A stretch of DNA of 64,000 nt, taken from the IMG/VR virus record IMGVR_UViG_3300017987_000009, positions 27,589 through 91,588 of that record, one strand, 5' to 3'. Every line of letters starts with the position of its first letter. Position 1 is the first letter of the stretch. This document shows, one piece after another, positions 1-64,000 of the stretch. The notes under the pieces are model-generated. The model was not told the DNA's origin and did no database searches. It saw nothing but the letters and a program-made list of their open reading frames with translations. This DNA is from a virus. Both the position numbers and the translations under genes were made by a program.

Positions 1-1
1 C

Positions 2-1933
2 GACGTGGTGCTCAAACTGCGGGCCGCGCTCGCGGCCGCGACCACTGTCGTGTTCGAGCGGTCGCAGGTGTCGACCAGGCGGACGGCGGACGAGGCCGCG
101 GTCGTGTTCGAGGTGCTGGAGGAGCTGGCCGCGACGCGCAGCGACCTCGGGCACATCACGAAAGTGCTGGCGCTGTACAACGTGACGTCGGCTTTCACCG
201 ACTACACGGCGGAGGCGAACAGCGCGCCGGGAGACGACTTCGCCCCCTGGCCGGCCCCGCCGGACGGCGGCGACATGCTGTACATCGGGCACGCCGACGT
301 GATGTTCGACCAGATCGGCGTGGAGCTGGACACGAACGGCGACGACTACGACGGGCGCTGGGAGTACTACAACGGCGAGGTCCTAGACGGGAAGCCCGAC
401 TCTGTCGAGCGGGTCGGCTCGACGCTTCGCTTCGTCGTGAACGGGGTGGTCGGGGTGTCGGAGGCGCTGGGGCTGGTCGTGCGCGTGCAGCTCGACAAGA
501 CCGGCGCGTACGAGGACTGCGTCTCGCAGTGGGGCGATCTCGGATCCGGCGACGTGAACTACATTGTCACCTCCACCCTGCTCGGGCAGACGATCGGCGA
601 GGCCGACCTGACGAGCGTCGCGGACTACACGGTCGGCAGCGAGTGGAACGAGGTGCCCGACCTCGACGACGGGACCGACGCCGGGACCGGCGGGATGCAG
701 ACGCCCCTAAGCCAGCCGGGCGACGTCAAGTTCTCGCTGCCCGAGTCGCTGGTCGACAAGTGGCAGAAGACCACGATTGAGGAGGTCGAGGCGTACTGGG
801 TCAGGATGCGCGTCGTCGCGAACGGAACACCGACCACCCCGGTCATCGACAGGCTGCGGATCGACCAGGGCGGACAGTACGTCAAGACGACCGCGGTGCA
901 GGGTCAGACGCAGAACGACCCGAACCTCGGGACGGCGGACGGAGTCACGCCGAACCAGTCGTTCGAGACCACGCGCGACGGCTTCATCGACGGCAGCGAG
1001 ACGGTCACGGTCGGCGGCACCGTGTGGACGCGCGTGTCGAACTTCCTGCAGAGCAAGCCGACAGACCGGCACTACAAGGTCGCCCTCGGCGAGCGCGACC
1101 GCGCGTCCTACAAGTTCGGCAACGGCGTGAACGGCGCGATCCCGTCCGGCCAAGTCGCGTCGGTCTATCGGTACGGCGTCGAGACCGACGGCAACGTGGG
1201 CGCGGGAACAATCACGCAGGACAAGTCGGGGCTGGCGAGCGTAGCCTCGCTCTGGAACCCGCGGCCGGCGGTCGGCTGGCAGCAGGCGGAGAGCGCGACG
1301 GAGGCGACGCGCGAGCGCGCCAAGGTTGCGGGGCCGGCGTCCCTGCGGTCGGGCGAGGTCGCGCTGGGGCCGGAGGACGTCGAGGACTTCACGGTCAACA
1401 GGTACACCGACCCCGACACTGGCGCCAAGCCGTTCACCCGCTCGACCGTGATCGAGGGGTCCTTCGGCCCGAAGACGATGGAGAACGTGGTGGTCGGCGC
1501 GGGCGGGAACCCTGCGACTGCGGCGCAGCTGGCCGCCCTCGACCTGTGGCTCAACGGCGACAAGTACGCATCGCCGCCAGTGCGCAGCCGGGTGGTCGCC
1601 AACCAGGAAGTGACGTCGACGAACTTCGCGCCGCGGACGATCGGCGTGCGGGCCGACGTCTACGGCGCGAGCAGCACGAGCGCGATCGAAGACGCGCTCG
1701 AGGCGCTGCTCCAGCCAGAGACCAGGCAGGAGGACGGCGTCAGCTTCGAGTGGGAGTTCGGCGGCGACATATTCCTGAGTCGCATAACGCACGAGATATT
1801 CGCGGCCGACCCCGGCGTGACGCGAGTCGAGAACCTCGAGCTCCACGACGGCACGAGCTGGGTAGCGGCCAACGTACCGCTTGGCAGCCGCGAGCTCCCG
1901 GTGGCCGGGACTGTCACCATCACGGCGGCGTAG
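2..1933 (+). CDS. Baseplate J-like protein (5' truncated by window edge)
   Basis: The reading frame is open to the left edge, so the true start is probably outside the window; about 643 residues are visible. The centre of the protein has the signature of contractile-tail baseplate wedge proteins: a stretch reading YKFGNGVNGAIPSG is followed by a GNVGAG turn, which matches the FGDGxxGxxPP...GNVGAG pattern of the baseplate J family (P2 gpJ/T4 gp6-like). The C-terminal third resembles the repeated wedge domain that connects neighbouring subunits. It lies 3 bases upstream of a tail protein I-like gene, the usual J-I order. It places the phage among the contractile-tailed myoviruses. Family assignment rests on motif recognition. 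Confidence 0.85.
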   Translation, partial: DVVLKLRAALAAATTVVFERSQVSTRRTADEAAVVFEVLEELAATRSDLGHITKVLALYNVTSAFTDYTAEANSAPGDDFAPWPAPPDGGDMLYIGHADVMFDQIGVELDTNGDDYDGRWEYYNGEVLDGKPDSVERVGSTLRFVVNGVVGVSEALGLVVRVQLDKTGAYEDCVSQWGDLGSGDVNYIVTSTLLGQTIGEADLTSVADYTVGSEWNEVPDLDDGTDAGTGGMQTPLSQPGDVKFSLPESLVDKWQKTTIEEVEAYWVRMRVVANGTPTTPVIDRLRIDQGGQYVKTTAVQGQTQNDPNLGTADGVTPNQSFETTRDGFIDGSETVTVGGTVWTRVSNFLQSKPTDRHYKVALGERDRASYKFGNGVNGAIPSGQVASVYRYGVETDGNVGAGTITQDKSGLASVASLWNPRPAVGWQQAESATEATRERAKVAGPASLRSGEVALGPEDVEDFTVNRYTDPDTGAKPFTRSTVIEGSFGPKTMENVVVGAGGNPATAAQLAALDLWLNGDKYASPPVRSRVVANQEVTSTNFAPRTIGVRADVYGASSTSAIEDALEALLQPETRQEDGVSFEWEFGGDIFLSRITHEIFAADPGVTRVENLELHDGTSWVAANVPLGSRELPVAGTVTITAA

Positions 1934-1936
1934 GCG

Positions 1937-3103
1937 ATGACCGTACCCCGAGACATCTACGACTTCTTCATCGAGCCGATCCGGCGCGAGGACCAGCGCA
2001 AGGGGCACCAGTTCCTGCAGCGTTACCTGCGCGGGCACCAGCACGTGTGGGAGACGCTGCACGAGAAGATCCACTCGGTCACGGACCTCTGGTCGGTCGA
2101 GGACTGCCCGGACGAGCAGCTGAAGTACTTGAAGTGGATCGTCGGCTGGACGAGCGCGCTCGACTACGTCACGCGGGAGCTAGGCTTCGACGAGCTGCGC
2201 CGGCTGATCTCGATCTCCGGCCGGCTGTGGAAGGAGCGCGGCGCGGAGAGCGCGATCGTGGACGTGATGTTCTTCGCCACCGGGGCGCGCAACCGGACGT
2301 GGAACTGGTTCGACTTCCGCTGGATCGTCGGCGAGACGTCGCTCGCGGAGGACCACCAGGGGTGGGACCCTTGGATCGTCGGCACGGACGAGGAGACGGA
2401 GTCCAACCTTCGCATCGTCGACGATGGCGCGCTGAACCGCGCCCTTGTGGCCAACCTCCTCAAGCTCATGCGGGCGGCTAACGAGAAGTGGGAGATCACG
2501 TACCTGCACTTCCTCGACCAGTTCCTGCAGGACGGCGACATTACCCAGTGGCGTGTCGACGCGACCGACTGCCCGACGCTCGCCGTAGAGGGCGGCGTCA
2601 TGTCTATGACCGACAGCTCCCAGGTCGAGCGGACACGCGCCGCCGCCGGGACGTTCGGCAACGAGTTCTCCGCGTTCTTCCGACTACGCGGCGTCGGCAA
2701 CACGACCAAAGGCTTCGGCTTCGAGTGGAATGTGGACCCGACGTCCGGGGTCGGGCGGTACTTCGCGCGCTGCGCGCCGGGGTCGAAGAAGATCAGCTTC
2801 TACTACATGAGCGGGGCGACGCCGGTCTGGTTCGGCGAGGCGAACCTGGCCGGGGAGGCGTACTACGGCCGCGTCTGGTACGGCTACCGCGTCACCTCCA
2901 CGATCGAGGAGACGACGAAGCGGCGCTTCCGGGTCTACCTGGACGGGTCGCTCGTGTTCTCGTTCCTCTGGACTACCGCGCCTCACTCGGGCGGCACAAT
3001 CGGTGTCTTCCACGAGGACGCTACCAACCGTTACGTGGAGTGCAGCGAGGCGGAGGTGGCGAGGCTGCCCGCCGACTACGACTACATCGGCATCAACCCG
3101 TAG
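1937..3103 (+). CDS. Tail protein I-like baseplate/fibre-adaptor protein with C-terminal lectin-like domain
   Basis: The N-terminal half (about residues 1-200) is helical and Trp-rich. It carries the tail protein I pattern LWxVEDCPDEQLKYLKWIVGW, here broken up as LWSVEDCP, then LKYLKWIVGW, then a segment on 'KERGAESAI', seen in baseplate proteins that join the wedge to the fibre. The C-terminal part (about 205-388) is rich in Gly, Tyr, Phe and beta-prone sequence and resembles a concanavalin-like carbohydrate-binding sandwich; that part is inference. It starts 3 bases after the baseplate J stop and is followed 9 bases later by the fibre gene, with AGGAGACGACG as the ribosome site for that gene. 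The 388-residue length exceeds the roughly 180-200 residues of a bare tail protein I, consistent with a fused extra domain. Confidence 0.7.
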   Translation: MTVPRDIYDFFIEPIRREDQRKGHQFLQRYLRGHQHVWETLHEKIHSVTDLWSVEDCPDEQLKYLKWIVGWTSALDYVTRELGFDELRRLISISGRLWKERGAESAIVDVMFFATGARNRTWNWFDFRWIVGETSLAEDHQGWDPWIVGTDEETESNLRIVDDGALNRALVANLLKLMRAANEKWEITYLHFLDQFLQDGDITQWRVDATDCPTLAVEGGVMSMTDSSQVERTRAAAGTFGNEFSAFFRLRGVGNTTKGFGFEWNVDPTSGVGRYFARCAPGSKKISFYYMSGATPVWFGEANLAGEAYYGRVWYGYRVTSTIEETTKRRFRVYLDGSLVFSFLWTTAPHSGGTIGVFHEDATNRYVECSEAEVARLPADYDYIGINP

Positions 3104-3112
3104 GAGACGACG

Positions 3113-4987
3113 ATGGCGACAAAGAATGAGTACACCAATATAATCCTCAAGCGGCTGCTCGATTGGGACCACCTCGGGGCCTACCTCTTCGACTACATGA
3201 TGGACGAGCTGCGCGCCGCCTTCGCTCGCGTCTACGACAAGGACGGCACGTTCGGCAGCACGAAAGTCACGATCGCGGCGAGCGGCAACGATGAGTTCGA
3301 TCTGTCGTCGCAGCAAGGGACCGACGGGCGAGGCTGGTTCCTGGAGAGCGGGCTGCTGTACAGCTCGGTCGACTACGAGCAGAACGTGCCGTTCGAGAAT
3401 ACCAACACCGTCATCTATGACATCGGCCTTCGGCGCGCCCTTGTGCCCATCGGCGTTCACAACGGCTCGCGCTCTGGCGTGCCGGAGTACAAGCGGTGGC
3501 AGGAGCGCATCGGGAAAGTCGGAACCCCCGACAGCATTGGCACCGGTCTCTCGTCCAACGTGTACCTCAACCTCCCCGCCTCCATCTGCGACAACGACCG
3601 CACGCACGCTGGCCGGAAGGTCTTGGCGTGGAAGGTCGACCCGCTGTCGAGCGAGGAGGCCGTCGCGATCCAGTTGCTCACCGTCGAGTTCACGGGCAGC
3701 GTGAACCGCGTTCTTTCCAACGACTTCTTCGGAGGCGACTCGAAGGACTCCACGGCCGCGAACTACCGCGTCTGCCTTCTCGGCCCGCGCGTGACGCGGC
3801 AGAGCGAGACGCCGCTCCAGAGCGAAAGCAACACGTGGTATGTGGGGCAGATCGTCGGCGCCGGGGCTGGCAACCCGCCGACAAGCCCTTCGGTGGCAAA
3901 CCAGCGGTTGATCGAGTACTCGCTCTCCGACTGGATCGCGCAAGTGGACACGAACAAAGCGCTGTCCGAGGGGAACTTCGGCGTGCGGCAAGCGGCGTCG
4001 ATCGGCAACTGGTTCCTCGGCGCCGAGGCCGCGTCCGGCGGCGACTACAGCGCGAACGACGCGGCGGGTGGTCGCACCGGTAGCGCCACGACCGCTGGCG
4101 GGACTTACTGGGTCGTCGTCGGCGACGACGACGGGTCGGACGCTTTGTTGTTTTACTCGAACCGCGGACGCGAGTGGACGGAGAAGGCGAACCCGAAGGC
4201 GTACGACCTCAACGGCGTCGTCTACGATCCCTCCAACGACATCTGGATTTCCGTTGGCGACGCAGACGGCGCCGACGCTTACATCATCACATGTCCGTCG
4301 TCGCCGAACCAGACGTGGACCGAGCGCGCGAACGCCAAGAACGTGTCCCTGAACAAGATCGCCACGGACGGTTCGGGCACCTCGATCGCGGTCGGCGCGA
4401 ACGACGGTTCGGACGTCTACGCGTTGAAGACGACGAACGGCACCTCGTTCAGCGAGCTGTCCCTCGGCGGCTCTGGAGACGTCGGCAACGACATTGCCTA
4501 CGGCGAGCCGGGCGGCGTGCCGACCTGGGTGGTCTGCGGGCGGAACGGTTCGACGCCGAAAGTTTGGTACAGCATTGACGGCGGTTCGTCCTGGAGCTCG
4601 GCTACCGTGCCGGGGTCCTTCGCCGACCCGTGCAAGACCATTGCCTGGAACGGGCGCAAGTTCGTGGTCGGCGGCGACAGCGGCGACATGATGAATAGCG
4701 CCGACGGGCAGACTTGGGCGTTCATCCACGACCAGTGGGGCGACCTCAACAACGTCGAGGGCGACACGCTGAACCATGTATTCCTCGGATCGACCGGTGC
4801 GCAGTTCTTCGCCTCGCTTGACGACGGCGACACCTGGCAACGCTTGCCGCACTATCCGCATCGGGCGGGCGACGAGACGAATGCCCCGGCGCGCGTGGCG
4901 CATGACGGCTACGCGTGGCTCGGCTACGAGGTGGACTTTACCGACGACAAGCTCTGGACGGCGTTCTCGGGCAACACGAACTTCTAA
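3113..4987 (+). CDS. Tail fibre / receptor-binding protein with BNR-type beta-propeller
   Basis: The first 300 residues have the composition of a fibre shaft or attachment region and match no enzyme I recognise. From about residue 315 to the end there are repeated blades in which a WVVVGDDDG/WISVGDADG/FVVGGDSGD strand is followed by an Asp-box-like turn such as SIDGGSSWSS or SLDDGDTWQ. These are the features of a sialidase/BNR-like beta-propeller, seen in sugar-binding tail tips. No catalytic sialidase arginine triad is evident, so a binding role is more likely than cleavage. Its position after tail protein I and before the lysis genes is typical for an adhesin. Confidence 0.7.
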   Translation: MATKNEYTNIILKRLLDWDHLGAYLFDYMMDELRAAFARVYDKDGTFGSTKVTIAASGNDEFDLSSQQGTDGRGWFLESGLLYSSVDYEQNVPFENTNTVIYDIGLRRALVPIGVHNGSRSGVPEYKRWQERIGKVGTPDSIGTGLSSNVYLNLPASICDNDRTHAGRKVLAWKVDPLSSEEAVAIQLLTVEFTGSVNRVLSNDFFGGDSKDSTAANYRVCLLGPRVTRQSETPLQSESNTWYVGQIVGAGAGNPPTSPSVANQRLIEYSLSDWIAQVDTNKALSEGNFGVRQAASIGNWFLGAEAASGGDYSANDAAGGRTGSATTAGGTYWVVVGDDDGSDALLFYSNRGREWTEKANPKAYDLNGVVYDPSNDIWISVGDADGADAYIITCPSSPNQTWTERANAKNVSLNKIATDGSGTSIAVGANDGSDVYALKTTNGTSFSELSLGGSGDVGNDIAYGEPGGVPTWVVCGRNGSTPKVWYSIDGGSSWSSATVPGSFADPCKTIAWNGRKFVVGGDSGDMMNSADGQTWAFIHDQWGDLNNVEGDTLNHVFLGSTGAQFFASLDDGDTWQRLPHYPHRAGDETNAPARVAHDGYAWLGYEVDFTDDKLWTAFSGNTNF

Positions 4988-5004
4988 CTCGGCAAGGAGG
5001 CTTC

Positions 5005-5670
5005 ATGAGCAACGCGATCATAGTCAACGGGAAGTGCTATCCGGTGAACGTGCCGGTGAAGCTGTGGGACGAGACGGGGCTGGAGGTCGTACCGTGGCGC
5101 GGCGCCCGCAAACGCCGTCGCTCGATCACCGTCGGCGTATGGCATTGGACCGGCGGGGAAGGAGGAGCGGCCGGACTGTTCCGCGTCCTTCGCAACAAGG
5201 GGTACGGCGTCGAGTTCTACATCGACCAAGCGGGAACCATCTGGCAGTTCTGCGATCCCGCGCTCGTCGACACCTTCGATGCTGGGTGGATGAACTCACG
5301 CTCGTTCGGCGTGGAGATCGCCAACTACGGCTTCCGACGTCGCGGCGTGCTGCCGCCGAAGAGGGGACGAGGGCGCCCGACCTACCTCTGCAAGCTCAAC
5401 GGACGGCGCCGGGAGTTCGCCCACTTCTGGCCTGCGCAGTTCGCCGCCGCGATGGCGCTGGCCGACGCGATGTCCAACGCGTGTCCGGTGCCGCGCAGCG
5501 TGCCGACGATCGGCGGGCAGGTGGTCAACCCGAACACCCTCGAACCGGAGGAGGCGCAGCACTTCGCCGGACACCTCGGCCACTTCCACATCACCAAGCG
5601 CAAGAGCGATCCGGGCCTTGACCTGCTCTCGATGTTCGCCGCGCAGTTCGCCCAGACCATTAGGAGCTGA
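5005..5670 (+). CDS. Endolysin, N-acetylmuramoyl-L-alanine amidase (Amidase_2 type)
   Basis: This 221-residue protein has the peptidoglycan-recognition/amidase_2 fold pattern: VGVWHWTG gives the first zinc-binding His, the GVEFYIDQAGTIWQF strand-turn-strand follows, and GHFHITKRKSDPG supplies the late His and the acidic/catalytic residues. It would cut the bond between muramic acid and the stem peptide during lysis. I chose the ATG at 5005 because AAGGAGG at 4994-5000 lies just upstream; longer in-frame starts fall inside the fibre gene. No cell-wall-binding domain and no signal peptide are visible, so export should depend on a holin, perhaps one of the two membrane proteins just downstream. 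Confidence 0.88.
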   Translation: MSNAIIVNGKCYPVNVPVKLWDETGLEVVPWRGARKRRRSITVGVWHWTGGEGGAAGLFRVLRNKGYGVEFYIDQAGTIWQFCDPALVDTFDAGWMNSRSFGVEIANYGFRRRGVLPPKRGRGRPTYLCKLNGRRREFAHFWPAQFAAAMALADAMSNACPVPRSVPTIGGQVVNPNTLEPEEAQHFAGHLGHFHITKRKSDPGLDLLSMFAAQFAQTIRS

Positions 5671-5707
5671 CGCTCCTGTGTGGTAGCCTGACGAGGAGAG
5701 GTTGCAC

Positions 5708-5980
5708 GTGAAACGACCTGACTTCAGCGCGCTGCGTGGCCTGCTCGACCGCGTCCTCGAGAGGTGGGACAAGGCGAAGGCGGAGCGCCGCAAGAAGGAG
5801 GAGCTGAGGCGTCGCGCGGACGAGATCCTCGCCAAGCACGAGGCGGCGCTGAGAGCCGGGGTCCTGGGCGCGCGCGACCGGCTGGAGCTGGCGGACATCA
5901 TGCGGGTCAAGGACGTCGACGAGCGGCGGCGCAGGCTGGTCGAGTTCGACGAGCGCGGGCGCCGCCCCCGTCCGAGGTGA
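5708..5980 (+). CDS. Small charged coiled-coil protein
   Basis: A 90-residue, very charged protein (repeated KAERRKKEELRRRADEIL-type heptads) predicted to be almost entirely helical. I place the start at the GTG at 5708, 8 bases after GAGGAG; a TTG at 5702 is the alternative. I do not recognise the family. Its place between the endolysin and two membrane proteins suggests a part in lysis or in closing the tail operon, but nothing in the sequence proves it. Confidence 0.5.
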   Translation: MKRPDFSALRGLLDRVLERWDKAKAERRKKEELRRRADEILAKHEAALRAGVLGARDRLELADIMRVKDVDERRRRLVEFDERGRRPRPR

Positions 5981-5999
5981 CAAGTCGGGAGGTGTAGTT

Positions 6000-6512
6000 A
6001 TGTTGGGCACTATGTCGCACGCGAAGAGGGCGGCCCTCGTTCTCCTGCTGTACGTGGTTGTGACAACGCTCGCCAGCTGGTCGATCCTGGCCATGTCGGC
6101 CCGGGCCCAGCCCGCCGCCGGCGGGGAGCCCGCGGCGGGAGTCGAGGCGGACGGCGGTTCTGCCGCGACGGAGGCGCCAGGCGGGCCCAGGACGCCCGCC
6201 GCCGGCGGAGGCGACGGACCGCTCGTCGTCGTCGCCCGCGGCGACACGGCGCCGTTTGGCGGCCTCCTGCTGCGCGACGAGAGGTACGCCGAGCTGAAGG
6301 ACGCCGAGCTGCTGGTGAACGACGCCGAGTTCCGGGCGCGGCAAGCGGCCAGGGCGCAGGCGGACCTCGAGAAGGTCCTGAGCGCGTGCCTCCAGGTGGA
6401 GGAGGAGTCGTTCTTCGGACCGAGCTTCTGGATCGGGACCGCGGTCGGGGTCGTGGCCGCGGTCGCCGTCGGCTGGCTCGGCTTCAAGATCCTCGACGAC
6501 GAAGGAGGCTAA
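6000..6512 (+). CDS. Two-TM membrane protein of the lysis cassette (holin/spanin candidate)
   Basis: This 170-residue protein has an N-terminal hydrophobic segment (about residues 10-35, ending in a possible AQPAA signal-cleavage-like site), a Gly/Ala/Pro-rich linker, a helical charged stretch (about 85-130), and a second membrane segment near the C-terminus (FWIGTAVGVVAAVAVGWLGF). The APFGGLLLRDERYAELKDAE stretch resembles the region before the coiled coil in some phage lysis-accessory proteins. The GGGAGGTG ribosome site at 5986-5993 supports the ATG at 6000. A holin or inner-membrane spanin role is inferred from its place after the amidase. Confidence 0.55.
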   Translation: MLGTMSHAKRAALVLLLYVVVTTLASWSILAMSARAQPAAGGEPAAGVEADGGSAATEAPGGPRTPAAGGGDGPLVVVARGDTAPFGGLLLRDERYAELKDAELLVNDAEFRARQAARAQADLEKVLSACLQVEEESFFGPSFWIGTAVGVVAAVAVGWLGFKILDDEGG

Positions 6513-6515
6513 CCG

Positions 6516-7007
6516 ATGCCCGCGCACGACTCGCAGTACCCGGACGAGCACAAGCCGCGGTCGTTCCGCGTGGACCCGTCCGGCATCTCCATGAACTGGC
6601 GGTACACGTCGGTGGCCGTCGGGGCGATCTTCGCCGCGTTCGCCGGGACCGGCGGCTACGCCTCCTTCCGGCTGGTGACCGAGGCGCAAGTGAACCAGAA
6701 GATCGTCGCCAGCGAGAGCAGGACCACCAGGGAGGTCAAGGCGGTGGACGACAAGGTCGAGGTGCTCAAGACCGAGATCAGCGGGCCCGCCGGGCTGAAG
6801 GCGACGATCGGCGACCTGCAGCACGTCCAGCACAGCGACATCGCGATCCGCGAGGCAAGGCGCGTGGTCGACGAGGAGGTCGCGTGCCGGCGCAACGACG
6901 ACGAGTGCCAGGAGCGGAAGGACTACCAGCGGGAGCGGCTGCGCCGGACGAACATGGAGCGGCTGAAGAACAAGCGGGAGCCGTGCGCCTCGCTCGTATG
7001 CGACTGA
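6516..7007 (+). CDS. Single-TM coiled-coil membrane protein (Rz-like candidate)
   Basis: This 163-residue protein has a short basic N-terminus, one membrane segment (about residues 28-50, ending GTGGYASFRL), then a long charged coiled coil and three cysteines towards the end. A membrane anchor with a periplasmic coiled coil is the general design of inner-membrane spanins, but there is no overlapping lipoprotein gene, so this is a weak inference. The gene starts 3 bases after the preceding membrane protein and is the last of the lysis cassette; a new promoter follows at 7046. Confidence 0.5.
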   Translation: MPAHDSQYPDEHKPRSFRVDPSGISMNWRYTSVAVGAIFAAFAGTGGYASFRLVTEAQVNQKIVASESRTTREVKAVDDKVEVLKTEISGPAGLKATIGDLQHVQHSDIAIREARRVVDEEVACRRNDDECQERKDYQRERLRRTNMERLKNKREPCASLVCD

Positions 7008-7022
7008 GCGCGGGGAACCGGG

Positions 7023-7063
7023 TGTCCTGACGCCGGAGTTCCGGGTACAATACCCGGACGATG
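7023..7063 (+). promoter_or_regulatory. Probable leaderless promoter with palindromic operator over its -10
   Basis: A TACAAT -10 box at 7046-7051 lies in the loop and right edge of a perfect 7-bp inverted repeat, CCGGGTA (7041-7047) and TACCCGG (7051-7057). The expected transcription start is within a few bases of the helicase ATG at 7061, and no Shine-Dalgarno sequence is present, so the message is probably leaderless. The -35 region is poor, as in many GC-rich hosts or activator-dependent promoters. Confidence 0.55.
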
Positions 7064-9526
7064 GCGACGCTGACAGTAGACAACAGGCACGCGTACGTGG
7101 AGGGCGCCCCGCTCCACGCGCAGCGCGCGATCGCGCGCGAGACCAGCTACCTGCAGGCCGGGTACAAGCACACCGCCGGGTTCAAGACGAAGCGGTGGGA
7201 CGGCAAGCGGAAGCTGGCGTCGATGCTGAAGGACGGGCGAATCAAGGTCCCGGCCGGGCTGGCGCAGGCGGTGGCCGACACGCTGTGCGACGAGGGCGTG
7301 CCCGTGCGGACGGTCGACGAGCGCCGCCGCCAGGAGCGCAGCGTGGCCTACGGCTGGGACCCGGGGTGCTCGCTGCGCCCGTACCAGGAGCGGGCGGTCG
7401 CGCTCGCGACGACGCCGCGCGGCACGCTCGGCCTGGTCGGCCGCGGGATCCTGAAGCTGCCGCCGCGCAGTGGCAAGACGCTGGTCACCGCCGCCATCGT
7501 CCGCGAGCTGGGCGCCCGCGCGCTGTTCATCGTCCCGTCAAAGTACCTGCTGCACCAGGCGAGGGCCGCCATCGGCGACGCGCTCCAGGCCGAGGTGGGG
7601 CAGGCGGGCGACGGCGAGTGGGAGCCGCGCGACGTGACGGTCGCGACGGTACAGACGCTGTGCAGCCGGCGCGGGAAGAACACCAAGAGGGAGCCGGCCG
7701 CGCCGGAGTACACCGAGCTGCTCGCTCGCTCCGACCTGGTCGTGTTCGACGAGTGCTTCCCGGCGGGGACCATAGTCGGCGACAAGCGAATCGAAAAGAT
7801 CCGAATCGGGGACGAAGTCCCGTCCTTCGACGAAGGTAGCCGACGAGCAGTGAGCGGGCGGGTCGTACGCCTGTTCAAGAAGCGGTGCGTCGAGTTGGTC
7901 AGGGTTCGTTTTATCTGCGGGAGGTCGCTGGTCTGCACTCCTAACCACCCCTTGTACTCGTCGCGCGGGTGGGTCCGCGCCGACAGCTTGACTGAAGGAT
8001 CGGAGGTGCTGCGTGTCGATGACAACGATGGCGTGCACCGGCTGCGGACAGCCGGTGATCAAGACCAGAAAGAGACCGACCGCCTATTGCGAAGCGTGCC
8101 AGGCGGCGCGGCGATTGGCCCGGCGAAAGAAGGTCCAAACCGAGTGCGCCTGGTGCGGGGCGCAGATCCAGTTGAGCGGGCGCCTCGGTCTGCAAGCGGC
8201 GAATCGGGGACGGGGGTACTGCTCGAAACAGTGCAAAAAGAAGTGGATGAAGCGGCGCTGGTCGGAAACGATGGCGGCGACGAACCGGAAGCACGCGTCA
8301 GCTCGGATGAAGAAGAACAACCCGTCAAGGAGACCGGATGTGCGAGCGAAGATATCGCGAACGCTGCGACTCATCGGACACCGTCCGCCGTGGACCGGCG
8401 GCAAGGGGCGAGGGACGACACGACCGCAGCGAGCGCTTCTAGCGGCGCTAACGAGAATCCAAGACGGGTGGACGGCCGAGCTGCCGATCGGCGTCAGAGG
8501 AGTCTCGGGGCTACCGAGGTGCGTCTACGTGGACCTGGCGCACGAGGCGAGCAAGACGGCGGTGGAGGTGGACGGCGGAAGCCACTGCACGCTCAAAGCT
8601 CAAGCGTCGGACCGGAAAAAGGAGCGGTTCTTAGCTGGTCGCGGGTGGACCGTGTTGAGGTTCTCGAACCGGGAAGTGACGGAAGGTTTGGAGGCGTGTG
8701 TCCGGACGGTCACGTCTACAACCTCGAAGTCGACCGGTTCCACACGTACACGGCCGACGGCTTCGTAGTCCACAACTGCCACCACCTCTCGTCCGACGAG
8801 TGGCGCAAGGTCGTGCGCGAGAGCGACGCGCCGTACAAGATCGGGCTGAGCGCGACCGCGTTCGTCGACCGCGAGGAGGAGGCGGAGCTTGGCGTGATCT
8901 GGCTGCGCGCCTGCACGGGCGAGGTCCTGGTCGACCTGTCGTGCAGCGACCTGATCAGGCAGGGCTACCTCGTCCGCCCGGAGATCCGCGTCCACGCGAT
9001 CCGCGAGCCCGACCTCCGGCGGCGCGGCTGGAGCACGAAGCTGCACCGCGACGCGATCTACAGGAACGAGCACCGCAACCGGAAGATCGCCGAGCTCGCG
9101 TGCGGGCACGCGGCCGCCGGCCGGCGGACCGTCGTCGTCACCAGCAGGCTCGAGCAGGTCGGCGCCATCACGCGCTTGCTTGGACAGACGCGTGTCCGCT
9201 TTGCGCGCGTGGTCGGGCAGACGCCTCAGTCGACACGCGACCGACAGGTCTCGCGCCTGCGGCGCGGCGAGCTCGACGCGCTCGTCGGCACTGTGCTGGA
9301 CGAGGGCGTCGACATCCCCGAGGTCGACGCGGTGGTCAACGCCGAGGGCGGCGCCGACGACAAGACCACGTACCAGCGCCTGCGCTGCCTGACGCCGCAC
9401 CCAGGCAAGGCGCGCGCGTACGTCGACGACTTCGTCGACCTGACGCACCCGTACTTCGCGGCGCACTCGCTCAAGCGGCTGGCCGTGTACCGGTCCGAGC
9501 CCGAGTTCCGCGTCGCGGTCCGCTGA
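7061..9526 (+). CDS. UvsW-like SF2 DNA helicase interrupted by an intein
   Basis: The 821-codon frame encodes a superfamily 2 helicase of about 480 residues once the 341-residue intein is removed. Visible helicase motifs are Walker A LPPRSGKT (residues 133-140), the Walker B/DECH box, split exactly by the intein (DE|C...N|CHH at residues 230-232 and 573), motif III LSATA (about 596) and the C-terminal lobe GTVLDEGVDIPEVD. T4 UvsW and relatives unwind branched DNA and turn origin-initiated into recombination-dependent replication. Motif VI, normally QRxGRxxR, reads QRLRCLTPHPGK here: one residue is missing and the last Arg is Thr, so the arginine finger may be impaired. The gene has no ribosome site and seems to be read from a leaderless promoter. 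Confidence 0.88.
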   Translation: MATLTVDNRHAYVEGAPLHAQRAIARETSYLQAGYKHTAGFKTKRWDGKRKLASMLKDGRIKVPAGLAQAVADTLCDEGVPVRTVDERRRQERSVAYGWDPGCSLRPYQERAVALATTPRGTLGLVGRGILKLPPRSGKTLVTAAIVRELGARALFIVPSKYLLHQARAAIGDALQAEVGQAGDGEWEPRDVTVATVQTLCSRRGKNTKREPAAPEYTELLARSDLVVFDECFPAGTIVGDKRIEKIRIGDEVPSFDEGSRRAVSGRVVRLFKKRCVELVRVRFICGRSLVCTPNHPLYSSRGWVRADSLTEGSEVLRVDDNDGVHRLRTAGDQDQKETDRLLRSVPGGAAIGPAKEGPNRVRLVRGADPVERAPRSASGESGTGVLLETVQKEVDEAALVGNDGGDEPEARVSSDEEEQPVKETGCASEDIANAATHRTPSAVDRRQGARDDTTAASASSGANENPRRVDGRAADRRQRSLGATEVRLRGPGARGEQDGGGGGRRKPLHAQSSSVGPEKGAVLSWSRVDRVEVLEPGSDGRFGGVCPDGHVYNLEVDRFHTYTADGFVVHNCHHLSSDEWRKVVRESDAPYKIGLSATAFVDREEEAELGVIWLRACTGEVLVDLSCSDLIRQGYLVRPEIRVHAIREPDLRRRGWSTKLHRDAIYRNEHRNRKIAELACGHAAAGRRTVVVTSRLEQVGAITRLLGQTRVRFARVVGQTPQSTRDRQVSRLRRGELDALVGTVLDEGVDIPEVDAVVNAEGGADDKTTYQRLRCLTPHPGKARAYVDDFVDLTHPYFAAHSLKRLAVYRSEPEFRVAVR
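7754..8776 (+). other. Intein (Hint domain) in the helicase Walker B motif
   Basis: The intein begins at Cys232 (CFPAGTIV, block A) and ends with the HN dipeptide of FHTYTADGFVVHN (block G), followed by Cys+1 of the host protein. Block B is VCTPNHPLYS (TxxH motif) and block F/G starts near 8636. The two Hint halves total about 140 residues; between them (about 8040-8635) the intein frame translates into low-complexity, charged sequence with no recognisable endonuclease. The reason is that the same DNA codes for a nuclease in the +1 frame. Insertion in an ATPase Walker B motif fits known intein biology, where conserved active sites are the usual targets. Confidence 0.85.
8013..8768 (+). CDS. 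Homing endonuclease (DUF559/Vsr-like) nested out of frame inside the intein
   Basis: This 251-residue protein is encoded in a different frame from the intein that contains it. It starts at GTG 8013 (or ATG 8019) behind its own GGAGG at 8002-8006. Domains in order: two zinc-finger-like units (CTGCGQP...YCEAC and CAWCGAQ...YCSKQC), a helical DNA-binding NUMOD-like segment (MKKNNPSRRPDVRAKIS), then a PD-(D/E)XK core with VYVDLAHE, TAVEVDGGSH and GWTVLRFSN, as in DUF559/Vsr-related homing nucleases. It would cut intein-less helicase alleles so that the intein is copied in. The core region 8636-8707 overlaps the intein C-terminal splicing block, so these bases specify conserved motifs in two frames. 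The last 18 residues look like read-through of the intein frame. Confidence 0.82.
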   Translation: MSMTTMACTGCGQPVIKTRKRPTAYCEACQAARRLARRKKVQTECAWCGAQIQLSGRLGLQAANRGRGYCSKQCKKKWMKRRWSETMAATNRKHASARMKKNNPSRRPDVRAKISRTLRLIGHRPPWTGGKGRGTTRPQRALLAALTRIQDGWTAELPIGVRGVSGLPRCVYVDLAHEASKTAVEVDGGSHCTLKAQASDRKKERFLAGRGWTVLRFSNREVTEGLEACVRTVTSTTSKSTGSTRTRPTAS

Positions 9527-9535
9527 GCTTTCCTG

Positions 9536-9565
9536 TTTACTCCGGCCGGCCGGCGGCGGTATTAT
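9536..9565 (+). promoter_or_regulatory. Upstream promoter of replication-initiator operon
   Basis: TTTACT (9536-9541), an 18-bp spacer and TATTAT (9560-9565) form a plausible sigma70-type promoter just after the helicase stop. It lies 23 bases upstream of a second, better-spaced promoter. Confidence 0.4.
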
Positions 9566-9582
9566 ACCGGCTCGCGCGCTGT

Positions 9583-9611
9583 TTGGAGAAGAACGGGAAC
9601 GTGCCTACAAT
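9583..9611 (+). promoter_or_regulatory. Main promoter of replication-initiator operon (TTGGAG-N17-TACAAT)
   Basis: The -35 TTGGAG (9583-9588) and -10 TACAAT (9606-9611) are separated by exactly 17 bp. The -35 is identical to that of the speD-like promoter at 31912, also with a 17-bp spacer. The predicted start near 9618 sits immediately before a 12-bp inverted repeat, so the transcript would begin with a long stem. Confidence 0.6.
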
Positions 9612-9620
9612 CAAACTACC

Positions 9621-9699
9621 CCCGCCCCTCGCGGCAGTTAGACCGGTTCCGGTTGGTCCCGGGTCCCGTTCTTCGGCTGCGCGCGAAGCGAGGGGCGGG
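9621..9699 (+). repeat. Perfect 12-bp inverted repeat in the 5' leader
   Basis: CCCGCCCCTCGC (9621-9632) is the exact reverse complement of GCGAGGGGCGGG (9688-9699). The 55-base interior holds a further palindrome, ACCGG-TT-CCGGT, near 9642-9653. The stem ends 13 bases before the GAGGAGGTG ribosome site of the next gene. It could stabilise the message, control translation, or mark a replication start. The whole 9527-9724 gap contains only these promoters and this structure. Confidence 0.6.
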
Positions 9700-9724
9700 C
9701 GGCTCCAACTCGAGGAGGTGGGAC

Positions 9725-10033
9725 GTGGCTAAGCGCAAGCGGCCGGACGAGTGGGTCCGGCTGGACGAGGCGTACGACGCGCTGACGCGAGAGGCGTACG
9801 CGGTGTGGGTCAGGATGATGCTGGTGCCGTCGTCGTCGCTGGAGGGCGCCGGCCTGGCTGGGCTCGCGCGGGTGTTCCGGTACAAGGAGCGCGGGTTCCG
9901 CGAGGTCCTGCGCGAGCTGCGCAACAAGGGGTACCTGCGAGTGGTCACCCCGCCGCGGCCGGGGCAGAAGGCGGCGATCGAGATCGTCAAGAAGCCGGTG
10001 CTGGTCGGCGCTGACAGGTTCGTCAGGTTCTAG
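9725..10033 (+). CDS. Small winged-helix protein
   Basis: This 102-residue protein starts at GTG 9725, 4 bases after GAGGAGGTG. Residues about 12-75 (DEAYDALTREAYAVWVRMM ... FREVLRELRNKGYLRVV) have the pattern of a small winged helix, with a recognition helix and a wing strand as in MarR/replication-protein modules. It immediately precedes the replication initiator-like gene, suggesting joint action at an origin or self-regulation through the structured leader. The family is not identified further. Confidence 0.6.
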   Translation: MAKRKRPDEWVRLDEAYDALTREAYAVWVRMMLVPSSSLEGAGLAGLARVFRYKERGFREVLRELRNKGYLRVVTPPRPGQKAAIEIVKKPVLVGADRFVRF

Positions 10034-10042
10034 GAGGGCGGC

Positions 10043-11344
10043 GTGCGCGAGAGGCAGTCGAGGAAGTACCGGAAAGTCAGCGCGCGGCTGTGGAACGACC
10101 CGAGGTTCAGGTCGCTATCGCTGCCCGGACCGAGCGGGCAGTTCCTCTACTGGTTCCTGCGGACGGGGCCGCAGGCGAGCATCGTGCCGGGCCTGTTCGA
10201 GGCGCGGGCGCCGGGCTTGGCGGATCGGCTCGGCTGGAGCGTCGACGACTTCAAGCGGGAGTTCAAGTCGCTGTCGTCGACGTCGCCGCCGCTGGCGCTC
10301 GCCGACTGGGACGCGGGGCTCGTGTGGATCCCCGACGCCGTCGACGACGACCGGCCGCAGTCTGTCAACACAGTCAAGTCGTGGCAGAACTCGTGGGACG
10401 AGCTGCCCGACTGCGAGCTGAAACTTGAAGCGTATCAAGCACTTAGAAATTGCATGTCACATGCCATGTCACATGCTTTTGCAGAAGCATGTCGCCGACC
10501 ATGTAACACTCAGACACAGACACAGACACAGACGCAGACACAGACGCAGACACACCGCGCTATGCGCGGTGACGCGCGTACGCGCGAGGCGCAGGCGCAA
10601 GCGCGTGAGGAGAAACCTCGGCAGGCCGGCGTCGACCACTCCCGCCTGCGAGAGGCGCTCGTCGCCGCGAAGGGGAAGAAGTCGACCGGCCGGCCGGCGC
10701 CCGTCGACGATAGCCCGTCAAACCCCGAGCTGTTCGGCCTGCGGTTCAAGGATCGATCCAAGCTGATCCGGTTCCTGGAGTCCGAATACGCGAAGGGCGC
10801 GGACCTGCGGCGGCAGAGAACGCTGCTCGCGAAGATCGAGGACGAAGTCGTCCGCGTGTACCGCGCCGCGAGGTGGCGCGCGACGGGCAACGACTACGTG
10901 AAGCTCGGCGAGGCCGGGCGGAAGGCGGCGCGCGCGATCGGAGTAGCGTGCGTCGGGCACGGCCTGGCGCCCGAGCAGGTGGTCGCGTACTGGCAGGACC
11001 CGGAGAACAACTTCACCAACATGGCGTTCCCGTCGCTCTCGTTCATGGGCGGCGAGAAGAACATCGAGCGGGCGGCGGCGGCGCTCAAGCCGGCGAGGGC
11101 CGGGCGGTCGACGGCGGCGAGGCGCGGGCACAGCTACGACGACGGCGGCGAGCTGCACCCGCGGCTGCGCGAGGCGCTGGTCGAGGCCGGCCTGCTCGAG
11201 GTCGCGCGGTCGACGACGAACCGCGAGCTGATGACGGTGCAGAACGCGGCGCTCGCGGTCCTCGAGGGCCGCGACCCGGGGATGAGCCACTTCCTGCGCA
11301 GGCAGGCGGAGGCGGTCGTCCACCTGTTCAAGGAGGGAGGCTGA
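10043..11344 (+). CDS. Replication initiator-like protein with hexanucleotide-repeat linker
   Basis: A 433-residue protein starting at GTG behind AGGAGG. The N-terminal segment (about 1-130; KYRKVSARLWNDPRFRSLS...GQFLYWFLRTGP) matches the start of phage replisome-organiser/DnaD-like helix-turn-helix proteins. A linker follows that includes eight Thr-Gln pairs, coded by tandem ACAGAC-type repeats. The C-terminal half (about 225-433) is helical with no motif I can name. Its place before the loader, helicase and primase genes fits an origin-binding role. The repeat tract is prone to slippage and could vary in length between relatives. Confidence 0.6.
   Translation: MRERQSRKYRKVSARLWNDPRFRSLSLPGPSGQFLYWFLRTGPQASIVPGLFEARAPGLADRLGWSVDDFKREFKSLSSTSPPLALADWDAGLVWIPDAVDDDRPQSVNTVKSWQNSWDELPDCELKLEAYQALRNCMSHAMSHAFAEACRRPCNTQTQTQTQTQTQTQTHRAMRGDARTREAQAQAREEKPRQAGVDHSRLREALVAAKGKKSTGRPAPVDDSPSNPELFGLRFKDRSKLIRFLESEYAKGADLRRQRTLLAKIEDEVVRVYRAARWRATGNDYVKLGEAGRKAARAIGVACVGHGLAPEQVVAYWQDPENNFTNMAFPSLSFMGGEKNIERAAAALKPARAGRSTAARRGHSYDDGGELHPRLREALVEAGLLEVARSTTNRELMTVQNAALAVLEGRDPGMSHFLRRQAEAVVHLFKEGG
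10508..10553 (+). repeat. Short tandem repeat ACACAG/ACGCAG inside initiator gene
   Basis: About seven hexamer units of ACACAG or ACGCAG lie in a row. They encode alternating Thr-Gln in a linker between the N-terminal winged-helix region and the C-terminal half. Hexamers preserve the frame when units are gained or lost. The flanking 100 bases are unusually AT-rich (for example TGTCACATGCCATGTCACATGC), which could also serve as an origin inside the initiator gene. Confidence 0.6.
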
Positions 11345-11345
11345 C

Positions 11346-11570
11346 GTGACGAGAGGCAACTACGACTGGCAGAGGCGAGCGACGGTGCGCGAGTTCCCGT
11401 CGTACGGGTCGCACGGCGACGTGGAGTGCTTCAACTGCGGCGAGGCGACGGGAGGAGAGCCGCTCGACACCGAGTACCCGGACGGCGTCGGCAGGTTCCG
11501 GCAGACGTGCCCGGCGTGCGGCTACCACACGTACTACGACTTGAGGGACGGTCGGAAGGAGGAGGGCTGA
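11346..11570 (+). CDS. Small zinc-ribbon protein
   Basis: A 74-residue protein with two CxxC pairs (CFNC and CPAC) 27 residues apart, a classic zinc ribbon. The GTG start is one base after the initiator stop. Family and function not recognised. Confidence 0.55.
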   Translation: MTRGNYDWQRRATVREFPSYGSHGDVECFNCGEATGGEPLDTEYPDGVGRFRQTCPACGYHTYYDLRDGRKEEG

Positions 11571-11646
11571 CGCGGCGAAGCGACGAGAGCGGCGGCAAGC
11601 CGAATAGGCAGGACCGGGTAACGAAGAACAAGGAAAGGAGTGAGCA

Positions 11647-11853
11647 ATGACCTACGAGGAAGCGAAGGCGGCGTGTGACGATCGTTGCGGCATCTACCGC
11701 ACGGCGACGAAGGTGATGTACTGGAAGCGGGCCGACACCGACCTGGACGGCCGCGTGTCGTCGGGCGACAAGGCCGAGACGGACTGGTGCGTCTACGACC
11801 CGCGGTCCGACGAGAACACGGACATCGGGTTGACGCCCGAAGAGGAGAGCTAG
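11647..11853 (+). CDS. Hypothetical acidic protein
   Basis: A 68-residue acidic protein with three cysteines (ACDDRCGIY, DWCVYD). AAAGGAG at 11634-11640 supports the ATG at 11647. No family recognised. It opens a run of small genes with similar GGAGGATAGA-type ribosome sites. Confidence 0.5.
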   Translation: MTYEEAKAACDDRCGIYRTATKVMYWKRADTDLDGRVSSGDKAETDWCVYDPRSDENTDIGLTPEEES

Positions 11854-11960
11854 TGGCGAACAGGTACATCACGACGGAGAAGGAACTCAGGGATGACCTC
11901 ACCAACCTCCGCGCCTCGCACGAGGCGGCGGCGCGGCGGGCCGTGCTGCCCGGAGGATAG
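11853..11960 (+). CDS. Hypothetical 35-residue peptide
   Basis: GTG at 11853 overlaps the previous stop (TAGTG) and the frame runs to TAG at 11960. The product is helical and charged. Support is only the overlap pattern and the GAGGAG upstream; it may instead be a spacer carrying the ribosome site of the next gene. Confidence 0.3.
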   Translation: MANRYITTEKELRDDLTNLRASHEAAARRAVLPGG

Positions 11961-11964
11961 ATCG

Positions 11965-12222
11965 ATGAAAGAGAAGACCAGACGATTTTACCTGGACAAC
12001 AGCGAGTTGCTGAGCGCAGCCGAGTGCCTGGAGAGCTACGCCCAGGCGCTCGACGACGATGGAGAGCCGGACGCCGCCGGGGTCGAACGCGACACAGCCG
12101 AGACCATGCGGCACATCGCCTTCCAGGCGCAGGGAGGCAAGCCCGTTCGAAACGCGGCCGGGCTATTGTTGCCCACGATCGAGATCATGGTGCGCGCCAC
12201 GGTGGAAGTGGAGGATGTGTAA
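11965..12222 (+). CDS. Hypothetical helical protein
   Basis: 85 residues from ATG 11965, 7 bases after GGAGGA. Mostly alpha-helical (LLSAAECLESYAQALDDDGE), acidic and soluble. The stop overlaps the next ATG (TAATG). No family recognised. Confidence 0.55.
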   Translation: MKEKTRRFYLDNSELLSAAECLESYAQALDDDGEPDAAGVERDTAETMRHIAFQAQGGKPVRNAAGLLLPTIEIMVRATVEVEDV

Positions 12223-12629
12223 TGCGTGGGAGCTATTTGAACGACCCGTGCCGCGAGCTGCGTACCGGCGAACCAGACGACGGACCAACCAGGCCGGCAC
12301 CTGGAACGCGACTATTGAGGCGGCGCGGTGACACCACCTGGTCGTCGTTGGTTATCGAGATCTGCACGGTGCAGCATCGAGGCGGTCTCGAGGTCGAGGA
12401 GGTCTATGCCTTGCACGAGTCGGGCTTGACGTTCAGCTGGTCCCCACTGTCGGGCTGGCCCGGGCGCTGGACGGTGCGGGTGATGGAGCCCGCCGAGCCG
12501 GTTGTCGGTAACGGGCCGATGTCGGGCAAGACGCCGGTAGAGGCTCTGCGCGCCGCTGTCGAGAGGTACAGGTCTCCGGCCTGGTCGGCCGAGGTGAAGT
12601 TGTTGGAGAGGTTGGAACAAGGAGGATAG
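12222..12629 (+). CDS. Hypothetical protein
   Basis: 135 residues from ATG 12222, which overlaps the preceding stop and has GGAGGA 8 bases upstream. The middle (VIEICTVQHRGGLEVEEVYALHESG ... WTVRVMEP) looks like a small beta-rich domain; the C-terminus (EALRAAVERYRSP) is helical. No family recognised. Confidence 0.5.
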   Translation: MRGSYLNDPCRELRTGEPDDGPTRPAPGTRLLRRRGDTTWSSLVIEICTVQHRGGLEVEEVYALHESGLTFSWSPLSGWPGRWTVRVMEPAEPVVGNGPMSGKTPVEALRAAVERYRSPAWSAEVKLLERLEQGG

Positions 12630-12633
12630 ACAG

Positions 12634-13065
12634 ATGAAAGAGAAACTATTGTTTGCTGTGCACCTGGGCTTGGTGGGCGACCGCCCTGCCGGGATAATCA
12701 TGCAGAACCATTGCCTGCCGATCGCGTTTTCGCACGCGTCGTGGGAAGGAGATGACGGCCGGGTGCACGCCGAGGCGGGTTTCGCCGCGTGTTGGGAAGC
12801 CACGGCCGACGTGGAGGAGTTCTTCGCGTACCTGGGCCTGTCGAGCATCGAGAACGGGCTGCTACGCCCGGGCTCCAAGGATGTGAGGCCGAACGGGATG
12901 CACGTCTACGAGGTGGAGTACGATGAGGAGGGCGTATCCGACGATGAGGACGACGAGGAGTTCTGGTGGGTTCACCTCTCAGGCGGTACCCTTCGTAGAC
13001 CGACGGCGGAAGAACTGGAGCCGCTCACGCGCGGACAGGCCCCGTGGGGAGGGATGGTGCTGTGA
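12634..13065 (+). CDS. Hypothetical acidic protein
   Basis: 143 residues starting after AAGGAGGATAGACAG. It contains a very acidic loop (GVSDDEDDEEFWW) and aromatic residues spread through a mixed alpha/beta sequence. No conserved motif recognised. Lower G+C than the flanking replication genes suggests more recent arrival. Confidence 0.5.
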   Translation: MKEKLLFAVHLGLVGDRPAGIIMQNHCLPIAFSHASWEGDDGRVHAEAGFAACWEATADVEEFFAYLGLSSIENGLLRPGSKDVRPNGMHVYEVEYDEEGVSDDEDDEEFWWVHLSGGTLRRPTAEELEPLTRGQAPWGGMVL

Positions 13066-13211
13066 AACCAAGTGTTAGCGTATTGTTGGAGCCGGTCATG
13101 GGTACGACGAGCGCGATGAATGAGTTGCGGAGTTTGCTGGAGGATTACGGTTACCTCGCCTCCGAACTCGCCGCCCCCGGTGAGGCGGTCGGCACCGAGG
13201 AGAAGAGGTGA
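13062..13211 (+). CDS. Hypothetical 49-residue peptide
   Basis: GTG at 13062 overlaps the previous TGA, and its own TGA overlaps the GTG of the helicase loader. The end-to-end overlaps support translation by coupling. The product is a short amphipathic helical peptide with no known family. Confidence 0.4.
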   Translation: MKPSVSVLLEPVMGTTSAMNELRSLLEDYGYLASELAAPGEAVGTEEKR

Positions 13212-13879
13212 GGACCCACGACGAGGTCGAGGACTTCAAGGTCCGGACGAAGAAGGATGGCGACACCTTCACCCGGGCGAAGCACGTCTCGCTGTACCGC
13301 GCCTGCGTGCCGCGCGACTTCTGGGACGTGCGGCCCGACGACGTCGCCCACAACGTCGAGGCGTTCCGGTCGTACGTCGTGCCGTACTGCACGCGGCTGG
13401 ACCGCGCGCGGGCCAGCGGCTACGGCCTGTTCTTCGAGGGCGACAACGGGGTCGGCAAGACGATGTTCCTGTCGTACGTCCTGGGCTACGCGGTCGAGCG
13501 CGGGTACCTCGCGTACTACACGACGGTCCTCGACCTGGACTTCGACCTTAAGCGCGGGTTCGGCGACCGCGAGATCATGGGCCGGATGGACCAGCTGCTC
13601 GACTCCGACTTCCTCGCGCTGGACGAGCTGAGCAAGGAGCAGTTCAGGTCGGGCGACTCGTGGATCCGGACGCAGGTCGAGCGCGTGCTGAAGCGGAGGC
13701 ACGACAACAACATGCCGACGCTGGTGGCGTCGAACGCCAGCGCGAAGAAGGTCGGGCAGGCCTACGGCGCGACCGTCGCGTCGGTCCTGGCCGGGAAGTA
13801 CCAGCACGTCGTGTTCGACGCCGGCGACTACCGGGACCGGCTGAGGTCGCGGATGCGGGAGGACATGGGCTATGAGTGA
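13208..13879 (+). CDS. DnaC-like helicase loader (AAA+ ATPase)
   Basis: This 223-residue protein has the AAA+ core of DnaC/IstB-type loaders: Walker A GDNGVGKT (residues 78-85), Walker B FLALDEL (about 135-141), and a sensor-1-like LVASN near 175. It would load the DnaB-like helicase, encoded 160 bases downstream, on single-stranded DNA. The size is close to the 245 residues of E. coli DnaC. Translation is coupled to the upstream peptide by GTGA overlap. The N-terminal 60 residues carry the helicase-binding part in relatives; here they match nothing obvious. Confidence 0.82.
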   Translation: MRTHDEVEDFKVRTKKDGDTFTRAKHVSLYRACVPRDFWDVRPDDVAHNVEAFRSYVVPYCTRLDRARASGYGLFFEGDNGVGKTMFLSYVLGYAVERGYLAYYTTVLDLDFDLKRGFGDREIMGRMDQLLDSDFLALDELSKEQFRSGDSWIRTQVERVLKRRHDNNMPTLVASNASAKKVGQAYGATVASVLAGKYQHVVFDAGDYRDRLRSRMREDMGYE

Positions 13880-14051
13880 GGGGCGGCGCAGGTTCGCGGT
13901 CGACTACTACGCCGGCGCGTACAGCGGGACGCGCGTCGTGCTGGCGCGCGACGCTGCGGAGGCGGTCGAGATCGTCCGCGCGTGGGTACGCCGGCAGATG
14001 TCGTCGCCGATGTACGCGGACGGCTACGAGGCGCGGGAGTGCGATGGCTGA
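13872..14051 (+). CDS. Hypothetical 59-residue protein
   Basis: ATG at 13872 overlaps the loader end, and the frame overlaps the helicase start by 8 bases. The sequence FAVDYYAGAYSGTRVVLARDAAEAVEIVRAWVRRQM suggests a small alpha/beta fold. No family recognised; position implies co-translation with loader and helicase. Confidence 0.45.
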   Translation: MSEGRRRFAVDYYAGAYSGTRVVLARDAAEAVEIVRAWVRRQMSSPMYADGYEARECDG

Positions 14052-15402
14052 CTACGACCGCGACTTCGAGCTCGAGGTCCTGGCGCAGTGCCTCAAGGAC
14101 CCGAAGTACCTGCGCGAGGCGTCGCGGGTGCTGGACCGCCGGCACTTCGTCGTGCCGGAGCACGCGTGGGTGTGGCGGCTGATCAAGGAGACCTGGGCGG
14201 CCGCGAGCGAGGTGCCGAAGCCCGCGCTGTTCAAGGCGCGCGCCGACGCGGACTTCCGAGACACCGACGAGCGGCGCGGGTACTTCGACGTGGTGGTCGC
14301 GATGTTCCGCCACGACACGCCGGCGCCGCGCACCGCGCTGGAGGAGCTGCGGCGGTTCGTCCGCACCGCCGACCTGCAGATCGCCATCGAGGAGTCGGTC
14401 AAGCTGCAGGAGCGCGGCGAGTGGGACGAGGCGTGGGACCCGATACGGAGCCTGGTCCGGACGGACGTGCGCCGCACGGGCTACCGCGTGTCGCGCTGGA
14501 TCGAGGAGTTCGACGAGCGGCAGCGGCAGCGGCGCCACCGGCGCGAGCACCCGGAGATGTACCGCTCCATCCCGACCGGGTTCCGCGCGCTGGACCGCGT
14601 CATCACCGGCGCGCAGGAGGGCGAGCTGTGCGGCGTGATGGCCACGACCAACCGCGGCAAGTCCGCGATGGCGGTCAACCTCGGGTTCAACGCGATCTCC
14701 CGCGGGTACAACGTCGTGCACTTCTCGACGGAGATGGGGCACCTGAAGGTGGCGCAGCGGTACGACAGCCGGTTCACGCAGTACGAGTACCGCAAGTTCA
14801 AGCGGTTCGACTTCACCGACGAGGACCTGGCCAAGATCGACGAGATGGTCGCGCGCAGCACGCGGAAGTACCGCGGCCGGCTGCGGATCATCTCGACGCC
14901 GCTGCGCTCCTGCGACATCGACCTGATACGCGGGGTGGTCGAGGACATGCGCGTCGAGATGCCGAGCGTCGACATGGTCGTCGTCGACAGCGGCGACCAC
15001 CTGCAGGCGCGCGGCCGGTTCGAGAAGAAGTACGAGGCGGAGGGCTCGAACTTCTGGGACCTGAAGGACTTGGCGGAGGACCTGGAGATCCCGGTCTGGG
15101 TGACGCTGCAGGCGAAGCAGGAGTTCGAGACCAAGCTCGCGACGACGCGCGCGTCCGGCGGCGCGTACGCCAAGTCGCAGATCGTGGACTTGCTCATCTC
15201 TATCAACGAGCCCGGCGAGCGGTCGCGTGTCGCCGCCGTGACGTCGGACAGCGCGGACGTGCCGGCGCCCACGCACCGCGCGGACCTCGAGCTGTTCGTC
15301 GCGAAGTACCGGGACGACGAGAGCAAGTTCTTCATCCCGATCGAGACCGACCTCAAGCGGATGCTGATCAAGGAGTTCGACGCGATGGGTGGCGCGGAGT
15401 GA
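14044..15402 (+). CDS. DnaB-like replicative helicase
   Basis: A 452-residue RecA-fold helicase. The N-terminal 150 residues are the helical primase-interaction region; SIPTGFRALDRVITGAQEGELCGVM is spread over the domain boundary, followed by Walker A ATTNRGKS (about 203-210), the STEMGH motif that mirrors the DnaB SxEM helix, Walker B VDMVVVDSGDH (about 309-319) and the TLQAKQ sensor region. It would unwind DNA at the fork as a hexamer, loaded by the DnaC-like protein and paired with the primase 226 bases downstream. The ATG at 14044 is chosen because earlier in-frame codons lie inside two other genes. Confidence 0.85.
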   Translation: MADYDRDFELEVLAQCLKDPKYLREASRVLDRRHFVVPEHAWVWRLIKETWAAASEVPKPALFKARADADFRDTDERRGYFDVVVAMFRHDTPAPRTALEELRRFVRTADLQIAIEESVKLQERGEWDEAWDPIRSLVRTDVRRTGYRVSRWIEEFDERQRQRRHRREHPEMYRSIPTGFRALDRVITGAQEGELCGVMATTNRGKSAMAVNLGFNAISRGYNVVHFSTEMGHLKVAQRYDSRFTQYEYRKFKRFDFTDEDLAKIDEMVARSTRKYRGRLRIISTPLRSCDIDLIRGVVEDMRVEMPSVDMVVVDSGDHLQARGRFEKKYEAEGSNFWDLKDLAEDLEIPVWVTLQAKQEFETKLATTRASGGAYAKSQIVDLLISINEPGERSRVAAVTSDSADVPAPTHRADLELFVAKYRDDESKFFIPIETDLKRMLIKEFDAMGGAE

Positions 15403-15638
15403 CGGGCAGGGTGTTCGACTTCGGCCGGCTGTCGTCGGTCGCCGAGATACAGGGCAGCGCGCGCGACTACCTGAGGCTGTGCCGAGCGGCGCCGACCAGG
15501 ATGGCGAAGTCGCTGATCGGGTCGATCGCCCTGGTGCCGAACCCTCGCCTGCCGCCGGGGACCGTCGTGATGCGCGACGCGCAGGTCCGGCTCGTCGAGA
15601 TCGTCAACCTCGACGACGAGGGCGTGGATGCCGATTGA
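15399..15638 (+). CDS. Hypothetical small protein between helicase and primase
   Basis: 79 residues from a GTG that overlaps the helicase stop; it overlaps the primase start by 11 bases. It has a helical N-terminus and a beta-rich C-terminus (LPPGTVVMRDAQVRLVEIVN). No family recognised. Sandwiched position suggests a replisome accessory, which is inference. Confidence 0.5.
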   Translation: MTGRVFDFGRLSSVAEIQGSARDYLRLCRAAPTRMAKSLIGSIALVPNPRLPPGTVVMRDAQVRLVEIVNLDDEGVDAD

Positions 15639-16749
15639 CCCCTCGTCGTGGGTGGAGGAGAACCTCGACGGCGCGCGCAGGCGCGGCGGCTCGTACGAGG
15701 CGACGTGCCCGTTCTGCGGGAAGGCCGGCCACCTGTACGTCAACGGCGAGGAGGGCTACTTCACCTGCTTCAAGTGCGGCGAGAGCGGGCGCGACCTGGT
15801 CAAGCTGATCGCGGAGGTCGAGGGGATCACCGCGAGGGAGGCGCGGCGACGGATGTTCCGCGACGCCGTCAAGTTCAAGCGGCGCCCCGAGTCGGCGGCC
15901 GAGGTGGGCGGGCGGCTGGCCGCGTTGCGCGGCCGCGAGCCCGAGGGGAGCGTCGACATCCCGCCGCCGGCGACGCTCAACCTCGTGTGGGACGGGGCGC
16001 GCTGGCGGATGCCGCGCTACCTGTCGGACCGCGGCGTGTCGCGCAGGCTGGCGCGCCGGCTCGGCCTCGGCTGGTGCGGAGCCGGCCTGTGCGCGGAGGC
16101 GCCGTCCGCGTGCGAGTTCCCGGAGGGGACGCGAGACTGCGTTGAGCAGGACCGCTGCCGGTACGCGCACCGGATCGTGCTGCCGTTCTCTTGCCCTAAC
16201 GGGCGCAGCTTCACGACCAGGTCGACGGCACCCGACGTCGAGCCTAAGTACCTCAACCCGCCCGGGCCGAAGGGGCGGCTGCTCTACGGCTGGCCGCTCG
16301 TCGAGCCCGGCGCGGACGTCGTGCTGGTCGAGGGGCCGTTCGACACGATCCGCCTCGCGTCGCACGGGCTGGCGTCGCTCGCGGTGATGGGCCTGTCGCT
16401 GAGCGGCGCGCAGCGGTCCTTGTTGGCACAGCTGCGTCCGTCGTCAGTGACGCTGATGCTTGACGCGGGTGTCGAGACAGAGGCGCAGGGGATGGCGGCC
16501 GCGCTCGTCGGTGTCGCCGGCGAGGTGCTCGTCGCGCGGCTGCCGGACGGCGTCGACCCCGGCGAAAGCACGCGGGAACAGGCGTGGTCCGCGTTCCGCG
16601 GCGCCGAGCGGTACAGGGCGTCGCTGGCGGGGCGCGCCGCCTCGATCGGCAGGAAGCTTCGGGCTGTCGCTTCGGAGTTTACTCGCCGACGCGGCGGTGG
16701 TAGATTAGACGATCCGGGCTACGGTCCGGGGACAAGGAGGCAGGCGTGA
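15628..16749 (+). CDS. DnaG-like primase (CHC2 zinc finger plus TOPRIM)
   Basis: This 373-residue protein begins with a CHC2-type zinc finger (CPFCGKAGH ... FTCFKCGESG, residues 27-51) that reads template DNA, and then has a TOPRIM fold with the catalytic glutamate in VLVEGPFDTIRL (about 232-243). The usual DxD of TOPRIM reads LMLDAGVE (about 275-282), so the second aspartate is missing and Glu is the nearest acidic residue. A Cys-rich insert (CGAGLCAEAPSACEF...CVEQDRC) between the two domains may bind another metal. It primes lagging-strand synthesis with the adjacent helicase. Shorter than E. coli DnaG (581 residues) because there is no helicase-binding C-terminal domain. Confidence 0.82.
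   Translation: MPIDPSSWVEENLDGARRRGGSYEATCPFCGKAGHLYVNGEEGYFTCFKCGESGRDLVKLIAEVEGITAREARRRMFRDAVKFKRRPESAAEVGGRLAALRGREPEGSVDIPPPATLNLVWDGARWRMPRYLSDRGVSRRLARRLGLGWCGAGLCAEAPSACEFPEGTRDCVEQDRCRYAHRIVLPFSCPNGRSFTTRSTAPDVEPKYLNPPGPKGRLLYGWPLVEPGADVVLVEGPFDTIRLASHGLASLAVMGLSLSGAQRSLLAQLRPSSVTLMLDAGVETEAQGMAAALVGVAGEVLVARLPDGVDPGESTREQAWSAFRGAERYRASLAGRAASIGRKLRAVASEFTRRRGGGRLDDPGYGPGTRRQA
16678..16706 (+). promoter_or_regulatory. Possible promoter inside the primase 3' end
   Basis: TTTACT (16678-16683), a 17-bp spacer and TAGATT (16701-16706) lie about 40 bases upstream of the next gene's GTG and of AAGGAGG. It matches the TTTACT -35 seen at 9536. The score is moderate. Confidence 0.35.
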
Positions 16750-17480
16750 AGGTTCCGAGCTGCGCCGGGACGTACGAGCCCGGCAACGTGGACTGCGACG
16801 GCGGCGGGCGCAAGAGGGAGAAGCCGTGCGCCTGGCGCGACGGCTGCCGGGACTTCAAGGACTGGTGCGCGGACCAGGACGTCGACCGCGAGGAGGCGGT
16901 CGCGGGGTGCGAGTCGATCGAGGCGCTCGAGGCGCGGATGCGCGGCGTCGACCTCGACGAGGAGACGGGGCAGGCGAAGGGCACGCTCGCTCAGGTGTTC
17001 GCGCGCGAGGAGGCGCGCGCCGTCGAGATCCCCGTCGAGTGCTGGCAGCTGCACCTGCACTGGGAGAACCTACTCCGCGACCGGTTCGGAGACGCTCGCG
17101 TGTACTCGCACCTCCACCGGCAGGGGATCCCCAAGGTCGTCGTGACGCCGGGCTCGTTCTACCCGGTCGACCGCGCCGCCCGCTCGCGGTACGTGGTCTG
17201 GTATTGCAAGGCCGAGCGCGGGCTCGACGTCGGGCTGGCGGTCGTGCACCTGGTCGCCACGTTCCGCGACGTCGCGATCCAGCTGCCGTTCGACGAGGAG
17301 CTGCTGCGCAAGAGGCTCAGCGCCGCGACGCTGTCGAAGCTCCGGCCGGAGGGGAAGCCGGACGGGCAGTTCAAGACGATCTGCCGGAGGCTCGGCCACG
17401 AGGGCGTCGGGCTGGCGGTCGGCGTCGTCCAGAAGCTAGTCGAGCGCGGCGACTACGAGCTGCCGAAGTACGAGGGGTAG
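16746..17480 (+). CDS. Hypothetical Cys-rich replication-region protein
   Basis: 244 residues from GTG 16746 behind ACAAGGAGG. The N-terminus has six cysteines in 60 residues (CAGTY, DCDGGG, PCAWRDGC, WCADQ), likely a metal-bound module; the C-terminal 140 residues form a mixed alpha/beta domain with a VYSHLHRQGIPKVVVTPGSFYPV strand region that is not assigned. Expressed after the primase and possibly from its own promoter. No family recognised. Confidence 0.5.
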   Translation: MKVPSCAGTYEPGNVDCDGGGRKREKPCAWRDGCRDFKDWCADQDVDREEAVAGCESIEALEARMRGVDLDEETGQAKGTLAQVFAREEARAVEIPVECWQLHLHWENLLRDRFGDARVYSHLHRQGIPKVVVTPGSFYPVDRAARSRYVVWYCKAERGLDVGLAVVHLVATFRDVAIQLPFDEELLRKRLSAATLSKLRPEGKPDGQFKTICRRLGHEGVGLAVGVVQKLVERGDYELPKYEG

Positions 17481-17482
17481 GA

Positions 17483-18187
17483 ATGAAGCCAGTGGATCAA
17501 GACAGGTTCGGCGACGGCCACGGCAACTGTTTCGCGGCGTGCGTCGCGTCGGTGCTCGAGTTGCCGATCGATGAGGTGCCGAACTTCTGCGAGGGGTGGA
17601 ACGAGGAGTGGTTCGACGAGTTCCTCGGCTGGCTAGCCGAGCGCGGCCTGTCGGCGGTCGAGCTGTGGGTGACGTCGGAGTGGAGGCCGAACCCGGGGCA
17701 GGTCTGCATCCTGTCTGGCAAGTCGCCGCGCGGCGACTTCGACCACGCCGTCGTCGGCGAGTGGACCGGCGAGGAGTTCCGCGTCACGCACGACCCGCAC
17801 CCGTCGCGCGACGGTCTCAAGGGGGCGTTCCTGCAGGCCGCGTACTTCATACCGCTGGACCCCCGGCCGTTCTTCGCGAGCAGCTGGAGGCCCACTGGCT
17901 GCGGCCGATCGCAGGTTGCCGTTGTTTCTTGTGCGCGAGATACGAGGCGAGCGATGAAGCAAGGTGACTGGACAACGATCTACCCGACCAGCAGGCAGGA
18001 CCCGAAGAACCACCTCGCCACGATCGTCACCATGCTGGAACAAAGCACGGTCGTCTACAGCGTGACGACGCGGTGCGGGAGACAGTTCTACTACCCTGGC
18101 AAGCTGAAGAAGGACGGCCGGGGACGGCGTCTGTTCGCCGACTGCAAGGTCTGCCGCATGGCCGCTGAGAGCGACGGGAGGCGCTAG
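17483..18187 (+). CDS. Papain-like cysteine peptidase-like protein with extra C-terminal module
   Basis: The 234-residue frame starts at ATG 17483. Residues 1-130 match a widespread phage family related to C39/papain-like peptidases: GNCFAACVASVLELPIDEVPNF places the putative nucleophile Cys after Gly-Asn, and DHAVVGEW plus THDPHPSR supply the catalytic His/Asp region. The C-terminal 78 residues (from MKQGDWTTIY) contain three Cys (TRCGRQF, DCKVC) and could be a separate gene starting at ATG 17954 in the same frame, since no stop separates them. Target unknown. Confidence 0.55.
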   Translation: MKPVDQDRFGDGHGNCFAACVASVLELPIDEVPNFCEGWNEEWFDEFLGWLAERGLSAVELWVTSEWRPNPGQVCILSGKSPRGDFDHAVVGEWTGEEFRVTHDPHPSRDGLKGAFLQAAYFIPLDPRPFFASSWRPTGCGRSQVAVVSCARDTRRAMKQGDWTTIYPTSRQDPKNHLATIVTMLEQSTVVYSVTTRCGRQFYYPGKLKKDGRGRRLFADCKVCRMAAESDGRR

Positions 18188-18189
18188 TG

Positions 18190-18957
18190 ATGTTCTCTCG
18201 TAAAACGTCCGGGGTGTATCGAATCCTTTGCACGATAACCGGTAAAGAGTACGTCGGCAGTTCCGAAAGCGTCGGTAGGCGGTGGAGCCAGCATCGGACA
18301 GACTTGCGCGGCGGATACCACGCGAATCCGCACTTACAACGAGCATGGGACAAGTATGGGGAGCGAGGTTTTAGGTTGGAGGTTTTGGAGAAGTGCGCGC
18401 CAGCGGATCTTCAGAACCGCGAGCAGGCGTGGATTGACGAGCGTAGTCCGGAGTTGAACATCTCGCCCAACGCCGGACCGCCGTTACGCGGGCGGAAGAT
18501 GTCGAAGGCGCAGCGCGAGAAGCTGCGGCCGTACTGGGACTCGCAGAAAGGGAAGCCGGTAAATCCGCCAGGCGAGCCGTTGTCTCCGCAGCACCGGGCG
18601 AGCATAAGCGAATCGATGAAGGGTAACACCTATCGGCGCGGGAAGGAGTCGAGCGCAGAGGCGAAAGTTAAGTTGAGTGCGTCGCTGAAGAAACATAATC
18701 AGGAAGTTCCTCGGAGCGAGGAGTGGAGAGGCCGTCTTAGTCGATCGCTGAATGGACACATTGTGTCGGAAGAAACGAAGCGTAAGTTGTCGCTGACGCA
18801 GAAAGCGCACCAGGCGAAGCACGGCAACCCGATGGAAGGCAAGGCGCGACCTGATCTTGCAGAGCGTAATCGTCAACGAGTGTGGGATAAGGAGGCTAGA
18901 GAGGCGGCGAGGAGGCGAACTGCGGCAAGAGAACGAATCGACGGGAGGTTAGCGTGA
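18190..18957 (+). CDS. GIY-YIG homing endonuclease (Seg-like)
   Basis: This 255-residue protein has the GIY-YIG nuclease motif at its N-terminus (SGVYRILCTITGKEYVGSS), the conserved Arg and catalytic Glu further on, and several NUMOD3 DNA-binding repeats (for example SISESMKGNTYRRGKESSAE and KRKLSLTQKAH). Such free-standing enzymes cut near their own gene in competing phage genomes so that their locus is inherited. G+C is clearly lower than that of the adjacent polymerase gene, pointing to recent acquisition. It overlaps the polymerase start by 4 bases, so it sits next to, not within, dnaE. GGGAGG at 18177-18182 favours ATG 18190 over GTG 18187. Confidence 0.88.
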   Translation: MFSRKTSGVYRILCTITGKEYVGSSESVGRRWSQHRTDLRGGYHANPHLQRAWDKYGERGFRLEVLEKCAPADLQNREQAWIDERSPELNISPNAGPPLRGRKMSKAQREKLRPYWDSQKGKPVNPPGEPLSPQHRASISESMKGNTYRRGKESSAEAKVKLSASLKKHNQEVPRSEEWRGRLSRSLNGHIVSEETKRKLSLTQKAHQAKHGNPMEGKARPDLAERNRQRVWDKEAREAARRRTAARERIDGRLA

Positions 18958-21900
18958 CCACGAAGCGATCGCCCGAAGGTTTTGTGCACCTCCATACGCA
19001 TTCGGATTACAGCACTTTGGACGGCTGCGCGAAGGTGGACGACTACGTCAAGGCGGCGGCGGAGCGCGGCAACCCGGCGGTGGCGCTGACCGACCACGGC
19101 ACGATGCGCGGCGCGTTCGCCCTGACCGAGTCGTGCAAGAAGCGCGGCGTCAAGCCGGTCTACGGGGTCGAGCTCTACGTCTGCGACGACATGGCGCGTA
19201 GGGGCCTTACTGACGCGGAGAAGAACGCGGTCGCCGGCGGCGAGCAGAACAAGGCGCGGCGTCGCGAGCTGATCAAGGCGGAGGAGGAGCGGGCCGGCGT
19301 GCGTCGCACCGCGCACCTGACCGCGTGGGCGCTGACCAACGAGGGGCTGCGCAACCTGTACCGGCTGACGAGCAAGGCGTGGGACGGCGGCTACTACTAC
19401 CGGCCGCGCGTCGACGTCGACGCGATCTGCGCGCACGCCGACGGCGTCGCGGTCGGCACGGGCTGCGTCGGCTCGGCGATCTACGGGGCCGTGTTCGAGA
19501 AGAGGCCGCGCAAGGCCGACGCGATCTTCGGCAAGCTTGACGACGCTTTCGGCGACAGGCTGTACCTCGAGGTGATGCCGCACAGCCTCCGCGACTACCG
19601 CCAGCACAAGGCGAACCGGCACGCGCTGTTCCTCCGGCAGTTCGCGAAGCACCGGCTGCTCGCCACCCAGGACGCGCACTACATTGCGCAGAAGGACGCG
19701 CGCCACCACGACGTCCTGCTGGCGATCGGCACGCACGACGTGCTCGGCGACCCGGAGCGGTTCCGGTTCGACGGCTCGCAGTTCTGGTTCAAGACGCGCG
19801 AGGAGATGGCGCAGTCGTTCGCGCGCGACCACCCGTACATCGAGCCCTCGGAGCTGGAGGAGGCGCTCGAGTCGACGGTCGAGCTGGCCGGGCGGTGCGA
19901 CGCGCTGATCGGGATCAACCCGCTGAAGTGCCTGCTCCCGCCGGTCGAGCTGCCCGACGGGTTCGCCGACGAGTACAAGTACCTCGAGCACCTGGTCGTG
20001 CTCGGGAAGTCGGAGCGCGGCATGTCGGAGCGGGTGAAGCGGCTGGCTGAGAGGGAGGGCGTGTCGTACCGGCACGCGCACCGCCGGTACGTGGAGCGCG
20101 CCGGCCACGAGCTGAACGTCCTGCGCAAGTCCGGCTTCGTCGCGTACTTCCTGATCCTGCGCGACCTCTACCAGTGGGTGCGCAAGGAGGGGATCGCGCG
20201 CGGGCCGGGGCGCGGTAGCGCGGCCGGCTCGCTCGTCGCCTTCCTGCTCGGCATAACCGACGTCGACCCGATCGAGCACCGCCTGCTGTTCGAGCGGTTC
20301 ATCGCGCCGGGCCGGATCAACATGCCCGACATCGACTGCGACTTCGCGGACGACCGGCGCGCCGAGATCGTCGAGTACCTCCGCGAGAAGTACGGCGAGG
20401 ACAAGGTCGCCGGCATCTCGACGATGGGCGAGATGAAGGGGAGGCAGGCGCTGAGAGACGTGGCGCGCGTGTACGAGATCCCGTTCCAGCGGGCGGCGGT
20501 CGCGGCCGGCGCGATACCCGATGAGCCCGGTGGCGATAGCGCGATCGAGGAGGCGGTGCAGCGGTCCGAGCACTTCCGCAAGTTCCGCGAGGAGTACCCG
20601 ACCGTGGTGCGCCACGCGGCCGCGCTAGAGGGGATAACCAAGACGATCGCGCAGCACGCCGCCGGCGTCGTCACCTCGCCGGTCCCGCTCGTCGACGTGG
20701 TGCCGGTGGAGGTGCGCCGCCCGCCCGGCGGCGAGGTCCGCGTCACGGCGTTCGACATGAGGGGCGTCGAGGGGATCGGCCTGCTGAAGATCGACGTGCT
20801 CGGGCTCAAGACGGTCACGCTCCTCGAGGACGCGCGGCGGATGGTCGAGTCGCGGACCGGCCGCGAGTGGGACCTGCTCGACCTGCCGCTCGACGACCGC
20901 GAGACCCTCGACGCCTTCACCGCGCGGGACTTCGTCGGCGTGTTCCAGTTCGACACGCCCTCGTCCCACTCCGTCTGCGACGGAATGAAGTTCGAGGTGT
21001 TCGACGACATCGCGGCGGTGAACGCCATCAACCGGCCGGGGGCGCTCGCCTTCGCGGACGAGTTCAAGAAGCGGCGGAAGGACGCGGCCCTGGCCAGGCG
21101 CGACGTGTTCCACCCGAAGGTCAGCGAGATCACGAGGGACAGCCTCGGCCTGATGATCTACCAGGAGCACGTCATCCGGGTCCTGACCGACGTGGCCGGG
21201 TACTCGCCGGCCGACGCGGACAAGCTGCGCAAGAAGATCGGCAAGAGCGAGGGCGAGGCCGCGCTCGAGGTCGAGCGCGGGGTGTTCACGCAGGGGTGCC
21301 GCGAGACGACGAAGGACATGGACCGCGACACGGCGGAGCGGCTGTTCGACGCGATCGTCAAGTTCGGGCGGTACGGCTTCAACCGCGCGCACGCCGTCTG
21401 CTACTCGATGCTCGCGTACTGGACGATGTACCTGAAGCGGCACCACCCAATCGAGTTCTACTGCGCGCTGATGCGGAGGGAGAGCGACGCGCAGAAGATC
21501 CAGCGGTACGCGAAGGACGCGAAGGGGCACGGCGTTGACACGCTCCTGCCGGACGTCAACGTGTCCGGCGCGGGGTTCTCGGTCGACTACGGGGCGAGCG
21601 CCGTGCGCGGGTCGCTGATAGAGATCAAGGGCCTGGGCGAGGCGGCGGTCGGCGCGATCGTGGAGGAGCGCGAGAGGGGCGGGCCGTTCAAGGACGCGGT
21701 CGACTTCGTCGCGCGGTGCCGCAGCAAGAAGGTCACCAAGCGGACCGTCGACGCGCTCGCCAGGTCGGGCGCGCTCGACTCGCTCGTGCCGAACCCGCGG
21801 TGGTTCGCGCAGCGGCTCGGCGAGCAGTGGAAGCACTTCGAGCGCGGCCGGTCCGAGCAGGTCCGCATGGCGATGGAGCGGTCGGCGAGCGCGCACCAGT

Positions 21901-22775
21901 GGACGGAGAAGCAGCGGCTGATCGAGGCGGCGGAGGTGAACCCGCTCGCGACGCCGCCGCACCCGCTAATAGACTGGGAGCCGTGGCTGCGGAGGAACGT
22001 GAAGGTTCCGCTCTCCGAGCTGAGCGCGGAGCTGCTCGCCGAGCAGCGTTCCGTGTTCGTCGCCGGCGCGGTGACGGAGCTGGAGGAGCGCGAGGTCGGC
22101 GACACCAAGTCCCTCGACGAGTTCCCCGACGAGGAGGTCCGCGAGGCGATCGGGTGGGGCAAGCCGTGGCTGCGGCTGACGCTGGCCGGCCTGAACTTCT
22201 CGTGCTGGGTGAAGCTCGACTGGCAGCTCGTCGACGAGTTCCGCGACGCGGTCGACCGGCCGGGGCGCGAGGCGCCGGTCGTGCTCGTGAGCGCGCGCAC
22301 GCGGCCGGACTGGCAGAACCTCGACGCGCACTTCGTCGCCGGCCTCGACCGGCTGGCGGACGGCGACGGCGTGGCCGCGCTCGACGGACTGACGCTGTGG
22401 GAGCGGATGTTCGTCAGCCACCCCGCCGAGACGTACCCGTTCGACAGCAAGGCGGACCGGCGCCTCGCGCAGAAGAACTTGGTCGGGGCGGCGAGGCGGG
22501 CGACCGGCTGGTTCTCGGTCATCGGCGTGGTGTCCCGCCTGTTCGAGCGGCGGGACAAGCGGCGGCGGCTGATGGCTTGGCTGGGGATCTCCGGGCCGCG
22601 CGACTACATCGACGTGGTCTGCTTCGGCTCGGCCTGGCCGGAGTACCGCGCGCACATCAAGCGCGGCGCGCTCGTCAAGCTGCGGCTGAAGAAGCTGGAC
22701 GACGGGACGGTCGTCCTCGAGGACAGGCCGGGATCGGTGAGGCTTTACGAGAAGGAGGCGACATGCCGGGAGTGA
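18954..22775 (+). CDS. dnaE: DNA polymerase III alpha subunit (family C, DnaE-like)
   Basis: A 1273-residue C-family replicative polymerase. The N-terminal PHP domain begins FVHLHTHSDYSTLDG with the metal-binding HTH and continues ALTDHGTM. The palm has GPGRGSAAGS (about 417-426) and the catalytic PDIDCDF (458-464, Asp461 and Asp463). Fingers follow with YQEHVIRVLTDVAGYS and FGRYGFNRAHAVCYSML, then a helix-hairpin-helix (IEIKGLGEAAVGAI) and a C-terminal OB-like domain near 1170-1270. Length is close to cellular DnaE (1160 residues). The GTG start overlaps the stop of the homing nuclease gene, so the two are translationally coupled. No sliding-clamp gene is evident in this window. Confidence 0.93.
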   Translation: MTTKRSPEGFVHLHTHSDYSTLDGCAKVDDYVKAAAERGNPAVALTDHGTMRGAFALTESCKKRGVKPVYGVELYVCDDMARRGLTDAEKNAVAGGEQNKARRRELIKAEEERAGVRRTAHLTAWALTNEGLRNLYRLTSKAWDGGYYYRPRVDVDAICAHADGVAVGTGCVGSAIYGAVFEKRPRKADAIFGKLDDAFGDRLYLEVMPHSLRDYRQHKANRHALFLRQFAKHRLLATQDAHYIAQKDARHHDVLLAIGTHDVLGDPERFRFDGSQFWFKTREEMAQSFARDHPYIEPSELEEALESTVELAGRCDALIGINPLKCLLPPVELPDGFADEYKYLEHLVVLGKSERGMSERVKRLAEREGVSYRHAHRRYVERAGHELNVLRKSGFVAYFLILRDLYQWVRKEGIARGPGRGSAAGSLVAFLLGITDVDPIEHRLLFERFIAPGRINMPDIDCDFADDRRAEIVEYLREKYGEDKVAGISTMGEMKGRQALRDVARVYEIPFQRAAVAAGAIPDEPGGDSAIEEAVQRSEHFRKFREEYPTVVRHAAALEGITKTIAQHAAGVVTSPVPLVDVVPVEVRRPPGGEVRVTAFDMRGVEGIGLLKIDVLGLKTVTLLEDARRMVESRTGREWDLLDLPLDDRETLDAFTARDFVGVFQFDTPSSHSVCDGMKFEVFDDIAAVNAINRPGALAFADEFKKRRKDAALARRDVFHPKVSEITRDSLGLMIYQEHVIRVLTDVAGYSPADADKLRKKIGKSEGEAALEVERGVFTQGCRETTKDMDRDTAERLFDAIVKFGRYGFNRAHAVCYSMLAYWTMYLKRHHPIEFYCALMRRESDAQKIQRYAKDAKGHGVDTLLPDVNVSGAGFSVDYGASAVRGSLIEIKGLGEAAVGAIVEERERGGPFKDAVDFVARCRSKKVTKRTVDALARSGALDSLVPNPRWFAQRLGEQWKHFERGRSEQVRMAMERSASAHQWTEKQRLIEAAEVNPLATPPHPLIDWEPWLRRNVKVPLSELSAELLAEQRSVFVAGAVTELEEREVGDTKSLDEFPDEEVREAIGWGKPWLRLTLAGLNFSCWVKLDWQLVDEFRDAVDRPGREAPVVLVSARTRPDWQNLDAHFVAGLDRLADGDGVAALDGLTLWERMFVSHPAETYPFDSKADRRLAQKNLVGAARRATGWFSVIGVVSRLFERRDKRRRLMAWLGISGPRDYIDVVCFGSAWPEYRAHIKRGALVKLRLKKLDDGTVVLEDRPGSVRLYEKEATCRE

Positions 22776-23080
22776 GACAGATGTGCCAGGACGTGCGGGC
22801 CCGGTGCCCGTACTGCGCGAGGTCGCTGGACCTGAGCGACTTCGGCGTCGAGCTGTTCCGCCGAATGCTCCGGGCCCTGGGCCGCGGCGAGCGTGTAGAG
22901 GTCGAGGGGTTCGGCGCGTTCCGCGCGCCGGTCGTGAAGGGCCGCAAGGTGCGGGGGTTGAAGGGCAACGTCCGGCTGACCGCGGACAAGCGGATCATCC
23001 GGTTTAGGGCGTCGGCGCGGGCGAAGGCGCTCGTCAACCAGGCGCAGGCAGAGGACAAGGACAAGGAGGCGACGAAATGA
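22763..23080 (+). CDS. HU/IHF-like DNA-binding protein with N-terminal Cys module
   Basis: 105 residues from ATG 22763 behind AAGGAGG. Residues 30-95 match the HU fold: LGRGERVEVEGFGAF is the GFGxF turn and strand, and IIRFRASARAKALVNQ is the C-terminal helix after the DNA-binding arm, which is shorter than in HU. The N-terminus holds three cysteines (MCQDVRARCPYC), not found in HU, which suggests zinc binding. It would bend or coat DNA near the polymerase. Start overlaps dnaE by 13 bases. Confidence 0.7.
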   Translation: MPGVRQMCQDVRARCPYCARSLDLSDFGVELFRRMLRALGRGERVEVEGFGAFRAPVVKGRKVRGLKGNVRLTADKRIIRFRASARAKALVNQAQAEDKDKEATK

Positions 23081-23586
23081 AGACTGGCAAGAAGGGGATG
23101 CCGTCGGTCGAGAAGCTGACCATCGGCGAGGAGACGTTCGAGATTGATGTGGTGGCGGAGTGTAGGATCACCGATCTCGACAAGGACATGGCGGAGGTCG
23201 CGGCGCGGATCGCCTACTGGGGCGCGGTGCTCGGCGCCGCTATCGAGGAGCGCGATCTGTGCGAGGCGCGCTACCGGGCGTGGCGCGCGAAGATCAACAC
23301 GGCCGCGCTAGAGGAGGACCCGAAGATCGCGGAGTGGAAAGTCAAGGCCACCATCGAGGCGGACAAGACTTTCATGCAGTACAAGGAGGCGTCGGCGCGC
23401 GCCGAGCACAACGTCGCCACTCTGAACTACCTGATCCGGGCGCTGATGGAGAAGTCGCCAAACCTTCGGAGCAAGGGGGCGCGCGAGCGCGCCGAGCTCG
23501 ACGCTACCGACATGAGCACCCCGTCCGATAGGACGGCTGCCGGCCACAAGCGACAGCTGCGGTCGCAGAAAGATGGGGGCCGCTAG
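23077..23586 (+). CDS. Probable UvsY-like recombination mediator
   Basis: A 169-residue helical protein with the YWGAVLGAAIEERDLCEARYRAWRA and later LIRALMEKSPNL stretches seen in phage proteins annotated as recombination mediators. It lies directly before an ssDNA-binding protein and UvsX/RecA, the expected position for UvsY, which loads UvsX on SSB-coated DNA. There are no enzymatic motifs. Assignment rests on pattern and gene order, not on identity to T4 UvsY. Confidence 0.55.
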   Translation: MKTGKKGMPSVEKLTIGEETFEIDVVAECRITDLDKDMAEVAARIAYWGAVLGAAIEERDLCEARYRAWRAKINTAALEEDPKIAEWKVKATIEADKTFMQYKEASARAEHNVATLNYLIRALMEKSPNLRSKGARERAELDATDMSTPSDRTAAGHKRQLRSQKDGGR

Positions 23587-23628
23587 GCCCCGCAACCAAG
23601 CAACCAAGTCCCGATAGGAGGGAACGAC

Positions 23629-24933
23629 ATGCCAATGGACACCAAGAGAATGAACCAGAAGCGGGAGCAGGTTCGGCGCACGTCCGGACGCGGCGCCGGC
23701 GGCGACCTGTGGACCATCAAGGAGGGCGAGTGGCTCGTGTTCGTACACGGGCAGACGTACCCCGACGACGACAACGAGCTGACGCGCGGGTACAACTTCA
23801 TCGAGGTGGTGCAGCACTACGGCGTCGGCGGCAAGCGCGGCGGGCGCATGTGCCTGGACCCGACGGTGAACCCGGCGATCTTGCACCCGATTGTGCAGGA
23901 GTTCCTCGCCAAGCGGAAGAACTCCTTCAAGGTCACGGAGGACACGCGCTGCCCCGTCGACGACGGCATCAGCGCCGGCGAGATCTCCGGGGCCGACGCA
24001 GAGCGGCAGACCGGTCAGACCAAGTGGCTGTTCGGCGTGACGCCGATGTTCTTCCGCGCCGACAGCAACGACGACTGGGCGAAAGTGAAGTTCGAGCCTC
24101 GCGTCCTGATCGCCGGCATCCAGATCTTCAACCAGCTGACGGGGAAGATCATCGACATGGCGCCGGCCGACCCGACCGACCCTAACGCGGCGACGCTGTT
24201 CAAGGTCGTGCGGACGGGCAGCGGCTTCGGCGACACCGAGTACGAGATCGACGTGCACACGCCGACGGTGCGCGAGCCGCTCCGCTTGGACAAGGCGCAG
24301 CGCAAGGCGGTCGAGGAGGCCACGAAGCCGGGCGGGTCGTGCGACCTGTTCCGCGTCCTGGCCAACCTGATGTCGTCGCCCACCGCGCTCAAGGCGCAGA
24401 TGGCGGGCGTGGCCGTCGACGAGAGCGACGCGTCCGAGGACGCCGACGACGGCAAGCGCGACTGCTTCGGGCAGGACTGGGCGGACGACGACGAGTGCCG
24501 CGCCTGCCCGGACAGCGACGAGTGCAGGGAGGCGTGCGGCGGTGCCGGCAAGGGCGCCGGCGGCGCCGAGCCTGCCAACGACCGGGAGCCGGCCGACGAC
24601 GAGTCGGCGGACGACGACGCGGGCGGGGACGACGGCGACCGCGAGCGCCCGCCCTGTTACGGCGACTACGAGGCCGACGATACCGGCTGCCGGAGGTGCG
24701 AGATCGCCGGCGACTGCGAGGTCGCGACCCAGAACGCGGACGCGGAGCAGGCCGACATGGCCGGGGCCGCGGACGGCGACGAGCCCGAGCCCGAGCCGAC
24801 CGGCGGAGAAGGCGAGGATCCGGCGCTGGCCCGCATGGAGGAGGAGGCCGCGCGCCTCGCCTCCGAGAAGCGTGGCGGCAGAGGCAAGGCGGGAACTCGC
24901 GGTAAGACTGGCAAGTCCGGCAAGGGGAAGTAA
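23629..24933 (+). CDS. ssDNA-binding protein with Cys clusters (gp32-like role)
   Basis: A 434-residue protein located between the UvsY-like and RecA-like genes. The N-terminal 250 residues form the presumed OB-type DNA-binding region (WTIKEGEWLVFVHGQTYPDD, FIEVVQHYG). Two similar acidic Cys motifs follow (DCFGQDWADDDECRACPDSDEC and PPCYGDYEADDTGCRRCEI, each with four cysteines), probably zinc-binding. The C-terminus is acidic but ends in a basic tail of GKT/GKS repeats, unlike SSB proteins, which normally end acidic. It protects single strands and recruits recombination factors. The linker has long Asp/Glu runs that would contact partner proteins. Confidence 0.6.
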   Translation: MPMDTKRMNQKREQVRRTSGRGAGGDLWTIKEGEWLVFVHGQTYPDDDNELTRGYNFIEVVQHYGVGGKRGGRMCLDPTVNPAILHPIVQEFLAKRKNSFKVTEDTRCPVDDGISAGEISGADAERQTGQTKWLFGVTPMFFRADSNDDWAKVKFEPRVLIAGIQIFNQLTGKIIDMAPADPTDPNAATLFKVVRTGSGFGDTEYEIDVHTPTVREPLRLDKAQRKAVEEATKPGGSCDLFRVLANLMSSPTALKAQMAGVAVDESDASEDADDGKRDCFGQDWADDDECRACPDSDECREACGGAGKGAGGAEPANDREPADDESADDDAGGDDGDRERPPCYGDYEADDTGCRRCEIAGDCEVATQNADAEQADMAGAADGDEPEPEPTGGEGEDPALARMEEEAARLASEKRGGRGKAGTRGKTGKSGKGK

Positions 24934-24935
24934 CC

Positions 24936-25973
24936 GTGGCGAAGTCCGGAAGCACGCCCGCGAAGAAGCGGGCCGCTGCGGCCGGGCGCGAGAGGGAGCT
25001 GCTCGAGGAGCTGAACAAGGGCGAGGACAACGCGCCCGCGCAGTTCCTCGGCAGCGACCTCCAGGCGCTCAAGATCCGCGGCGTCATCTCCACGCAGTGC
25101 GTCACGCTCGACCGCGCGATAGGGCGCGGCGGCGTGCCGCTCGGCCGCCTCACCCTGCTGCACGGCAAGGAGGGCAGCGGCAAGACGACTATCGCGCTGC
25201 ACCTGATCGCGGAGGCCCAGAAGCGCGGCGGCCTCTGCGTCTACATCGACGCCGAGCACAAGCTCGACCCCGACTACGCCGAGCGCATCGGCGTCGACAT
25301 CGCGCGGCTGCTGCTGGTGCAGCCAGACTACGTCGAGAAGATGTTCCCGATGGTGGAGAAGGCCGTCGCTATCGCGAAGAAGTACCGCGAGCAGGGCGAG
25401 CCGTTCCCGATCCTGTTCGTGCTCGACTCTATCAACGCGCTGCCGACGAAGGAGGAGTTCGAGGCTGGTTGGGAGGACCACCACGTCGCGCCCGACGCGA
25501 GGGCGTACAGCTCCAAGCTGAAGAAGCTGATGCCGATACTGAAGCGGGAGGACGTCGCGCTGGTGTTCGTGTCGCAGGTCCGCGAGAAGGTCGGGGTGAT
25601 GTTCGGGTCGAAGGAGCGGACGGGCGGCGGCAACGCGCCGAAGTTCTACTCGTCGCTGATCCTCGAGACCACGCGGACCGGCGCCGTCAAGGACGGAGAC
25701 AGGGAGATCGGCAACCTGACGAACGTGCGGTGCAGCAAGAACCAGATCGCCCCGCCCTTCAAGCACGCCGAGTTCAAGCTCGTGTGGGGCAGGGGCATCG
25801 ACTACGAGGACTCGCTCCTGCAGGAGGCGCTGCGCGCCGGCGTCGTTGAGAAGGCCGGCGCGTGGTTCAGCCACAAGGGCGAGCGGCTCGGGCAGGGCGC
25901 GGCGAACGCGGCGAGCACGCTGCGCGGCAACCCGGAGTGGGCCGCGCGGATACTGGAGGAGGTGTCGCCGTGA
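24936..25973 (+). CDS. RecA/UvsX-like recombinase
   Basis: 345 residues from GTG 24936, two bases after the SSB stop. The RecA core shows Walker A GKEGSGKT (77-84), the ALHLIAEAQKRGG helix, VYIDAEH (the first catalytic Glu), Walker B ILFVLDSINALPT, and the LVFVSQVREK strand with the loop 2 region RTGGGNAPKFYSS. It carries out strand exchange for recombination-dependent replication. Its length matches bacterial RecA (about 350), not longer UvsX (391). It overlaps the Mre11-Rad50 gene start by 4 bases. Confidence 0.9.
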   Translation: MAKSGSTPAKKRAAAAGRERELLEELNKGEDNAPAQFLGSDLQALKIRGVISTQCVTLDRAIGRGGVPLGRLTLLHGKEGSGKTTIALHLIAEAQKRGGLCVYIDAEHKLDPDYAERIGVDIARLLLVQPDYVEKMFPMVEKAVAIAKKYREQGEPFPILFVLDSINALPTKEEFEAGWEDHHVAPDARAYSSKLKKLMPILKREDVALVFVSQVREKVGVMFGSKERTGGGNAPKFYSSLILETTRTGAVKDGDREIGNLTNVRCSKNQIAPPFKHAEFKLVWGRGIDYEDSLLQEALRAGVVEKAGAWFSHKGERLGQGAANAASTLRGNPEWAARILEEVSP

Positions 25974-28900
25974 CGGCTCGGAAGAAGAAGGCTGGCGCGC
26001 ACACGTACCGCGCGCTGTTCACCGCGGACTGGCAGCTGTGCAACTCGCTGCCGCACTCTAAGCCCAGGTCGCTCGACGCGGAGCTCTCGGCGAAGCCCGG
26101 ACTGACGGACAGGTTCTGCGACCAGCTCGACGTTGTCGCGCAGATCGAGGTGCTCGCGCAGAAGGAGAAGGTCGACGCGGTGTTCTTCCTCGGGGACCTA
26201 TTCGAGAAGTCGCTGCTCGACGCGGTCACGCTGACCCACGGGGTCGGCGCCGTCGTCAACCTGTCGAAGGTCTGCCCGGTCTACGTCCTGCCCGGGAACC
26301 ACGACGCGCACGGCTCGGCCGGCGTGCGGTTCACGCCGGAGGTGTTCGACGAGATCGGCGCGGACATTAAGTTCCTCGGAGGCAAGGAGGTGCTGCGCCC
26401 GAGCGGGCAGGTCAAGGTCGCGTTCCACCCGCTGCCGTGGCGCCCGCCTGGCGAGGTGATGCCGAGGGTCGAGGACTTGCGCGCGGCGGCGAAGAAGGGC
26501 GAGACGAACGTCCTGCTCCTGCACAACAGCGTCGTCGGCTGCCGGCACCAGGGCTGGGTGTGCGACGACGGCGTCGACGCGGAGCGGCTGTGCGTCGGGT
26601 GGGAGCTGGTCCTGGCCGGGCACTTCCACGACCCGCAGCGGTTCGGCGAGTCGGTTCCCGGCCGGTACGTCGGCGCCCCGATGCAGCACGACTTCCGCGA
26701 TGCGGACTCGCCGGATCGCGGGGTGTGGATCTACGAGTTCGAGAAGGGCGGTCAGTTCAACGGCAAGTTCCACGAGCTGGAGTCGCCGAAGTTCCACATC
26801 GCGAAGTGGGAGCTGCCGCACCTGGTCGAGTGCGCCGAGCAGGCGGATGAAGGCGACTACATCCGAGTGGTCGCGGAGATGACGCACTCCGAGTGGACCG
26901 CGATGTCGAAGGAGATCGAGGTCCGGTGCAAGGAGCTGGCGGACGAGCGGAACGTCCGCGTCCTGCCGCTGCACAAGCCGGTCTACCACCACGAGGTCCG
27001 GCTTGACACGGACGGCGGGGTAATCTTGCCGGAGGAGGCCGTGTCGAAGTACCTGGCGATCGCGAATACCGACGGGCTGAGCGACGACAAGCTGAAGGAG
27101 ATCGCGCTCGGCGCGCTGCGGGAGGTCGGCCGCAACGAGCCGGGCGCGGCGATGGGCGCGGCTGCGAACGTCGTCCACCTGAAGGCCACCGACTTCTGTT
27201 GCCTCAAGGAGGTGTCGCTCGGCTTGTACCGGATCGGCTTGGTCCTCGTCATCGGCGAGAACCGCGACACTGACGCGGCCGATAACAACGGCGCTGGCAA
27301 GTCCACGATCTTCAAGGCCGTGACGTGGTGCCTGTTCGGCGAGACGATCGACGGCGACCGGTACGACGAGGTGATCCGGTGGGGCGCCAAGCGGGCGGAG
27401 GTCGCCGTGCTGCTGGCCGCGGGCGACGAGACGTGGATCGTCCGGCGCTGGAGGACGAAGGGCAAGCCCGGCCTGTCGCTCCACATCATGCGGTCGAAGA
27501 AGGACGGCGAGCGCCGCGTGTCCACGGTCGAGGAGCCGTGGCCCGGCGACACCAAGGCGGTGCAGGCCAAGGTCGTTGAGCTCGTCGGTCTGGATTTTCG
27601 CGGCTTCTGCAACACGGTGCTCTACGGCCAGGGCGACGTCGACAGGTTCTTCTCGTCGACGGACACGGCGCAGAAGGAGACGCTGCACCGCGCGCTCCGC
27701 ACCGACGTCTACCGCAAGGCCGAGCTCTGGCTGCGCGACGTCCTGAACAAGTCGCTTAGGCCGAAGGTCGAGGGCGCCCAGCGCGACCTCGACAAGGCCG
27801 ACGCAAGGTACGAGGAGCACGACGTCGAGGAGATCGAGCGCGCGTTCGACGAGTGGGAGGCGGAGCACGACCGCGAGGTCAAGGAGAGGGCCGACGAGGT
27901 CATCGACCTGACGAGGCGCGCGCGCGCCGTCGACGACGCCGCAGCGGCGAGGCGGGAGGAGCTGGAGGCCGAGCGGGCCGAGCTCGAGGCGGCGCTCGCC
28001 GCCGCCGCCGAGAAGGACGCCGAGCTCGACAAGGTGGTCGGCCTGCGGGAGGAGGCGCAGGAGAAGCTGACCGCCGCCGGCCGCGCGCGCAACGCGAAGG
28101 ACGAGGAGCTTAAGTCCGCGCAGCGCCAGCTCGCCCTCCTAGACGGCGACAGATGCCCGACCTGCACGGCGCCGCTCGCGCGCGGCGCGCCGGCCAAGTT
28201 CGCCAAGCAGCTCAAGACGCGGAGCGGGCAGCTGGCCGGCGAGCTCGAGGCCGCGAGCATCGAGGTCGAGCGGCTGGACGGCGAGGTCGAGCGGCTGACG
28301 AGGGAGCGCGACGGTATCCGCGACTGGCTCTACGAGAACGCCGTGCCCGACGGCAAGCTAGCCGACGTGAAGGCGGACATCGCCGCCCTGGGCGCGGAGG
28401 CCAAGACGGAGAAAGCCTCGCTGAAGCGGCAGGCCGCCGAGGCGCTCGCCGCGGCGGGGGCCCTCGCGAAGAAGGAGAACCCGCACAGGCGGTCGCTCGA
28501 CCAGGCGCACGAGCGCGCGAAGGAGCTGTCGCGCCTGCTCCACGAGGCGACGTCCAAGCGCGACGCGGCGCAGCTCGACGTGGCGCACCACGAGTTCTGG
28601 GTGCGCGGCTTCGGCGTGCAGGGCCTGCCGTCGATCCTGCTGGACGGCACGATGCCGTACCTGACGGAGCGCGCGAACCACTACCTCGAGACGCTGTCGG
28701 ACGGCGACATCGCGGTCTGCTTCGACACGCAGCGCGAGCTGAAGTCGAAGAAGGGCGAGAAGCGCGACGAGCTGGAGATCGCGTGGACGATCGAGGGCGT
28801 GCCCGGCGCGACGCCGAGCAACGGGCAGAAGCGGAAGCTCGAGGTCGCAACCGACCTCGCGCTGATGGACCTGGTCTCGTCGCGCGAGGGCGAGCTCGAC

Positions 28901-29098
28901 CTGCTGCTGATGGACGAGGTCCTCGACGGCCTCGACCGCGAGGGGGTGGCGCGCGTGCTCCAGCTCCTGCAGCAGCTCCGGGCCAAGCGCGGGAGCGTGC
29001 TCGTCGTCACGCACGAGCCGGGGCTCGCGGAGTCGTTCGAGCGCGTGGTACACGTCGTCAAGTCGGGCGGAGCCTCGACGCTGAAGGAGGTTAGCTGA
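25970..29098 (+). CDS. Single-chain Mre11-Rad50 (SbcD-SbcC) fusion
   Basis: A 1042-residue protein that joins what are separate gp47/gp46 or SbcD/SbcC subunits. Residues 1-400: Mre11 metallophosphoesterase with ADWQL (D20), GDLF (about 75), PGNHDAHG (about 108-115), LLHNS and LAGHFHD (about 215). Residues 410-1042: Rad50 ABC ATPase with Walker A NNGAGKST (440-447), two long coiled-coil arms joined by a zinc hook CPTC (729-732), signature SNGQKRK (about 950) and Walker B LLLMDEVLDG (about 978-987). Together they trim double-strand breaks to make 3' tails for RecA, encoded immediately upstream. GTG 25970 was chosen because it overlaps the recA stop. No stop or frameshift breaks the joint. Confidence 0.9.
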   Translation: MTARKKKAGAHTYRALFTADWQLCNSLPHSKPRSLDAELSAKPGLTDRFCDQLDVVAQIEVLAQKEKVDAVFFLGDLFEKSLLDAVTLTHGVGAVVNLSKVCPVYVLPGNHDAHGSAGVRFTPEVFDEIGADIKFLGGKEVLRPSGQVKVAFHPLPWRPPGEVMPRVEDLRAAAKKGETNVLLLHNSVVGCRHQGWVCDDGVDAERLCVGWELVLAGHFHDPQRFGESVPGRYVGAPMQHDFRDADSPDRGVWIYEFEKGGQFNGKFHELESPKFHIAKWELPHLVECAEQADEGDYIRVVAEMTHSEWTAMSKEIEVRCKELADERNVRVLPLHKPVYHHEVRLDTDGGVILPEEAVSKYLAIANTDGLSDDKLKEIALGALREVGRNEPGAAMGAAANVVHLKATDFCCLKEVSLGLYRIGLVLVIGENRDTDAADNNGAGKSTIFKAVTWCLFGETIDGDRYDEVIRWGAKRAEVAVLLAAGDETWIVRRWRTKGKPGLSLHIMRSKKDGERRVSTVEEPWPGDTKAVQAKVVELVGLDFRGFCNTVLYGQGDVDRFFSSTDTAQKETLHRALRTDVYRKAELWLRDVLNKSLRPKVEGAQRDLDKADARYEEHDVEEIERAFDEWEAEHDREVKERADEVIDLTRRARAVDDAAAARREELEAERAELEAALAAAAEKDAELDKVVGLREEAQEKLTAAGRARNAKDEELKSAQRQLALLDGDRCPTCTAPLARGAPAKFAKQLKTRSGQLAGELEAASIEVERLDGEVERLTRERDGIRDWLYENAVPDGKLADVKADIAALGAEAKTEKASLKRQAAEALAAAGALAKKENPHRRSLDQAHERAKELSRLLHEATSKRDAAQLDVAHHEFWVRGFGVQGLPSILLDGTMPYLTERANHYLETLSDGDIAVCFDTQRELKSKKGEKRDELEIAWTIEGVPGATPSNGQKRKLEVATDLALMDLVSSREGELDLLLMDEVLDGLDREGVARVLQLLQQLRAKRGSVLVVTHEPGLAESFERVVHVVKSGGASTLKEVS

Positions 29099-29199
29099 TG
29101 ACGGAGATTCTCGTGGGGATAGTCGCGATCGGGACTACGCTGGTCGGAGTCGCGGTCTTGACGGTCGTCGCCGTCGGTTGGGCGATTCGGAGGCTCTGA
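29098..29199 (+). CDS. 33-residue single-TM peptide
   Basis: Starts with ATG overlapping the Mre11-Rad50 TGA and ends one base before the next ATG (TGATG). It is almost entirely one hydrophobic helix (ILVGIVAIGTTLVGVAV then VVAVGWAIRRL) with a positive C-terminus. Both overlaps are phage-like, so a real membrane peptide is likely, but its role is unknown. Confidence 0.5.
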   Translation: MTEILVGIVAIGTTLVGVAVLTVVAVGWAIRRL

Positions 29200-29687
29200 T
29201 GCCGAGGTCAATCTTGTTAGAGCCGCTGCCGGCCGATGGCATGTACGCGCTGCACCTGCCGGTGTCGTTCCAGGTCGGCGACCGGCTGTACCACATACCC
29301 AAGGGGTTCAAGACCGACGGCGCGTCGATCCCGCGGTTCGCGTGGTTCACGACCGGCACGCCGTTCGACCCGCGCCACATCCGGGCGGCGGTCATCCACG
29401 ACTTCATGTACCAGCACGGGGCGATCTCGCGGCAGCTCGCCGACGCGCTGTTCCGCGAGATGCTGCTCGAGGACGGCGTGCCGGAGTACCTGGCCGGGAA
29501 GATGTACTGGTCGCTCCGCCTGTTCGGGTGGGCGGCCTGGCGCGCGTACCGCAGGAACAAGCGGCGACGCTACACGGAGTTCTGCCCGGACTGCGACGTG
29601 CCGATGACCAAGGTGCCGGGCCCGCTCGGCGAGAACCAGCGGGTGATGTGCGAGCAGTGCGGCCGGACGCACAAGGTGTTCGAGTGA
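29199..29687 (+). CDS. DUF1353 family protein with C-terminal zinc ribbon
   Basis: 162 residues. The PKGFKTDGASIPRFAW motif followed by HIRAAVIHDFMYQHG is the DUF1353 signature; the family occurs in many phages with unknown function and its conserved His/Asp residues suggest a hydrolase-like site. The C-terminus adds a zinc ribbon (FCPDCDVP ... MCEQCGRTH). The ATG at 29199 overlaps the TGA of the upstream TM peptide. Position within the repair module does not say what it does. Confidence 0.72.
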   Translation: MPRSILLEPLPADGMYALHLPVSFQVGDRLYHIPKGFKTDGASIPRFAWFTTGTPFDPRHIRAAVIHDFMYQHGAISRQLADALFREMLLEDGVPEYLAGKMYWSLRLFGWAAWRAYRRNKRRRYTEFCPDCDVPMTKVPGPLGENQRVMCEQCGRTHKVFE

Positions 29688-30388
29688 TGGCGCGCGTCGG
29701 CAACAGGGTGCTCGGCGTCGACATCTCGCCGAACCACGCGGGGTTCGTCCTACTGAGCGACGGCGAGCCGACCCACTACCGGTACGTGGCCGAGCGGCAG
29801 GCTGTCGCGAAGAAGTCGAAGGCGCTCGGCGCCTATGTCGACTTCTCGAAGGTCAAGGACCTCCACGAGCGCGGGTGTCGGCGTGTCGCGTTCTGGTGGG
29901 ACTATCTCCAGCGGGTGCTCGTCGACTGCGAGCCGGAGTACGTCGGGATCGAGGACTACGCCTACGGCGCGGGGCGGAACGCGCACCAGATCGGCGAGGT
30001 CGGCGGGCTGCTGCGGCTCCTCGCCTGGCGGCGCGGCGTCAGACTACGGCTGCACGACCCGTCCAGCCTCAAGATGTTCGTCGCGCACGACGGCACGGCG
30101 GACAAGCGCGAAGTCGCGCACTTCGCGAAGGAGCGGTGGCACGACTGCCGTACGTTCGAGCGGTTCTCGTACGACACGCCGAAAGGCAGGCACACCACGA
30201 CGGAGGAGGACCTGTGCGAGGCGTTCGCGCTGGCCGAGCTCGTCTGGCTGGAGGTGCGCCTGCGCGACGGTCGCGCCAGGCTGGGCGACCTCCACCCGAA
30301 GGAGGTGCAGGTGTTCAACCGCGTGACCCACCGGTGGCAGTCCAACCTGCTCGACCGCGACTGGCTGCAGAGGAGGGACGCGCTGTGA
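29687..30388 (+). CDS. RuvC-like Holliday junction resolvase (RNase H fold)
   Basis: 233 residues with the acidic catalytic set of the RuvC family: LGVDIS (Asp near residue 11), YVGIEDYAYG (Glu), and TEEDLCEAFALAEL, which supplies the C-terminal Asp/Glu. The GRNAHQIGEVGGLLR helix matches the usual phage resolvase GxxxxxxIGEVxGxLR region. It would cut four-way junctions produced by UvsX, clearing branched DNA before packaging. ATG overlaps the previous TGA. Confidence 0.82.
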   Translation: MARVGNRVLGVDISPNHAGFVLLSDGEPTHYRYVAERQAVAKKSKALGAYVDFSKVKDLHERGCRRVAFWWDYLQRVLVDCEPEYVGIEDYAYGAGRNAHQIGEVGGLLRLLAWRRGVRLRLHDPSSLKMFVAHDGTADKREVAHFAKERWHDCRTFERFSYDTPKGRHTTTEEDLCEAFALAELVWLEVRLRDGRARLGDLHPKEVQVFNRVTHRWQSNLLDRDWLQRRDAL

Positions 30389-30993
30389 GCGACGCGGCTT
30401 CCAAGCTGGACAGAGTCGTCCGCCGCTGGCGGAACTGCGAGGCGTGCCGGCTGTGCAAGGAGCGGACACGCGTCGTGTTCTGGCGCGGCAACCACATCGG
30501 CAAGCTGGCCGTGGTCGGCGAGGCGCCGGGCGCGGTCGAGGACGAGAGGGGCGAGCCGTTCCTCGGCGACGCCGGCGCGCTGTTCGACGAGCTCTGCGAG
30601 AGCGTGCTCGGGCCGGAGCCGTGGGACATGTTCGTCTGCAACACGGTCGGCTGCCGGCCGCCAGGCAACCGCAAGCCAAGGCCGGACGAGTTTCGGGCCT
30701 GCCGCGCCAGACTGTACGCGATGCTCGCGGCGGTCCGGCCAAACGCTGCGCTCCTGCTCGGCGCGTCGCCGCTCGAGTTCCTGACGCCGCACCGCAGGAT
30801 CACAGAGTGGCGTGGGCGGCAGGTGCGCGTGTCGTTCCCGTGGAAGGGGGGTAAGATTGAGATCCCCGCGGTGCCGACGCTGCACCCGGGGTTCCTGCTG
30901 AGGACGCGCGACGCGCGGCTGAACAGGGCGGTGGCTGCGGACATCAGAGAGGCTTGGTCGCTGGCCGCGGACAGCTACTTGAAAGGAGACTGA
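30385..30993 (+). CDS. Family 4 uracil-DNA glycosylase (4Fe-4S)
   Basis: 202 residues starting at a GTG overlapping the resolvase stop. Motifs: RNCEACRLCKERT at the N-terminus (cluster cysteines C18 and C21 or C24), VVGEAPGAVEDERGEPFLGDAG (catalytic loop with GEAPG), VGCRPPGNRKP and FRAC (remaining cysteines), and HPGFLLR (the C-terminal His loop). It removes uracil that arises from cytosine deamination, a load expected in GC-rich DNA. This phage also encodes a cytosine methylase and a Vsr nuclease, which deal with the related 5-methylcytosine lesion. Confidence 0.88.
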   Translation: MSDAASKLDRVVRRWRNCEACRLCKERTRVVFWRGNHIGKLAVVGEAPGAVEDERGEPFLGDAGALFDELCESVLGPEPWDMFVCNTVGCRPPGNRKPRPDEFRACRARLYAMLAAVRPNAALLLGASPLEFLTPHRRITEWRGRQVRVSFPWKGGKIEIPAVPTLHPGFLLRTRDARLNRAVAADIREAWSLAADSYLKGD

Positions 30994-30994
30994 C

Positions 30995-31252
30995 ATGGGA
31001 GACTACATCGAGAACTTGGTCGAGCAGTTGCTCGGCAGCACGTGCAGGCTGGAGACGACGGACGGGTCTACCCGGATCGAGACCGTCTACTCGGTCGGCT
31101 GGAAGGAGATCGAGTTCAACGGCGAGACGGTCAGGTTCCCCGTCACGCTGTTCTTCGACCAGGGCGAGGTCGACGGCGTCGAGCTCCACCTGCTCAAGAG
31201 CGCGGAGGTCCTGGACCGAGACGCCGCGGACGACGGGGCGGAGGTGGCGTGA
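30995..31252 (+). CDS. Hypothetical small protein
   Basis: 85 residues after AAAGGAGACTGAC. Beta-rich (TCRLETTDGSTRIETVYSVGWKEIEFNGE) with an acidic end. No family recognised. It overlaps the next gene by 4 bases. Confidence 0.55.
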   Translation: MGDYIENLVEQLLGSTCRLETTDGSTRIETVYSVGWKEIEFNGETVRFPVTLFFDQGEVDGVELHLLKSAEVLDRDAADDGAEVA

Positions 31253-31929
31253 CAGAGAGGTCGTACCTGGCGTGGGTCGGCGTCGAGTACGCGCCGACGA
31301 TCGCGGACTTCGTGCGCGAGGCCGGGGAGGTCGGAGCGGCCAAGCGGCTGCCGAACCTCGGCGTCGCGCGCGGGCTCGCCAAGGACGGCGCGGTTATGTA
31401 CCTCGCGCATTCGCAGGGCGTCGGGCGCGTGTGCCTGGCCTGCGCCGAGCAGGTCCCGTGCCCGTTCTGCAAGGGCGACGGAGGCGAGGACTGTCGCCGG
31501 TGCCGCGGGCTCGGCGCGGTCGAGGTCGGCACCGGCGGGTACGCGGTCGTCGACGGCGAGCGGTGGTTCTACGTACGGTACATCAAGCTGAAGCGGCACA
31601 CGTCGCACCCGTTCTGGGACGACGAGCACGAGATCGGAGAGGTGTCGTACTGCCGCGAGTGCGGCGGGCGCGGGTCGATCCCGCAGGGCCTGGTGTTCGC
31701 GAGGTTCAGGCCGGAGGTCCTGGCCGTCGGAATCCCGGGCGACGAGCCCGGCGTCCGGTACGTCGCGCTGGCGGAGTCGGCGTCGATGCCGCGTCTGGGC
31801 GGCGAGCTGAGGGCCGGGTACTACGCCGACGTGACGGAGCTCGAGCTTCTCGAGGAGCCGGTCCCGTACCTCGGCAAGCACTTCCGCGGCGTGAAGCGGT
31901 GGTCGCCGGACTTGGAGGGCGAGAGCTGA
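31249..31929 (+). CDS. Protein with DnaJ-type zinc motif
   Basis: 226 residues from a GTG overlapping the upstream stop. It has a DnaJ-like double CxxC zinc module CPFCKGDGGEDCRRCRGLG and a further CRECGGRG, set in a beta-rich protein with no J domain. Such modules bind unfolded protein or nucleic acid. No family recognised. The promoter of the speD-like gene begins inside its last 20 bases. Confidence 0.5.
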   Translation: MTERSYLAWVGVEYAPTIADFVREAGEVGAAKRLPNLGVARGLAKDGAVMYLAHSQGVGRVCLACAEQVPCPFCKGDGGEDCRRCRGLGAVEVGTGGYAVVDGERWFYVRYIKLKRHTSHPFWDDEHEIGEVSYCRECGGRGSIPQGLVFARFRPEVLAVGIPGDEPGVRYVALAESASMPRLGGELRAGYYADVTELELLEEPVPYLGKHFRGVKRWSPDLEGES

Positions 31930-31940
31930 TGCTGTATATT
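31912..31940 (+). promoter_or_regulatory. Promoter of the speD-like gene (TTGGAG-N17-TATATT)
   Basis: TTGGAG (31912-31917) and TATATT (31935-31940) are separated by 17 bp. The -35 equals that of the promoter at 9583. Transcription should start near 31947, one base before the long-range leader stem. Confidence 0.6.
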
Positions 31941-31947
31941 GCAGGAC

Positions 31948-32044
31948 GGGCGCCGAGCCTTCTCGCCTTCTTGTCCAAGGGGCGTCGCCACGTCCCTCTA
32001 GCCGGGCAACCCCACCGCCCGTCGAAAAGAGAGGCGCGGCGCCC
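31948..32044 (+). promoter_or_regulatory. Structured 5' leader (possible riboswitch or translational control element)
   Basis: GGGCGCCG (31948-31955) pairs with CGGCGCCC (32037-32044), enclosing two hairpins: GGGGCGT/ACGTCCC (31979-31996, one G-U pair) and CGGGC/GCCCG (32003-32021). This multibranch arrangement lies between the promoter and the speD-like ATG at 32065 (GGGAG at 32054-32058). No known riboswitch consensus is recognised; SAM or polyamine sensing is a guess from the gene it precedes. Confidence 0.45.
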
Positions 32045-32064
32045 CCTTACTTCGGGAGACGGCG

Positions 32065-32472
32065 ATGCGCGAGCACGGCAAGCACATCAAGATCCAGGTG
32101 TACGGCGTCGAGTTCGGGAAGCTGAAGGACGTCGCGCTGATGGAGCGGCTGCTCGTCGACCTGGTCCGCGCGACCGGGATGCGCGAGCTCGACGAGCCGT
32201 GGGTGTACGACATCAGGGAACAGCTGGAAACGCGGGGCGAGGAGCCGGACCCGGACGAGCCGGAGGGTGTGACCGGAATCGTCGTCCTGTCGACGTCGCA
32301 CGTCGCGGTTCACACGTGGCCGCACCGCGGGTACGCCGTGTTCGACGTATACTCCTGCAGGGACTTCGACTCGGCACCGGCGACGCAGGAGATCGCGCGG
32401 ACGCTTGTGCCGAGGCACGACAAGGTCGACGACCTGAGCTACTCGCTCGAGATGCCGGAGGCGCCGACCTGA
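32065..32472 (+). CDS. SpeD-like pyruvoyl-dependent decarboxylase (AdoMetDC family)
   Basis: 135 residues, the size of class 1b SpeD. The core GIVVLSTSHVAVHTWPHRGYAVFDVYSC matches bacterial SpeD (usually ESHISIHTWPE...AAIDIFTCG); the Ser before His is the residue that self-cleaves to form the pyruvoyl cofactor, and the His and Cys of the active site are present. Canonical SpeD decarboxylates S-adenosylmethionine for spermidine synthesis, but the usual Glu before Ser is Thr here, and SpeD homologues of other specificity are known, so the substrate is open. It has its own promoter and structured leader. In a phage it could lower SAM (a restriction cofactor) or supply polyamines for DNA packaging. 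Confidence 0.75.
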   Translation: MREHGKHIKIQVYGVEFGKLKDVALMERLLVDLVRATGMRELDEPWVYDIREQLETRGEEPDPDEPEGVTGIVVLSTSHVAVHTWPHRGYAVFDVYSCRDFDSAPATQEIARTLVPRHDKVDDLSYSLEMPEAPT

Positions 32473-32485
32473 AAGGGGCCTGGCT

Positions 32486-33145
32486 GTGAGGTGCTTAGCT
32501 TTGTTGATACTGGCCGCGCTCGTCGCGTCGACCGCGGCCGCGCGGCCGACGCCGCTGCCGCTCGACCAGTGGACGCCGAGGGCGCACGTGTGGCTCGCGC
32601 GGGGGATGGTTGCCGAGGCCGGCTGGCTGGCGGAGCGGGACCACGTGGCTATCGCGTACGTGCTGGCGCGGCGGTGGAACGCTCGCGTGAGGAGGTACCC
32701 GCGCATAAGGTTCGTCGACATCATCCGGGCGTACTGCGCGGGGCTGGAGCCGGGGCTGCACTCGCCGACGCGACGTCAGCGGTGGCTGCGCTCGCTGTCG
32801 TTCGACTTCGCGCAGCCTGAGGCGTGGCCGAAGAAGGCGTCTTGGAGGCGCCACAAGCCGCTCTGGAGGGCCGCGCTTCAGCGGTCGCACGACTGGTCGC
32901 GCGGCAAGTTCCGCGACCCGTGCCGCGGCTTGGCGTGGCACTGGGGCGGGTACATCGACCCCGCCCGCGGCAAGATGGTTCCCGTGGCGTGCGGCGACAC
33001 GCGCAACACGTTCTACGGGCTGGACAACGGACAAGGAGGTGGAGACCATGAAGACGGGAAAGAAGACGGGGAAGACGACGGCGGCGGGCGAGACGAGCGT
33101 GACCAGGTCGCTGAAGCGCAGTGGGCGGAACGCCGGAGCGGATAG
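32486..33145 (+). CDS. Secreted or periplasmic protein of unknown function
   Basis: 219 residues from GTG 32486 behind AAAGGGG. It opens with a signal peptide (MRCLALLILAALVASTAAARPT, cleavage after AAA) followed by a Trp/Arg-rich globular part with RDHVAIAYVLARRWNARV and a Cys pair (DPCRGLAWHW ... VACGDTR). The C-terminal 40 residues are low-complexity and overlap the next gene by 98 bases in another frame, so the functional protein may end near CGDTRNTFYGLDN. Export suggests cell-wall or envelope action; a wall-hydrolase family could not be confirmed. Confidence 0.5.
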   Translation: MRCLALLILAALVASTAAARPTPLPLDQWTPRAHVWLARGMVAEAGWLAERDHVAIAYVLARRWNARVRRYPRIRFVDIIRAYCAGLEPGLHSPTRRQRWLRSLSFDFAQPEAWPKKASWRRHKPLWRAALQRSHDWSRGKFRDPCRGLAWHWGGYIDPARGKMVPVACGDTRNTFYGLDNGQGGGDHEDGKEDGEDDGGGRDERDQVAEAQWAERRSG

Positions 33146-33380
33146 CGGCTCGCAGTCGACGACGCCCGAGGAGATCGAAGGGGCGGTCGCGGAGGCGAGC
33201 TGCAGCGTAGGCCGGACCGTGCAGCCCGCGCAGTTCGAGGCGCTGAAGGTCGAGGTCGGCGTGAGGCTGCCGTGCTCGGTCGAGGACGCGACCAGCGGCG
33301 AGGCGCACCGCAGGGCGTTCGAGCTGTGCCGGCGCGAGCTGCGAGACCAGCTCGAGCGCGGCACCGAGGGACTGGAGTGA
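33048..33380 (+). CDS. Hypothetical protein
   Basis: 110 residues from ATG 33048 behind ACAAGGAGG. The first 50 residues are Lys/Ser/Thr-rich and flexible; the rest (GRTVQPAQFEALKVEVGVRLPCSVED...FELCRRELRDQLE) is a conserved-looking strand-helix unit seen in small phage proteins of unknown role. Its MKTGKK start resembles that of the UvsY-like protein at 23077. Confidence 0.5.
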   Translation: MKTGKKTGKTTAAGETSVTRSLKRSGRNAGADSGSQSTTPEEIEGAVAEASCSVGRTVQPAQFEALKVEVGVRLPCSVEDATSGEAHRRAFELCRRELRDQLERGTEGLE

Positions 33381-33724
33381 TGGCCCGCCGCAAGCGGATA
33401 TCCAAGAGCGTCGCGAAGCTGTCGACGCTCGCGGAGCTCGAGGAGTCGAAGCTGAGAGCGTGCCTCGGGCGGGTGGTCGCTGGCGCGACCGAGGCGTTGG
33501 CCGGCGAGGGCCGGGTCTCGCTCGCGAACATGAACGCGATGCACGAGGCGACGCGCTCGGCGACTCATTGCGCGGGGCGCTTGCACGGGTTCCGCGTCGC
33601 GATCGCCGCGCTGTCCGAGCTCGACGAGCCGGTCGTCGCCGGCGTCACGATCTCGGCCAAGGACGCCGCGTCCGGCGTGTCCGGGCGGGCCGGCGACGAC
33701 GACGACCTGGGCGAGGTGCGCTGA
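33380..33724 (+). CDS. Hypothetical helical protein
   Basis: 114 residues, ATG overlapping the preceding TGA. Mostly helical (LAELEESKLRACLGRVVAGATEALA) with a disordered acidic end. No family recognised. Confidence 0.5.
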   Translation: MARRKRISKSVAKLSTLAELEESKLRACLGRVVAGATEALAGEGRVSLANMNAMHEATRSATHCAGRLHGFRVAIAALSELDEPVVAGVTISAKDAASGVSGRAGDDDDLGEVR

Positions 33725-33918
33725 TGGCCTTCGAGATCGAGGGCGCGCGGTGCATCCACGAGAAGGGCGACGCGATCCTAGTCGAGGCGCCAGACTTTGA
33801 CGAGCCCGAGTGGATCCCGCAGTCGCAGATCGACGACGACAGCGAGGTCTACAAGCGCGGGACGGAGGGCACGCTTATCGTGACCGACTGGCTCGCGGAG
33901 AAGCGGGGCTGGCTGTGA
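33724..33918 (+). CDS. Hypothetical small protein
   Basis: 64 residues, coupled to its neighbours by TGATG and GTGAG overlaps. The sequence AILVEAPDFDEPEWIPQSQIDDDSEV resembles small phage proteins with a strand that ends in WIPxSQI, as in ssDNA- or nucleotide-related small proteins of unknown role. No family named. Confidence 0.5.
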   Translation: MAFEIEGARCIHEKGDAILVEAPDFDEPEWIPQSQIDDDSEVYKRGTEGTLIVTDWLAEKRGWL

Positions 33919-34145
33919 GCGTCGACGCCGAGATGAACACGCGCTGGCTGAAGGCCGTGAGCTGCATGTCGCTCGCGGTCGCGGTCGGCTACCTCCTTGA
34001 CTACGCGCTGCACGGCGAGGTGACAAGCGACGGCGTCGTGGTGTTCCTGCTGATGTTGCTGGTCGCGTTCGAGTTCGACAAGCTGCTGCGCGAGCGCGAC
34101 CGCCGGAGGCGCGAGGAGATGGAGAGGCGCGGGGTGTCGGAGTGA
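33915..34145 (+). CDS. Two-TM membrane protein
   Basis: 76 residues with two hydrophobic stretches (LKAVSCMSLAVAVGYLLDY and VVVFLLMLLVAFEF) and a basic, helical C-terminus. GTG overlaps the previous stop. Holin-like size and topology, but it is far from the lysis genes, so function is open. Confidence 0.5.
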   Translation: MSVDAEMNTRWLKAVSCMSLAVAVGYLLDYALHGEVTSDGVVVFLLMLLVAFEFDKLLRERDRRRREEMERRGVSE

Positions 34146-34408
34146 GCCGCGAGCGAATGGAGTCTAGCGTCAGGCGCGCGATCGGCAGCAAGCCGGAGCT
34201 GCACGGCTGTTGCGTCGCCGCGAGGCGGTACCTGCGGACCTCGTGCGACTCGCTCCAGTGGACGTGGCACTTCGTCGATCCGTTCGTCCGCGTGCGGTCG
34301 GGCGCGCAGGACCCGATCGTCGTCTACTGCCCGTGGTGCGGCGAGAAGCTGCCGGAGCGCGGGCGCCTGCGGGTGACGGAGGTGGGAGATGAACGCCAAG
34401 ACGGCTAA
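34142..34408 (+). CDS. Small zinc-ribbon-like protein
   Basis: 88 residues from GTG 34142 with CCVAARR, TSCDS and a C-terminal CPWCGEKLPERG module. The CPxCG ending is common in small phage zinc proteins. Overlaps the next gene by 20 bases. Confidence 0.5.
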   Translation: MSRERMESSVRRAIGSKPELHGCCVAARRYLRTSCDSLQWTWHFVDPFVRVRSGAQDPIVVYCPWCGEKLPERGRLRVTEVGDERQDG

Positions 34409-34730
34409 GCTGCTGAGGGAGTACGCGGCCGCCGCGCTGCCGCAGCCGGTACGGCGGAAGTACCCGGCGATGGTCGGCCAGCTGCAGCGCGCGCTGAAGG
34501 TATGGTGGAACGCTTACCTGAGCGCGAAGGAGCGCGAGGAGTTCCGCAGGCTCGCGGAGAGGCTGGGGCCGCTGCCGGACCGGCTCAAGCGGTTCGCCCG
34601 CGACCGCGGGATCATCGTCGAGTGGCCGCGGCTGATGGAGAGGGGCGAGCCAAAGAAACCGCGCCGCCGCGACTGGGGCAAGCCGAAGTCGTGGCGGCAC
34701 AGGCAGTACGGGCCGAGGAGGGCGCGATGA
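34389..34730 (+). CDS. Hypothetical basic protein
   Basis: 113 residues, strongly basic at the C-terminus (KKPRRRDWGKPKSWRHRQYGPRRAR), which suggests nucleic-acid contact. GGTGGGAG supports the ATG at 34389. No family recognised. Confidence 0.5.
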   Translation: MNAKTAKLLREYAAAALPQPVRRKYPAMVGQLQRALKVWWNAYLSAKEREEFRRLAERLGPLPDRLKRFARDRGIIVEWPRLMERGEPKKPRRRDWGKPKSWRHRQYGPRRAR

Positions 34731-34960
34731 AGGAGCGAGGCGACGTCGAGGTGTTGGAGTCGGACCTCACCGATGGTCGTTGGACTCTGAAGATTCGAGT
34801 CCACGACGACCGGTTGTGGAAGATAATCAAGGGAGAGTACCGACCGTGGTGGCTACGAGTGGTCAACTTTTTCCGGTGGCTGTTTCGCTTGCCGCCTATC
34901 CACGGACGTCGCGTGGGGGCGTTCTCGATCGGCGGCAAGGTGGAAGGAAGGGCGCGATGA
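34727..34960 (+). CDS. Hypothetical small protein
   Basis: 77 residues, ATG overlapping the previous TGA. It has a Trp-rich patch (WWLRVVNFFRWLFRL) that may be a membrane-associated helix, and its G+C is lower than that of its neighbours. No family recognised. Confidence 0.45.
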   Translation: MKERGDVEVLESDLTDGRWTLKIRVHDDRLWKIIKGEYRPWWLRVVNFFRWLFRLPPIHGRRVGAFSIGGKVEGRAR

Positions 34961-35241
34961 AGGAAGGCGGGAAGCTGACGGAGGAGCAGGCGGACCGGTT
35001 CATCGAGCTGGCTTGCGACGAGTCGAAGGTGCTGCGGGACATCAAGGCCGTGTGGACGTGCCCGCACTGGCAGATTCCGATACGCGCGACGATCGGGCGC
35101 CTCGCCTTCGAGCTGAAGTTCCACGCGAGGCGCTGGGAGTACCTGGACGCGGGCGAGGAGCCGAGGCACGCGGAGCTGGTGCGGTCGCTCGCCGACAAGC
35201 TGGAGCGGCTGGAGCGGTTCCTGTGTGGAGGTCTGCGATGA
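34957..35241 (+). CDS. Hypothetical helical protein
   Basis: 94 residues; ATG overlaps the previous TGA after GGAAGGAAGG. It begins GGKLTEEQADRFIELAC and is helical throughout with a CPHWQIP segment. No family recognised. Confidence 0.5.
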   Translation: MKEGGKLTEEQADRFIELACDESKVLRDIKAVWTCPHWQIPIRATIGRLAFELKFHARRWEYLDAGEEPRHAELVRSLADKLERLERFLCGGLR

Positions 35242-35540
35242 GCGAAGAGAAGAGCGAAGAGAAGGTCGACGACCTGCTCGACCGCCTCGGCCGGTTCGAG
35301 GTGATCAGCGTGTTCATGGAGGAGAATACCCGCGACGTGCTCCGCGTCATGGCGCGCTGCGTCGTGCTGCGGTGCGAGTACTCGTACCACGAGCGCGTGT
35401 TCAAGTACGTCGCGTACTCGCCGGACTTCGACCCGATCCCGGAGGGCGCGCGGGCGCCGGAGTACGCGTGGCAGTTCGACACCGTGGCGGGGACGCTGCG
35501 CGCGATCCGCCTGTCGGCGGGAGGCTCCGGTGGACCTTGA
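35238..35540 (+). CDS. Hypothetical protein
   Basis: 100 residues, ATG overlapping the previous TGA. The acidic N-terminal helix is followed by a beta-rich region (VLRCEYSYHERVFKYVAYSPDFDPI). No family recognised. Overlaps the DUF3268-like gene by 11 bases. Confidence 0.5.
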   Translation: MSEEKSEEKVDDLLDRLGRFEVISVFMEENTRDVLRVMARCVVLRCEYSYHERVFKYVAYSPDFDPIPEGARAPEYAWQFDTVAGTLRAIRLSAGGSGGP

Positions 35541-35820
35541 GCGCGTGAGGCGGTACCGCGACGGCCTGCCGCGCCGGCACGTGAAGCTCGCGCGGATACG
35601 GGCGCACGACGCGTTCGACGTGCTGTGGCGGCGCGGGTACATGAGCCGGCCGGCGGCGTACGCCTGGCTGTCGCGCGAGATGGGCGTCGACGAGGCGCAC
35701 ATGAAGACGATGGGCTGCGAGGAGTGCGAGCGCGTGGTCGAGCTCGTCGAGGAGCTGCTCCGAGACCTGGCTGTGGAGACGATGCCGCCAGAGTCGTTCG
35801 AGGGCTTGGAGGGACAATAG
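35530..35820 (+). CDS. DUF3268-like protein
   Basis: 96 residues from GTG behind GGAGG. The AHDAFDVLWRRGYMSRPAAYAWLSREMG region with HMKTMGCEECERVV resembles the second half of the DUF3268 zinc-finger-containing domain of phages, in which an AHxxFD...WxxG..SR..AYxWL motif is conserved. The N-terminal zinc finger of that family is absent, so this may be a shortened version. Function unknown. Confidence 0.55.
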   Translation: MDLERVRRYRDGLPRRHVKLARIRAHDAFDVLWRRGYMSRPAAYAWLSREMGVDEAHMKTMGCEECERVVELVEELLRDLAVETMPPESFEGLEGQ

Positions 35821-36054
35821 ATGGCGAAGCGGATACAGGCGGCTAACAGCTTCACGAAGGACCAGGTGCAGATTCTCGCGTTCGTCGTAGACACGCTGCT
35901 GCGCGGCGGCGACGCGCGCATGGCGGTCAGGCACAAGGCGTTCGCTGGCCTGGCGGCGAAGGTCCACAAGATGAGGGACACGGTCCGCTCGCTCGAGCGG
36001 AAGAGACAAGGAGGCAAGGATGGGACAGTCAAAAATGGCGAAGGCGACGGCTAG
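35821..36054 (+). CDS. Hypothetical small protein
   Basis: 77 residues, ATG directly after the previous TAG with GGAGGGAC upstream. It is basic and helical (FTKDQVQILAFVVDTLLRGGD). It overlaps the next gene by 35 bases; the last 12 residues are probably unstructured. Confidence 0.5.
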   Translation: MAKRIQAANSFTKDQVQILAFVVDTLLRGGDARMAVRHKAFAGLAAKVHKMRDTVRSLERKRQGGKDGTVKNGEGDG

Positions 36055-36733
36055 GCGTGCGGTCTTGGCGGTTGTCGGCTGGATCAGCGAGAACGGGCCG
36101 CTCGCCGGCCGGTGGGACCGGATGGGCGCGAGCGACCGAGCAGCGGTGGTCGACGACCTGGTCGACGTCGTCGCGCCGCTGTGCGAGTCGCTAGTCGACA
36201 GGGCTGGCGAGCTGGCCGACGACGAGGTCGCCACGCTGCTGTCGGCACTGGCCGGCGCGCGCGGCCACCGGAACCTGGCCGAGACGCTGGCGGAGCTGCA
36301 TCGCGGCATGCTCGGTGAGGCGACGCGCGGCGGGTTCGAGATCGTCGGAGCGCGCGAACTCGCGGAGCTGAAGGCCGTGTGGGCGGATAGGGTTGAAGTG
36401 GGCGAGGCGCCGGCGGAGGCGAGGTTGAAGTCGGAGGACGACGACGCGCCGCCGTTCGCCCCGTCGTTCCTGGACCTGACGCAGACGGTCTACTACCTGC
36501 ACGACCGCGGCGCGCGCAATGTGGACGTCGCGGCCGACCGGATCAGGGCCGACTTCGGCGGCGAGCGGCGCGACGCCCCGCCGCATGACGCCGTCGACCA
36601 GATGCTCGACCCGTCGCCGCAGACGTGCGACTGCGGCAAGCGGATGAGGTACGAGAGCGTGGAGGACGGGAACGACGTCTGGCGCTGCGAGTGCGGGGCC
36701 GTGCGCGCGGTTCTCAAGGAGAAGAGGCTGTGA
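36020..36733 (+). CDS. Hypothetical protein with C-terminal zinc ribbon
   Basis: 237 residues from ATG 36020 behind ACAAGGAGGCAAGG. The N-terminal 150 residues are helical and acidic; the C-terminus is a zinc ribbon (TCDCGKRMRYE...WRCECGAVRAV). No family recognised. Cys-to-Cys spacing is that of small DNA-binding ribbons. Confidence 0.55.
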   Translation: MGQSKMAKATARRAVLAVVGWISENGPLAGRWDRMGASDRAAVVDDLVDVVAPLCESLVDRAGELADDEVATLLSALAGARGHRNLAETLAELHRGMLGEATRGGFEIVGARELAELKAVWADRVEVGEAPAEARLKSEDDDAPPFAPSFLDLTQTVYYLHDRGARNVDVAADRIRADFGGERRDAPPHDAVDQMLDPSPQTCDCGKRMRYESVEDGNDVWRCECGAVRAVLKEKRL

Positions 36734-36906
36734 GCGGCGCGCCAAGGTGCCGGAGGTGCGGGGCGGCGATGCGCTGGCTTTCGGCATACGGGTTGCCGGG
36801 CAAGGACTTCTGGTGCTGCCCGTCCTGCGGGGGCGAGGCGCCGCTGCGCTCCTGGTGGCGCCGCGTCGTCGACAAGGCGCGGAGGCTCCTGGCGTGTACG
36901 CCCTGA
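36730..36906 (+). CDS. 58-residue zinc-ribbon protein
   Basis: GTG overlaps the previous stop. Two CxxC pairs (CRRCGAAM and CCPSCGGEA) and a basic, Trp-rich C-terminal helix. The size is close to the minimum for a zinc ribbon. It overlaps the ASCH gene by 13 bases. Confidence 0.5.
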   Translation: MSGAPRCRRCGAAMRWLSAYGLPGKDFWCCPSCGGEAPLRSWWRRVVDKARRLLACTP

Positions 36907-37496
36907 CGGTCAGGCAGCCGTGGGCGCACGCGATCGCGCACCTCGGCAAGGACGTCGAGAACCGGACGCGCGCCCCGAACCGCGACGCTGTCGGCCAGCG
37001 CGTCGCGATCCACGCGGGCTACTACTACGAGGCCGACGAGGACATGCTCGCGCTGGCGCGGATCGTCGGCGTCGGGAGCCTGCCATATCGCTCGTCGTTC
37101 CGGCGCGGAGGCCTCGTCGCGGTGGCCACGATCGCCGGCTGGTTCAAGCTCAAGGGCGGGCGCGTGACGAGAAGCGCCGGAGGCGCTACACTGATCGCCG
37201 AAGCCAGGGAGAGTCGCTGGGCGGCGGGCCCGTGCTGCTGGGTCCTGCGGGACACCGTCGCGCTGCGGGAACCGGTGCTGGCGAGCGGGAGGCAGGGGCT
37301 GTGGAGACTGGACGGGCGGCAGGAGGAGGCGCTGCGGGCGGCGCTGGAGGAGCAAGGTGAGCGAGCACCTCGCGGAGTCGATGTGGGCGCGGCTGCAGGG
37401 GGTCCTGCCGTCGTGCTACCGGGTCCTACCGTGGCGGGACCTGCCGGCGTCGGCGCGCGAGCGGATGGCGAGGGAGGCCGCCGGGCTGGCGGCTGA
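36894..37496 (+). CDS. ASCH-domain protein
   Basis: The N-terminal 135 residues begin YALTVRQPWAHAIAHLGKDVENRT, the signature of the ASCH domain (PUA-like fold that binds RNA or modified nucleotides). The conserved GxKxxENRT-type turn is present, followed by HAGYYYEADED and the VATIAG and CCWVLRD strands. From about residue 155 the frame is low-complexity and overlaps the next gene by 140 bases, so the biologically relevant part may end around 37360. ASCH proteins in phages are linked to modified bases or translation. The start is GTG 36894, overlapping the previous gene by 13 bases. Confidence 0.65.
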   Translation: MYALTVRQPWAHAIAHLGKDVENRTRAPNRDAVGQRVAIHAGYYYEADEDMLALARIVGVGSLPYRSSFRRGGLVAVATIAGWFKLKGGRVTRSAGGATLIAEARESRWAAGPCCWVLRDTVALREPVLASGRQGLWRLDGRQEEALRAALEEQGERAPRGVDVGAAAGGPAVVLPGPTVAGPAGVGARADGEGGRRAGG

Positions 37497-37779
37497 GTTC
37501 GGGCGAGGAGGAGAGGACATGGTAGGCAGGCAGCTGGCGGACGAGCGGCTCACGCGCGACAGGGTCGCAGCGGCGGCCGCGAGGATCGTCTCGATACGCG
37601 GCCGCGCGGAGGCCGGCGAGGAGCTCCCGGTCGCCGACGTGTCGTGGATGGCGGACTACGCGCTGAGGCTGGCCGGCGCGTCGCACGAGATGCTGAAGGC
37701 GGTGCGGCGCTGGAGCGACCCGACATTCAAGAAGCGGGTCGACCTCGAGAGGGCGCTGAGGGACGAGGACGCCGAGTGA
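37357..37779 (+). CDS. Hypothetical helical protein
   Basis: 140 residues from GTG 37357 with GGAGGAGCAAG upstream. Almost all helix (DLPASARERMAREAAGLAAEF...), no Cys-based motif. Its first 140 bases overlap the ASCH frame; the strong ribosome site supports this frame as real. Confidence 0.55.
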   Translation: MSEHLAESMWARLQGVLPSCYRVLPWRDLPASARERMAREAAGLAAEFGRGGEDMVGRQLADERLTRDRVAAAAARIVSIRGRAEAGEELPVADVSWMADYALRLAGASHEMLKAVRRWSDPTFKKRVDLERALRDEDAE

Positions 37780-38042
37780 CGGCGCGCAATGCGGGAGACG
37801 CGAGGTTCGCGCTGCCGGTCGAGAGCTACGCGCTCGACGGGCCGTGGCTGTGGCTGCGCGCCGGCCCCGGCCTGGCCGTCGCGTGCCGCCGGTGCTGCGA
37901 GCTCGGCGAGCGGCCGGCGCCGATCCGGGCGCACATCGACACGCGCGCCTGGAGGCACGCGCTGGTCTGCGCGACATGCGGCGCATGGGTTTGGAGCGGC
38001 TCGCGCCTCGTGGTGTTCCGCGAGGGGCGGCTGGCGAACTGA
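37776..38042 (+). CDS. Small Cys-containing protein
   Basis: 88 residues, GTG overlapping the previous stop. It contains CRRCCELGERPAP and VCATCGAWVW, two Cys pairs that could form a zinc ribbon. No family recognised. Confidence 0.5.
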   Translation: MTARNAGDARFALPVESYALDGPWLWLRAGPGLAVACRRCCELGERPAPIRAHIDTRAWRHALVCATCGAWVWSGSRLVVFREGRLAN

Positions 38043-38074
38043 GGACGACGGACGACGAAAGGACGGTGTCTACG

Positions 38075-38470
38075 ATGAGCAGAGAGGGCGAGAGGGAGCT
38101 CAGGACGCTGACGGTGAAGCTGTCGGCGAAGGAGCGGGCCAAGCGGGCGGACGAGTTCGCGGAGGCGGACGAGGAGATCGACCGGCTAGCCGGCGAGAAG
38201 AAGGAGGAGGGCGCGCGGTACAACGAGCTGATCGCGGACGCGGTCGAGAAGAAGAACCGGCTGCGCAAGGAGGTCCGCGCCGGCGAGGAGGAGAAGGAGG
38301 TCGAGTGCGAGTGGCGGCCGGACTGGACGGCGAAGGAGTGGCTGCTGAAGCGGCTGGACAGCGGCGCGGTCGCCGACCGCGAGACGATGTCGCGCGCGGA
38401 CCTGTCGCCGGAGCTGGACCTCGAGGACGGCGGCGGAGACGGCGGCGGAGACGGCGGGGACGCGGCGTGA
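38075..38470 (+). CDS. Coiled-coil protein
   Basis: 131 residues from ATG 38075 after AAAGGA. A long charged helix (TVKLSAKERAKRADEFAEAD ... EIDRLAGEKKEEG) is followed by a WRPDWTAKEWLLKRLDSGAVADRE segment and an Asp/Gly-rich tail of GGGDGGGDGG. This resembles small phage helical proteins of unknown function that stand near ASCH or recombination genes. No family named. Confidence 0.55.
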   Translation: MSREGERELRTLTVKLSAKERAKRADEFAEADEEIDRLAGEKKEEGARYNELIADAVEKKNRLRKEVRAGEEEKEVECEWRPDWTAKEWLLKRLDSGAVADRETMSRADLSPELDLEDGGGDGGGDGGDAA

Positions 38471-38697
38471 CGGTCGACGAGCGGGAGCTGAGGGTCGAGA
38501 TCGAGTGGGAGATCGCGGAGTCCCTGCGCCGGTACGTCGGCCGCGTCGTCACCCCGCGGCTGAAGTCGGAGGTGCGCGCCGACGCCGTGCGCGCCGCGAT
38601 CGGCGTGCTGCGCCGGCGCGGCCTCCGGCACTCGGACGGCCTCGAGGAGAGGGCGGGAGCCGCCGCCGACCGCGCGATCCGCGAGGTGTGGCCGTGA
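38467..38697 (+). CDS. Hypothetical helical protein
   Basis: 76 residues, GTG overlapping the previous stop (GTGA). All-helical, with an acidic N-terminus and basic C-terminus. No family recognised. G+C climbs steeply from here on. Confidence 0.45.
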   Translation: MTVDERELRVEIEWEIAESLRRYVGRVVTPRLKSEVRADAVRAAIGVLRRRGLRHSDGLEERAGAAADRAIREVWP

Positions 38698-39101
38698 CGG
38701 CGGGCGCCACGCGGGAAACCGCCGCCAAGGAGGGGCGCGCGACGGCCGCGAGGCGCGGCCCGCTCCGGGGCCGCGAGCTGCTGGCGGCGGAGCTGCGCGC
38801 GAACCTGCCGGGCGCCGCCGGCGAGGAGCTGGCGCGGCAGGCCCGGGCGGGCGGCTTCCACTGCCAGGACGGGCGCGCGACGGCCGCGCTGCTCGACGCG
38901 GCGGCCGGCTGCCGCCAGCAGGGCCGCGGCCGCGCGCGGGGCCGCGCGACCGCCGGCGCCTACGACGAGCCGCCCGACCGCCGGGCCGCAGTGCGACGCC
39001 TGCGAGGCACCGCCACGCCCGCGACCGACACGAACACGCCGACGTCGGCCCCGGGCGAGCGACGCCCGCCCACGCCGCCGCCGGGCGCCGGCGCCCGCTA
39101 G
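38694..39101 (+). CDS. Doubtful protein at the edge of the ultra-GC tract
   Basis: 135 codons from GTG overlapping the previous stop. The first half is helical (RELLAAELRANLPGAAGEELARQAR with Ala/Arg bias); the second half is an Arg/Pro/Thr-rich low-complexity stretch ending TPPPGAGAR. The overlap pattern supports the start, but composition follows the extreme G+C of the region, so the end may not be a functional coding sequence. Confidence 0.3.
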   Translation: MTAGATRETAAKEGRATAARRGPLRGRELLAAELRANLPGAAGEELARQARAGGFHCQDGRATAALLDAAAGCRQQGRGRARGRATAGAYDEPPDRRAAVRRLRGTATPATDTNTPTSAPGERRPPTPPPGAGAR

Positions 39102-39679
39102 ACACGCCGCCCGGCAACAGGGCGCCCCTGAGGCCAACCTCGCCGCGCCAGCGAGAAGCCGAGAGCGACCGCGACGAAGGAGCGCGGCACGCCGCGCGCA
39201 CAGCGACGAACGCGACACCGGGCACGGCACACGGCGGCACTCGAACCCCCGCCTGCCGGCCAGCCTCGCGCCGGCCGCCACACGCCCGACAACGCGCGAC
39301 TCCTACCCGCACCACGCGCCGACACCACGTACGCCGCGACTCCCACGACACACACGCCGCCTGGACGCGACGGCAGCCGCGGGGGGCGAATATCGACCGG
39401 GACAGGACCGGCTCCGGCCCGGAGCCAGGCCAGGGGCCAGGCCTCCGGCGCGTCGTCGACGCCGACGTCGCCAGCCGCGACGCGTCGGGCGCTCGGAGCC
39501 GCCGCCCGCCTCCGGCTCGGAGGGCGCGGCGCAAGCCCTCGTAACCGTTGCGCTTTCCCGTCCAGCCGCGACGGCGGCGCGACGGGCGCGGTTCTGTGAC
39601 GCCGCGAGCGCGCGGTCACGCGTCGCCGACGAAGTTCGTGGTCCTCGTGGCGCTACCTGCAGCAACACGCGCCAGCACG

Positions 39680-39690
39680 CCCCCCCCCCC
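39680..39690 (+). repeat. Poly-C run (11 C)
   Basis: Eleven consecutive C residues lie at the junction where the strand skew changes; a matching run of ten G lies 210 bases downstream at 39901-39910. These runs could form a quadruplex on one strand or base-pair with each other. Run length may be affected by sequencing. Confidence 0.7.
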
Positions 39691-39900
39691 AGTGCCCAGG
39701 GAAGCGCGGCGCGACCTCGGATTGATGCCGTGCCTGCCCCGCGCGGCGAGCAGGACTGGTCGCGCGGAGATTGGGTCGCGGGACGGAGAGAGCGAGAGGT
39801 TGCGCGCACTTGCGGCGGCGAGCGGCGCGGGGCGGCGGGTCCGTGGCGGGCCGGCGGCGGCTCGCGCGACGTCCCGGTGGCGCGCCCCGGGCGCGCCCCA

Positions 39901-39910
39901 GGGGGGGGGG
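39901..39910 (+). repeat. Poly-G run (10 G)
   Basis: Ten consecutive G residues following ...CGCGCCCCA; complementary in sense to the poly-C run at 39680-39690. The sequence here supports a G-quadruplex on the + strand. Confidence 0.7.
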
Positions 39911-40228
39911 CGTCCCCAGGCGGGGCCGCTGGCCGGGCGCGCGGCGGGCGGGCCTGTGGCGACGCAAGTGCTTGTTTTCGTGGGCGAAAGGCGTGCGCGT
40001 GGCGTTGGCGGGCCGGTGCGCCGGCGGGGCGCCGGCGGGGCGCCGTCTGGCCGCGAGGCCAGAGGTGCTGCGAGTGCTGCGAGCGCCGGCCTGGAGGGGC
40101 GGGGCGCAAGTGCCTGGAATCGCTGGCTCCGTCCGTGGCGCGGGCCCCGCGGCGTCGGCCGCCGGTCCCGGCGCGCGGCGCCGGCCTCCAGCCTCGAGGC
40201 GGCGGCGCGTCGGCGGCGCGAGGGCGGC

Positions 40229-40260
40229 CGCGGCGGTGCGTGGCGGTGCGTGGCGGTGCC
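40229..40260 (+). repeat. Tandem GCGTGGCGGT repeats
   Basis: Nearly three copies of the 10-mer GCGTGGCGGT stand in tandem. Other short tandems nearby include two copies of GTGCTGCGA near 40065-40085 and two of GGCGCCGGCGG near 40025-40045. They add to the repetitive nature of the noncoding tract. Confidence 0.6.
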
Positions 40261-40660
40261 AAGGGCGGCGGGGTGCGGCAGGTGCGGCATAGCGCGCGGC
40301 CGGTCCCGGGGCGGCGCGCCGGCCGGCCGGCGGGAAGGGCGGTTCGGCGCCGGCGGGGCGGCGACGTCGGCCCGTGCCGCCTCCGGCCCGGGCGGGCGTA
40401 CGTTCCGCCGCCGGGTCGCCCGCGGCGGACACGGGCGCTCGTGGCCACCCGTCGCGCGGCAGCGCGGAAACCGCTTGTTTTCGCGGCCCGGTTGGCGGTG
40501 GCGCGCGACGAGCGCGACGTGCGCGCGCGGGAGTGGCAAGTTTTCGCTAGTTATTACAATAGCTTGCCGAAAGTAGCGGTTTTCGCTTCTAGATTGGCTC
40601 TCGCTGGCGCTCGCGACGCGGACGAGAAAGCTAGTGGTTACGATAGTTTGTAAATCTCTT

Positions 40661-40690
40661 GACAAGTCGCTGTGTACACACGCGCTTGTC
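40661..40690 (+). promoter_or_regulatory. 30-bp hyphenated dyad, operator-like
   Basis: GACAAG-N4-TGTGTACACA-N4-CTTGTC: the outer arms GACAAG (40661-40666) and CTTGTC (40685-40690) are perfect complements and the centre TGTGTACACA (40671-40680) is a perfect 10-bp palindrome. It overlaps a consensus TTGACA at 40659-40664 and lies just before a -10-like CATAAT and the amidoligase gene. A dimeric or tetrameric regulator or initiator is the likely ligand. Confidence 0.6.
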
Positions 40691-40700
40691 TGGTCATAAT
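40673..40700 (+). promoter_or_regulatory. Probable promoter of the amidoligase operon
   Basis: TGTACA (40673-40678) and CATAAT (40695-40700) are separated by 16 bp. The -35 falls within the palindromic core of the 30-bp dyad, so a protein bound to the dyad would block it. Confidence 0.45.
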
Positions 40701-40737
40701 AATACTTATGGCGCAGTCAACGACAAGGAGCGAGACG

Positions 40738-41637
40738 GTGACGGGAATGAAAGAGATCAAGTTCGGAATCGAGATCGAGACGGTGGGCGCGGGTCGCGAG
40801 CGCGTCGCCCGCGGGATCGCCGGCGCGATGGGCTGGACCGCGCGCGTCGACTACCACTGCACGGTGCGCGACGACCGCGGCCGCGACTGGAAAGTCGTGA
40901 CAGACGCGTCGCTGTCCTACAACGGCGCGGAGGTCGTCAGCCCGGTCCTCGAGTACTCCGACATGGACACGCTGCAGGCCGTCGTCCGGGCCGTCCGCCG
41001 GGCCGGCGCGCGCGTCGACTCGACGTGCGGCATCCACATCCACGTCGACGCGGCCGCGTTCGACACCAAGGCGATCGTGAGGCTCGCGAAGCTCTTCTAC
41101 CGGAAGGAGCGGATGCTGAAGCACGCGCTCGAGGTCATCCGCTCCCGCGGCGACCGGTACGCGTGGGACATGAACGCGCGCGGCTTCATGGACCGCCTCC
41201 TCTCGCGGTCGCGGCCGCCCAAGACCCTCGACGAGCTCAACCGCGTGTGGTACGGCCAGCGCGCCGTCTACGACCCGGCCCGCTGCAGCGACCACTACAA
41301 CTCGTCGCGCTACCACGCGCTCAACCTGCACAACGTGTGGTACCGCGGCACCGTCGAGTTCCGGCTCTTCAACTCGGTGCTCCACGCCGGCAAGGTCAAG
41401 TCGTACGTCCAGTTCTGCCTCGCCATCGCGGCCAAGGCGATCAACGCGCGGTCGGCGAGCGCGAAGCGCGGCTACGAGTTCGACCCCGAGAACGCGCGCT
41501 ACGAGCTCTGGTGGTTCCTGCACGAGCTCGGCCTGGTCGGCGACGAGTTCAAGGTCTGCCGCCACCACCTCACCTCGCACCTCAAGGGGACGAGCAAGAA
41601 GCGGACGCAGAACGGGAGCGCGGCCGCGGCCGCGTAG
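40738..41637 (+). CDS. Amidoligase_2 family peptide ligase
   Basis: 299 residues from GTG 40738, 7 bases after AAGGAG. It has the amidoligase (glutamine-synthetase/GCS-like COOH-NH2 ligase) pattern: KFGIEIETVG near the N-terminus, SLSYNGAEVVSPVL, a metal-binding GIHIHVD (about 98-104), and GTVEFRLFNS (about 205-214). Such enzymes use ATP to join an amino acid or peptide to a carboxylate, making small peptides or tagging proteins. Relatives often stand beside cyclotransferase genes; a double cyclotransferase lies 2.4 kb downstream. The Ala-rich C-terminus is low-complexity. Confidence 0.8.
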   Translation: MTGMKEIKFGIEIETVGAGRERVARGIAGAMGWTARVDYHCTVRDDRGRDWKVVTDASLSYNGAEVVSPVLEYSDMDTLQAVVRAVRRAGARVDSTCGIHIHVDAAAFDTKAIVRLAKLFYRKERMLKHALEVIRSRGDRYAWDMNARGFMDRLLSRSRPPKTLDELNRVWYGQRAVYDPARCSDHYNSSRYHALNLHNVWYRGTVEFRLFNSVLHAGKVKSYVQFCLAIAAKAINARSASAKRGYEFDPENARYELWWFLHELGLVGDEFKVCRHHLTSHLKGTSKKRTQNGSAAAAA

Positions 41638-41655
41638 GGGCGCGGCGCCCCCGCG
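41638..41655 (+). repeat. Hairpin GGGGCG-CGG-CGCCCC after amidoligase stop
   Basis: A 6-bp stem with a 3-base loop immediately follows the stop codon; its 3' arm merges with the tRNA-like element. Confidence 0.5.
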
Positions 41656-41697
41656 GCACGGTGCGGGACGGCGGTTCGACTCCGCCGCGCGGGGCCA
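41649..41697 (+). other. tRNA-like mini-element (acceptor stem, T-arm, CCA)
   Basis: CCCCGCG (41649-41655) can pair with CGCGGGG (41688-41694), which is followed by CCA. Before it stands a perfect T-arm, GGCGG-TTCGACT-CCGCC (41670-41686), with the invariant GGTTCGANTCC. D and anticodon arms are missing; only a small GCA-CGG-TGC hairpin separates the halves, and one extra G follows the T-arm. It is about 49 bases long, so it is not a full tRNA. It may be a decayed tRNA, an attachment-site scar, or a structured signal. Confidence 0.4.
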
Positions 41698-41723
41698 ACG
41701 AAGCACGGACAAGGAGGAGCGAG

Positions 41724-41951
41724 ATGCTGCTATTCGGAAAGTGGGAGATCAGAGGACGGGAGACGACGGTGGTGGCGGACCGCGGCCGGATTGAGCTGGC
41801 GATCCGCAGCCTGCTCGGCACGGCGACGATGCCGGGGCAGTTCGCGCGCACGTCGTTCACGCCGCGCGACGCGCGCAAGCTGGCGCGCCAGCTCGTCGAC
41901 GCGGCCGACGCGACCGAGGGGCGGATCGGCGTGTCGCGGAGGGCGGTCTGA
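41724..41951 (+). CDS. Hypothetical small protein
   Basis: 75 residues from ATG 41724 behind GGACAAGGAGG. Small alpha/beta sequence (LLFGKWEIRGRETTVVADRGRIELAIR ... FTPRDARKLARQLVDAA). No family recognised. Stop overlaps the next ATG. Confidence 0.5.
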   Translation: MLLFGKWEIRGRETTVVADRGRIELAIRSLLGTATMPGQFARTSFTPRDARKLARQLVDAADATEGRIGVSRRAV

Positions 41952-42340
41952 TGCCGTCGAGGAACGAGACGGTCCGCCGGAAGTTCAAGAGGGACGAGGT
42001 CGCGTGGGTCGCCCGGCAACTCGGCGTCGACCGCGCGACCGCTTTCCGCGTCATGCGGCGCGCGTGGCTCGGCGCGGCGGAGGCCTTCGGCTGGGAGCGC
42101 GCCAACGGGCTCGGCTTCCGGGTCGAGACGACGGAGCGGCGGCACCGCACCTCCGTCGTGGTCAGCGTGACGAGCGCGGTCCGCGGCTGGTCGGGCCGGG
42201 ACCACAACCACAACCGGGTGTCGCGCCGCGTGTACCGCGCCGGCGACACGCACGCGCCGACCTTCGATGGGCAGCGCAACATCAACGCCGTGGGCAACGG
42301 CGTCGAGTACCGCCGCGGGCCGGCTCGGGTGGCGCGGTGA
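41951..42340 (+). CDS. HTH-like protein, paralogue of the protein at 43775
   Basis: 129 residues. The N-terminal RRKFKRDEVAWVARQLGVDRATAFRVMRRAW has the look of a helix-turn-helix and is closely matched by RRKFRRLEVAWVARLLGVRRGKALRIMDKVY in the gene at 43775. The C-terminal half is different (beta-rich, TSVVVSVTSAVRGWSGRDHN). The pair probably arose by duplication. DNA binding is inferred. Confidence 0.55.
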   Translation: MPSRNETVRRKFKRDEVAWVARQLGVDRATAFRVMRRAWLGAAEAFGWERANGLGFRVETTERRHRTSVVVSVTSAVRGWSGRDHNHNRVSRRVYRAGDTHAPTFDGQRNINAVGNGVEYRRGPARVAR

Positions 42341-42471
42341 CCCGTAGGTTCCTCACGACGGTCTTCGTGCTCGTCCGCTTCGCGGTGGCGAGCGCGACGC
42401 CGGCCGCCGACTGGTCGGCGAGCGTCAACAACAACGGCGGCGGCTTCGTCGCGGTAGAGGAGAAGAGGTAG
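42337..42471 (+). CDS. Small exported peptide
   Basis: 44 residues; GTG overlaps the previous TGA. It has a signal-peptide-like start (FLTTVFVLVRFAVASATPAADW) and a short polar tail with NNNGGG. It resembles tiny secreted phage peptides of unknown role. Low support beyond the overlap. Confidence 0.35.
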   Translation: MTRRFLTTVFVLVRFAVASATPAADWSASVNNNGGGFVAVEEKR

Positions 42472-42649
42472 TGCAGACGTCTCGACGCGCGCGACCGGTC
42501 GGCGGAGCGGATCTCGCTGACTGCGCCATCATTCAGCCCGTCCCGGCTGCCGGCCGGTCGGGCGCGTCGAGACCGACTGCGTCGCACCTTGGTGCGGCGC
42601 GGGCCAAAGCCCGGGCACGGCGCCCGGCACGGACAAGGAGGCGAGAGCA
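42472..42649 (+). ncRNA. Structured RNA element with 24-bp stem and three hairpins
   Basis: The arms at 42479-42502 and 42550-42573 pair over 24 positions with a single mismatch and one G-U pair; the outer 12 (GTCTCGACGCGC with GCGCGTCGAGAC) are perfect. The 47-base loop holds a GCTGA/TCAGC hairpin. Three more hairpins follow: CGCACC/GGTGCG (42583-42596), GGGC/GCCC (42601-42612) and CCGGGC/GCCCGG (42611-42627), the latter two sharing bases as alternatives, then GGACAAGGAGG and the ATG at 42650. No open frame of interest covers it, so it is either an untranslated regulatory leader or an independent small RNA. Confidence 0.55.
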
Positions 42650-43045
42650 ATGACACGCAAGGAGATCGTATGGATTGCGCGGGAGATCGTGGGCCAGATG
42701 AGCGACGACGACCGAGCGGGGTACACGCGGTGCGGGTGGCGAGACGGCGTGGCGATGATGCTACGCGACGATTGGGCCGGCGCGGACCTGGATGACGTGC
42801 TCGACTCGATCGACGACGAGATCGAGGCCGGCCGACCTCGATACACGACGAGCGGCCCCGTCAGAGGATCGTGCGGCCACTACCACCGCACCATCGAGGC
42901 GGCGGTGCGGTGCCTCGAGCGGGATCGCGCGGGGTGTCGGCGGCAAGGCGGGTACTCCGACCGCGAGGTCCGGTACGCTGACGGCTCTCGGCTGACAGAG
43001 GCCGACTACCAGTCGGCGCTTGGAGCCGAGAGAGGCGCGCGATGA
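42650..43045 (+). CDS. Hypothetical protein
   Basis: 131 residues after the structured element and GGACAAGGAGG. It starts MTRKEIVWIAREIVGQMSDDDR and has a CGHYHRTIEAAVRC segment with Cys and His that could bind metal. Helical N-terminus and polar C-terminus. No family recognised. Confidence 0.5.
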   Translation: MTRKEIVWIAREIVGQMSDDDRAGYTRCGWRDGVAMMLRDDWAGADLDDVLDSIDDEIEAGRPRYTTSGPVRGSCGHYHRTIEAAVRCLERDRAGCRRQGGYSDREVRYADGSRLTEADYQSALGAERGAR

Positions 43046-43338
43046 TGACCGAGAAGAAGATGGAGTCCTTCCTGTACGGCGTGTTCGAGGCGCTCGCGTT
43101 CGGCGAGAGCGACGAGCTGCCGGAGATCCTCGCCGGCGCGCTGTACGCCGACGGCGAGAGCGGCGGCGACTCCGCGGTCGAGGCGTCGGCTGTGCTGCGC
43201 GACTTCCGGTGGGACACGTTCGAGGAGAAGGGCGTGCTGACGAGGGACCGCGGGCTGGTCGTGAGCTTCGGCGACGGCCGCGAGTTCCAGCTGACGGTGG
43301 TGAGGTCGCGGTCGCGGCCGGCGCGCCGGCGGCGATGA
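43042..43338 (+). CDS. Hypothetical protein
   Basis: 98 residues; ATG overlaps the previous TGA. An acidic helical body with a basic tail RSRSRPARRRR. No family recognised. Confidence 0.5.
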   Translation: MMTEKKMESFLYGVFEALAFGESDELPEILAGALYADGESGGDSAVEASAVLRDFRWDTFEEKGVLTRDRGLVVSFGDGREFQLTVVRSRSRPARRRR

Positions 43339-43356
43339 CCTCAAGCCGGCGCGGCC

Positions 43357-43375
43357 GTGGGCGTGACAAGCCCGC
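43357..43375 (+). repeat. Intergenic hairpin GGGC-GTGACAA-GCCC
   Basis: A small 6-bp stem (including one G-U pair) stands between two accessory genes, followed by GGACAAGGAG. It is one of a series of intergenic hairpins at 41.6-46.6 kb. Confidence 0.4.
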
Positions 43376-43396
43376 TGAACGGACAAGGAGACAGCG

Positions 43397-43687
43397 ATGA
43401 CGAACAGGAACGACAACATCCAGGTAGGTGACATGGTGCGCAGTTTTGATTTTCCGACGCTCAACCGGAGCGAGGTTGGCGAGGACGCGTGCTACGTCGA
43501 GGGAGAGGTCGTGGAGTTTAGGCGGATTGAGGGTCGCACGCGGTACGTGATCCGGGCGACCCGGCGCGTGTTCGGCGGCAAGGAGGTCGAAGCGGAGCAG
43601 CGCAATTTTTACCCGCCTGTCAACGGCACGCCGTGCGCCTTCGGACGGAGCGTGACGGACGGCGTGGAGAAGATCGAGGCTAACTGA
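43397..43687 (+). CDS. Hypothetical beta-rich protein
   Basis: 96 residues after GGACAAGGAG. The NIQVGDMVRSFDFP ... CYVEGEVVEFRRIEGRTRYVIRATR sequence resembles a small SH3-like barrel with an insertion and could bind nucleic acid or protein. Its G+C is lower than that of its neighbours. No family named. Confidence 0.5.
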   Translation: MTNRNDNIQVGDMVRSFDFPTLNRSEVGEDACYVEGEVVEFRRIEGRTRYVIRATRRVFGGKEVEAEQRNFYPPVNGTPCAFGRSVTDGVEKIEAN

Positions 43688-43694
43688 AGTCGAA

Positions 43695-43738
43695 ACGCGG
43701 CAGAGTGTCGCCGCGTCGGGCACGTTGGCAACGTGCCC
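43695..43738 (+). repeat. Two intergenic hairpins
   Basis: ACGCGGC (43695-43701) pairs with GCCGCGT (43710-43716), and GGGCACGTTG (43718-43727) pairs with CAACGTGCCC (43729-43738), the second perfect over 10 bp with a very tight loop. GGACAAGGAGG of the next gene follows 20 bases later. Confidence 0.65.
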
Positions 43739-43774
43739 CTGACGAGACAGCCAACAGGACAAGGAGGAACGGAG

Positions 43775-44062
43775 ATGTCGAGGCAACAGAGACAGCAGAC
43801 GGTAGAGCGGCGGAAGTTCCGCCGCCTCGAGGTCGCGTGGGTCGCGCGGCTGCTCGGCGTCCGCCGGGGCAAGGCGCTGCGGATCATGGACAAGGTGTAC
43901 CGGGAGGCCGAGCGCGCCAACGCGAAGACGTGGTGCGTGCGGTCGGTGGCGAAGGCCGGGCAGGTCGGCGTGCGGCTCGGCCTGGAGATGGCGAAGGACG
44001 ACGCGCGCGTCCCCGCCGGCGGCGGCCTGACGCTGGGCCGCGCGTACTTCAGGGAGGCGTAG
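43775..44062 (+). CDS. HTH-like protein, paralogue of the protein at 41951
   Basis: 95 residues from ATG 43775, which has GGACAAGGAGG 8 bases upstream; an earlier in-frame start at 43733 lies in the hairpin. The VERRKFRRLEVAWVARLLGV segment mirrors the paralogue at 41951. The C-terminus is shorter and unrelated. A DNA-binding role is inferred from the helix-turn-helix-like region. Confidence 0.55.
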   Translation: MSRQQRQQTVERRKFRRLEVAWVARLLGVRRGKALRIMDKVYREAERANAKTWCVRSVAKAGQVGVRLGLEMAKDDARVPAGGGLTLGRAYFREA

Positions 44063-44063
44063 G

Positions 44064-44960
44064 ATGGGACGGAGGAACGGCAAGAAGCCGCTCGAGGGCC
44101 GGCAGCTGTACTTCGCCTTCGGGTCGAACCTCGTCGCGCGGCAGATGCGCGAGAGGTGCCCGTCGTCGCGCCCGGTGTCGCGGGCGCGCCTCGACGGGTG
44201 GCGGATCGCGTTCGGCGGCCACTCCGGGTCGTGGGACGGCGCGGTCGCCGACGTCGTCCGCGAGGCCGGGGCGTGGGTCGACGGCGTGCTGTACGAGCTG
44301 TCGGCCGCCGACGTCTACGCGCTCGACGCCTTCGAGGGCCACCCCTACGCGTACCTGCGGCGCCAGCTCGCCGTGGCGACGCCGCGCGGCCGGCGCGTCA
44401 AGGCGTTCGTCTACGCGCAGACGGGGCTCGCGATGTTCACGTCGCGCGTGTCGCGCGTGTACTACAAGCGGATGTACGACGCCTACCGGCGGCTCGGCTT
44501 CAACGTGTCGCCGCTGGCGCGCGCCCGCCTCGAGCACGACCGCGAGGTCGACGATCTGATCGCGGAGGACACCCACCGGGTGTTCGTCTACGGCTCGCTC
44601 CTCCGGGGCGAGGGCAACGACGGGTTCCTCCGCGGCTCGTACCTGGTCGGGAAGGCGCGGACCGCGCCGGGGTTCGAGCTGTTCGACCTCGGCGCGTACC
44701 CGGGCATGGTCGCGCGGGGGACGACCGGGCAGGTCGCCGGCGAGGTGTACGAGGTCGACACGCTGACGCTGGCTAGCCTCGACCGCCTCGAGGGCCACCC
44801 GCGGTTCTACCGCCGGACGACGATCCGGCTGGAGGACGGCGACGTGGTCGAGACCTACCTGTTGCAGGACCACCACGTCGCGGACCGCGAGCGGGTCGCG
44901 ACGGGAAACTGGCGCCGCAGGGAGCGGCGCGGAGGAGAGGAGGTGCGGCTTGTTCATTAG
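44064..44960 (+). CDS. Double gamma-glutamylcyclotransferase (two AIG2/GGCT domains)
   Basis: 298 residues carrying two domains of the gamma-glutamylcyclotransferase superfamily. Domain 1 (about 14-115) has YFAFGSNL for substrate-backbone binding and LDAFEGHP with the catalytic Glu. Domain 2 (about 172-275) has VFVYGSLLRGEGN and LDRLEGHP with the second catalytic Glu, and is closer to the AIG2/BtrG-like group. The fold releases 5-oxoproline from gamma-glutamyl amides, or removes a gamma-glutamyl protecting group as BtrG does. The nearby amidoligase could make such bonds. Two complete active sites in one chain are unusual. Confidence 0.82.
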   Translation: MGRRNGKKPLEGRQLYFAFGSNLVARQMRERCPSSRPVSRARLDGWRIAFGGHSGSWDGAVADVVREAGAWVDGVLYELSAADVYALDAFEGHPYAYLRRQLAVATPRGRRVKAFVYAQTGLAMFTSRVSRVYYKRMYDAYRRLGFNVSPLARARLEHDREVDDLIAEDTHRVFVYGSLLRGEGNDGFLRGSYLVGKARTAPGFELFDLGAYPGMVARGTTGQVAGEVYEVDTLTLASLDRLEGHPRFYRRTTIRLEDGDVVETYLLQDHHVADRERVATGNWRRRERRGGEEVRLVH

Positions 44961-45195
44961 AAGCACGGAGGACGGCCGCGTGTTCGGCGGCACCGCTGTC
45001 GAGATCGTCGAGTCGATGCGCGGAGAGGCGTTCACGACCTCGCGCACTGTCGGCGAGTACGTCGACGAGCTCGTGGCGAGCGTCAAGCGCCTGCGCGGCG
45101 TCGACCTGGAGGTCGGCGACGGCTGCGACGCCGACAAGGCCGAGAGGTTCGTCGACGCGATGGTGGACGCCGGGCTGTTCGAGCACGCGGACTGA
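44950..45195 (+). CDS. Hypothetical small protein
   Basis: 81 residues from TTG 44950, 7 bases after GAGGAGAGGAGG. The beginning SRTVGEYVDELVASVKRLRG is helical, and the rest is acidic. No family recognised. The start codon is rare but the ribosome site is strong. Confidence 0.45.
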   Translation: MFIRSTEDGRVFGGTAVEIVESMRGEAFTTSRTVGEYVDELVASVKRLRGVDLEVGDGCDADKAERFVDAMVDAGLFEHAD

Positions 45196-45202
45196 CGCAG
45201 AA

Positions 45203-45241
45203 ACCGCCCCGCCACGGGGCGGTCGCCGGGTGGCTCCCGGC
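45203..45241 (+). repeat. Two intergenic hairpins
   Basis: ACCGCCCC (45203-45210) pairs perfectly with GGGGCGGT (45216-45223), and GCCGGG (45225-45230) with CCCGGC (45236-45241). They separate two genes and end 43 bases before the DUF932 ATG. The first could act as a terminator, though no T-run follows. Confidence 0.6.
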
Positions 45242-45284
45242 CTGACGACGCACGCCGGCTAGCCGCGGCGGAAAGGACAAGAAG

Positions 45285-46475
45285 ATGGATCTGATGAAGG
45301 CAAGCAACCAGTGGTCGAGCCGGCCGGCCGACGAGACCTTTTGGGGCCTCGACGACGCGCAGGTGGCGGCGCTGGCTATGAAGAACGCGGCGCGCGAGGC
45401 GAAGGACGTGCCGTACGACGCGCTTCACGTCGAGGCGATCGACGGGGAGCTCGCGCTGGTCGGGCAGTCGGGGAAGCCGGCGTTCCCGACCTTCAGCGCG
45501 ACGGGGCAGCTGTGCGCCCGGGCGAGGTTCCCCCACTCGGTCGCGGCGCGCCAGCCCGCTCAGCTCGCGGCCGACAACATCAACTGGGGCCTCGGGGAGC
45601 GGCTCAAGGCCAGGAGCGGCGACGAGAACGGCGACAGCTGCGTGCTCCTCCTCCACAAGGGGGACGAGCGCCTCGGGCTGCGCGCCATGACCAGCGAGAA
45701 GTACGAGCGGCTGTGGCACTCCGACCTGCTCGCGCGCACCAGGTCGATGCTCGGCTCCGGCTGGCGCGTGCCGCCCGCTCGCCCTTCGCCCTCGCGGTGC
45801 GCCGACCCGCGGATCCGGCCGGCCACCGAGGACGACATCCGCGGGATTGAGGGGCTGACCTCCATCGGGGTCGGCGACACGATCGGGCCCGCCGGCGCGT
45901 ACGTGTCCGACAAGGACATGTTCGTGTTCGTCGTGAACAAGAACGCCATCGACGGGCCGAGCGGCGGCCTGTCGCGGTTCGCCTTCCTGTTCAACAACGA
46001 GATCGGCACCGGGTCGTGGGGCTTCACCTTCGGGTACTTCGACCACGTCTGCGGGAACCACATCGTGTGGGGCGCGCAGGGCGTCAAGGAGATCCGGGTG
46101 CGCCACGTCGGCGAGGGCTCGTTCGAGGACGGCGTCGGCAAGGTCGTGTGCGAGCTGCGCGAGTACGCCGACAGCGCGGCGTCGCTCGACGAGGCAGGGC
46201 TGAAGCGGGCCGCGACCCTCGAGCTCGGCGCGACGCGGGACGAGGTCGTCGAGGCCGTGTTCGAGTTCGCCCGCAAGAAGCGCGTGGGCGAGCTGAGCGA
46301 GAAGCGGATCAAGGCGGCGTACGACCGGGCCGTCGAGGCCGACCGGTACGGCGCCCCGAACACGCCGTGGGCCATCTCATCCGGGCTGACCGAGCTGAGC
46401 CAGGAGACGGCGTTCGCCAACGAGCGGCTCGGCCTCGACCGCGCCGCCGGCCGCGTGCTCGAGATGGCGTTCTAG
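45285..46475 (+). CDS. DUF932 phage/plasmid-like protein
   Basis: 396 residues, the typical length for DUF932. The core shows the family's strand pattern: VRPATEDDIRGIEG, AYVSDKDMFVFVVN, NNEIGTGSWGFTFGYFDHVCGNHIVWGA, then a C-terminal helical region with SELGATRDEVVEAV-like spacing. Members occur in phages and plasmids with unknown biochemical function. Its presence beside amidoligase/cyclotransferase genes marks the accessory character of the region. The ATG at 45285 follows GGACAAGAAG. Confidence 0.75.
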   Translation: MDLMKASNQWSSRPADETFWGLDDAQVAALAMKNAAREAKDVPYDALHVEAIDGELALVGQSGKPAFPTFSATGQLCARARFPHSVAARQPAQLAADNINWGLGERLKARSGDENGDSCVLLLHKGDERLGLRAMTSEKYERLWHSDLLARTRSMLGSGWRVPPARPSPSRCADPRIRPATEDDIRGIEGLTSIGVGDTIGPAGAYVSDKDMFVFVVNKNAIDGPSGGLSRFAFLFNNEIGTGSWGFTFGYFDHVCGNHIVWGAQGVKEIRVRHVGEGSFEDGVGKVVCELREYADSAASLDEAGLKRAATLELGATRDEVVEAVFEFARKKRVGELSEKRIKAAYDRAVEADRYGAPNTPWAISSGLTELSQETAFANERLGLDRAAGRVLEMAF

Positions 46476-46502
46476 CAGCGCGAGTCGCGCGAGCGACCGT
46501 TG

Positions 46503-46553
46503 CCCCGCCGCGACCTTGGCCGGCGCGGCGGGGGCCAAGCGGCACGGTGCCGC
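46503..46553 (+). repeat. Two intergenic hairpins
   Basis: CCCCGCCGCG (46503-46512) pairs perfectly with CGCGGCGGGG (46524-46533), and GCGGCAC (46539-46545) with GTGCCGC (46547-46553). GGACAAGGAGG follows directly, before the GTG at 46570. This is the clearest example of the paired-hairpin module. Confidence 0.65.
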
Positions 46554-46569
46554 GGACAAGGAGGACGAC

Positions 46570-46761
46570 GTGACGAACGAGGAGCGGAGGAACAGGGTTA
46601 GGCGCCGGCAGCGGGCGCGGGAGCGCGAGGACGCGCGGCAGCTGTCGACGACTGAGGTCGAGCGCATGGTGAGCGACGCCGCGATCGCGGCCGAGCTGTT
46701 CGGCGAGGACGGCCTCGAGGGGTTCGCCGCGGCGCTGCGGCGGGAGAGGAGGCGGGCGTGA
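46570..46761 (+). CDS. Hypothetical basic helical protein
   Basis: 63 residues, GTG start after GGACAAGGAGG. Very basic helix at the N-terminus (RRNRVRRRQRAREREDARQ) suggests DNA binding. Stop overlaps the recombinase GTG, so the two are co-translated; it might be a small partner of the recombinase. Confidence 0.5.
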   Translation: MTNEERRNRVRRRQRAREREDARQLSTTEVERMVSDAAIAAELFGEDGLEGFAAALRRERRRA

Positions 46762-47453
46762 GGGCGGTCGGCTACATCCGAGTGAGCACCGACGAGCAGG
46801 CCGAGCACGGCGTCGGCGTGGAGGCGCAGCGAGACAGGATCGCCGCGTACGCGCGCCTGTACGACCTCGAGCTCGTCAACGTGCTCGTCGACGAGGGCGT
46901 CAGCGGGTCGGCGGCCGAGAGGCCGGGGCTCCGCATGGCGACCAACGCGCTAGAGGACGGGCACGCGGAGGCGCTGGTCGTGGCGAAGCTAGACCGCCTC
47001 ACCAGGTCGCTCCCCCACCTGCTGTCGCTGATCGACGAGTACTTCGGGGAGCGGTTCACGCTGCTGAGCGTCGCCGAGCAGCTCGACCCGCGCACGGCGA
47101 GCGGCCGCCTGGTGATGAACATCCTGGGCGCGGTGGCGCAGTGGGAGCGCGAGACGATCAGCGAGCGGACCAAGGCCGCGCTCGCGTTCAAGCGGTCGCA
47201 GGGCGAGTACACGGGCGGCGGCGTGCCGTTCGGGTTCCGCCTCGACCACGCAGGGCGGCTGCGCCGCAACATGTGGGAGGCGCGCGCGATCGACGAGGCG
47301 CGGGCGCACGCCGGCCGCGGCCTGTCGCTGCGGCAGATTGGGCGCGCCCTCGAGGCCGACGGGTTCTTCCCCCGCGCGAGCGGGAGGTGGAGGGCGAAGC
47401 AGGTGTCGCGCCTGCTTCGCGAGGACAACCACGAGACAAGGAGGCTAGGATGA
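46758..47453 (+). CDS. Small serine recombinase (resolvase/invertase type)
   Basis: 231 residues. The catalytic Ser stands in VGYIRVSTDEQ, followed by the conserved ARDEG-like loop (VLVDEGVSGS), LDRLTRS with the active-site Arg, and the E helix region VAQWERETISERTKAAL. A short C-terminal helix-turn-helix (LSLRQIGRALEADGFFPRAS) binds DNA. The size suits a resolvase or invertase rather than the large integrases (450 residues and more). It may resolve genome multimers or invert a segment. No obvious crossover sites were found. Confidence 0.85.
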   Translation: MRAVGYIRVSTDEQAEHGVGVEAQRDRIAAYARLYDLELVNVLVDEGVSGSAAERPGLRMATNALEDGHAEALVVAKLDRLTRSLPHLLSLIDEYFGERFTLLSVAEQLDPRTASGRLVMNILGAVAQWERETISERTKAALAFKRSQGEYTGGGVPFGFRLDHAGRLRRNMWEARAIDEARAHAGRGLSLRQIGRALEADGFFPRASGRWRAKQVSRLLREDNHETRRLG

Positions 47454-47974
47454 ACAGAGACAAGGAACTGGCGCGCGCGCTGATCGCGGCGCGCAACCTG
47501 CTGGACCGGGCGCTGGTGATGGCGCACCACGGCAGCGACTGCGAGTGCGACGGGTGCTTCGGCCTGCGTGACGAGCTGAGCGCGCTGCTCGGCGACGAGC
47601 CCGACGGGTACTGCGCGCCCGACCGCTCGCTGTCGCGAAGCTTCGTCGAGGGCCTGGCGCGCCTCGACGAGAGGCGCACTGGCGCGCCGGCGTTCGAGCG
47701 AGAGGACGCGCGGCCGTCCGAGAACTTCGACCTGCTGCACGGGTACCAGGTCGTCAGGTCTCGGGACCTGTCGCTAAGGGAGCGCGTGCGAAGAAGCCGG
47801 ATCGTGCTGGTCGACCGCGGCGACCGCGAACGGCCGGCGGGCCTGCCGCGGTTCCAGCGGTACGTGACCGCGCTGCACTACTACGGCGACGCGGAGTGGA
47901 CGTGGGGCCACTACTACTCCGACTTCGAGCGGGCGAGCGACGAGTTCGACCGTCGTGTCGAGAGGGGGTTCTGA
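47450..47974 (+). CDS. Hypothetical protein
   Basis: 174 residues from ATG 47450 with ACAAGGAGG upstream. A central CECDGCFG motif sits in the N-terminal part; the rest is mixed helix and strand with a conserved-looking YVTALHYYGDAEWTWGHYYSDF. No family recognised. It overlaps the recombinase end by 4 bases. Confidence 0.5.
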   Translation: MNRDKELARALIAARNLLDRALVMAHHGSDCECDGCFGLRDELSALLGDEPDGYCAPDRSLSRSFVEGLARLDERRTGAPAFEREDARPSENFDLLHGYQVVRSRDLSLRERVRRSRIVLVDRGDRERPAGLPRFQRYVTALHYYGDAEWTWGHYYSDFERASDEFDRRVERGF

Positions 47975-48324
47975 TGTGGGTGTTCACGACGCAGGGCTTC
48001 TACTCGATCAACCGCACGCCCGACGGCGAGCGGCTCCAGCTCCGCGCGCGAGTGCGCGAGGACATCGACAAGTTCCGCGAGAAGTACTGCCCGTCGCTGG
48101 GCGAGACGATCGAGCTCGGCGGGACGGACTACCGGTACCGTGCGGAGGCGAGCGAGCGCGCTCTTGCCGCCGCGATGGTGCTGGTGGTCACGGACGTCAA
48201 CTACCAGGACTTCAAGAACGCGGTCGAGGACAGGCGCCTCGGCCGCCACAACGCGTACCTCGGGGTGTGGAAGATTCTCCGCCAGTACCTCGAGCTCGTG
48301 GAGGAGGCCGACCGTGACGATTAG
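47974..48324 (+). CDS. Hypothetical protein
   Basis: 116 residues, ATG overlapping the previous TGA. Sequence WVFTTQGFYSINR then VNYQDFKNAVEDRRLGRHNAYLGVWKIL resembles small phage proteins of unknown function that share the DFKNxV and HxAYxxVW pattern. No biochemical clue. Confidence 0.55.
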   Translation: MWVFTTQGFYSINRTPDGERLQLRARVREDIDKFREKYCPSLGETIELGGTDYRYRAEASERALAAAMVLVVTDVNYQDFKNAVEDRRLGRHNAYLGVWKILRQYLELVEEADRDD

Positions 48325-48496
48325 GTTCACCGACGGGATGGAGTTCGACACGAGCGGCGAGCTCCGCAAGGTCAAGCGGTCCGACGGCTGGTACGTGGTC
48401 GGCGACGGGATGCTGGTCCCGGTCGGCGGCCCGGAGGAGGCCGACGCGTTCATCGACAACTTCACCAAAGCCAGCGAGGAGGGACGGGCGAGATGA
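48314..48496 (+). CDS. Hypothetical small protein
   Basis: 60 residues, GTG start, overlapping its neighbours by 11 and 4 bases. Beta-rich (TIRFTDGMEFDTSGELRKVKRSDGWYVVGDG). No family recognised. Confidence 0.45.
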   Translation: MTIRFTDGMEFDTSGELRKVKRSDGWYVVGDGMLVPVGGPEEADAFIDNFTKASEEGRAR

Positions 48497-48975
48497 CGAG
48501 ACGACGAGTCAGGGTCGACGAGGACGAGCAGCGCGTGTGCCCGGTCTGCGGGCGCGTCGTGCCCGCGAGCCGCGGCGACGACAAGTACTGCTGCGGCGAC
48601 GCGCACGAGCTGGAGTACCTGCGGGAGCGCGTCAAGGAGCAGGACGAGCGGATCGCGCGGATGTCCCGCAAGAAGGGGCCGATCCAGTGCCTCGGCCAGG
48701 TGCGCTGGTCGACCTGTGTGCAGGAGTGGTACCTCAAGGACTCGTACGACGCGAAGCGCCGCGCGGTCGAGCTGCGCAAGCTCGGCTACGTGGTGGCCGC
48801 GTCCACGATCGGGAGGATGCCGTTCGCCTGCGAGGGCGACGGCGGGACGGCGGCTTGGGTGAAGGTGACGATCTTGACGGCCGTGAAGGATGACGGCTCG
48901 GGCGAGGCGCCGCCTCCGCCGGGCGTGTTCGTCGACGGCATCAGGACCAACGGCAACGAGAGGAGGACGCGATGA
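48493..48975 (+). CDS. Zinc-finger protein
   Basis: 160 residues. The N-terminus is a zinc finger of the CPVCGRVVPASRGDDKYCCGDAH type (a treble-clef-like motif common in phage Cys-His nucleases and HNH relatives). The remainder has a WYLKDSYDAKRRAVELRKLGY helix and no nuclease motif. Probably DNA- or RNA-binding. Overlaps the next gene by 4 bases. Confidence 0.5.
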   Translation: MTRRRVRVDEDEQRVCPVCGRVVPASRGDDKYCCGDAHELEYLRERVKEQDERIARMSRKKGPIQCLGQVRWSTCVQEWYLKDSYDAKRRAVELRKLGYVVAASTIGRMPFACEGDGGTAAWVKVTILTAVKDDGSGEAPPPPGVFVDGIRTNGNERRTR

Positions 48976-49862
48976 AGCAGGCGTTCGTTTGCTGGAACCC
49001 GACGCGCGAGACGGCCGACCGCGTCGCGCAGTGCGACGCGATCGTCAACGAGTACATGGAGCAGGGCTACAAGCTGACGCTTCGGCAGCTGTACTACCAG
49101 TTCGTCGCTCGCGGCCTGGTCCCCAACACGGAGAGGTCCTACAAGAACCTCGGCTCCATCGTGTCCAAGGCGCGGCTGGCCGGGATGCTAGACTGGGACG
49201 CGATCGAGGACCGCGGCCGCCAGCCCAACACGCCGAGCGAGTGGGACAGCGTCGCCGACCTGGTCGAGGCGGCGCTGTCTCAGTTCCGCCTCCCGCGGTG
49301 GGGCGGCCAGCCGAACTACGCGGAACTGTGGGTCGAGAAGGAGGCCTTGGCCGGCGTGCTCGAACCGATCGCGGAGCGTTACCATGCGACGTTGATGGTC
49401 AACAAGGGGTACTCGTCGTCCAGTGCCATGTACGAGAGCGCGAAGCGCCTGCGGAAGCGGGGCCGCCGCGCGCGGCGCGTCTTCGTCTTCTACCTGGGCG
49501 ACCTCGACCCGTCGGGCGAGGACATGGTGCGCGACATCGAGGAGCGGCTCGAGCTGTTTACGTGCGGCGTGCTTGATCTCGAGGTGCGAAAGGTCGCGCT
49601 GACGATCGAGCAGGTCCAAGAGTACGACCCGCCGCCAAACCCGACGAAGCTGACGGACAGCCGCGCCGGCGGGTTCGTCGAGAGGTACGGCCACGAGTGC
49701 TGGGAGGTCGACGCCCTCGAGCCAGCGGTGCTTCACGAGGTTATCGAGGCGGCGTTCGACGAGGTAGTCGACCGCAAGGCGATGGACATGGTGATCGAGC
49801 GCGAGGAGAGCGACAAGATGCATCTTCGTCGCTTGGTCGATGAAATGGAGGTGGCGAGATGA
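48972..49862 (+). CDS. Spo11/TopoVI-A-like protein (TOPRIM plus 5Y-CAP)
   Basis: 296 residues. The N-terminal winged-helix-like region has LTLRQLYYQF (about 35-44), where one Tyr could be the DNA-cleaving nucleophile; the TOPRIM part has ELWVEKEAL (about 117-125, the metal-binding Glu) and FYLGDLDPSGED (about 173-184, the DxD). These are the defining features of topoisomerase VI subunit A and Spo11, but the protein is shorter than TopoVI-A (about 360-390 residues) and no TopoVI-B ATPase is encoded nearby. It could make or seal DNA breaks, relax supercoils, or aid recombination. The gene overlaps both neighbours. Confidence 0.75.
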   Translation: MKQAFVCWNPTRETADRVAQCDAIVNEYMEQGYKLTLRQLYYQFVARGLVPNTERSYKNLGSIVSKARLAGMLDWDAIEDRGRQPNTPSEWDSVADLVEAALSQFRLPRWGGQPNYAELWVEKEALAGVLEPIAERYHATLMVNKGYSSSSAMYESAKRLRKRGRRARRVFVFYLGDLDPSGEDMVRDIEERLELFTCGVLDLEVRKVALTIEQVQEYDPPPNPTKLTDSRAGGFVERYGHECWEVDALEPAVLHEVIEAAFDEVVDRKAMDMVIEREESDKMHLRRLVDEMEVAR

Positions 49863-50134
49863 GGACAACGACACTGCTGCTCGGCGCGGAGGGCTTCGCC
49901 GAGCTCAACCAGGATGGCGTCTCGTGGATGCGCGAGGCGACTGACGAGGAGGTCGACGCGTTCCGGGCCGAGCTCGGCCGCGGCGACTTCGACGAGTCGT
50001 GCGTCGACGGCACCGGCAGGCCGTACTTCGTGGTGGTCGTGACCGACGAGGCGCCGGCCGGCGTGTGGGCGTTCGCCCGCGCGATGAAGCGCGCGGTGCG
50101 GCTCGAGGAGTTGGACATCTCGGAGGCGACGTGA
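49859..50134 (+). CDS. Hypothetical protein
   Basis: 91 residues; ATG overlaps the previous TGA. Small alpha/beta sequence with a basic helix (VWAFARAMKRAVRLEEL) at the end. No family recognised. Confidence 0.5.
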   Translation: MRTTTLLLGAEGFAELNQDGVSWMREATDEEVDAFRAELGRGDFDESCVDGTGRPYFVVVVTDEAPAGVWAFARAMKRAVRLEELDISEAT

Positions 50135-50349
50135 TGAGAGGCGCGAAGCCGACGCACACGCTGGTGGTCAGGAGGAAGACCGTCGCCGACGGCGCCCCGT
50201 CCGCGGTCGGGCCGTCGTTCAGGGTCGGCGCCGCTTGGGAGAGGGACGGCTTCATCAGCATCGTCCTGGACCCGTGCGTCACCCTGGCGGACCGGAGCGA
50301 CTTGTTCATCAGCTTGGTCCCGGTCGAGGAGGTGAAGCATGTGGGGTAG
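50134..50349 (+). CDS. Hypothetical small protein
   Basis: 71 residues, ATG overlapping the previous TGA after GGAGG. Beta-rich, basic N-terminus (THTLVVRRKTV). No family recognised; overlaps the next gene by 11 bases. Confidence 0.45.
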   Translation: MRGAKPTHTLVVRRKTVADGAPSAVGPSFRVGAAWERDGFISIVLDPCVTLADRSDLFISLVPVEEVKHVG

Positions 50350-51037
50350 CAACTTCAGGAGCGCGGCCAAGCCGCCGGGCAGCCGGATACGCGAGGCGCT
50401 CAAGCCGCTGGTCGCGCACAACGCGGTCGTCGACAGGTGGGTCGAGACGATACCCGAGGACCTGCGCGCGTCGTCGCCGTGCCTCAGGGAGGGCGCCGGC
50501 TGCGCGCACTGCTGCCGGCAGATGGTGATGACGTCGATCCCGGAGGCGCTGCTCGTCGTCTCCGACCTGGTCCAGCTCCCGGACGGGATCGGGTGGCTGC
50601 GGGACGTCGGGCTCGCGGAGATCCAGCGGCAGAGGAACATGTCGGCCGAGCCCGGCATGTCCAACGTCGGGTGGTTCAAGCGCGGGATCCGGTGCGCGTT
50701 CCTCGACAAGGACGACCGCTGCGTCGTGTACCGGCTCCGCCCCGTCGTCTGCCGCACCTACCTCGTCGTCGACGGCGGCCCGGACCAGTGCACGGTCCCG
50801 GAGAGGCGCGTCAAGTGCCTCGACACCCGCGACGTCGACGAGCTGACGGCGCGTGCCGTGGAGCGGGTCGCTTCCGAGCTGCGGGTCGACCCGCGCCCGC
50901 TGCCGCTGCCGGTCGCGGTGGACTGGGCGCTGACCGGGTACTTCCAGGGGCTCGGCGAGCTGCGCCGCCGGCTCAAGGGCGCGTCGCGCGTCGAGGCCTG
51001 CGTCGGAGAGGACGGGACCATTGTCGTCCGGGACTGA
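50339..51037 (+). CDS. YkgJ-like Cys-cluster protein
   Basis: 232 residues with the Zn/Fe-chelating CxxxCxxCC motif: SPCLREGAGCAHCCRQM, then CAFLDKDDRCVVYRLRPVVCRTY, the second half of the motif in YkgJ-family proteins. These bind a metal and are often near methyltransferases or modification enzymes; an MT-A70 methylase gene overlaps its end here. No substrate can be deduced. ATG 50339 follows GAGGAGG. Confidence 0.72.
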   Translation: MWGSNFRSAAKPPGSRIREALKPLVAHNAVVDRWVETIPEDLRASSPCLREGAGCAHCCRQMVMTSIPEALLVVSDLVQLPDGIGWLRDVGLAEIQRQRNMSAEPGMSNVGWFKRGIRCAFLDKDDRCVVYRLRPVVCRTYLVVDGGPDQCTVPERRVKCLDTRDVDELTARAVERVASELRVDPRPLPLPVAVDWALTGYFQGLGELRRRLKGASRVEACVGEDGTIVVRD

Positions 51038-51605
51038 GTTCGGCACGATCATCATCGACCCGCCGTGGCCGGAGCGCGGCGCCGGGAAGGTCAAGCGCGG
51101 CGCGGACCGCCACTACTCGCTGCTGTCCACGCACGACATCCCGCGGGTGATCGGGTCGAGCCCGGCGTTCCGGCCGGCGGACGACTCGCACCTGTGGGTG
51201 TGGACGACGAACAACTACCTGCCGCACGCGGTCGCGCTGTTCCCGCTTCTCGGGTTCCGGTACGTGACGAACCTGGCGTGGGTGAAGATGGCCGAGCTCG
51301 AGCTGAGCGTCGTACCGGTCCCGACCTACCTGATCGGACTGGCGAGCGGCATGCTGCAGATCGGGCTCGGCCAGTACTTCCGCGGCGCGCACGAACTGCT
51401 CCTGTTCGGCGTGCGCGGCAGGGCGATGGTGCCGCCGCCGGCGAACCGCCTACCAAGCGTCGTCGTCGCGCCGCGCGGCAGGCACAGCGCGAAGCCCGCG
51501 GAGTTCTACGAGCGGGTCGAGCTGGTCAGCCCGCCGCCTCGCCTGGAGATGTTCGCGCGGTCCCTCCGCGACGGTTGGACATCGTGGGGGAACGAGGTAC
51601 AGTAG
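51021..51605 (+). CDS. MT-A70-type N6-adenine methyltransferase
   Basis: 194 residues from TTG 51021. The DPPW catalytic motif (GTIIIDPPWPE) and LWVWTTNNYLPHA helix are those of the MT-A70 family, which transfers a methyl group from SAM to N6 of adenine. It also shows LAWVKM and the GAHELLLFGVRG turn, and RHSAKPAEFYERVELVSPPPRLEMFARS near the C-terminus, the usual end of phage MT-A70 enzymes. It probably marks phage DNA to avoid host nucleases. It ends the accessory operon; a terminator follows. Confidence 0.86.
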   Translation: MSSGTEFGTIIIDPPWPERGAGKVKRGADRHYSLLSTHDIPRVIGSSPAFRPADDSHLWVWTTNNYLPHAVALFPLLGFRYVTNLAWVKMAELELSVVPVPTYLIGLASGMLQIGLGQYFRGAHELLLFGVRGRAMVPPPANRLPSVVVAPRGRHSAKPAEFYERVELVSPPPRLEMFARSLRDGWTSWGNEVQ

Positions 51606-51633
51606 CGGCCCGCTAGGGAGAAGCGGACCACCG

Positions 51634-51670
51634 ACCGCCCTGGGCCTACGGCTCGGGGCGGTTTTCTTTT
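51634..51670 (+). terminator. Rho-independent terminator
   Basis: ACCGCCC (51634-51640) pairs with GGGCGGT (51656-51662), followed by TTTTCTTTT. It is the only clear intrinsic terminator with a T-run in the window and separates the early/accessory operon from the packaging operon. Confidence 0.85.
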
Positions 51671-51674
51671 CTGC

Positions 51675-51710
51675 GCACTTCAACCCCCTGGCGGCCTGGC
51701 ACTTCAACCC
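51675..51710 (+). repeat. Direct repeat GCACTTCAACCC, two copies
   Basis: Copies at 51675-51686 and 51699-51710 are identical over 12 bases and 24 bp apart. They lie just upstream of the promoter at 51722, where two molecules of an activator or repressor could bind on adjacent faces. Confidence 0.65.
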
Positions 51711-51721
51711 AGGGTGCCGGG

Positions 51722-51750
51722 TGGACAACGCCTGCCGGCGCGGTTAGTCT
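51722..51750 (+). promoter_or_regulatory. Late promoter (TGGACA-N17-TAGTCT), probably leaderless
   Basis: TGGACA (51722-51727) and TAGTCT (51745-51750) are 17 bp apart. The ATG of the terminase small subunit lies 8 bases after the -10, so the message would start within a base or two of it; only a weak AAGG precedes the ATG. Confidence 0.6.
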
Positions 51751-51757
51751 CGAAGGC

Positions 51758-52387
51758 ATGGCCGCCAAGCTGACGGGGAAGGACCTGCGCATGGCGCTCG
51801 CGCGCCTGCGCGGCGCGATGGTCGAGGGCCTCAACGACGACGAGATCGCCGAGCGCGTCGGCATCGCGTGGGAGGAGGTCGCCGAGCTGAAGCGCAAGCT
51901 GCTCGACGCGGAGGCCGAGGCGGCGCGCGCCGAGCCGACCGAGCACACCTACGCTAGGTACGTCCTCGACCAGCGCCAGTGCATCAAGGAGCTCGACACC
52001 ATCATCGACGACTACGAGAAGGAGAAGAACGTCTCGGCGATCGTCGGCGCCGTCCGCGCCAAGTCCGACATCCTGGACCGGGTCCTCAAGAGCGGGCAGG
52101 AGCTCGGGCTGGTCAGGAAGCGCGCGGCCGCTGGCGGGCTCGCCGCCGGCGAGGCAGTCAAGAAGCTGAACAGCTCGCAGTTCCGCCAGTACATCGTCAA
52201 CGAGATGAAAGTGTTCCAGACGCTAGTCGTCCGGCACGGCGACGGCTCGCTGCTCGACCTGGACCCGGGCCCGCTCCACGTGCCGGAGAAGGTGGCGAAG
52301 CAGCCTGTCGCACGCGCCCGCCCGCACGCGAGGACCAAGGTCTACGGCGGCCGGCGCGTCCTGCGGGACGGCGAGGGGGATCAGTGA
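51758..52387 (+). CDS. Terminase small subunit
   Basis: 209 residues. The N-terminal helix-turn-helix (LNDDEIAERVGIAWEEVAELKRKLL, about 28-50) binds the packaging signal, the central helical region oligomerises, and the C-terminal basic tail (VARARPHARTKVYGGRRVLRDG) contacts the large subunit. Its place at the start of the packaging operon, upstream of the large terminase and portal, supports the call. Sequence identity is not obvious, as is usual for this fast-evolving family. Confidence 0.65.
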   Translation: MAAKLTGKDLRMALARLRGAMVEGLNDDEIAERVGIAWEEVAELKRKLLDAEAEAARAEPTEHTYARYVLDQRQCIKELDTIIDDYEKEKNVSAIVGAVRAKSDILDRVLKSGQELGLVRKRAAAGGLAAGEAVKKLNSSQFRQYIVNEMKVFQTLVVRHGDGSLLDLDPGPLHVPEKVAKQPVARARPHARTKVYGGRRVLRDGEGDQ

Positions 52388-52497
52388 CTTCCGCGCTCCA
52401 GCGCCATGTCGGAGCAGGCTGCCGGGTTTCTGACGTCTCGGCAGCTGTCAAGAGCGCACTCAACCAGGGAGGTGAGCAATGTCAGACCGTATCGTAG
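52384..52497 (+). CDS. Doubtful 37-residue peptide
   Basis: GTG overlaps the previous stop and the frame overlaps the next gene's start by 19 bases. Sequence VTSALQRHVGAGCRVSDVSAAVKSALNQ has no known motif. It may only be a translational-coupling leader. Confidence 0.2.
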   Translation: MTSALQRHVGAGCRVSDVSAAVKSALNQGGEQCQTVS

Positions 52498-52784
52498 CGA
52501 CAGGGTCGTTCCTCGGGACGGGGAGCGCGCTGAACATCACGAAGCTCGGCTTCAGGCCTCGGGTCGTGAAGCTGATGAACGTGGCGTCAGGCGGGCTGTG
52601 CACGTTCTACTGGAACAAGGAGATGCCGGACGCGTCGGCGTGGAAGGAAGCGAACCACGACACCGCCCAGCGGTCCTTCATCACCAGCAACGGGATTACC
52701 CCGCTGGCCAACGGCTTCACGGTTGGGGCTGACGCTGACATGAACGTGTCGGGCGAGCAGGTCTACTACGAGGCCCACGACTAG
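52479..52784 (+). CDS. Small structural-type protein
   Basis: 101 residues, ATG after GGGAGGTGAGCA. Beta-rich and Gly/Asn/Thr-rich (LGFRPRVVKLMNVASGGLCTFYWNKEM), similar in style to small phage head or tail decoration proteins with the pattern RPRxVKLxN. Lies in the packaging operon. No family named. Confidence 0.5.
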   Translation: MSDRIVATGSFLGTGSALNITKLGFRPRVVKLMNVASGGLCTFYWNKEMPDASAWKEANHDTAQRSFITSNGITPLANGFTVGADADMNVSGEQVYYEAHD

Positions 52785-52800
52785 GCAGCAAGCTCGTCGG

Positions 52801-52856
52801 CCCCGGCGCGGCTCGGCACGGACGGTACGACGCCTGAGCCTCTCGCCGCGCCGGGG
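52801..52856 (+). repeat. 12-bp perfect inverted repeat between structural genes
   Basis: CCCCGGCGCGGC (52801-52812) is the exact reverse complement of GCCGCGCCGGGG (52845-52856), with a 32-base interior. It lies in the 92-base gap before the next gene, whose GGAGG starts 12 bases later. It may attenuate or stabilise the message, adjusting expression of the two flanking proteins. Confidence 0.6.
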
Positions 52857-52876
52857 GTCGGCACCAGGAGGAGAGC

Positions 52877-53323
52877 ATGCCATTCTCACCGTACACACCG
52901 TTGTCGAACATCCGGATGTTCGACACTGTCCAGCAGGGCGGCTCGCCGCACCAGGCCCCGAAGTTCACGGTGCACCGCAAGCAGCTCGCCGCTGTCGACG
53001 GCGCCGGCGCGATCGCCGACCGCAGGCTCGGGATGAACATGGCCGGGTTCGAGTACGCGGTCGTGCGCGTCGTCCCGTCTTGGACGGGCGGCAGCCCGTC
53101 GCCGAACATCGAGGTGCTGTTCTGGTCAGAGGAGGCCGGCGCGTTCATCCAGGAGGCGACGACCATCTCGCAGGCGGCGCCGGCGGCCAAGACGCCGTAC
53201 GACCTGCGCGTCCCAGTCCGCGGCCGGATTATTTTCGTCAAGGTGACGGGCACTATCGTCGGGGCGTCCGGCGACCGGGTCGACGTGCTCGTGGCGGGCG
53301 ACCAGCTCGACCGCGGCAGGTAG
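52877..53323 (+). CDS. Probable virion or decoration protein
   Basis: 148 residues with a beta-sandwich character (FEYAVVRVVPSWTGGSPSPNIEVLFWSEEAGAFIQ ... RIIFVKVTGTIVGASGDRVDVLVAG). GGAGGAG supports the ATG. Position between the small and large terminase genes suggests a virion part. No family named. Confidence 0.5.
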   Translation: MPFSPYTPLSNIRMFDTVQQGGSPHQAPKFTVHRKQLAAVDGAGAIADRRLGMNMAGFEYAVVRVVPSWTGGSPSPNIEVLFWSEEAGAFIQEATTISQAAPAAKTPYDLRVPVRGRIIFVKVTGTIVGASGDRVDVLVAGDQLDRGR

Positions 53324-53330
53324 ACCGGGT

Positions 53331-54842
53331 GTGCGCGGCGCGGAGGTCATACCCCTCGTGCGGGGGGCGGCGAAGAAGCTCGACAAGCTGGAGCGGTCGC
53401 AGCTCGAGACCGTCTACGAGCAGTACCGCACCGCCTCCAACGAGTGGCTGCGCCGCCAGATCGTAGAGAACAACCGGATCGACATCCTCGCGAGCGTGGT
53501 CCTGGGCTACGACGTCGAGCCCTTCCACCTCGCGATGATGCAGTGGCAGTTCCTCCACCCCGAGTCGCTGCAGCTCTCGTTCCGCGGCGGCGGCAAGACG
53601 ACGGTCTGCACCGTCGCCAAGGCGATCCACTACCTGTGCAAGAACCGCGACCTCCACATCCTGCTCGCGTCGGAGAGCAAGGGCACGGCGTCCGGGTTTC
53701 TTCGGGAGATCAAGGGCCACCTCGAGGGGAACGAGCGGCTGATCGAGGTGTTCGGCCCGTTCTACGACCCGAAGGTCGTGGCGAAGTGGGACACCTACGA
53801 GATCGACGTCGTCGGCAAGGCGACCGGCTCGAAGGAGGCGAGCGTCACCTGCATCGGCGTCGACGCGTCCATCACGTCCAAGCACTTCGAGGTCGCGCTG
53901 ACGGACGACCTGGTCGTGGAGAAGAACAGCCGCACCGAGGCGACGCGCGAGCAGGTAAAGAACTGGTTCTACCACACGTACACGCCGCTAATCATGCCGC
54001 CGCGCCCGGGCGTCGAGCACTGCGGCGAGCACCACATCCTCGGCACGCGCCAGTGCCCGGAGGACCTGTACGAGCACCTCCAGGAGAACGAGCTCAAGGA
54101 GCACGCCCAGACGATCCCCGCGCTGGACGAGCGCGAGAACTCGCCGTACCCGAAGCTGTACCCGCCGGCGTTCTTCAAGAAGCAGCGGCGGAAGATGGGC
54201 GTGCTGCGGTTCGGCGCGCAGTACCAGCAGGACGTCGAGGCGATGCGCGGCGAGGTGTTCCAGCACAACGACTGCATCCAGCTCGACGCCGAGGAGTACC
54301 CCGCGCTCACGCGGCTCAAGGTCTACATGGGCGTGGACATGGCGGTCGGCGACAAGGAGAAGAACGACTTCTTCGCGATCTCCGTCGTCGGCATCCTGGG
54401 CTCGATCCGCAAGGACGACTTCTTCTCGTACCTGCTGGACTACTACCTCGAGCACCTTCGCGCGTCGCGGCAGGAGGCGAAGGTGCTCGAGTTCTACGAC
54501 AAGTGGAAGCCGCTGCGGACCGGGGTCGAGATCAACCAGTACCAGGACATCCTGCGGCAGACGCTGAAGGAGAAGCGGCCGGGTATGGTGGTCTATCCGA
54601 TTCATACGCAGCTCGACAAGACTACGCGCGCCTGGAAGCTGGCGCCGCTCGTCGAGGGCCACCGCATGTTCTTCCTCGGAGACGGCGTCCACGCGCGGCC
54701 GATCGACCACCTCGTGAGGTTCCCCAACGGCAGGGGGACGAAGGACTACTTCGACTCGCTGGACAACGCGATCCGCGCGGCGCGGCGGAAGGCCGGCCGC
54801 AAGCGGCCGGAGCGGAAGAAGTTCGGACTGATAGGAGGCTAG
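53331..54842 (+). CDS. Terminase large subunit (packaging ATPase and nuclease)
   Basis: 503 residues from GTG 53331. The ATPase domain has Walker A SFRGGGKTT (about 82-90), the ALTDDLVVEKNSRTE Walker B-like segment, and the C-terminal RNase H-like nuclease shows MGVDMAVGDKEKNDFFA (about 333-349) and DSLDNAIRAA (about 478-487) with acidic metal ligands. It cuts and pumps the DNA into the prohead through the portal encoded 5 bases downstream. The start lacks a strong ribosome site, unlike neighbours. Confidence 0.88.
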   Translation: MRGAEVIPLVRGAAKKLDKLERSQLETVYEQYRTASNEWLRRQIVENNRIDILASVVLGYDVEPFHLAMMQWQFLHPESLQLSFRGGGKTTVCTVAKAIHYLCKNRDLHILLASESKGTASGFLREIKGHLEGNERLIEVFGPFYDPKVVAKWDTYEIDVVGKATGSKEASVTCIGVDASITSKHFEVALTDDLVVEKNSRTEATREQVKNWFYHTYTPLIMPPRPGVEHCGEHHILGTRQCPEDLYEHLQENELKEHAQTIPALDERENSPYPKLYPPAFFKKQRRKMGVLRFGAQYQQDVEAMRGEVFQHNDCIQLDAEEYPALTRLKVYMGVDMAVGDKEKNDFFAISVVGILGSIRKDDFFSYLLDYYLEHLRASRQEAKVLEFYDKWKPLRTGVEINQYQDILRQTLKEKRPGMVVYPIHTQLDKTTRAWKLAPLVEGHRMFFLGDGVHARPIDHLVRFPNGRGTKDYFDSLDNAIRAARRKAGRKRPERKKFGLIGG

Positions 54843-54846
54843 GGAC

Positions 54847-56592
54847 ATGGGAGAAGAGTCACAGGCCAAGACGATCGTGGCGCCGTCGCCGCGCCTGCCG
54901 AAGCTGCGCGCGCTCGTGATCCAGGCGCCGGTCGAGAAGCAGGCCGGCGAGGAGTACGGCGAGTCGAAGCAGGTCCCGGACGAGGACCCCTGGTCCGACC
55001 TGATCTCAAAGGGCCGGGTCATCAGCCCGCCGTTCGACCTGTTCGTCCTCACGACGATGACCGAGACGAACAGCGAGCTAGGCCCTTGCGTCGACGCGAT
55101 GGAGAAGAACATCGACGGCTTCGGCCACCGCCTCGTCGCCCGCGTCGAGGCCAAGAAGGCGCCGGCCGGCGTGGTGGAGCGGGTCGCCGCCGAGAAGGTC
55201 CGGCTGAAGAACTTCTTCCTGTACGCGGGCATGAAGGACTCGTTCCGCGCGCTGCGCCGCAAGACGCGCCGCGACATCGAGGCGACGGGCAACGGGTACT
55301 GGGAGGTGGTGCGCGGCGCCGACGGCAAGGTCCAGTACTTCAAGCACATGCGGTCCTACCAGGTCAGGCTCACGCCGCTGGAGGAGCGGTCGGTCCTGGT
55401 CGAGATGCCGATCCTCGAGATTCGCGAGGGCGGCGGGCTGGCCATCGAGAGGATCAAGGTGCGCGAGCGGTTCCGCAAGTTCGTGCAGGTGAGCTCGGTG
55501 ATCCGCACGAGGTCGACCCAGACTGCCGGCTTCAAGAAGCGGTGGTTCAAGGAGTTCGGCGACCCGCGCGTCTACGACTGCGAGACCGGCGAGCTCGTGC
55601 CGAAGAAGGACCTCGCCGACTTCCCGGAGGCGAAGCGGGCCAACGAGGTCGTCCACTGGAAGATCTACTCGACGCGCTCGCCGTACGGCCTGCCGCGCTA
55701 CATCGGCGCGCTGCTAGACATGTTCGGCGACCGCAAGGCCAGCGAGGTCAACTACGTCACGTTCTGCAACAACAACATCCCGAGCATGGTCATCGCCGTC
55801 GCCAACGGCCAGCTGACGCAGGACACCGTCGACCGGGTCACCGAGTTCATCGAGAAGCTGCAGGGCGACGACAACCGCAGCAAGGTCCTGGTCATCGAGG
55901 CGGAGTCGACGGGCGAGGAGGGGGAGGACAGCGGCCACATCAAGATCGACATCAAGCCGATGACGTCGGAGCAGATCAAGGACGCGCTGTTCCAGAACTA
56001 CTCGAGGAGCGCGCGCGAGAAGGTGCGAGTGTCGTACCGGCTGCCGCCGATCTTCGTCGGCAGGTCGGAGGACTACACGCGCGCGACGGCCGACACGTCG
56101 AGGCGCCTCGCCGACGAGCAGGTGTTCGCGCCGGAGCGGGACGACTTCGACGACTGGATCAACCGGATCCTGTTCCCCGAGATGGGCGTGCTGTACCACG
56201 ACTACAAGTCGAACAGCCCCAACACGACGGACAACTCCGAGCTGGTGAGGATCCTGGCCGGCGCGGAGAAGACGGGCGGCATGACGCCGCGGCGCGCCGA
56301 TCTGATCCTCGCAGACATCCTCGGCCAGGACCTGCCGGACTTCGCGGAGGACGAGCGGTTCAACCTCGACCTGCCGTTCAGCCTGTCGATGGCGGAGGCC
56401 GTCAAGAACCAGGGCGACGCGGCGGAGGTCGGGCAGTCGGTGACCGCGCTCAAGCGGCTGGCCGGGCTGATGGGCCCGGACACCGCGCCGGCGGACGTCG
56501 TCAAGACGCTGCTCGAGATCCGCGGGCGGTTCGCGGCCGCCCTCGAGGAGGAGGCCGCGCTGGAGCACGACGAGGGACGCGAGGAGGAGTAG
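54847..56592 (+). CDS. Portal protein
   Basis: 581 residues behind AGGAGG. Features of phage portals: the N-terminal SPPFDLFVLTTMTETNSELGPCVDAMEKNIDGFG region, the GNGYWEVVR and VHWKIYSTRSPYGLPRYIGALLDM stretch (family motif HxxxxxxxxPYGxPRxxGAL), and VSYRLPPIFVGR in the clip/crown. The dodecameric ring is the gate for DNA. It follows the terminase directly, the usual order. Confidence 0.86.
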   Translation: MGEESQAKTIVAPSPRLPKLRALVIQAPVEKQAGEEYGESKQVPDEDPWSDLISKGRVISPPFDLFVLTTMTETNSELGPCVDAMEKNIDGFGHRLVARVEAKKAPAGVVERVAAEKVRLKNFFLYAGMKDSFRALRRKTRRDIEATGNGYWEVVRGADGKVQYFKHMRSYQVRLTPLEERSVLVEMPILEIREGGGLAIERIKVRERFRKFVQVSSVIRTRSTQTAGFKKRWFKEFGDPRVYDCETGELVPKKDLADFPEAKRANEVVHWKIYSTRSPYGLPRYIGALLDMFGDRKASEVNYVTFCNNNIPSMVIAVANGQLTQDTVDRVTEFIEKLQGDDNRSKVLVIEAESTGEEGEDSGHIKIDIKPMTSEQIKDALFQNYSRSAREKVRVSYRLPPIFVGRSEDYTRATADTSRRLADEQVFAPERDDFDDWINRILFPEMGVLYHDYKSNSPNTTDNSELVRILAGAEKTGGMTPRRADLILADILGQDLPDFAEDERFNLDLPFSLSMAEAVKNQGDAAEVGQSVTALKRLAGLMGPDTAPADVVKTLLEIRGRFAAALEEEAALEHDEGREEE

Positions 56593-56595
56593 CGG

Positions 56596-59500
56596 GTGTT
56601 CCGGGCGCAGCACATCGACCTGCTGTACGACGGCCTGCACGCGGCGGACGACATCGTGTTCAAGGCGCTGAGGGTCGACGAGCAGGCGCAGACCGCCGCG
56701 ATCGAGACGAGGCTGCGGCGGTTCGTCGCCGCGCAGTGGGCCGACCTCGCGCGGCAGGCGGCGCGACAGGCGTCCGAGATGCTGGCGCGCGGGCCCGGCG
56801 ACACGGTCCGCGCCGGCGACGTCGGCCGCGCGCTGGCCGTGGTCGACCGGACGATGGAGCAGTGGCCAGGGCGCGTGACCGACAGGTTCCTTGCCGACAT
56901 GCGCGAGGCCTACCGCCTCGCCCGCCAGTCGGGCTTCGACAGGGCGATGCGCACGGTGGAAGCCGAGCTGCGGTACGACACGCCCAAGCTCCCCGACCAG
57001 ACAGTCGAGAAGTACGTGCCGAAGAAGCCGATGCAGGCGACGGTCAAGGTCTCGTTCGACCTTGTCGACGAGGCGGCGCTCGACGCGTTCGACGACCACC
57101 AGGTGTTCTGGATCGGCCAGCACTACAAGGGCAACGTCTCGCCGACGATCGCGGCCGCGGCGAAGGAACAGGTCAAGGCGGGGATGGGCCGCGTCGCCGC
57201 CGGCAAGGAGATGCGGAAGCTGGTCGAGGCGGGCCTCGCCAACGTCTCGGTGCCTGGCGGGTTCCGCGGCACGGCGACCTCGTACTTCGAGGGGCTTGTC
57301 GCCAACGCCACGACGGTCGCGCGCGCGACCGGCCACCTGCGATCGTTCGAGAAGGTCGGGCACAACAAGTACACCGTCGTCAACCCCGGCGACCACCGGA
57401 CCTGCGAGACGTGCAACCTCCTGGACGGCAAGGAGTTCTACACCAAGGACGGCGCCGCGCTGGTGGGCAAGGTCGTCGGCGCGAAGTCCCCGCTGGGCGT
57501 CAAGAAGGTCCAGCCGTTCCTGGCGCCGGCCAAGGCCCGCGCGCTGACCGGCGGCAAGGTCGGGCCCGCCGGCCCTGAGAAGACCGGCGCGCTGGTCAAG
57601 TCGGGCAACGCGCTGCCGCCGTTCCACCTCAAGTGCCGGTGCGACGTCGACATCACGAAGGACGAGATGCTGCTGCCGTTCGAGACGGACATCGGCGGCG
57701 GGCCGAAGGTGCAGACGCCGGTGTTCAGCCCCGCGCTCCTCGAGTCCAAGGCGAAGCAGCTCGCGAAGCCCAAGAAGGTGCCGAAGCCGACGCCGAAGCC
57801 GAAGGCCGCGCCCGTCATGGAGAAGCCGCCACCGCCGACCGCGCCGGTCAGCCCCGAGGACAGCGTCGCCGTCGTCGGCAAGTCGGAGTTCCCCTGGGAG
57901 GCGAGACAGCTGAAGCGGACGAGCAGGGTCTTCGAGGGCGCGCACCGCAAGTGGTCGTACAAGGCGCCCGACGGGAGCGAGTGGCTGTTCAAGCCGGTCA
58001 GCGAGGAGTTCCGCGCGTACGGCGACGAGGTCGCGTACCGGCTCGGCAGGGAGCTGCAGGTGCCGCAAGCCAGGCTGCACGTCGTCACGATCGACGGGCA
58101 GACGGGCTCGATCCAGCGGCTGTTCAAGAACGTGACCGGCGACCTCAAGGCCGGCGGCGGCGTCCCGATCGAGTCGCTGACCAAGCGGCAGGCCGCGATA
58201 GTCCAGCGGGAGCACGCGTTCGACTGGCTGATCGGCAACCACGACGGCCACGGCAAGAACCTCCTCCTGATGAAGGACGGCGAGATCCGCGGCATCGACA
58301 AGGGCCAGCTGTTCAAGTTCTACGACAAGGACAAGATCGCCTTCACGTACAACCCGAACAAGGCCGGCTTCGGCGAGGTCTCGTACTACAACCAGCAGTT
58401 CGAGCGGTACGCGAAGGGCGAGATCCGCCCTTCCTGGGGACTCGACTTCAACGTGGGCGAACTGCAGGGGTTCCTGAAGCGGGTTGAGGACATGCCGGAG
58501 GAGGACTTCCTCGCGATGCTCCGGCCGTACAGCTCGCGCGCGGCGAAGTCGAAGGTCGGGCCGTTCGCCAAGTGGAGCGAGAAGCGGTTCCTCGACGCGG
58601 CGCTAAGGCGGAAGCGCGGCCTGCGCAAGACGCTCGAGAAGTTCTACGACGACCTCGAGAAGGCCAGGCGCGAGGCGGCGCCCGCCGTGCGCGAGGTCGC
58701 CGAGGCGGCGCCGGGCAAGGCGGTCACGCCGGTCAACGCGGAGCTAGTGCGCGACGTGCGCAAGGCGGGCTGGGCCGGCAAGGCGGTGCACGTCGCCGGC
58801 GAGGACTACGAGGGGATGCAGTTCCTGACGTACGGCACGAACCGGCGGACGATCCTCGAGACGAAGCTGCGGCCGGTCGGCGACGAGAAGCTCCTCGCCT
58901 TCGCGCGCCGCGCGCTGGGCTCGGAGGTGCAGTCGTCCGCCGACGAGGCGTGGGCCGGCATAGAGCGCACGATGAAGTCTATCAACTTCCACCTCGGGCC
59001 CGGGGGCGACGGGAAGCTGCCGAAGGACACGAAGAAGTGGATCAAGTACCTGTCGGAGAGCTACGTCAAGATGCCGGAGGGCCAGGTCTCCGCCGGCAGC
59101 CTTGAGCAGTTCAGGTACTACAAGAAGGAGCTGTCGCGAGTCATCGGCTCCAACAACAACGTGAAGAAGGCTGGCGTCGGGTACCGTATCCAGAAGTGGA
59201 AGGCGCGGCCGCAGAAGATCGCGAACCTGCCGGCTGGCGCGCCGAAGGTGACGCGCGTGTCGACGTTCGACGAGGGCGCGAAGGCGCTGCGCGCCGGCGA
59301 GATATTCGAGGAGGCCGGCGTCGGCAACCAGTTCAGCGGCGAGGTGTACGAGATCGACTTCGGCAAGGGGGTCAAGGCCGTGTACGTCCGGCACGGCGAC
59401 GGCAACAAGTTCAGCAAGCAGGGCAAGCTGCGGCTCGTCGTCGAGAAGGGCGTGGACAAGGTCGCGGCGAGGGACATCCAGAACGCCGTCGACCAGCTGG

Positions 59501-60342
59501 AGAGGCTGGGACTCGGGTCGAAGCTGGCCGACAAGGACGACCTCGAGCTGCTGTACCTGGTCAAGGTCGCGCGCGCCGCCGGGCACGAGAAGGCCGGCAA
59601 GGCGGCGTTCTTGTTCAACCCGGCCGAGTCCACGCAGAAGAACATCAAGCGGATGAAGGCCGCGTGGGAGAAGAGCCTGAAGAAGAAATTGACCAAGGCG
59701 GCCGGCTACGAGCCGATCCCGACGTCGGAGTTCCTCGACGGCACCGGCTGGAACCGCTGGTACCGGTTCGACGTCGACGTCGACAAGCTGATCAAGGACG
59801 ACGTCGGCCTGTACCACAGCCTGTACGGAGGCGGAACCGACGGGCTCGAGGCGATCCTGAAGGGCAAGACCGGCGCCCTCATCTCCACGGAGGAGAAGTA
59901 CCGGATCGGCATAGTGCCGAAGGGCCTGTCGCCCGGGCGGGACCAGAGCACCGGCGGCGCAAGCTTCACGTTCACCCGGCTGCGCACGTCGGAGAACGCG
60001 GAGGGCGCGCTGCGTTTTCACCCGGGGATCCTGCGCGACCCGGACGCGATCGTCTACCGCTCTGACGAGTTCGGCAACGTGAAGGAGTCCGTCATCAACT
60101 ACAAGCGCCAGTTCGGCCAGGCCAAGATAGCGGACATCGCGAAGCGCGGCCGCGCTAACAACGAGACCATATTCAAGAACTCGATCAGTCTCGAGCGGTG
60201 GCTAGACGAGGTGAAGGTGACGAACGAGTGGGAGCGCAGGCGCGTCGTCGGCTGGTTCAAGGACGCCGGCATCACGCGGGTAGGGCCGAACCGCAAGCCG
60301 ATCGAGGACGCTGTCGTGACTACGCGCACGAGGCTGAAGTGA
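56596..60342 (+). CDS. Giant MuF-like head protein fused to a kinase-like and an ART-like domain
   Basis: 1248 residues, GTG after GAGGAGGAG. Residues 1-350 resemble the Mu gpF/SPP1 gp7 minor head protein: an N-terminal helical region, then VNPGDHRTCETCNLLDGKEF (about 261-280) and the Cys-containing PPFHLKCRCDV (about 341-351). A Pro-rich linker follows (about 396-422). Residues about 450-620 have the design of PI3/4K-like (HipA/CtkA-type) kinases: WLFKP lysine (about 463), DWLIGNHDGHGKNLLL (543-558) and IRGIDKG (565). An unassigned middle part follows. Near 1073 an ADP-ribosyltransferase-like stretch LYHSLYGGGTDGLEAILKG opens the last domain. MuF fusions with enzymes are known as packaged effectors, so this may enter the cell with the DNA. 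Confidence 0.75.
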   Translation: MFRAQHIDLLYDGLHAADDIVFKALRVDEQAQTAAIETRLRRFVAAQWADLARQAARQASEMLARGPGDTVRAGDVGRALAVVDRTMEQWPGRVTDRFLADMREAYRLARQSGFDRAMRTVEAELRYDTPKLPDQTVEKYVPKKPMQATVKVSFDLVDEAALDAFDDHQVFWIGQHYKGNVSPTIAAAAKEQVKAGMGRVAAGKEMRKLVEAGLANVSVPGGFRGTATSYFEGLVANATTVARATGHLRSFEKVGHNKYTVVNPGDHRTCETCNLLDGKEFYTKDGAALVGKVVGAKSPLGVKKVQPFLAPAKARALTGGKVGPAGPEKTGALVKSGNALPPFHLKCRCDVDITKDEMLLPFETDIGGGPKVQTPVFSPALLESKAKQLAKPKKVPKPTPKPKAAPVMEKPPPPTAPVSPEDSVAVVGKSEFPWEARQLKRTSRVFEGAHRKWSYKAPDGSEWLFKPVSEEFRAYGDEVAYRLGRELQVPQARLHVVTIDGQTGSIQRLFKNVTGDLKAGGGVPIESLTKRQAAIVQREHAFDWLIGNHDGHGKNLLLMKDGEIRGIDKGQLFKFYDKDKIAFTYNPNKAGFGEVSYYNQQFERYAKGEIRPSWGLDFNVGELQGFLKRVEDMPEEDFLAMLRPYSSRAAKSKVGPFAKWSEKRFLDAALRRKRGLRKTLEKFYDDLEKARREAAPAVREVAEAAPGKAVTPVNAELVRDVRKAGWAGKAVHVAGEDYEGMQFLTYGTNRRTILETKLRPVGDEKLLAFARRALGSEVQSSADEAWAGIERTMKSINFHLGPGGDGKLPKDTKKWIKYLSESYVKMPEGQVSAGSLEQFRYYKKELSRVIGSNNNVKKAGVGYRIQKWKARPQKIANLPAGAPKVTRVSTFDEGAKALRAGEIFEEAGVGNQFSGEVYEIDFGKGVKAVYVRHGDGNKFSKQGKLRLVVEKGVDKVAARDIQNAVDQLERLGLGSKLADKDDLELLYLVKVARAAGHEKAGKAAFLFNPAESTQKNIKRMKAAWEKSLKKKLTKAAGYEPIPTSEFLDGTGWNRWYRFDVDVDKLIKDDVGLYHSLYGGGTDGLEAILKGKTGALISTEEKYRIGIVPKGLSPGRDQSTGGASFTFTRLRTSENAEGALRFHPGILRDPDAIVYRSDEFGNVKESVINYKRQFGQAKIADIAKRGRANNETIFKNSISLERWLDEVKVTNEWERRRVVGWFKDAGITRVGPNRKPIEDAVVTTRTRLK

Positions 60343-60352
60343 GGAGGGACCG

Positions 60353-61102
60353 GTGCCAGACCTGACTAGCTTGAGGGACTTCATTGCCGACCTCGGCGTT
60401 GTCGCCGTGTCGGAGGAGTGGTACGACAGACACGGACTGCGCCGCGACCCGCCCGGGTCGATCTCCTGGGTGCCGGTTGTCAACTACATATCGCAGGGCG
60501 ACGTGTTCGCCTACGTCGGCACCAGCGACGGCCTGCCGCATGCGGTGTGGGTGGAGCGCGTCGACCGCGACGGCGACGAGTGGGTGCTGCGTGTCGCGCC
60601 CGACGAGGACGCCGGCGAGCGGCTCGTCGTGCGGGTGTCGCCGCCGGAGCCGGGCCACCGCGACGAGGCGAAGGCCTGGATCGAGCTGCGCGACGAGGGC
60701 GGAGTCGGGACCGAGCTGAAGGCGTTGCACGAGGACTTGACAGCCAACCCGCCGCGCAAGCCGAGGCTCGGCCCGGAGCGCAAGTACCGGGCGGTCCTGG
60801 TCCACGCGATGCGCAACGACACCGGCGAGCTGTTCACGGCCGGCGCGATCGCGTACGGGCACGGCGAGATCGTCGCCGAGGCGTACCCTGGCGTCGAGTC
60901 CGTCGCCGACATGTGGAACAGGAGGATCGGGCTCGCTACCGTGCGGCCCGAGGAGTTCGTAGGGAACTGGCTCGAGCGCGTCAACGGGATCACCGAGGAG
61001 CTGTCGCCGGTGTTCGAGACGGCCGGCGTCGACGCGAGGGACGCGGCGCGGGCTGCGCTCGCCGGGGCGAACGCGAGGCGCGACATGGTAATCAGCGTGT
61101 GA
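60353..61102 (+). CDS. Hypothetical structural-region protein
   Basis: 249 residues from GTG 60353 behind GAGGAGGG. The N-terminal part looks beta-rich (GDVFAYVGTSDGLPHAVWVERVDRDGDEWVL), followed by a PAERK-like linker and a helical C-terminus (LERVNGITEELSPVFETAG). No family named. It lies between the MuF fusion and the ASCH-nucleotidyltransferase gene in the head operon. Confidence 0.5.
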   Translation: MPDLTSLRDFIADLGVVAVSEEWYDRHGLRRDPPGSISWVPVVNYISQGDVFAYVGTSDGLPHAVWVERVDRDGDEWVLRVAPDEDAGERLVVRVSPPEPGHRDEAKAWIELRDEGGVGTELKALHEDLTANPPRKPRLGPERKYRAVLVHAMRNDTGELFTAGAIAYGHGEIVAEAYPGVESVADMWNRRIGLATVRPEEFVGNWLERVNGITEELSPVFETAGVDARDAARAALAGANARRDMVISV

Positions 61103-61113
61103 GGAGGACCGAC

Positions 61114-62691
61114 ATGGCCGACACCAACGCACAGAAGGCGATAACCTCCGGGGCCGGCGGGAAGCTCGAGCCGGCGCAGGGCCTGCCCGGCCGACGACGC
61201 CGCCGGCCGCGGCCGCGCGTCGCCGCCCCGTCGCCGAAGCCGATCGAGGCCAAGACCGAGGAGATCCCGGCCGACGGGCTGGTCGTGACGCCGCCCAAGC
61301 TCGCCAAGGCCATCGTCGCCGGCGAGGCGACGATGCTAGTCAAGTCTCGCCCGCTCGACGTGCCGGCCGGCGAGTACGTGCTGCTCAGCCTGCGGCGGGC
61401 GGTCGGCGTCGTGAAGGTCGGCGAGCGCGTCGAGCTGACCGACGAGCAGTTCGCCCAGCGCGAGGCGGAGCACGGCATCTCTGCGGCGGACCGCGAGGAG
61501 TGGGCGGAGGCGCAGCCGTCGTGGAGCGAGGGCCCGCTGTGGGCGTGGCCCGTCAAGCTGGTCGAGAAGTTCGACGAGCCCAGGGCGACCGACGCGGAGC
61601 CCGGCGCCCATACCGTGGTGCGCGGCGTCGAGGTCGAGCAGGTCGAGAAGATCCAGGACGTCGAGACATACGACCCGAAGGACGCGAGCGACGCCGTCCT
61701 GCGAGACGACTTCCGGATCCTGCTCGCGTGGTACGCGTCGTGGAAGAAGGACCCCGAGGGGTTCGAGCATGGCCTCGAGACGATCGAGACGCTGCTCCGC
61801 AAGGTGCTGAAGGAGCTCGTGCGCCGCGGCAAGGACGTGATCCAGTTCAACCCCCGTGGGATGAAGTCGAGCGTGCGGCAGTTCTTCCTGCAGGTCGCGC
61901 GCGACGTGAAGGTCCCGGAGGAGATGTTCAAGGCGCTCGGCCTCGAGACCGGCACCGACCCCGAGGGGCTGACCGATGCCGAGCTGGTCGCCGCGCACTG
62001 GGACCTGCACCAGATGTACGACAGGGAGCGGTGGACGCAGACGGGCGTGAAGGGCTGGAGCACGGAGGACATCGTCAACCTCCACGCGCGCGTCGTCGAC
62101 GAGCTGCTTGAGCGGAGCAAGGTCGAGCACCCGCCGCCGCCGGACAACGGGCTCGACGAGCTCAGCGCCGACTTTGAGCGGAACGCCGAGAAGCAGCCGG
62201 CTTACCACAAGCGGCCGACCGAGAAGGCGGAGCGGGAGTACGCGACGATCCACCGGTCGGGCGTGAAGCGAGGCGAGAAGATAACGCTGGCCGACGTGCT
62301 GCCGCACCTCAAGACCTTCAAGGCCCGCAAGCCGTACGTCTACCTGGTTGGCGGGCTTGCGAACCACGGCGAGACTGAGGGCGACGTCGACATCCTGGTC
62401 AACGACATGGAGGACGCGCCCGACTGGCTGAAGGACGTGATTCACTTCCGGCTCGGCCGCTCGCTGCCCGGCGAGATCGCTGAGCGGCTGGACATCCACT
62501 TCGACCGCGACCGCGGGCCGTTCACCAACTTCGTCGAGCTGTACGACCTGGTGCTGGAGAGGGTGAACCTCGAGGACGAGGTCAAGCTGATGGCCGTCGG
62601 CGAGAAGCGGAGCGAGAAGGACCCGCCTAACCTGCTGCGGTCGATCGAGGAGCTCGGCGCCTTCGTTCGACGAGGGACAGCCGGTGCCTGA
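61114..62691 (+). CDS. ASCH-like plus nucleotidyltransferase-like fusion protein
   Basis: 525 residues. Residues about 1-55 are basic and Pro-rich. The central domain (about 70-155), TMLVKSRPLDVPAGEYVLLSL ... GPLWAWPVKLVEKFD, resembles the ASCH-like domain of phages. After a helical middle, residues 408-460 show a nucleotidyltransferase-like VYLVGGLANHGETEGDVDILVND, where GG, then DxD and a later D (RLDIHFD) mirror the pol-beta-type active site. Nucleotidyltransferases could modify tRNA or antibiotics, but here the gene is in the head operon, so it may be a virion-packaged enzyme or a scaffold-associated part. Its end overlaps the vsr gene by 65 bases. Confidence 0.6.
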   Translation: MADTNAQKAITSGAGGKLEPAQGLPGRRRRRPRPRVAAPSPKPIEAKTEEIPADGLVVTPPKLAKAIVAGEATMLVKSRPLDVPAGEYVLLSLRRAVGVVKVGERVELTDEQFAQREAEHGISAADREEWAEAQPSWSEGPLWAWPVKLVEKFDEPRATDAEPGAHTVVRGVEVEQVEKIQDVETYDPKDASDAVLRDDFRILLAWYASWKKDPEGFEHGLETIETLLRKVLKELVRRGKDVIQFNPRGMKSSVRQFFLQVARDVKVPEEMFKALGLETGTDPEGLTDAELVAAHWDLHQMYDRERWTQTGVKGWSTEDIVNLHARVVDELLERSKVEHPPPPDNGLDELSADFERNAEKQPAYHKRPTEKAEREYATIHRSGVKRGEKITLADVLPHLKTFKARKPYVYLVGGLANHGETEGDVDILVNDMEDAPDWLKDVIHFRLGRSLPGEIAERLDIHFDRDRGPFTNFVELYDLVLERVNLEDEVKLMAVGEKRSEKDPPNLLRSIEELGAFVRRGTAGA

Positions 62692-63064
62692 GAAGCTGCC
62701 GCAGCTCGCGCTTGTCGCGCTTTGTGTCGTGCTCCCACAGGACGACGACGGACCAGCCCGCCTGCCGGAGCTGGCGCGTGACGCGGCGGTCGCGCCTGCG
62801 GTTGTTCGCCAACTTGAGGGTCCAGAAGTCGCGGTTCGACTTCGGGAGGCGGTAGTGCCGCGGGCACCCGCGCCAGAAGCAGCCGTGGACGAAGACGGCG
62901 ACACGGCGCCTCGGAAGCGCGAAGTCTGGCCGCCCGGGCAGGTCCGGCGAGTTCCGGGTCGGCCGGAAGCCAAGCGAGCGCAGGGCGGCGTCCACGGCCA
63001 GCTCCGGGGCGAGCCGGTCGCCGCGGATCCGGGCCATCAGCCGGGACCGCTCCTCGCGGGTCAC
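62627..63064 (-). CDS. vsr: Very short patch repair endonuclease (Vsr)
   Basis: The only confident gene on the minus strand. A 145-residue protein starts at GTG 63064 (minus strand), with GGAGG 6 bases upstream. It has the Vsr pattern: TREERSRLMARIRG at the start, DLPGRPDFALPRRRVAVFVHGCFWRGCPRH broken by the active-site region (the catalytic Asp in PDF, the zinc-binding His and Cys residues after it), then FWTLKLANNRRRD and GWSVVVLWEHD. Vsr nicks next to T in T:G mismatches caused by deamination of 5-methylcytosine. It is divergent from a cytosine methylase gene, the classic Dcm/Vsr partnership. Longer in-frame upstream sequence is noise inside the intergenic region. Confidence 0.88.
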   Translation of the reverse strand: MTREERSRLMARIRGDRLAPELAVDAALRSLGFRPTRNSPDLPGRPDFALPRRRVAVFVHGCFWRGCPRHYRLPKSNRDFWTLKLANNRRRDRRVTRQLRQAGWSVVVLWEHDTKRDKRELRQLLRHRLSLVERRRRAPRSTAAG

Positions 63065-63296
63065 GGTGCGCCTCCGGGGCGCCCGGAAGGCGCCGGCGCG
63101 GAAACCGGCCCGGCCGGACGGCCGATTTGGCGCCTCGGGCGCCCATATCGCGCCCGTGTCCGCCGGGAGGCGCCGGGCCCGCCGGTTTGGCTTGCCCCGG
63201 AAACCGGGGGCGACACGGGCGGTTCTGGGACGAAACTCGACACGGGCCACGATTATGCCCGTACTGTGACTTGAAGTACACGCGACGGAGGACGAG
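63065..63296. promoter_or_regulatory. Divergent intergenic region between vsr and dcm
   Basis: 232 bases without a gene. It should hold promoters for both genes. GACACGGGC occurs in two direct copies (about 63210 and 63239) and an inverted copy near 63154, a possible regulatory site. The G+C is high except around 63250-63285. No clear -10/-35 pair could be picked for either strand with confidence. Confidence 0.4.
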
Positions 63297-64000
63297 ATGG
63301 GACGGAAGACGATTGACGTGTTCTGCGGGATCGGCGGCCTGACGCTGGGCTTCGAGCGTGGCGCCGGGACCGAGACAGTCGTGGCGATGGAGGCCGAGAT
63401 CCACGCGGCGCGGACCTTCGCCTTGAACCACTCGAAGACGGCCCTCCTGTTCGGGGACTGCCGGAGGTACGCGCCAGCCTCGATCAAGGAGAACGTCGGC
63501 GACGTCGAGGGCGTGGTCGGCGAGGTGCCGTGCGAGCCGTTCTCCCGGGCTCGCCGCCTGGACTACTCGCGCACCGACCCGCGGCGGAACCTGATCAACT
63601 ACGCGCTGAAGCTGGTTTCGACTTTCCAGCCGAAGTTCTTCTGCTTCGAGAACGTGTGGGGCGCGCCGGACAGCCCGTCGTGGAAGAAAGCGCGCTCGCG
63701 GATCTCGAAGGCCGGCTACGGCGTGAACGTGTGGAAGCTGAACGCCGCGGAGCACGGGTCGCCGCAGGCCCGCAAGCGCGCGTTTCTAGTCGGCGTGAAG
63801 GGGTACACCGGCGAGCTCGCGCCGCCGGCCGCCGTCGACGGCGCGCAGAAGTCCGTGACCGACGCGTGGAAGGGTCTCGGCGAGCCGAAGGAGGGCGGCG
63901 ACCCGATGCACCCGCCGATGAAGGACTTGCCGACCAACGTCAAGAACGCGATCAAGAAGGGGAAGCCCGGCGACGGGCTGGCGAACCACGTGCCCGCTGC
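63297..64000 (+). CDS. dcm: DNA cytosine-5 methyltransferase (3' truncated by window edge)
   Basis: 234 residues are visible from ATG 63297 behind GGAGG. C5-methylase motifs: motif I IDVFCGIGGLTLGFE, motif IV GEVPCEPFS with the catalytic Cys (a variant of PPCQPFS), motif VI FENVWG with Glu, and motif VIII SPQARKRAFLVG. The target-recognition region and motifs IX-X lie beyond the window. It adds a methyl group at C5 of cytosine from SAM; its vsr partner repairs the deamination damage. Partner genes and position at the end of the head operon suggest a late or independently expressed modification module. Confidence 0.85.
   Translation, partial: MGRKTIDVFCGIGGLTLGFERGAGTETVVAMEAEIHAARTFALNHSKTALLFGDCRRYAPASIKENVGDVEGVVGEVPCEPFSRARRLDYSRTDPRRNLINYALKLVSTFQPKFFCFENVWGAPDSPSWKKARSRISKAGYGVNVWKLNAAEHGSPQARKRAFLVGVKGYTGELAPPAAVDGAQKSVTDAWKGLGEPKEGGDPMHPPMKDLPTNVKNAIKKGKPGDGLANHVPA

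Follow-up and report, generated by a model that had tools for sequence, protein, structure and literature searches.

A nuclease gene nested out of frame within an intein of a viral helicase gene

A stretch of 64,000 nucleotides (positions 27,589 to 91,588 of the record IMGVR_UViG_3300017987_000009, a 91.6-kb virus), referred to here as the window, carries a helicase gene interrupted by an intein, and the bases for the middle of this intein encode a nuclease in the +1 frame. The arrangement is best explained as a mobile intein with a separately translated, overprinted homing nuclease of the EDxHD/DUF559 type, a reading to which we assign a probability of about 0.87. Throughout the family both frames are conserved and selected, the phase between them is constant, folds are predicted for both products, and three allelic states are distributed over one insertion site. 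Protein splicing, internal initiation of translation, cleavage at the DECHH codons and homing are suggested by the sequences.

The host gene is an ORF of 821 codons on the forward strand (7061–9526), as are all features of the element described below, and was assigned to SF2 helicases by its ResIII and Helicase_C domains (Pfam) and by the PHROG annotation "DNA helicase". Its frame remains open through an intein of 341 amino acids (7754–8776, 1023 nt), which lies in the Walker B motif FDE/CHH (the slash marks the insertion point) and has the termini CFPAGTIV...FVVHN/CHH. Cys1, the TxxH motif, the penultimate His, the terminal Asn and the +1 Cys are all there, and in the 41 members compared C1, T62, H65, H340, N341 and +1 C342 were invariant or nearly so. 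PT-HINT and Intein_splicing were the Pfam matches to the insert in the helicase frame. AlphaFold modelled residues 1–90 and 291–342 with confidence and the region between them as disordered (block means 41–55). The N-terminal splicing part (residues 1–90, 7754–8023) has a predicted, ordered Hint fold with a block pLDDT of 95–98 and Foldseek matches to inteins, and the C-terminal part with blocks F and G (residues 291–341, 8624–8776) reaches about 94–98 and has nearly invariant columns; the ends superpose on the Mtu RecA and Ssp DnaB inteins with an rmsd of about 1.6 (probability 1.00). The intervening passenger linker (residues 91–290, 8024–8623) is stop-free, has a pLDDT of mostly 41–55, diverges most at host codon position 1 and evolves as the nuclease's shadow. 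Empty alleles in Vibrio phages, with exteins 97–99% identical, show that the host protein also exists without this in-frame insertion. The first-pass annotation, which had been made from the window alone, was therefore right that the DECH box of a helicase gene is split by an intein with intact ends. It had also stated that the overlap obliges the host frame to stay open for 1023 bases; the frame is indeed open throughout, but this length is that of the whole intein, and the overlap with the nuclease gene comprises 756 nt including the stop codon.

The nuclease gene (8013–8768) encodes 251 amino acids in the +1 frame, starting with GTG at 8013–8015 (alternatively ATG at 8019) and ending with TAG at 8766–8768, inside the host codons for VV of FVVHN. 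The product contains zinc-finger-like Cys pairs (C45/C48...C70/C74, 8145–8234) in invariant or nearly invariant columns, which probably bind DNA. The catalytic core (8532–8669) matched Pfam DUF559 with an E-value of 4.5e-10 and 39.8 bits against a curated cut-off of 20.6, and the same profile was matched by all 11 members of set A1. Residues D174, E185, D187, H191, D200, W212, R216 and N219 are invariant. The AlphaFold model of the window's nuclease frame was confident nearly throughout (mean pLDDT 91.8), and its top Foldseek match was the homing endonuclease I-Bth0305I (PDB 3r3p; probability 1.00, with a modest E of 4.5e-3). Similarity to this enzyme at the sequence level is marginal (E 0.11–0.16), and the invariance of the acidic and histidine residues D174, E185, D187, H191 and D200 does not imply a residue-by-residue equivalence to its catalytic residues. 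The description of the product as a zinc-finger/NUMOD/DUF559 nuclease, as initially proposed, was thus confirmed for DUF559 and for Cys pairs of the zinc-finger type, but not for NUMOD, for which no Pfam match up to E=0.1 was reported in the nuclease. In all eight GenBank phage regions examined (L002–L009) only the helicase-intein coding sequence is annotated and the overlapping nuclease gene is not.

A candidate internal ribosome-binding site, GGAGG at 8002–8006, precedes the GTG at 8013 with a spacing of six bases and a predicted anti-Shine-Dalgarno pairing energy of -9.0 kcal/mol, so the coordinates originally given for this site and start codon were correct. Shine-Dalgarno-like sites were enriched family-wide at start codons near the nuclease N-terminus when compared with extein draws matched for the number of start codons. 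The best start per locus reached -5 kcal/mol or lower in 65% of cases vs 29% of the matched draws, and individual start codons did so in 36% vs 13% (p=7e-10, with codons within one locus not being independent). Some members have no clear Shine-Dalgarno site near the nuclease start, and other modes of initiation or frameshifting may operate in these.

As the host frame could be open by chance, synonymous codons were redrawn from local usage with the nuclease protein held fixed. For the window alone 2.05 host-frame stops were expected and P(0) was 0.11, a weak result owing to the GC-rich sequence. Homologues were then considered, which had been collected by tblastn against phage records and by pattern-plus-tblastn scans of IMG/VR and GTDB contigs, giving 106 loci with a family-level match. 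The searches relied on nuclease motifs only, and the sample is therefore not biased towards an open host frame; its IMG/VR part consists of the best 80 of 290 relatives, so that all counts describe the closest part of the family. Generic DUF559 proteins (L107–L119, HMM score below 70) lack the nesting and were treated as a separate group outside this sample. In this sample, 104 of the 106 loci were nested out of frame, always with the nuclease in +1 relative to a stop-free host frame, and shared the insertion motif as well as nesting and phase. The remaining two (L073 and L078) are free-standing nucleases, and no in-frame fusion of nuclease and intein was found among the 106. The arrangement that defines a canonical homing intein, a nuclease fused in frame between the splicing blocks, was thus replaced by the +1 frame in 104 of 104 nested loci. 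Automatic recognition succeeded for both intein ends in 100 of these; two of the other four reach a contig end, and L086 and L088 show DE/CFPAGT...VHN/C by eye.

At 90% identity, 78 nested loci remained out of 80. Among the matches listed, these 78 non-redundant homologues were expected to contain 832 host-frame stops and contained none, whereas the third remaining frame had 1123 stops vs 816 expected. A chance open frame, possible for the GC-rich copy in the window, was hence rejected by the family. The same constraint is visible at single bases: T at nuclease third positions, where it would be synonymous but create a host stop, occurred in 0 of 2921 cases and elsewhere in 2819 of 8300. The +1 nesting was found in isolated and sequenced phages (Corynebacterium phi673, Vibrio CP-T1/24 and K391, and Pseudomonas MR14) and in the Ktedonobacter racemifer genome. 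Recurrence of the overlap in dozens of divergent viral and bacterial genomes points to an old and maintained architecture and not to a damaged gene. Elsewhere in the window, an antisense open frame of 739 amino acids (2684–4903, minus strand) lies opposite the ORF at 3113–4987, which is probably a composition effect of GC-rich sequence.

Substitution patterns at codon positions in both frames, which had been suggested as a check, were analysed in related loci, taken as 13 disjoint pairs. For host codon positions 1/2/3, the N-extein diverged by.246/.156/.544, the N-intein by.209/.146/.415 and the last 63 nt of the intein by.055/.029/.287. In the nuclease core, whose third codon positions are the first of the host frame, the values were.395/.181/.145. 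The pattern recurred in 97 pairs, which share members. It leads from the host frame to the nuclease frame and back, with switches at the predicted borders, and therefore indicates that selection acts on the nuclease in the middle of the element and on the intein at either end, each frame being selected where predicted. Between 140 and 64 nt ahead of the end of the intein, the nuclease frame shows less synonymous change (0.159 instead of 0.363; Fisher p=2.8e-11), which agrees with a second role of these bases in specifying intein residues. The two AlphaFold models are ordered together only over about 8624–8735 (about 110 nt), where intein strands 292–304 and 320–326 overlap a nuclease strand (213–218) and two helices (219–224 and 226–241). 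Dual-coding bases in the C-terminal splicing block had been proposed for 8636–8707; an overlap exists there, but its extent according to the models is slightly wider.

Evidence for mobility was obtained from Vibrio phages, using the spliced K391 helicase as query. Among exteins that are 95–99% identical, three states were found at the same DE/CHH codons: an empty site in phages 234P10 and 141O35-1, a mini-intein of 150 amino acids without nuclease in K389, K453 and PS65A.1 (helicases 95–98% identical to that of K391), and the nested intein of 356 amino acids in K391. The more distant phage 13VV501A (about 80%) has a mini-intein too; the four mini-intein loci L121–L124 correspond to K389, K453, 13VV501A and PS65A.1. 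These mini-inteins retain the CFPAGTL, CTxxHP and YNFAVEDLHTYVANGVVVHN-like blocks, and by eye they also appear to retain the strand before block F (RVKSARYV), which the automatic alignment did not pair and whose counterpart in nested members is the dual-coding strand. Its apparent preservation in inteins without a nuclease suggests that this strand is a requirement of the intein and not a shadow of the nuclease. In view of their difference from the nested intein, the mini-inteins may represent a related lineage, not a recent deletion product.

In 260 of 278 locus pairs with a nuclease identity of at least 50%, similarity was higher between the nucleases than between the spliced host proteins (for example 60% vs 23%). 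Host proteins are mostly SF2 helicases, and two are DnaX-type clamp loader subunits (L104, 2837–4795; L105, 2525–4918), in which the nested element is again located at the Walker B Asp-Glu. The element thus seems to move between proteins that share little but the Walker B ATPase motif. In both loci with a free-standing nuclease (L073, region 3358–5626; L078, region 4084–5608), the nuclease gene lies immediately upstream of a helicase without intein and overlaps its start. The helicase of L073 has DEAH at the site, and a frameshift interrupts that of L078 exactly at the target codon, which holds the intein in other loci. Possibly DEAH is a resistant target and the frameshift a repair scar, or, in the case of L078, an assembly error; the arrangement fits a nuclease that targets the site from a neighbouring position. 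In the midpoint-rooted nuclease tree the two copies form one clade with biased composition, which does not polarise free-standing vs nested forms. A further locus (L019, 1931–6442) has apparently two inteins in one helicase ORF, one of conventional type whose LAGLIDADG nuclease is in frame (Hom_end_hint, LAGLIDADG_3) and one of the nested out-of-frame type.

Other explanations were weighed against this evidence. Frameshift damage or a sequencing error in an intein that once carried its nuclease fused in frame would start from the canonical intein architecture, and the window alone (P=0.11) would be compatible with it. The first-pass annotation had itself named such +/-1 indel damage, or homologues fused in frame, as grounds for abandoning a separate overlapping gene that keeps the host frame open. 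Neither was found: one phase is common to 104 of the 106 loci, shared by isolated phages and K. racemifer, while the other two are free-standing and none is fused, and both frames are selected in the expected places with zero host stops. Damage is ruled out by this family-wide conserved phase, its probability being negligible, and the separate overlapping gene originally proposed is supported. Equally improbable is a group I or group II intron that is spliced as RNA and open in the host frame by accident. Intron nucleases are usually separate ORFs, but both ends of the element have the conserved catalytic residues and fold of an intein, at no point is the host frame interrupted, and Rfam gave no match in 6800–9800 up to E=1, so that an intron was ruled out. 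A split intein in a fractured gene was ruled out by the single ORF at 7061–9526.

Two further possibilities are unlikely but deserve somewhat more attention. Ribosomal frameshifting of the helicase precursor, instead of internal initiation, would produce a non-splicing fusion of N-intein and nuclease, and in many members the nuclease frame indeed extends open upstream of its start, by a few to dozens of codons; those members without a clear Shine-Dalgarno site would also agree with it. In the window, however, a nuclease-frame stop precedes position 7992, the GGAGG and GTG are well spaced, and the family-wide enrichment at the nuclease start favours initiation, which makes frameshifting an improbable general route. 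With a similarly small likelihood, the nuclease might today mainly exclude competing phages or protect its locus, with little homing. Cutting of competitors would fit the free-standing copies beside the intein-less helicases with DEAH or an interrupted target codon, whereas the three states among near-identical Vibrio helicases and the spread between unrelated host proteins look like homing. Homing and exclusion of competitors are not mutually exclusive.

According to the preferred reading, a mobile intein with an overprinted nuclease gene, the helicase precursor would be translated straight through in the host frame, and the two ordered intein ends would fold into a Hint domain and splice themselves out. 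As composition and divergence show, the middle is a disordered linker with the absence of stops as its sole requirement. The nuclease would be translated from the same mRNA by internal initiation at GTG 8013 behind the GGAGG. Intein-less alleles are its predicted targets, with a cut in or close to the Walker B codons for DECHH, as the distribution of occupied and unoccupied insertion sites suggests, and repair from the occupied copy would install the whole element, in line with its spread. The approximately 110 shared nucleotides specify the C-terminal splicing strands together with the last strand and helices of the nuclease.

Individual features of this element are known from other systems. 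In 2009, Dassa et al. reportedly described fractured genes in which a nuclease ORF separates the two halves of a split intein, along with a new nuclease family said to be related to EDxHD. Such genes resemble the element in the window in the separate ORF between N- and C-intein parts but have the host gene broken in two, whereas the host here is one uninterrupted frame. I-Bth0305I (EDxHD, 3r3p), the best structural match, has a phage-associated homing fold with a possibly comparable acidic motif; it is not known to be nested in an intein. Homing group I introns likewise combine a self-splicing element with a separately translated nuclease, but the present element is predicted to splice as a protein, and its nuclease gene must leave the host frame open throughout. 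In the literature searched, no out-of-frame nuclease within an intein was described, although prior mention is possible; a 2025 preprint by Gosselin et al. reportedly deals with inteins of 'non-canonical architecture' in actinobacteriophages, perhaps including similar cases. Conventional homing inteins carry the nuclease as an in-frame domain of the same polypeptide (PMC3943268). PI-SceI and PI-PfuI (LAGLIDADG or HNH type) share with the element in the window the splicing blocks around a nuclease and the insertion into a conserved motif of a DNA-processing enzyme, but here the nuclease is a second, overlapping gene. Architecturally, the nearest published precedent is the ShiLan domain of phage methylases, in which an HNH gene is concealed out of frame (PMC11855218). 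This insertion can likewise be read through in the host frame, encodes a nuclease of homing type with a GTG start in another frame, has a disjunct distribution and is disordered in its host-frame middle, but it differs by its HNH nuclease, another relative frame and no detectable ribosome-binding site. It lacks a splicing domain, its authors having found neither an intein nor an intron, and the insert is thought to remain in the protein (PMC11855218), whereas the element in the window has a complete Hint intein, a DUF559 nuclease and Shine-Dalgarno-like sites.

Tentatively, and with the odds rather against so broad a view, these elements might form an ancient, widespread and overlooked class of mobile inteins with a +1-overprinted nuclease. 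Its short dual-coding stretch would link residues of the nuclease with those for splicing and, as a natural case of genetic entanglement between a selfish and an essential host gene, would help to prevent nuclease decay. By the accepted division, intron nucleases are translated free-standing and intein nucleases as fusions (PMC3943268). This family fits neither category, as the nuclease gene of its inteins lies over the host frame and is probably translated separately, in the manner of intron nucleases. As the nuclease gene was unannotated in all GenBank regions examined, intein surveys may count nested elements as large inteins with an unknown middle. With a core of about 600 nt in each of the 78 non-redundant members, the family provides a large, replicated natural case of long overlapping genes, by which overprinting, gene birth within mobile elements and nuclease decay become open to real statistics, and in the Vibrio phages one helicase is available in its empty, mini and full forms for direct tests of homing.
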